Origin: Dromaius novaehollandiae
Lineage: Eukaryota; Chordata; Aves; Casuariiformes; Dromaiidae
Direction: 5' to 3'
Assembly: GCF_036370855.1 (NCBI RefSeq)
Contig: NC_088108.1
Span: 6,471,448-6,535,447, forward strand
Length of the DNA: 64,000 nucleotides
Within the stretch, counting starts at the first letter, position 1, and each line of letters starts with the position of its first letter. This document shows, piece by piece, positions 1 to 64,000 of this stretch. The position numbers and the translations under genes are program-made. The notes beneath the pieces are model-generated. The model saw only the letters and a program-made list of their open reading frames with translations. It was not told where the DNA came from and searched no databases.

Positions 1-1885
1 AAATTTGATGTAATACCAGGAATTCTTTCTAAACAGGATTTAATCCAATTCAAGGCATTTTGCGAATTTCTCATGTAAATGAATAAAACGAGATAAATTT
101 GACAGTGTCTGGGGGTAGGAAAGAGTGTTTGTGTGCGCGCGTGTGTATTTCACAGCCAGGCCTGGAAGAGAGCCAGAAAGCAGTCTGTCAATTAGATCAT
201 GGGGCAAAACACTTCTGATTCAGGTTTGGGGGGGGGGGGGGGGTTTGGTGGGTTTTTTTTTTTTTTAATCAAATAGAGTTAAAATATTAGGAGAAGCCAT
301 TTGCTCTCTCTCTCCAATGAAAGTTTTGCTCTTTTAAAACAGGAAGAAAAAAAGAAAAAAACCGACACATCATTCTTACTTTTCTTCTTGAGGTATGCAT
401 GTTTGTACCTTAACTTCAGAATATATCTTCAGGTGACTGAGCTGGAGGAGAAGGTATGATGGTTTTATCTTACAAGTCACAGCTATGACAATACAATGAA
501 AAAAATCTATAAATTGCAACAAACTTCTGTACAACACAATTCCTGCAGCCCTGAAATAACAACAGTCTGCACAAACAATGGACTTCAAACTATCTGAATA
601 TATACAGGTCACGATTTCCCATCTTTCTGCCTAACAATTTCTCCCTCTAGACTTGGAAAATCTGAAGAGGTACACACAGTTTACTATTTAGAATGCTGTC
701 TACTTGCATCCTATCCTACTCCAAAACGTGTCAACAAGAAATTTAGTGCTATCTCTTAATATAAATGCAGTCATACTAGTAAACTGGAACACTGCCTCTA
801 TATTAGAGGGTGAACTGACTTAACTCTCCATTTTATATCTATACTTTTAAATCAGTATACACAGCTTATTAGAGCTGTAGAGAAAAAATAATTTAATTTT
901 GTTCCCTGACTAACCACTCTGCTGAGGTCAGTGTAGAGCACAGAGCAGGAATGTTTCAAAAGCTAGTAAGTTTAAAAAAAAAAAAAATCGGATGTTCACA
1001 TTGGACTTTATCTCTACTCCCTCCCTCTCCAGTCTAAGCTAAATGTCAATAACCATTTTGTTCAAAGGTAGGTCAGAACAGTGGATGAAATATCTATTTT
1101 AGCCTAGATGTTACATGGCTTTTTGAAATAGTTTCAACCTGATGTTTTTCCAGTCACTCAAATAAAAACATCTCCAAAGCTTTAAGATACAATGGGACCA
1201 AGTCAGATATTAATCCGCAGCAGCTTAGAAATATAGTAGTCAAGTTAAAACATAATTTTTGTTTACAATTTTTGTTGTTACAAATATTGTCACAAGTTAC
1301 TGTTGTTCTCCAATATTTTCAACCAGCTTAATGAAAACACAGTAGAACCTCATTGTTTCACACTTGTCACTGGGAGATTCAGCATACATTTCTTCACTGT
1401 GACCATTTTACAACATTCAAGCACTGAGAATTAGCCAGGATGATGCACTTCAAGATATGCTCTGTTCTTATCAGTGGTGAGTTATAATTCAGCTTTATTT
1501 CCTGTCCTGGGATGTAAGTGTACTGATATTTAGTAGGAAAAAAAAGTCATAAAACGAGGTAGCACTGACACTCTCTTTGCTGGAATGTGGACAGATCCTG
1601 GGCTTAATTTTAAAGGGTGGCTTAGCAAGATTCTACTGTAATCTACACAAAATGTATAAAACACGAACCATTTCCAGAATAAGGCCACTAATTTTGCCAT
1701 TGGCAATTAACAGTGAGAAACAGCAGTTAAAAGAAAAAACACTCACTTGATTACAGAGGTGTTTTTGAGGCAATAAACTGTGGGAAGAAGTATAAACACA
1801 CAGTCCTCTCATCCCTCCTCTTTCTTTTCCAGTATGAGTTTAGGTGTCTCTGCTTCCTGTATGTACTATTCCCTGAGGAGAAATT
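1..1885 (-). other. Probable TMEM164 3'UTR and downstream flank
   Basis: AT-rich, with no convincing coding sequence on either strand. It directly follows the TMEM164 stop codon in transcript direction. Human TMEM164 has a long 3'UTR, so transcription probably continues some distance here; the true end cannot be fixed. A G16 run (228-243) and a T14 run (253-266) lie near the window edge. The short minus-strand open frame at 376-612 has no support. Confidence 0.5.
1494..1499 (-). terminator. Candidate proximal poly(A) signal for TMEM164
   Basis: A canonical AATAAA on the minus strand about 390 nt downstream of the TMEM164 stop. No strong GU-rich element follows it, so it may be an alternative or unused site. 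Confidence 0.3.
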
Positions 1886-42139
<40,254 letters not shown>

Positions 42140-42353
42140 GGTGGGATAGTGCCTCTTCTCCTCCCCGTCACTGTCCGGGAACAGGTAGGAGCAAGATGGA
42201 ATCAAAGCCAAAATGCTGTCGGGCTGACGAAACATGAAATGCAAGGACGTCCCCTCTGTTCCCTCCCGAGCTTCAGGAGAAGCCAGCAGCCCACAACAAG
42301 GCTAGATTTGGGGTTTTCCTCTTGACGCCAGGACGGTAACTGCAAGCAACAGC
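42140..42353 (-). other. TMEM164 5'UTR, exon part adjoining the start codon
   Basis: Lies directly upstream of the start in transcript direction. A strong acceptor (pyrimidine-rich, ccccttgcag) ends at 42354, so this exon may begin at 42353; a second acceptor-like cttgcag ends at 42340. A possible donor (CCGG|gtaagg) at 42550/42549 would end a short non-coding first exon, leaving a mini-intron of about 196 nt. An in-frame upstream ATG lies at 42235-42233. The splice model is inferred from signals only. Confidence 0.45.
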
Positions 42354-42662
42354 CTGCAAGGGGAGAGGAGTTACAGATGAACGGGGTCACTGCACAGCGG
42401 TGCCAGCCGCTCGCCCCGAGACCCGCTACCCTCCCAGCCCCGTTAACACCCTTCGCTCTCCCCCGCCGGAGCGTTACCGGACTGCCCTTCTCCTCGGCCG
42501 GCACTACCACGCGCCCCGCCCCGCCCCGCGGCCGCCTCTCTCCCCTTACCCGGCCCCCACGCCGTCCTGCGCCGGGCTCCTCGGCTCGCTGCCCTCGGCC
42601 TCGGCCTCCCCCGCCTGCGCGCCCTGCTCCCCCTGCCCCGCGGGGCCGCGCGACAGCCTCCG

Positions 42663-42745
42663 GGCGCCGAACGGCCGCTGCCCGGGCACCCCACGGCCGC
42701 TGATTGGGCGCCGAACGGCCGCTGATTGGGCGCCGATTGGACGCC
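42663..42745 (-). repeat. 22-bp GC-rich tandem repeat carrying CCAAT boxes
   Basis: About four units of the form ggcgccgaacggccgctgat (then tg) are arranged head to tail, the first and last diverged. The TGATTGG parts give CCAAT boxes on the TMEM164 strand. The three CCAAT sites are spaced 22 and 11 bp, that is about two turns and one turn of the helix. NF-Y binding is the natural expectation for such sites in TATA-less promoters; that is an inference. Confidence 0.75.
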
Positions 42746-43019
42746 GAGCGGCCCCTCGCCCAGCGGTCCCCCTCGCCAGCGGCCCCTCGCCCGCGCGCCC
42801 AACGGCTCCTCGCCCGCGCGCCGCGATCGGCGCCCTCAGGGCAGCGGCCCGGTACCTCAGGCAGCGGGAGCGGATCTCGGCTCCGTGAGGGAGCGCGGCT
42901 CAGAGGCAGGCCCGGCGCCCCCAGCCATGGGGCTGGCCTTGGCGGGCGGGCCGGGGAAGGAGGAAGCAGCGCTCCCCTCAGCGGCGGCGCTTACAAGCCC
43001 GAGCGGGCGGGCTGTGCCC

Positions 43020-43037
43020 CACCACCACCACCACCAC
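43020..43037 (+). repeat. (CCA)n trinucleotide repeat
   Basis: About six CAC/CCA units inside the CpG island. Confidence 0.9.
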
Positions 43038-43648
43038 GTCCCGCGGCGCTCCCAGCCCCTTCCCAGGGCCGTAGCATCACCCCACTGACGTGCCTGACTC
43101 GCACCGAAAAATGGACGAGCCCCCCAGATTGGCTGCGCTCGCCCGTCCGCTCCTCCCTCCGCCTCGGCTGCTCCCGCCTCTCGCGGCTGCCTTATCTACC
43201 CGCCTCCTCCCATCTCCTTCGCTGCTACTTCTTCCTCTTCGTCCTCTGCTAGGTGTCTCTTGCTTTCCTTCCTCTCTTGCTTTCCCCTTCCTCTGCTTCC
43301 TCCTGCCTGTTGCTTCTGCTTTCTCTCAGCTGCCTCCCTTTCCTCCTCCCTCTCGAAACCAGCCTCCATGAGACACCCGAGGGTTGTTCTGGTGTCCTCA
43401 CTCGACCCAGCTCCCCTCTGTTCAGTCGGCAGAGAGGAAGTAAAAGAGCCAAAAATAGTTTTTTTCTGTGCTGCTAGGGCTCTGGCTCCTGCACTGCTGG
43501 CTTTTGTGGAGCCGGGTGCTCATAATCACAAGGCTGTTTGCTGAACTGATTCAACAAGCAGCGTTAACTTGATAAACTAGTTTTGCAAGTGCTGTTGCAG
43601 CAAGTATTAGTCAAGAAACTGCAGTGGCCTGCTTCCTTCTGGCACAAT

Positions 43649-43701
43649 ATGGAAGGCCAAACTTCAGAGGGGCCTCACCGTAGTCCCTGTCTGCATGCAT
43701 G
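43649..43701 (+). CDS. Candidate novel gene, coding exon 1 (start)
   Basis: An ATG in a strong Kozak context (A at -3, G at +4) begins MEGQTSEGPHRSPCLHA and leaves two bases (TG). It is closed by a very good donor (ATG|gtgagta). An in-frame TAA at 43565-43567 limits the frame upstream. The exon lies about 470 nt beyond the CpG island, on the strand opposite TMEM164, so its transcript could start in the island. I recognise no family, and the call rests on the fit with the four exons downstream. Confidence 0.35.
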
Positions 43702-45166
43702 GTGAGTACATGCAGTCAATTGTACGTGGAAATTGTGGTCACATGCAATGTGTACAGTAGAGATGCCACTGATATGTGTGCATAAATGATTTACATGCAT
43801 ACCTGCAGAACTGAGTCTTTGCAGACAGAGGCCAGGTTTGGTTCTTGGAGTTGACTGGTTTATGGTTTTGTGAAGTAAATGTACTGCAAATATGCAATTC
43901 TGTTTCTATCTGAAGGACAAAGGCAGATGAAGATCTAGGTAGAATAGTGGATTAAGGAGATATTGTCAAGGTAGTTAGAACTGTAAGTGGATACACCCTG
44001 ACAGCTGTCTCACTTTATAGGTTTCATTTCAGGGAGCCTGCCCATTGCCTGGGTGCAACTAGTCATTTCTTGTTCAGTAGGGCACTATATAATGCGTGTT
44101 GTACTGGGAACAGTTTGTATTACTGTTTCATTACTGTCTGTGTGTGACAATTATTATAGTGCAACAGTAAATCTAGAGTGCTCAGTTTATCAGAAATGCA
44201 TGCATTTTATTTTGGGAGCGTGCATTATTACAAGTGGGGGAAACAGACAGACTTCTTCACATATATTTAATGAAAAAAATAGCCCACGTTTCAAAGACTA
44301 TAGTTATTGCATGTTTCTGGTTATTGTTAAACTATCAGTCCTCAAGGATATTCTGAGGACTGTCTACACTAACTACACTGATATATCTTCTGGAACAGTT
44401 TCTATTCCAGAGACATTTATACTATATGGACTCTTGAATTTCAGCACTCACTATGACTTTTAATGCATGTAGGCAAGTAATCCAATTTCTTGTCAAAATT
44501 TCACAATTGTCAAATGGCAATAATAATGCCTACATTGCAAGGATATGAGAAGTGAAAATCGCATCTGAAGGAAAAAAACATTTATGAGTAGAAAAACTCA
44601 TTTTTTCCTATAGATATATATTCTACATTCTCTTACCTCAATATTCGCAGTTCCCCGCTTCTCCCCACACAACCCCAACTCCCACCTGATTCCTTTTTGT
44701 ACCTCTAAGTGTTATCAGCCTCAGAGGCCTGAAATCCTAAAGGAAAGTCCCAACAATCTCCTGCCTCCACAGACTTTCTACATTTTCAGTTTTCTTACTA
44801 GACGCCCCTCAAAAGTGAAGAGGTCTAGTAGCTCAGCAGTGTAGTGGATAACAATACTTCATGCCTCTGTGTGTTTTGAGAAACTACTGGCTACTCCAAA
44901 CCGGCATTCCAGCTCGGGCTAGTTCAACAATATAAATGCATCCATGGGCTTGTCACCAGCCCATCAAAACAGATCATTGCTATACTCATGTTCTGGTCTT
45001 TTCCTCATTTGCTCACACATTTAGATCTCTTGCATGTACCCAGTTATCAGGAAAAGGGTTCAGAGATCACAAGTGCATAAGATGCATTTCTTTGTGAAAG
45101 CAATCTAAAGAAATTGCTGTATCTGAGGTAAGAATGCCTGACAATATATTGCTCTTCTGATCATAG
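43702..45166 (+). other. Candidate intron or upstream intergenic DNA
   Basis: AT-rich. It contains a plus-strand open frame of 136 codons beginning at a GTG (44053-44463) that looks like chance, and a MIR-like tail (44505-44580). Nothing else is supported. Confidence 0.5.
44505..44580 (+). repeat. MIR-like tail relic
   Basis: The sequence tgtcaaatggcaataataat, then gcctacattgcaaggatatg, parallels the 3' part of MIR (ctgtaaaatggg aataataatacctacc). Strongly diverged. Confidence 0.4.
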
Positions 45167-45236
45167 GTCACTGTCACCTCACAGAAGAGTTCGGGAAATG
45201 CGAATTCCCAGAAGCAGACCACAGACGCTGCAAAAG
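45167..45236 (+). CDS. Candidate novel gene, coding exon 2
   Basis: A 70-nt segment between acceptor gctcttctgatcatag and donor AAAAG|gtgaga. Its first base completes Trp with the previous exon, and 23 codons follow (opening SLSPHRRVREMRIPRSRPQT), ending in phase 0. The peptide is rich in Arg and Ser. A second acceptor (cactgtcacctcacag) ends at 45184 and would change the phase. Evidence is splice signals and phase only. Confidence 0.35.
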
Positions 45237-47799
45237 GTGAGAGACAAGAGGAAACACAGATGCAAGATACAAGGCTGTCTGCCATTGCTTCTAGCAGTAG
45301 TAGCTGTTCTACTGTATGTGGTTAAGGGAGTGGAAAGAGATGGGTCTGTTCCAGGTTGTTCAGAGCAGCAGATGATCCAATTGGTGGACCCCATGAGAGA
45401 AAATAATCTGTGCTTGTGTTTATAAACAGTATTCTTATGTTTTAGAAATAGGGAAAGAAAAGAACTACCAAACTATTGGCATTAGTGCTAGTTCTTGTTG
45501 GGGGGATCTTGTTAGGATTGTTAAATATAGAAACCTTGCAATAAAGGTTGCAATAAATCTTTGGAGAAAGAATATATATATTTAATATATAAAAGTAATA
45601 TGTTATTTATATAACATTCAGAATCATAAAGTAAAGAAAGGAAATAAATCATACAGTCACAGTGCATAAGAACCAGGTGAAACACGTTCAAATGTTCAAG
45701 ACTGATCCACTTAATTATTGATTACTCAATTTGTTTATTATTGTCATTTAGATCAGAATAGCTTAGATCTTAATCTTAGCAGTGGATTAATGAGAAATCC
45801 ATTAGAACAGGAAAGTGGAGCTACAAGAGACTGCTATAGTCTCTTTCAAGATTTAATAAGTGAAAATTTAACAGCGGTGGCAAAATAGTTTGTTTCTTAA
45901 CATGTATAAAGAGGATTTTTTTAATAATAAATTTAATTCTATCAGCAAAACTTCGAGTTTACTAAGGGCTTGTCTTACGTAATATCGATATGAATACATA
46001 AGAGGCTTCCTAAAACCAAGAGTCTTTTTTAAACAGATGATTTCAGCAAGTGTGTTGCAAGAAGGATTTATCACTGTATGGATTATTTCTACGTGAATAC
46101 ACAGAAACACCTGTTGGGTTTCAGTTAAAGTGTGTAGTCAGCAAGTTGATGCTCTCCCAAAATTTAAATAGTAACATTTAAAAATATAATGTAGTAAGTT
46201 CACTATTTAATTGAACATGGCCTCCTTTGAAAGCACACAAACATTGCCAAGTTTTAGAATCTTAGAGTTTGATAGCTCTATTCTGCTTCCTCAACTTCAA
46301 AAGAGCTTTGCATCTCTCTACCGTTGATATGCATGATGCTTTGTTAACAAATCAGAGGATATTGTTCTATGGATGAATGCACATTCTTACGTAATAAGGC
46401 ATAAAAACTAAAAAAAATAGCTATTAATAATAGAGTAATAGGCCAGACAAGAAAGTAATTCTTTTTAGATACTGACATACTAATTCAGGGGGAATAAGAG
46501 ACATTGGAACTCTTAAAATAAGATCAAAATGATGACTTAACTAGCATGAATAGTTCCATATAATTAATGGATATTTTAACAGAAAACCAGAATATTAATA
46601 TAAGAGGATATTAATATATCCTTATTCAAATAAGGATAGGAAAAGGGAGGATGTTTTGCTTTGCTTTGTTATAGCAAAAAAACATACATTGTTCTGGGGT
46701 GCAGAATGTGTCATAAATTAGACTTGTGACAATATACATGATAATAAAAGGAGAGAAGCACATGACAGCAAGGTGAGCTTACCTAAGATAACAAGGTGGA
46801 TGGTTATTTTAAGATCAACTAGCTGAAGTGAAAAACTTAGTAGTAATAAGGCATTTTAACTACTTGGATATCTATTTGGAAAAGAACATGAACAAGCCAC
46901 AAGAATACGAGGAATTGGTCAATTTGCTTGGTTTTGTTACAGGGAATGCAGAAAACAACTAGAAATAAGGCTCTTAGCTCAGTTCTAACCAGTGAGGAAG
47001 ACCTGGCTGAGAATGTGAAAGTAGGCAGTGTTTTGTGTGAGAGCATTTACAAAATGAGAGTTTGTTGTCTGTAGAAAAGGAAGGAAAGATAACAGCTAAA
47101 AGAGACTTCAGGAAAGCTTTGAAACTTAGGGAATTAATAGCTAAGATCTCATAGGAAGGAAGTGTAAGGAAATAAGGAGCTAAGAAGAGGGACAGTTCTT
47201 CAGAAAAATAATTCTAAGGGCACGTTTATCCCAATTTTGAGTAGAATAGGGATAATAGTAAGGTTAGCTTGACTACAACATGAGCTCACTATTTACCTTA
47301 AGCATGAAAAGAAAATATAAATTAAGACAGGTCAGACTACTAAGTATAAAGACCAAAAGACTAAAAAGAGGTCATGAGAGGATTGAACTATCAGGAGACA
47401 TCAAAGATAACACAAATTATTCTGTATTAGTAATAAGAAGAAGACAGAGAAGAGGATTAATACCCTACTCAATAGAGAAGAAAATCTGTCAACAAATGAT
47501 AAAGGCAACAATTACTTTAGCTTTCTTTATCAGACTTCATAAAAAGATCACCTGCAAGCAGATAGTTAGGACAGGTGATGCCAAGATCTTAGCCCAGAAT
47601 GGGAAAAGAACAGATTAGGAGCACTCATACAGTTTGAAAACATCTGACTTATCTGCGTCTGATCAATATCATGCAAGGACAATTAAAGAATTGACTGATT
47701 TAATATCAGAACCATAAACAATTATATCTAATAGCTCTAGGAAGATGAATGAGATGCTGAAAAACAGAAGCAGCAACTGTAAACTGCTCTTATTAAAGA

Positions 47800-48330
47800 G
47801 GGAGGCAAGAGCCGAGAAATACAGATTGGTCAATTAAATTAATTTCAATCCCCAGAAAAATTCTGGAACAATTAATCACACAAACTATTATTAGCACCTA
47901 GATGATAACCAGGGAACAAGAGCAATCACCATGGACGTGTCATAAATCATGCCAGAAAACTTGATTTTTTTTCTTCCAGTACAGAACAGGTTTTCGAGAA
48001 AGGATAGAAGCAGATGACCTGTTATCACATGAGTGTCAAAAACTTAATTAAAACTGACGTTTTCATTGAAAAGTTAAAGAAATATGGTCAAGATAAATCT
48101 GTTATAAGGGCTATACAGATCTGGTTGGATAGTCAGCAATAGTTCACACTCAAACAGTAAGAATATATTGCTGAATTCCTAGAGTTTGTATTTAGTCTGG
48201 TTCTGGTTGGTATTTTTATTAACAATGTAGATGGTGGAATCGAGAATATGGTTATTAATCTTGTAGGTGACACGAAGCTGGCAGAATTAAATTTTAAAAT
48301 AGTCTCTACAATTGTGAAAAATGCTGTTTA
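47800..48330 (+). repeat. CR1-type LINE, degraded reverse-transcriptase region
   Basis: Ordered landmarks of a CR1-like ORF2 reverse transcriptase are visible: a ttctggaacaattaatcac block, a catgccagaaaacttgattt block, a gacctgttatcacatgag block, an agaaatatggtcaagataaa block, ctggttggtatttttattaa (from LFNIFIND), and gtaggtgacacgaagctggc. The last corresponds to the FADDTKL motif but now reads LVGDTKL, so one catalytic Asp is lost. There are many stops and frameshifts. It is a dead ancient copy; the open frame upstream (47280-47618) may belong to it but is unrecognisable. Confidence 0.7.
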
Positions 48331-48439
48331 AGAAAATAACAAGGAACATATTCAATAAGAACAAGTTGCATCATAGCTCAGCACTTCGTAGTAGTATAAG
48401 CCAGCTGGTATAAACCATGACTGCCTTTCCTCTTCCCCT

Positions 48440-48660
48440 TGCTACTCATTTTCTCTCACACTGCCTCATGCTAGCGTAAGTTTTTCTGGAGCTATGTGGT
48501 TGTCTATATAAGGAAACTGATTCACATTACCATTATCATCTCAGAGAGTTAACTGTAATCTGGAGCACTTCCCTGATCTATTTGATCCTATGTTGGGTTA
48601 TGGTGATGGATGAGATGACCTCTCTAGATGTCTTAACAGCTCTGTTTTTCTGCGATTATC
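48440..48660 (+). repeat. CR1-like 3' tail relic
   Basis: The sequence ggatgagatgacctctctag, then atgtcttaacagctctgttt, resembles the CR1 3' end (an actagatgacctctagaggtcccttccagc type). It lies just beyond the reverse-transcriptase piece on the same strand and could be the end of the same insertion. Confidence 0.4.
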
Positions 48661-48789
48661 CCCTCATTAAAAAGAAGGAGTATATTTGATATAAAATTGA
48701 CATACTAGAATGATTTTTTCTTTTTGGAACAGCACAATATTGTTGATTCTTGTACAGATATTGATCCATTGTAAATTCAAGAGATCTGT

Positions 48790-48892
48790 GTTCTCTGATC
48801 TTGATCTACTGGGTGGCTTAGGCATAGTTCCTTGATTTGCTCTGTTTCAGTTTCTTCAGCTTCTTTGAAAAGCACTTTGAAATCTGTGAAAA
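48790..48892 (+). repeat. MIR-like SINE relic
   Basis: Shows a diverged gtgacc..caagtca block, then ctctgtttcagtttcttcag and aaaagcactttgaaatctgt. The order suits a MIR core and tail. Confidence 0.45.
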
Positions 48893-49186
48893 AGAACAGA
48901 GTATTATTGAGAGACTGCTAAGCCATTGCTCTTTCCTGCTGTTTATTACCCATTTCTTCTCTTCCCTTCACTAAGTAATTTATGTTCTTTCTAAGATCCT
49001 TTGTAAACATATATATCGCATATGTCAATAGAAATGGTTCTCTAAAAGCGATAAATTCCTGTGACTAGGATGTTTGCACAAGAGCCTGAGGGTTGTTCTT
49101 GTATCTAACATGAGATTTTTTTTTTCTTTCTGTGATTTCTTAAAATATCAAAGTAGTGAAATCTAACGTTAATCCATCAAGAAATG

Positions 49187-49550
49187 CCAGGGCCCTGTGT
49201 GCACCAGTAGGCCCTAACTACCGTGAGCAGCTTTGTCTGGGACCTCTACCTCTACATGTTGTGGTTAGCCCTGAACCTGTGCTCAGCCCAGTCCCCCAGT
49301 TGTTGGCTGGACTTCCCTGACTGATCACGGAGCTGACTTGTCACCTCTCATTTCTCTGGTGATCACTGGACTGTCAACAGAACCTGTCACTGTCACCAAC
49401 CCTGTTCTACTTGCCTGACTTGGTGCTGTGGGATTGCACCCCTCTTGGCAAGGTCACTGCCTCTGTCTGTGCATGGTCACCCTTGGCTCCTGTGTTGCCT
49501 CCCTTCATAGAGCAGCCCCATTCTTGCTGACATAAACTGACTTCTAATTT
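49187..49550 (+). repeat. LTR-like CT-rich dispersed repeat, copy A
   Basis: A GC-richer island in AT-rich DNA, built of ctgac, ctgatcac and ctggactg motifs (for example ggtgatcactggactgtcaa). It shares these with copy B 1.2 kb downstream. The style resembles LTRs of old endogenous retroviruses of reptiles; no retroviral gene is seen nearby. The family is not identified. Confidence 0.4.
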
Positions 49551-50370
49551 TTTTTTTATTGTGAAATTGCTCCCACTCCAAAATAAAGCTCTATGGTTCT
49601 TTTCTAATTATTGCACTAATATATTGCTTGCAAATTCCCATTAAATTTTGTAAGTACAGAAGTAAAGGCAAAGCCTGAAGTCTGGCACATGGTAAATAAC
49701 AATCAATAACCATCAAAAGTTGAACTTCAAAGCAGAAGAACTAGAAGAATGAAGGATATTTTCCTTAATTTTTATTCAGTAGAGCATTTAAGTACAGGCT
49801 TATTTTCAGTCTGTCCTTAAATCTTCTGAATTTAAGTACATAAATTAAGAGCTTTCCTCTGTCAACATCTAGCTATATTTCTATACTTCGGAAATATGAT
49901 TCTAGACATCAGTATGTAGTTACACCTACAGGTTTACTAGAAACTGTGCATCCTTCTTGTCATGTAAAAATTATTATTTTTTTTAATAACAAAATAATAT
50001 TTTAAGCCTTGAAATAATGAGGAGTAATATTCCTGGGGAATAATTATACTTACAGTTATTGCTGAAGACATCAGCAAAGTTACATTAACAGTGAATCTAT
50101 AATTTATCATGCAAGATTATGCACAATGTAATAAAATTCTGATGATCAGTAGTTTATTAGATTCTTTGAGCTGATGGAAAAATCGATTATTTGGAGTGTC
50201 AGGATGAATGTTTAGTCCTTTGTGTATAATCCATGATATCTTATACAAAATGCAAAAACAGATGACCACATCTTTAGGAAAAAATCCATTAAATTGTGAG
50301 TACTAATGCTAAGACTTTTAAAAACAATGATCTGAGAGGGTCTGCCATTTTAGTAATGGTTGGAGCTGGC

Positions 50371-50870
50371 CCCAATTCTCAGGGCTCTGAGCACATTCCT
50401 CCCTTCCAGTTTTGTTGGCCAAGGAGTTTAGCTAGCTGTTCCCTCACTGATAAGAGCTGTTGTGAAGAAAGTTAGATGCAAGGGCCTGCACCTTCTTTCT
50501 TTTGTGAGCTGCTGTTTAAGCTGAAGCTTTATCACTGGCCCTCAGCTGTGCTACATCCTAGCTGTTCAGCAGCTGTGTTTGTGCCCAGTCTCTTACCTCC
50601 TTGATTCTGGCCCTGATGGGAATTCACTGGCTTGGTTTCCAGGCTTGATCTCAGATCTGCCTTGTCCGTGACTTGCTGGGTGATCACTGGGCTACACTTG
50701 ACCCTGATCACTGTCTCCAGAGCTGATCCTGACCCTGACTTGCTGGCTCATCCCTGAGCTCCTTATAGGTGAGGTCACTGCTGCCTACCTTGTTAGCACG
50801 CTCAGATCTTGGCTCACCATCCCTTGCAGAGCATCCAGGCCTTGCTGCCCACTGATACCAATCCATTATT
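50371..50870 (+). repeat. LTR-like CT-rich dispersed repeat, copy B
   Basis: Contains ttgattctggccctgatggg, gggtgatcactgggctacac and gctgatcctgaccctgactt, a motif style I associate with solo LTRs in turtle and crocodilian genomes. It is in the same orientation as copy A. Both are diverged, with no open coding content and no clear TG..CA ends or target duplications. Confidence 0.45.
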
Positions 50871-50907
50871 TTGGAGCTGATGCATCTCTTCAAAGCCCAG
50901 TAAGAAA

Positions 50908-51015
50908 GGTGGTATTTATTCCTATTTCACAAAAGAAACATGAAGCGCAATGTGATTGTGTCTTGTCTAAGTTCATATAAGAAGCCTGTGGCAATCAGGA
51001 GTTTAACTGAACCAA
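50908..51015 (-). repeat. MIR SINE relic (reverse)
   Basis: Reads ttcctatttcacaaaagaaa, catgaagcgcaatgtgattg, tcttgtctaagttcatataa, which is the reverse-complement MIR order (cccattttacagatgaggaaactgaggc, then cttgcccaaggtcacac). Confidence 0.65.
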
Positions 51016-51943
51016 AAAACCTTCCCACTTCATTATATCAGTAACTTTTTCATTCTCTCCTCTCTTCTCCCTTTTTCTGTTCTCCTCCCACCTTTATTAA
51101 GCATTTCTTGGTCAGCCGTGAGTGTTAAGTCTTGCAACGTTGACCATGCACTGGAGACAAAGGTTTGTTTTGTTCCCTCCGCTTGCAACCTAGCATTTTC
51201 GTAGTTTCATGTGCTTGATCTGAGTAGTGAGGAGTTTTGAATTCCTGCTGGTATAAACACAGATACTCAGAAAGAAAGGGGAATTGCTTAACTGACATAG
51301 GAAGGAAAGAGTGCAGCTGGACTGAAGGAAAAAGCAGTAATGGGGACAAGTTTTGCAAAAAGTTATGATCAGATGCCTGTTAAAGTATTGCTGTTTATTT
51401 ACAAGGATTTTTATTAAAAGAACATAAACATTATGTGCAGGATCTTTGATCTGATGATCTTTGGAGGTGCATATGGAGTCAGCGTTGGACTCAGCAGCAA
51501 ATTTATCATTCATATATGCTTATAATGGAAGCTGGCTTGAGACACCCCTTCCGCTTGTCATTTCTTGTCTGAAGGATGGTACTTGGCACAGTATTGCAGT
51601 CTGGATTATGCTTTGAGCAGTCAGAATGAGACTTGGATTAGCCACAGTGCCAGTAGTTAACCGACTTGGGGCATAAATATATTCAAGTCATGTCCACAGA
51701 AAGCAACAACTTTTCTACTGCTTAGGCTTGTAAGCCAGAAGGCTTGTTTCTCTAAAAAATATAGAAACTGAAGTCTCTTTGGCTTTCTAGTGACACCCTA
51801 ATTCTTTCCACTTTGCAACTGGCCTTCCTTCTGTGCTCCTTGGAACCCAGGAGTTAAATCAAACATACTTTCCTTTCAAAAATTAAGAAAATTGTTTCCG
51901 TAACTGAAATAATTCTGCAGAAATGTACCTACATACATTCATT

Positions 51944-51968
51944 TTCTCTCTCTCTCTCTCTCTCTCTC
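51944..51968 (+). repeat. CT microsatellite
   Basis: (TC)n of about 12 units. Confidence 0.95.
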
Positions 51969-52502
51969 ATTTTACATTTTTTTTTTCATTGTTAGGATGG
52001 CTTTGGTACCCCAAGCTGAGTTCTACTAAGTGCTGAAACTTGTGTCTAGTCTTAAGAAAATTCTTCCCTTATTTTCCATCTCAAAAAAAGTAACCAAAAC
52101 CTTGATTGCTGGCAAAAGCAGTGAGGCTACAATGCTACGCTGACTATGGTAAATGCCGTTTGTTTACTCGTTTTATTTTATTCAGTGTGAAGAAGGGAAA
52201 TAGACTGATCAGTTATGATTTCCATTTTTAAACACTTCTATTGTACTTCAGTGCAAGATACGTGGGCAGGGGACTATTGAATCTAGTCTTCAAAACTGTT
52301 TAATTTGGGGAAAAAAAATATCTAACCAAGAATATTTCCTTCAGTGCTAGTTTTGATAAATGTATTTCTCCTCACCAGACAGCTTGAGCATAAGATACTG
52401 ATTCAGAAATAGGTTTCTTTTCTCTTCCAGTTCTTTTGTATATAACTGTTATAAATGGTCATATACCAAGTAACTGTTGATGGTTCTCTCTCAAGTTTTG
52501 GC

Positions 52503-52534
52503 AAAAAAAAAAAAAGGGGGGGGGGAGAGGGGGG
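52503..52534 (+). repeat. A13-G10 tract with GAGA and G6
   Basis: An A homopolymer passes directly into G10 and then AGAGGGGGG on the plus strand. Confidence 0.95.
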
Positions 52535-55500
52535 CACTTACCCTCCTGGGCCACCAGAACAAGATGCATCTGAGCAAATCAGTAGGATCATAGTATCTTT
52601 CCTCTTGCATACTGGTATCAGCAAGTGAAATAATGAAGAGCTAGTAGTTATATTATCTTTAGTCCCCTGGCTTAATATTTAACCCCCTCAAAAATGGACA
52701 TGCTTATAGATATTAGGATTTTTCCTGTTGAATTATCTACAGTATCTGATATTACTGCATTGCTGAACATTTAGTTCACATTTTGAAAATTACCTTTGCA
52801 ATCAGAAGTGCCTACAGGGCAGTCATATGGAAAAATTCAATCTGGTAAGCCATACTTAGTACAGCTTTGTTTCTGGTTGCTACAAAGCTAGTTTCGTAGA
52901 AATTCTGCCATTAGTTATTCTGACTTTCTTCCATTTGCTCACATATATTTTTTATGAATTTGAAGAAAGGCTTGTTGTAATGTAATTGCTGATTTCCTCT
53001 CAAGGGTTTTTCTTCAGAGGAAGATGAAAGGCTGTTGTTTGTCATATCTCTCTCCCTGTCAGCTAATTTAGCTAGAACATACACTAGACAATACCAAAGG
53101 AAAAAAAAAATGTCAACTTGAAACATTCAAAATAGAAGCTTAAAAAGCATATCATATTTTCATGTTCTTCAGTCTGAAGGACTGAAAATAATTATAAGGT
53201 ACCGACAAACTTGTTAGATGACAACCATGTGAACCAGCTTTTTGTTGAATCACATTTCTGTCATTTGTTTGCAGTATCTGACTTATTTTTTCCACTTACA
53301 TAAAAAGCTGCAATATTAATAGGTACATAAACAGTTGGATGTAAAAGCAGGAGAATTGCTTTGAGATACAGACGATCATCGCTAACAGTTCTGCATCTGG
53401 AGACTGAGTATGTGAGAAACGGTGATGCATTTCACTTTAGGCTCATATCTTAAATGAGTAAAAGAATACTCTGAAAATATTTGGAGCTTGGGAAAAATAT
53501 TTTTTTTAAGATGAGTGTGGAAAAAACAGTCTGATATAAAATAAATAAAATGTTTTCTTAAGAAAATTAAAGTGTCCATCCAGATGTTTTTATGTATTCT
53601 TCCTAAGCTTGAAGTATCTTGAGAACTCAGAGAAAGAGGAACAAAACTGCTCTTTTCACACACCAGTAACTAAACATCTTATGCCTTGAAGTGCTCTATG
53701 ACATTCATCCCTTTCTGTGGCTGTGGCCTGTCCTGTTTAGCTATTTTTCAGTTTTCATTGTATTTTCAAGACACTTGCTTTATTTCATGTCCAGTGCCAG
53801 CACCGTATTATTGGAAATATAATAAAAGGAATTTCAGAAAGAACCACCCAAACTCTTTTTCTGGAAGCTCAGTCCTAAGAGCACTTTTTTCACTCTATCC
53901 TTCCAAGTCAAAATATTATAATATTAATATAATGCACACTTATAGATGTTTACAACCACAATAATTAAATAAACTTGTTAACAATATTTAGCTAGTCTTT
54001 CAACTGACCACAGGTGATCTCTGACTTATCTATAGGTAGACTACAAGATACTTCTCATACTAGTATCTCAGGACAAGAAGAACCAAATCAGTGATGAATT
54101 TGATTGTCAAATTGAATTTACAAGAATTGCTGGTTAGTTCATGTTTGGCAGAGTTTAACTTTACCCATTGCTGGTTTACACAGGAGTTATTTGATTCTGT
54201 AAGTCTACACAGAAATGCAATGAGAAGAAGTTGTGCTTTTCAGTTCTGTTCTATCAAGCCTTATTAGAAATCCTTTTAGTTTATGCCTATGAAATCTGTC
54301 ATCACCTGTCAATCAGAGATGGAGGAGAATAATCAGTGTAACAAATTAGTGGAAGGGATGTGTATTCTTTCTTTTGCTTTAGTGTGTTTTGTGTTGTGAA
54401 ATTTTTCTGACACTTCAGGTTTTAAATGCTAAAGCAGGAGACTAAGTGTTCATGAAAAATTTGTATATTAATCTTAGGAGTTTAAAAATGTTACAAATTT
54501 TACAATTTTAAAGTTTGCTGTTTAAGATTATTACCTGGTAATTGTGTGCAAATAGCCTTATTGTTCTTCAGCTTAGATCAAAAGCAGCACATAACATTAT
54601 TAACAAGCAAAAGATTAAAAAAAATCCAAAGATACAGATGTAGATTCATTCTGAATGAAGATCAGTTTTTTAAAAATGAATTATTTCCCTGAATTTCATT
54701 CCAGATTTAAAAATCACCCGTGAAGAGTCTGAGTAGCGCAGGTACAGTAGCAAGCACTGACATAGCAGCTTATGCAACAACAGTTTAAAAAAAACCTTCT
54801 TGCCTGCAACAGAGGCTTTCCAGGCCACCAGACTCAAGAGGATAACTTCAGTAACCAGAGCAAGCTGAAATCAGTAAAAAGAATATCAGTCTAAAATACA
54901 AACCATTACTTTTGTGCAGTGGTACCAGCGCTAGTTATTAATACAGGAAACAAACCAACCATCAACTATTGTAGTAATACACAGGGGGAACGTTGATTTG
55001 TAAGCAAATCGGCGTTCAAATTTTCCACATCTTTAAAGGTGGAAATCAACACCTTGAATGGGTCTATGGAGATCAGGTAATACGTACTCCAAAAAGTTAA
55101 ATGAAGTATAATCAAAGTACTAGGTTAAAATTTGTTTGTTTTTCCCCGCATGAAAAGGATATATTTCCAAAATTGTAAGGTCAAGTAACTGAAGTTTTTC
55201 TAGTATGACTGGGAAAGAGATGATGGTTTTTAGATGAGCACATCATTAAATGAAAGCAAAGTGTTTGTGTTAGTTTTGTCGTTTCAGTAGTAATTCAAAT
55301 TGCCAAGCATGGGAAGTGGTGGGTGGTAAGTGCTTGAGTAATAAATCCATGATGAAAATGAAACATAGTGTTTGCATATGGGGATGACAGTGAATGTCTC
55401 TTGGCCGATCAGAGACCGGTAAAAAATAATAATTTTGTAGAATTTGAAAGCATTGTGAGAGAGTGGTGACTATAATGCCACAATCCATGTGTGTTTAAAG

Positions 55501-55868
55501 GTGACTGTGATGCAAAAGAAGAGAACTTTAGATAGTACCTGTGAAACCAAGTTGCAAGTTAAATCTGTTACGACCTCTGACTTTCATCTGCAGATAAAAG
55601 AATATGACGCTTCTTTTATCAGCAACTCAAGACTGAGTTCACTCTTAAAATCTGAAATCTAATAGCACTTATAAATCTCAGCCTGAGAGATTCTGAACAC
55701 TTGCATCTTCCCTAAATTCCTGTGTGTAATTTGCCTTTATCATGAATACTGCAGTGAAATGTTGTAATATATAACAAAAGGTAATTCCAGTCTCAGAAAC
55801 AAGAAAAAAGGTAGGAAGAAGATCTATTAGATTATCTGATCTCTGGTTAAATAAGTTTTATAAAATTT

Positions 55869-55898
55869 GTACTATTCCATTCTATTGTGGAATAGTAC
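55869..55898. repeat. Perfect 11-bp inverted repeat with 8-nt loop
   Basis: The arms gtactattcca and tggaatagtac are exact reverse complements separated by eight bases. The hairpin does not extend beyond the arms, so it is short for a microRNA precursor. Confidence 0.85.
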
Positions 55899-56265
55899 GT
55901 GATGAGACCAATCATGTCATGCTATAGTATTATCACTATGTATTTTCATGTCTTGTGATATTTAGGAAAGGAGGTGTTTAGTGTCTCAGCTTTTACAGTG
56001 ATATAAAAGGAACTCAGCATATGTTTTACTTAAAGGTTTCTAATTCAAACATGCTTGCAGCAACTGTCTTGAAAATGTGAAGTTTAATCATTCAAGAATT
56101 AGACTGCAAAAAAAGATACCTGAATTTATTATTTAGAATGTTTTGATGTGAGGGAAAGTCAATTATTAGTTTTTAATCACTGGACTACTGGTGTTATAAT
56201 ATGTGTGTGTGCAAAGAGACACAGCTGGGTTTTTTTGTTTTTGTTTTTTTTTCTTACATCATTAG

Positions 56266-56418
56266 ATCAGAGAGGAAGAAAAGTATACATCAATACCATT
56301 AAGAAAATATGCTAGCCTTGGGACCAGACCAACCAGAGTATTTAGTTCTTTCAATTCTTTTACAGCTGATGGACAGAGCAGACAACAGGATGAGGCCACG
56401 TCACAAGGCTTTGCTCAG
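56266..56418 (+). CDS. Candidate novel gene, coding exon 3
   Basis: The strongest exon of the candidate. A long T-rich tract and cttacatcattag form the acceptor, CAG|gtgagt the donor, and the 153 nt between them are exactly 51 codons with no stop (phase 0-0). The other two plus-strand frames contain stops. The peptide begins IREEEKYTSIPLRKYASLGT and continues RPTRVFSSFNSFTADGQ, then a Gln/Asp/Ser-rich end. It is hydrophilic, with no signal peptide or membrane segment. I do not recognise it. It could be a small cytosolic, possibly cilium- or testis-type, protein, but that is a guess from its style only. Confidence 0.45.
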
Positions 56419-57610
56419 GTGAGTAATAACTCTTACCTTTTATTGTCTCAGGTTTGAATCAGGGTTTCTCTGAAAAGGTGAAATATTTCAAGTTCTGTTA
56501 GATACATGTATCTTTTATTAACATAAAGAGAGATTGGAGTTGCACTTTTAACATTTCTGTTGAATATAAGTAATATTATGCATTATTTTAATATCTTCAG
56601 TTTTTAGTAATCCATGAAAGTAGATTCTGTAAAATACCAAATGGCTCATCTTCTAGCGTAAACCATGTTGAAAACAACAGCCTTCAGACATCACACAATG
56701 AATCCTGACTTTTATGCCTAATATGCTATTGTTCTTATTTGTGCCCTAGAACCGCTTTCAGCTTTGCCAATATTTTCTAGCATTGATTCACTGAAGATAT
56801 GCATTTATAAATATATATTTATTACTTTGTAGAATTTCATCTCTTTAGAGTTTGTTTTAGTAAGTTATGGAGAAAGATGGGTATGCTCAGTTTTACCATG
56901 CAAGTTTGTGTTTCATAAAGTCATAGAAACACCACACAAGACAGAGGTCATGTTTAAGTTCTTTACTAATTGCTCTTGATGGTTTTATTTAACCATTTTG
57001 TTAAAAAGACTAGATGGAATAATGAGCCCTCTAGTGGCTGTTCACCCTCTTAAATACTGATTGTAATGCTCTTAATTAAGTAACACAAAAAAAGAAAACT
57101 CTTTTTCAGTAGCAGCAAGATTTTTGTTGCTTTAACTCCTGGGGATGGTGTTACCACTACTCTTATACACATAGGAAATGGAATAGTAAGAGCTGGGCTG
57201 CTTCTTTTTAAGGCATGAAAGGAGTACCAGCAGAAAGGAGATTCAGAATTATACCTGCATGATACACAATACTCTTGTATAAGAGAGTTTTGCTTTAAAA
57301 GCAAGAATAGATACCTGATTCTGCAGAGTTTTTATTATAGAAAATGCTCATATCCTTGCTTTCATAGTAATTAGTTAAAATACAGGGAGCTTCTGGTGGG
57401 GCAGCCTGGTGATAGTTTAATAGGTTTAGTCAGTGGTCTTTGCGCTTTCAGATCATGCTTTGGCTGGCAGACATAGCCAAAGAGGCAGCAATCAAAAAAA
57501 AAAGGTTTTTTTGGTTCCGCTAATGGCAGTGGCATTTGGTCGCTAGGAGCTTGGCAGGGGCCTAGATTCATGGAAGTCATCAATGTTTGTTCTCACTTCC
57601 TGCCTTATAG
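56419..57610 (+). other. Candidate intron 3 of the novel gene
   Basis: AT-rich, starting at gtgagt and ending in a strong acceptor. It includes a CTCF-like motif on the minus strand (57023-57037). Nothing else is supported. Confidence 0.4.
57023..57037 (-). promoter_or_regulatory. Candidate CTCF site
   Basis: On the minus strand it reads CCACTAGAGGGCTCA, matching the CTCF core CCASYAGRKGGC at all twelve positions and then diverging. Chance matches of this length occur, so this is a weak call. Confidence 0.35.
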
Positions 57611-57643
57611 GGTGGATTTGAGCTGACACTGCCACAGTTCAGG
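57611..57643 (+). CDS. Candidate novel gene, micro-exon 4
   Basis: A 33-nt segment bounded by an excellent acceptor (ttctcacttcctgccttatag) and donor (AGG|gtaagc). It encodes GGFELTLPQFR in phase 0-0, following on from exon 3. Being a multiple of three, it could be skipped without shifting the frame. Confidence 0.35.
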
Positions 57644-58033
57644 GTAAGCAACTGCTTGAGAAAGGTCAGGCAGACAGCAGTTTGCAGGATAATTCTGAAC
57701 AGGTCACTTTCCAAAGAATTCTGTCATGAGAGACATGGATAAAGCCTTGATTTACATCTGAGTGCTCTAGCTATCCAGCTTTAGAGGGTCCTGCAGGGAA
57801 GGAATAGGAACTAAACTCAATTTCCTAACCTCACACCCCTAGATGAAGAAGAAATAGGGGATGGCAGGAGGGAAGGGCAAGATTCTTATGCAGATTTAGT
57901 ATCTCTGCCTATATTCCCTGTCTCAGGATTCAGACGAATCCTGTAGTCAATGGTTCCTGTATTCATACTACAGCAGTGGAGGTTTCCTAACAGTTTTCAT
58001 TAACAGAACAGGAGACAAGAAAGGATATTTTTC

Positions 58034-58068
<35 letters not shown>

Positions 58069-58430
58069 CAGTACTACTGTGATGTGATTCCTACATAGCT
58101 CAGTCACTTGTATTTTCATTTAGTCTATTTCATGAGTCCGGGAAATATTTACCACAGAGCTCTCTAAGTTTATCAGGGTTCAGGTACATGTGAGCATCTG
58201 AACAGTTTGATGGTATGTATCATGCTTTAGAGCGAATTCATTTTTGTTTTCTCCCCAGTTAATTGCTGGGAAGGCTTTTTCCACATTCTCAACCTTGACT
58301 TTTCCTTTCTCTGTAGCACAGTCTTATCTTCCTGCCAGGATATGGGCCCAAGGTTATAGTACTCAGGACAGGCATTTTATCCAGTGGATCATGCTGGACT
58401 CAGTAACTGATTTTTTTTTTTCCCCTTTAG
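57644..58430 (+). other. Candidate intron 4 of the novel gene
   Basis: Starts at gtaagc and ends at a long T/C tract with cccctttag. It includes a (TTTTC)n microsatellite and a T18-like run (58029-58069) whose end (ttttcag) also looks like an acceptor. Confidence 0.4.
58029..58069 (+). repeat. (TTTTC)n microsatellite and T run
   Basis: About five TTTTC units pass into a long T run. Confidence 0.9.
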
Positions 58431-58625
58431 AAACTGTGACTAAGGGTGAAAAGAGGAACCCAATTTATTTTCTTAAAGCAAGACATTACTTAATAGCTGA
58501 AACAGGGGAAAAGGGATTAGCAGAAACTGTTAGTACTGTGGGTGCATAACTCAAAGGAGTGGTGAGATCTCCAGAAGAATGTAATTGAAAACTTTGCCCA
58601 ATAAAGGGGTGAAGGAGTAACAAAA
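58431..58625 (+). CDS. Candidate novel gene, terminal exon with stop and poly(A) signal
   Basis: A T- and C-rich acceptor (tttttcccctttag) opens this exon, and AATAAA lies at 58600-58605 with a G/T-rich stretch after it, so it looks like a last exon. In the phase set by exon 4 it adds only Lys-Leu before TGA at 58437-58439, giving 105 residues in all. Another frame (entered with one carried base) stays open for 38 codons to a TAA at 58546-58548, so the true C-terminus is uncertain. Confidence 0.3.
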
Positions 58626-60921
58626 ATATTTATATCCCAGCTTGCAAACATTCCAAGTTATTCATGTTTTCAAACAAGCATTTGCTGCTGTTTATAAAGT
58701 CCAAACAGCACAAATGTCAGCAAGATAATCAAAGAAAACTCTAGATGTTCAGTCACATGAACAGAATAAGTTACAGCTTTCTCACTAAAAAATTTTTCAG
58801 AGAACTTTCATCACAATACTCGTACATGCTCCCTCCTATTTGTTTAACACCACTCTGAAGCACTTGAAAGTTAAGAAGTAAATGAAACAAGATATATTTG
58901 AATTACACCTGGGATCTGTATCACTGGTATCTTCACCTGTGAAGGTACCTTCAGTGGGATCTTGCGAATAGACAATCTGCAAAAACTTTAACATCTGCTA
59001 CTATTTGGCAGTATTAATGGTGATATTAATGCAAAAGAAAGTGTGGTATTATAAGCAATGCCTGTTTAATTGATATTATAAAAATGATTCTCTGTATTCT
59101 GATAACCATTTTGTAATACATCAGAAATCTGACTTTGTTTCCAAAACACTTGATGGAGGCTAACAGTTAATTTGAATGGTGCAAAATCAAGTTCAAAGCA
59201 TTCTACTGATAGAGACTAAATTCCAATTACAATGTCACATCCCACCAGAGCACTGACTTCTATGCCGAGATCTTCATGTCTTCCCAGAATTCTGTAATTT
59301 CTTTTGGTTGTTTGAAGCAGGTCTGCTTGTGCTCACATTAAAATATGCAAATTAATTAAAAATTGCACTGTGACTTAAACCAGTCACAGTGATAAGGGAT
59401 AAAGATCAGTACGTTCCAGTCTGAAAATTGCTAGATAATATCTGACATTTTATGTGGGTTTTTAAAGGATTCATTATTTTAATCTATTCAAGTCATGCAT
59501 CAGAAACCAATAGCAAGCATTTGAAATTTTTCTCACATCCTTATTTTTATTTATTTTAGCAAAAGAGCAAGAAAATAAAATTCCCATCATTTTCATGAGT
59601 TTGTGTGAAATCAGAGCACTTTAATAGCAGGTGTATAGCAGAGTGTATAGGAGCTTCATTTCACATTATGAAGTAGAACAGGATGTATGCGTTAGTCTAT
59701 CCTCATGAAGCTTTTTACTGTACCCAAGAAGTTGGACTACTTTTCATTCAAGGAAAAAATGATCATGACAGCACAGGACACTACTGATATTCAGATGGAT
59801 TAAAATGTCGGTCCTCATTTATTTAACTGCTATCATCGGATCATTTTCCGGCTTGACTTTTTTCCTAATAGCTCCTTTTTTTCTTTCAAATGAAGGACCC
59901 ATAATATGTTGTAAGAACTATAATTCTTAAACATAACATTTTAAAAAAACTTATGTTGCAGATCTTACCTTCTTGGTCATAGGACATAAGCAGTAAGTTT
60001 CTTCCTGCATTTCTGAAATATTTAAAGTTCTTGTTTACCTCCAAGGGAAATTGTATCATGTGCTAGCTGTTGAAAGTGAGTGTATGTTTTATTGTAGTTT
60101 AAAATACATGAATATCATTTCATGAATTACATAATTTATATAGTTTATTATTATGTATAATTTATATTGCTAGGACTTTTTGAGTAAACTCCCAAACACA
60201 AGCAAAAGTGCTGATTAACCTTCAAACCTTGTAGAGCAAAACATGTTGGTAAGAGGACATTGTTTATTATGCACAAGTAGGCACACAGGAGCTACCTGAG
60301 TGAGGCAGGGTCTCTTGCCCTTTTGTAAGCTGAATTCCTCAGTGTTAAATCTTACTTACCTGTCTATCAAAACCTGGCTTAAGTTAGTGTAAGGAGATTC
60401 TAGAATTAAAAAAAACAAAAACAGAAAACAAAAAACCAACCTGAAATGTGTAGCCCTATTCAACCTTCTGAAACCTTAAGTGGAAGCAGACTCTTGAAAC
60501 AGAGTCCGGATCAGTGCTATATATATATATTACTTGAAAAGGTAAGTGAGCAAAAGGTTTGAGAAGGGAGTATATGCCCTGTACTTCATGGTTATGCTTT
60601 TCTTCTGTAAATGCAATGTGTACATTTAGTATAGAGCTTATTAAGAAAGGTGCTTGATACTAGTTTTCGAAACAATCTCATGATGTGCACATTTGCAGAA
60701 ATGTTTGTTTTTCTTCCAAAAGGGTCTAGAGAAGAAGAAGCCTTGAACTAGGAATCTCCCTTTGTGAGAAGATCTGGCTTCTAGTATTTGCCCTGTGAAG
60801 AACAGGACAAGAGCTATCATTCTGCAAGACAGGGTACTAGCATCTAGGTAGAGCTATAATTCTGGCCCTGAGGTGGAAAAAAAATATATCAAAGTTGGGA
60901 CTGACTAGTTTGTTTAGGGCT

Positions 60922-60925
<4 letters not shown>

Positions 60926-60953
<28 letters not shown>
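60926..60953 (+). repeat. A28 homopolymer
   Basis: Twenty-eight A on the plus strand. The DNA just upstream does not resemble a known retrotransposed sequence. Confidence 0.95.
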
Positions 60954-60955
<2 letters not shown>

Positions 60956-62318
60956 ATGCAGAAATTGTGGGGCTTGGAACTCTGAAAGAAGGAAGGAACT
61001 GAGGAGGAATGTGATAGTAGTGTTGAGCAAGGCAGAGTTTCTTTCAGGCTTTTTTTTCTGCTTTGAAATGTCAGGGGCAAGTGGGTTCCCTAGAAGGATC
61101 TAAGTAAACCTGCCTTGGGTAGAAGGGTGAGTTCTCAAGCAGACTCCTTCAAGTTTTTCAGTGACATTAGGTGAGAGGCACCCAACCACAGAGGCATTCT
61201 CAGCAATGAAGTACCTTCTGCAAGAATATACTATTATAAAAATGGTGATTTGTATTTTCAAAAGATCTTGCAAATGTTTTATGAATATCCATTTTGTATT
61301 TTAATTAGTATCTGTAGGTGTTTTAATCACCTCACCATCTTCTCCCCAAAAGTTTTAATAATGTTTGTAGAGAGCACAGGGCTGCCAGTGGTCAAGTTGA
61401 GGCAATCCTTCTATTTGTGTAATGAATGCAACATAGATCTAAATGGATGAAGTTTTTACTAGTCTGCTTTACTTGCAGCTAACTATTTCAGTCTGCCTCC
61501 ACCCCCAAGAAAATATTTAATATTAATATATTGCATCTATATAGATTCATTCTCATGAGGAATTCAAAGAGTTTTTCAAATTGGCCTGAATCTAGTATTC
61601 CTCTCTATTCAGTAGATATCTTTGTATCTGAGTAACGGATCACTGGAAAAGTTCTGAGAGAGACCAGCATTTTCTCATTGTGGTTTACTTACCTGGTAGC
61701 TCTGCAAAAGAACTGTTGGGTAGCCTTATACAACTGTTCTGAAAACTTCTAGTCAAGGCATCTTACCTATTGTGAATAAGGAAAAAACAAAAATCTTCTG
61801 CTTTTCTTTCAAAAACTGGAAAAAACCCCACCTAAGTCAAGCAGCTGAATACAATTGAGAAAGATTAACACTTAGCCAACATTTTGTATTATCTCTAGGG
61901 TTAAAGGTAGTTCTTAATTATTCATCTGTATACTTTCTAAAACGCTGTTTGAATGCCTCTAGTAGTTGATGTTTTGAGGTTTATTTTGTAGAAATTGAAG
62001 TATGTTGGGTTGCAGGTAGTACACATGCAAACAAATGCTATAGTGCAGATGTGTGCAGTTTTCCCAGATGAGGCATCCACCTGTTTGATTTTGCATGAAA
62101 ACACAGTAGGAGCACACCAATAAAAACAGCTACGCTTCAAGATTCATTTTTATAAGGTTTACTCTGTTCCCATATGTGCCTAATTCCCCTCTTAAAAGAC
62201 TTTTTTGTAAGAGAAATTATGCTATACATCAGTATCGCCATTCTGCAATATTACCTTTTGTCATCTTCAAACACTGTCACTGAAGATGGACTGGCTATGG
62301 AGAATAAAAAAGAAATAC

Positions 62319-62334
62319 ACAGCAGGTGGCAGCA
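62319..62334 (+). promoter_or_regulatory. Candidate CTCF site
   Basis: The sequence acagcaggtggcagca fits the CTCF core NCASYAGRKGGCRSY on the plus strand at essentially every fixed position. It is a motif match only. Confidence 0.4.
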
Positions 62335-64000
62335 CAGCCCCTGTTTGCTTTAAGCCTGGTTTGCACCTCTGAGAAAAATGTTGCTGTCTCCAGTCCTATA
62401 CTGCAGTTCCTGCTATTTTAAACAAATGTTCTTTCCTTTCTTTGAAGCAAGTGACTTTTAGCAAAAAAATGGAAATGACCTGTATCATTGGTCACTGCCA
62501 TGCTACAAAGGCAGAGTGTTTTGGAGAATGCCTTAAAAAAGAGTTCAGGAAGGATGCTAGCAGCACAGCTCTTACAGTCTGGGTTATCTATGCTACTGCA
62601 TAGATACAAGCTCTGTCAGTAGAAGCTCAAAATGAACAGGCTGTAAATCTGACCCTTGTTAATAAAGAGTACTGCCACATGGACCTCTAGATAAGTCGGT
62701 CTGCCTCTTAGTAGCAGGGGGTTTCCAGGTTGTATTTAAAGACGTGTAAGTGTTCTGACTTCTTTTTGAGGATTTCTGTTCCCCAGCTAGTCAAGTGTTG
62801 TTCCTTTTCCTTGCTAAGGGGTGCTGATGAAGGAGGACACTGATAACCATTCTAGTTTTCATTCCATTAAATTTTTTAACACATTTGCTTTGTGTTTTGG
62901 AAAAGAAATCCAAAAATATGACCTTCAGTACACATACAGGAAAAAAAAAGGCAAAGCCTACCAAGCTTCCTCACACTCTAACAACTTGTGCAGGGTACAA
63001 GGTGCAACTGGCTTGTTGCAGGATCCTGCAAGCAACCAGAAAGTGCTCACATTAGCATTTACTGAGATGCTGTTGCTCTTTCATTTTTTAGTTTTTGGAC
63101 GTTGAATGGACTGAACAATCAGAAGTATTTTAGCTAAACTGCAAAAAGTGTTGTGTCTTGGGAGTGGGGGAAATGGGGTAGTCCACCTGGAATATCTTGA
63201 ATCAGAATTCGTAAAATCCTGTCATCAGCTTTAACATTTGCACCAGTTCTTTCTCCAGACTGGCATAAAAAAAATGGCATTTTCATTGAATTTTACCTAT
63301 GACATAGCTTATCTTCACCTTCTTGTTCAGTTTTCTCATCTAGCCTGCGGGGGAAAAGCAGGAACCTTTCTGAGACTACTCTGATCATTAGTTAAAAACT
63401 TAACATTTAATGTTTGACTATTTTGGAGCAATGGCAGACATTTTAATCTTGCTGTGCTGAAACCATTTATGTATGTATATATGTATTTATCCATTGATCT
63501 GAATCACATGTTTCAATATTTGGCTAAAGTATCACCTAACACCCAGGAGAATGACTTACAGCTATAGACTTATAGGATTATCAGGCTTAATTAGTATTAC
63601 TGTAGACCTCCTGTGGTGCAGAATATGGCTTCCTTATTCTAAACTTTTTAAGCTAATATTAAGAGGAATTGCCATTCAGTTATACTGTATGACAGTAGTT
63701 AGTCTAAAGTGAAATCTTGTATGATCAGTCTAAAACTGCTCAAGCCTCCTGGTTATCACAAATCCTCTACCATTTTTTTCTAAGCTCCCTTATGCTTGTG
63801 CCAATACTTTCAATAGCATGTGAGCCAGATTTGTCTCCAGTGTGGCATGAAAAAAAACAGTGAGATCGTGTCGGAGATGAATTTGGTAACACGTATTCAG
63901 TCATCTAAGTTGCTGGCCTTATAGTAAGGATAGAGCACTGATTCATTTCTCACTGTGCCTTGGTTTTGTGGAAATATTTGTCCTTGTTCTTCTGTTTTTA

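Follow-up and report, generated by a model that had tools for sequence, protein, structure and literature searches.

The window, i.e., the 64,000-nucleotide stretch of Dromaius novaehollandiae DNA under analysis, carries the start of TMEM164 on the minus strand and, to its right, a chain of five candidate exons on the plus strand. Coordinates follow window-scale numbering throughout. The features are as follows:

41771–42235, minus strand: first coding exon of TMEM164 (ATG at 42235; followed by GTAAGG)
42001–43500, no strand: CpG island of the TMEM164 promoter, which may work in both directions (CpG observed/expected 0.59–0.95 and G+C 0.61–0.80 in 500-base windows)
43649–43701, plus strand: candidate exon 1 (ATG at 43649; donor score 6.3)
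45167–45236, plus strand: candidate exon 2 (acceptor 4.2, donor 6.7)
56266–56418, plus strand: candidate exon 3, version of the original prediction (weak acceptor, 1.4; donor 9.3)
56366–56418, plus strand: candidate exon 3, alternative and better-bounded version (acceptor 5.3; G+C 0.55)
57611–57643, plus strand: candidate exon 4 (33 bases; acceptor 7.3, donor 5.7)
58431–58625, plus strand: candidate last exon (acceptor 7.0; AATAAA at 58600–58605; 3' end as originally predicted)

The TMEM164 ATG at 42235 matches two 322-residue bird models, and an inner ATG is found at 42139. The island at 42.0–43.5 kb surrounds this start and lies left of candidate exon 1; the two transcription units would thus stand head-to-head, with the island presumably active in both directions. 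The original prediction described five plus-strand segments with GT-AG borders that share one frame of 105 codons, a start at 43649 with A at -3 and G at +4, and an AATAAA in the last exon, all of which agree with the sequence on re-checking. The conceptual translation is 105 residues long, stays open across all splice junctions and ends in K-L-stop. G+C is 0.51–0.57 in exons 1, 2 and 4 and in the 3' portion of exon 3 vs 0.35–0.40 in the introns; the extra 100 bases of the longer exon 3 have a G+C of 0.35. Exon 2 (G+C 0.51, 3 CpG) is open in all three frames. Use of acceptor 56366 instead of 56266 shortens the 105-codon frame to 63 residues. A second ATG (43699–43701), with T at -3, forms the exact last bases of exon 1 and, together with acceptor 56366, opens an alternative frame of 55 residues. 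The last exon has rival acceptors at 58317 (6.3) and 58339 (7.7).

Splice sites were scored over 43.5–76 kb with splice-site matrices. The chain's donors rank 10th, 8th, 1st and 15th among 1832 scored GT sites, the donor after 56418 (9.3) being the top-scoring donor of this region. The acceptors rank 55th, 254th (56266), 3rd and 7th among 2431 scored sites, and acceptor 56366, which is missing from the original prediction, ranks 29th of the 2431. For 11 of the 13 exon stretches of neighboring ACSL4, whose ends are approximate, the best donor close to an end scores below the candidate donors (5.7–9.3). Strong acceptor-donor pairs occur at 3.2 per 10 kb on the plus strand vs 0–2.4 in other low-G+C segments; the opposite strand of the candidate region likewise has 3.2 per 10 kb.

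A dispersed-repeat origin of the two exon-bearing stretches (43401–46000 and 55801–59400) was considered and rejected: a search for other genomic copies, in which very common words were skipped, returned only their own place. The stretches are thus single copy at this sensitivity, and the splice sites could not be traced to any dispersed repeat. Internal repeats within 43401–59400 are limited to one weak direct pair and one weak inverted pair. Rfam gives 0 matches at gathering scores within the window.

The strength of the chain can be set against chance by local shuffles of the 15.1-kb region. The originally predicted chain (total site score 47.9) is equaled with all stated features (Kozak start, at least 105 codons, three internal exons) in 4 of 1000 shuffles, a fraction that, like those below for shuffles and real segments, is not a corrected probability, since the region was singled out by visual inspection among some eight 15-kb strand-regions of the window. 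The best framed chain, which uses ATG 43699, acceptor 56366 and last acceptor 58339, scores 52.5; this is reached in 1 of 300 and 3 of 1000 shuffles and in none of 16 real segments whose G+C is at most 0.38 (three of which hold no three-internal-exon chain), as well as in 7 of 12 real segments with G+C of at least 0.42. Once the frame requirement is dropped, the best chain scores 55.9, which is reached in 7 of 300 and 8 of 300 shuffles, in 2 of the 16 low-G+C segments and in 9 of the 12 higher-G+C ones (one tie included); the opposite strand gives 52.6 by the same measure. The chain is mildly better than most chance assemblies, though not decisively so.

A rival explanation, put at slightly under even odds, is that no transcript exists at all: the best-looking sites would have been picked by eye in 64 kb and their common frame would be luck. 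At weak site thresholds, 307 of 1000 shuffles contain some Kozak-started 105-codon chain with three internal exons, and the equal frequency of strong site pairs on the opposite strand fits this explanation as well. A stretch antisense to the 5' part of ACSL4 (78–102 kb, minus strand) yields a chain with 105 or more codons that scores 51.0 vs the 47.9 of the original chain, although the best chain with a Kozak context in this stretch scores 45.1. The lack of protein relatives and of a codon signal in the 105-codon frame, described below, likewise fits luck. By contrast, the rarity of the original and best framed chains in shuffles, the failure of all 16 low-G+C segments to reach the latter, the start of the chain right next to a CpG island and the placement of its first donors ahead of any polyadenylation signal are less readily ascribed to chance.

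The last of these points concerns the plus strand from 43.0 to 45.54 kb, where neither AATAAA nor ATTAAA is found; their mean frequency in 44–76 kb is 1.84 per kb. Three donors scoring at least 6.0 fall within this gap and, thus, precede the first poly(A) signal. Strand composition is less telling. In TMEM164 and in ACSL4 at 78–102 kb, the transcribed sense strand has both more G than C and more T than A, while 44–76 kb shows G over C of 0.052 (se 0.013) and T over A of 0.009 (se 0.014), and 44–59 kb alone 0.045 (se 0.024) and 0.005 (se 0.025), respectively. Transcription-type bias is therefore half present in the candidate region and is ambiguous as proof of transcription; the last part of ACSL4 (102–114 kb) is without clear bias of either kind, which makes the test weak in both directions.

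The G over C bias that runs on through 44–76 kb would also suit an upstream alternative leader of ACSL4, in which the TMEM164 island would supply the start and the exons described here would be spliced onto ACSL4, which lies some 45 kb to the right in the same orientation. ACSL4 is on the plus strand, its first coding exon spans 102539–102892, and strong acceptors are present at 102346 (7.1) and 102477 (7.4). Such a leader is nonetheless highly improbable, as ACSL4 has its own CpG island at 76.5–78.0 kb, where a donor at 77141 scores high (8.3), and transcription would need to pass the AATAAA at 58600. The original prediction took the interval between the two genes to be empty in mammals; a list of eight human Xq23 genes (PMC8042019) gives ACSL4 and TMEM164 consecutively, which is not proof of empty space between them. 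Among the literature matches listed, titles and abstract openings describe no transcript between the two genes.

The original prediction allowed either a small protein or a divergent non-coding RNA that is spliced. A palaeognath or sauropsid gene for a small protein, of 105 residues or of 55 from ATG 43699 and acceptor 56366, could account for the open frames and for exons richer in G+C than introns. Among 5.8 billion proteins, a collection that includes many from birds and reptiles, neither peptide has a relative with E of 1 or lower in a search that needs shared 5-residue words and candidate lengths of 0.55–1.75 of the query. A TMEM164 query used as control succeeds, with 615 proteins at E ≤1e-5; the 120 listed all carry PF14808 and include birds, turtles, crocodilians and squamates. 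No Pfam domain was found in the candidate peptides. Against the PDB, the 105-residue peptide returns two distinct sequences (E 0.52 and 1.1) and the 55-residue peptide three, the best of which, dTor_9x57R, has a whole-chain E of 3.2e-5 with no single stretch passing alone. We take dTor_9x57R to be a designed repeat protein, and the match is read as a composition effect.

Codon use of the 105-codon frame is not coding-like (p 0.42), while that of the 55-residue frame leans coding-like (synonymous p 0.08, all-codon p 0.13). In controls on 5 of the 13 ACSL4 stretches, all within the training set, the all-codon p is <0.01 in four and 0.16 in one; the synonymous test is low in power, as it gives p <0.01 in only one of the five. 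The coding score of the 55-residue chain is no better than that of its own reverse complement (8.1 and 10.8; among the 18 training pieces, one from TMEM164 was read out of frame), and its ATG has T at -3. The protein option is thus rejected as the best explanation, for either frame, on the lack of relatives found, Pfam, PDB and the codon use of the 105-codon frame, together with the weak mid-chain acceptor of the longer frame, and is given very little chance of being correct. Its most novel form is likewise given very little chance: a gene confined to palaeognaths, or a sauropsid gene that evolves fast, which would have arisen through divergent transcription at the TMEM164 promoter and would encode a disordered peptide of some 55 residues, rich in S/Q/T/A (exons 45167–45236, 56366–56418 and 57611–57643).

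The RNA option of the original prediction becomes the leading reading. A putative spliced non-coding RNA, divergent from the TMEM164 CpG-island promoter, best fits the sequence, albeit tentatively, with a probability similar to that of splice signals lined up by chance. Support comes from the island and its position, the strong donors, the rare framed chain, the poly(A)-signal gap, the single-copy DNA and the lack of protein signal in the 105-codon frame. Against it are the unexceptional frame-free splice strength, the nearly equal opposite strand and the half-present strand bias. While the sites, their order and the island are read directly from the DNA, we infer transcription, splicing and any function. 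Polymerase starting at the island would also leave TMEM164 behind and proceed rightward on the plus strand. Since neither AATAAA nor ATTAAA occurs before 45540, the strong 5' splice sites at 43702 and 45237 would recruit U1 and shield the RNA from early cleavage; so protected, the RNA could be spliced via 45167–45236, 56366–56418 (or 56266–56418) and 57611–57643 and would terminate near 58600. The RNA would be non-coding, with its short frames arising by chance, and any function would be local, via transcription or promoter opening at TMEM164, as proposed for divergent lncRNAs. Earlier work describes both the U1-PAS logic and chicken divergent lncRNAs (PMC5881035, PMC5225574, PMC10951430).

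If real, the transcript would add one more unannotated divergent lncRNA beside TMEM164, facing ACSL4, and would be of value for annotation rather than a new kind of RNA. Both genes are named in the ferroptosis literature. The case also illustrates that a hand-picked five-exon chain can look good while coding tests fail.

De novo or lineage-specific small proteins form a recognized class; the candidate resembles these in its short frame with no relatives found and differs in that the 105-codon frame is without a coding signature. Position and direction are shared with the upstream antisense RNAs (PROMPTs) of CpG-island promoters (PMC5881035). PROMPTs are terminated at early poly(A) signals and then degraded (PMC5881035), whereas the 43.0–45.54 kb interval here has strong donors and is without AATAAA or ATTAAA. 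Closest in kind are divergent promoter lncRNAs such as that at DHCR24 in chicken, which is similarly head-to-head with a coding gene at a common promoter region, with a spliced model and no frame with known relatives (PMC5225574). Compared to the DHCR24 lncRNA, the candidate is known from sequence alone, and its exon 1, counted from its ATG, lies 1.4 kb from the outer TMEM164 ATG.

The original prediction of an undescribed five-exon gene divergent from TMEM164 concerns the following locus (positions on the window scale, except in the first line):

C11:6471448-6535447, the window (assembly 1.47 Gb, contig 28 Mb)
TMEM164, minus strand, running leftward
42.0-43.5 kb, CpG island of TMEM164
76.5-78.0 kb, CpG island of ACSL4
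ACSL4, plus strand, outside the window, with its first coding exon at 102539-102892

The islands therefore place the candidate exons inside the 33-kb gap that separates them, on the strand heading toward ACSL4; that the exons belong to an ACSL4 leader is quite unlikely. Among the matches listed, the joined window exons of TMEM164 come closest to a tinamou protein (91%); models from shearwater, kiwi and gull follow, each at 89%. This marks the host as a bird and perhaps, less directly, as a palaeognath. The first-exon stretch of TMEM164 (41771-42235, minus strand) has a second, upstream in-frame ATG at 42235 that would add 32 residues; Calonectris and Apteryx models, 322 residues long, open with a similar N-terminal extension. 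The entry for tinamou, a partial one, starts two residues ahead of the inner methionine. Within the TMEM164 island, short tandem arrays rich in G+C occupy 42660-42822, with periods of 22, 11, 14-15 and 23. Elsewhere in the assembly, contigs C33 and C35 carry two AMP-binding matches whose scores are identical and whose spacing is nearly equal (36.9 kb); this may be the part shared by the Z and W of a ratite, or a duplicated haplotype.

The predicted segments (43649-43701, 45167-45236, 56266-56418, 57611-57643 and 58431-58625) are exact in the sequence, as are their borders, phases and 105-codon frame. The donors are very good, ranking 10, 8, 1 and 15 in order among 1832 scored GT sites of 43.5-76 kb, while the acceptors rank 55, 254, 3 and 7 among 2431. 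The weak link is acceptor 56266 (score 1.4); acceptor 56366, 100 bases further, scores 5.3, and the bases between the two have an intron-like G+C of 0.35 versus 0.55 in the next 53. Use of 56366 stops the 105-codon frame after 63 residues, and another frame of exon 2 is open from an ATG exactly ending exon 1, giving 55 residues. The choice of last acceptor is uncertain (58317, 58339 and 58431 score 6.3, 7.7 and 7.0).

Chains were scored by summing splice-site scores from generic vertebrate matrices, and were compared with local dinucleotide shuffles and with real segments grouped by G+C. In 4 of 1000 shuffles there was a chain that equalled the predicted one (total 47.9) while also having a Kozak start, three internal exons and 105 codons or more; with weak site thresholds, a chain of that kind was present in 307 of 1000. 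The best framed chain (ATG 43699, acceptors 56366 and 58339, total 52.5) was equalled in 1 of 300 shuffles and, in a separate run, 3 of 1000; it was reached in none of 16 real segments of G+C at most 0.38 and in 7 of 12 of at least 0.42, and the opposite strand of this region gave 35.2. Without a reading-frame demand, the total (55.9) was equalled in 7 and 8 per 300 shuffles and reached in 2/16 low-G+C and 9/12 higher-G+C segments. Under strict thresholds, taken from the candidate chain's own minima, the region is the sole one with three internal in-frame exons among 28 segments, a number that counts both of its own strands; under the thresholds of the predicted chain, one other segment has them. 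Strong site pairs number 3.2 per 10 kb versus 0-2.4 in other low-G+C segments, with equal density on the opposite strand. Because the chain was picked from about eight 15-kb strand-regions, the case for more than chance is suggestive at best. A spliced non-coding transcript has somewhat less than an even chance of being correct, and pure chance, in which the chain is not a real transcript, stands at nearly equal odds.

The claim of a small protein found no support. Among 5.8 billion proteins, one search found no candidate sharing three words, and the two candidates of another both fell short of E 1. The same search with TMEM164 returned 615 proteins; all of the 120 listed carry the TMEM164 domain, and they come from many birds as well as a tuatara, turtles, crocodilians and squamates; sauropsid proteins are therefore well represented in the collection. 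Pfam gave no match for either peptide (105 or 55 residues). With a p of 0.42, codon use in the 105-codon frame resembles that of non-coding DNA. For the 55-residue frame the all-codon p was 0.13 and the synonymous p 0.08, the latter from a test with little power, since only one of five ACSL4 control stretches (drawn from the 13 in the training set) fell below 0.01; the all-codon test gave p < 0.01 in four of the five and 0.16 in the other. The 55-residue chain was also outscored by its own reverse complement (8.1 vs 10.8, one training piece being out of frame). A small protein-coding gene is very improbable, the least likely of the readings.

If real, the chain would most likely be a divergent transcript. 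Counted against this is the interval 44-76 kb, which is biased toward G over C (0.052, se 0.013) and not toward T over A (0.009, se 0.014); TMEM164, and ACSL4 at 78-102 kb, have both on their sense strands, and neither is clear in ACSL4 at 102-114 kb. GC skew flips near 44000, being negative through TMEM164 and then positive on average up to 76 kb, and TA skew does not follow the switch to the right; divergent transcription in the germline could explain the sign switch, and so could an effect of replication, such as a replication start. The long candidate intron holds an A-rich stretch (about 46600-48400; AT skew 0.25 at 47-48 kb) that looks like an old decayed insertion. At the sensitivity of the genome search, 43401-46000 and 55801-59400 are single copy, with no other copy found.

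Counted in favour of a divergent transcript are the CpG island, the strength of the first donors and the lack of AATAAA or ATTAAA on the plus strand of 43.0-45.54 kb, versus a mean of 1.84 per kb in 44-76 kb, a scarcity for which the G+C-rich first part accounts in some measure. A divergent RNA is possible but unproven. PMC5881035 describes the suppression of poly(A) signals by U1 sites where transcription runs in the productive direction, and divergent lncRNAs of chicken are on record in PMC10951430 and PMC5225574.
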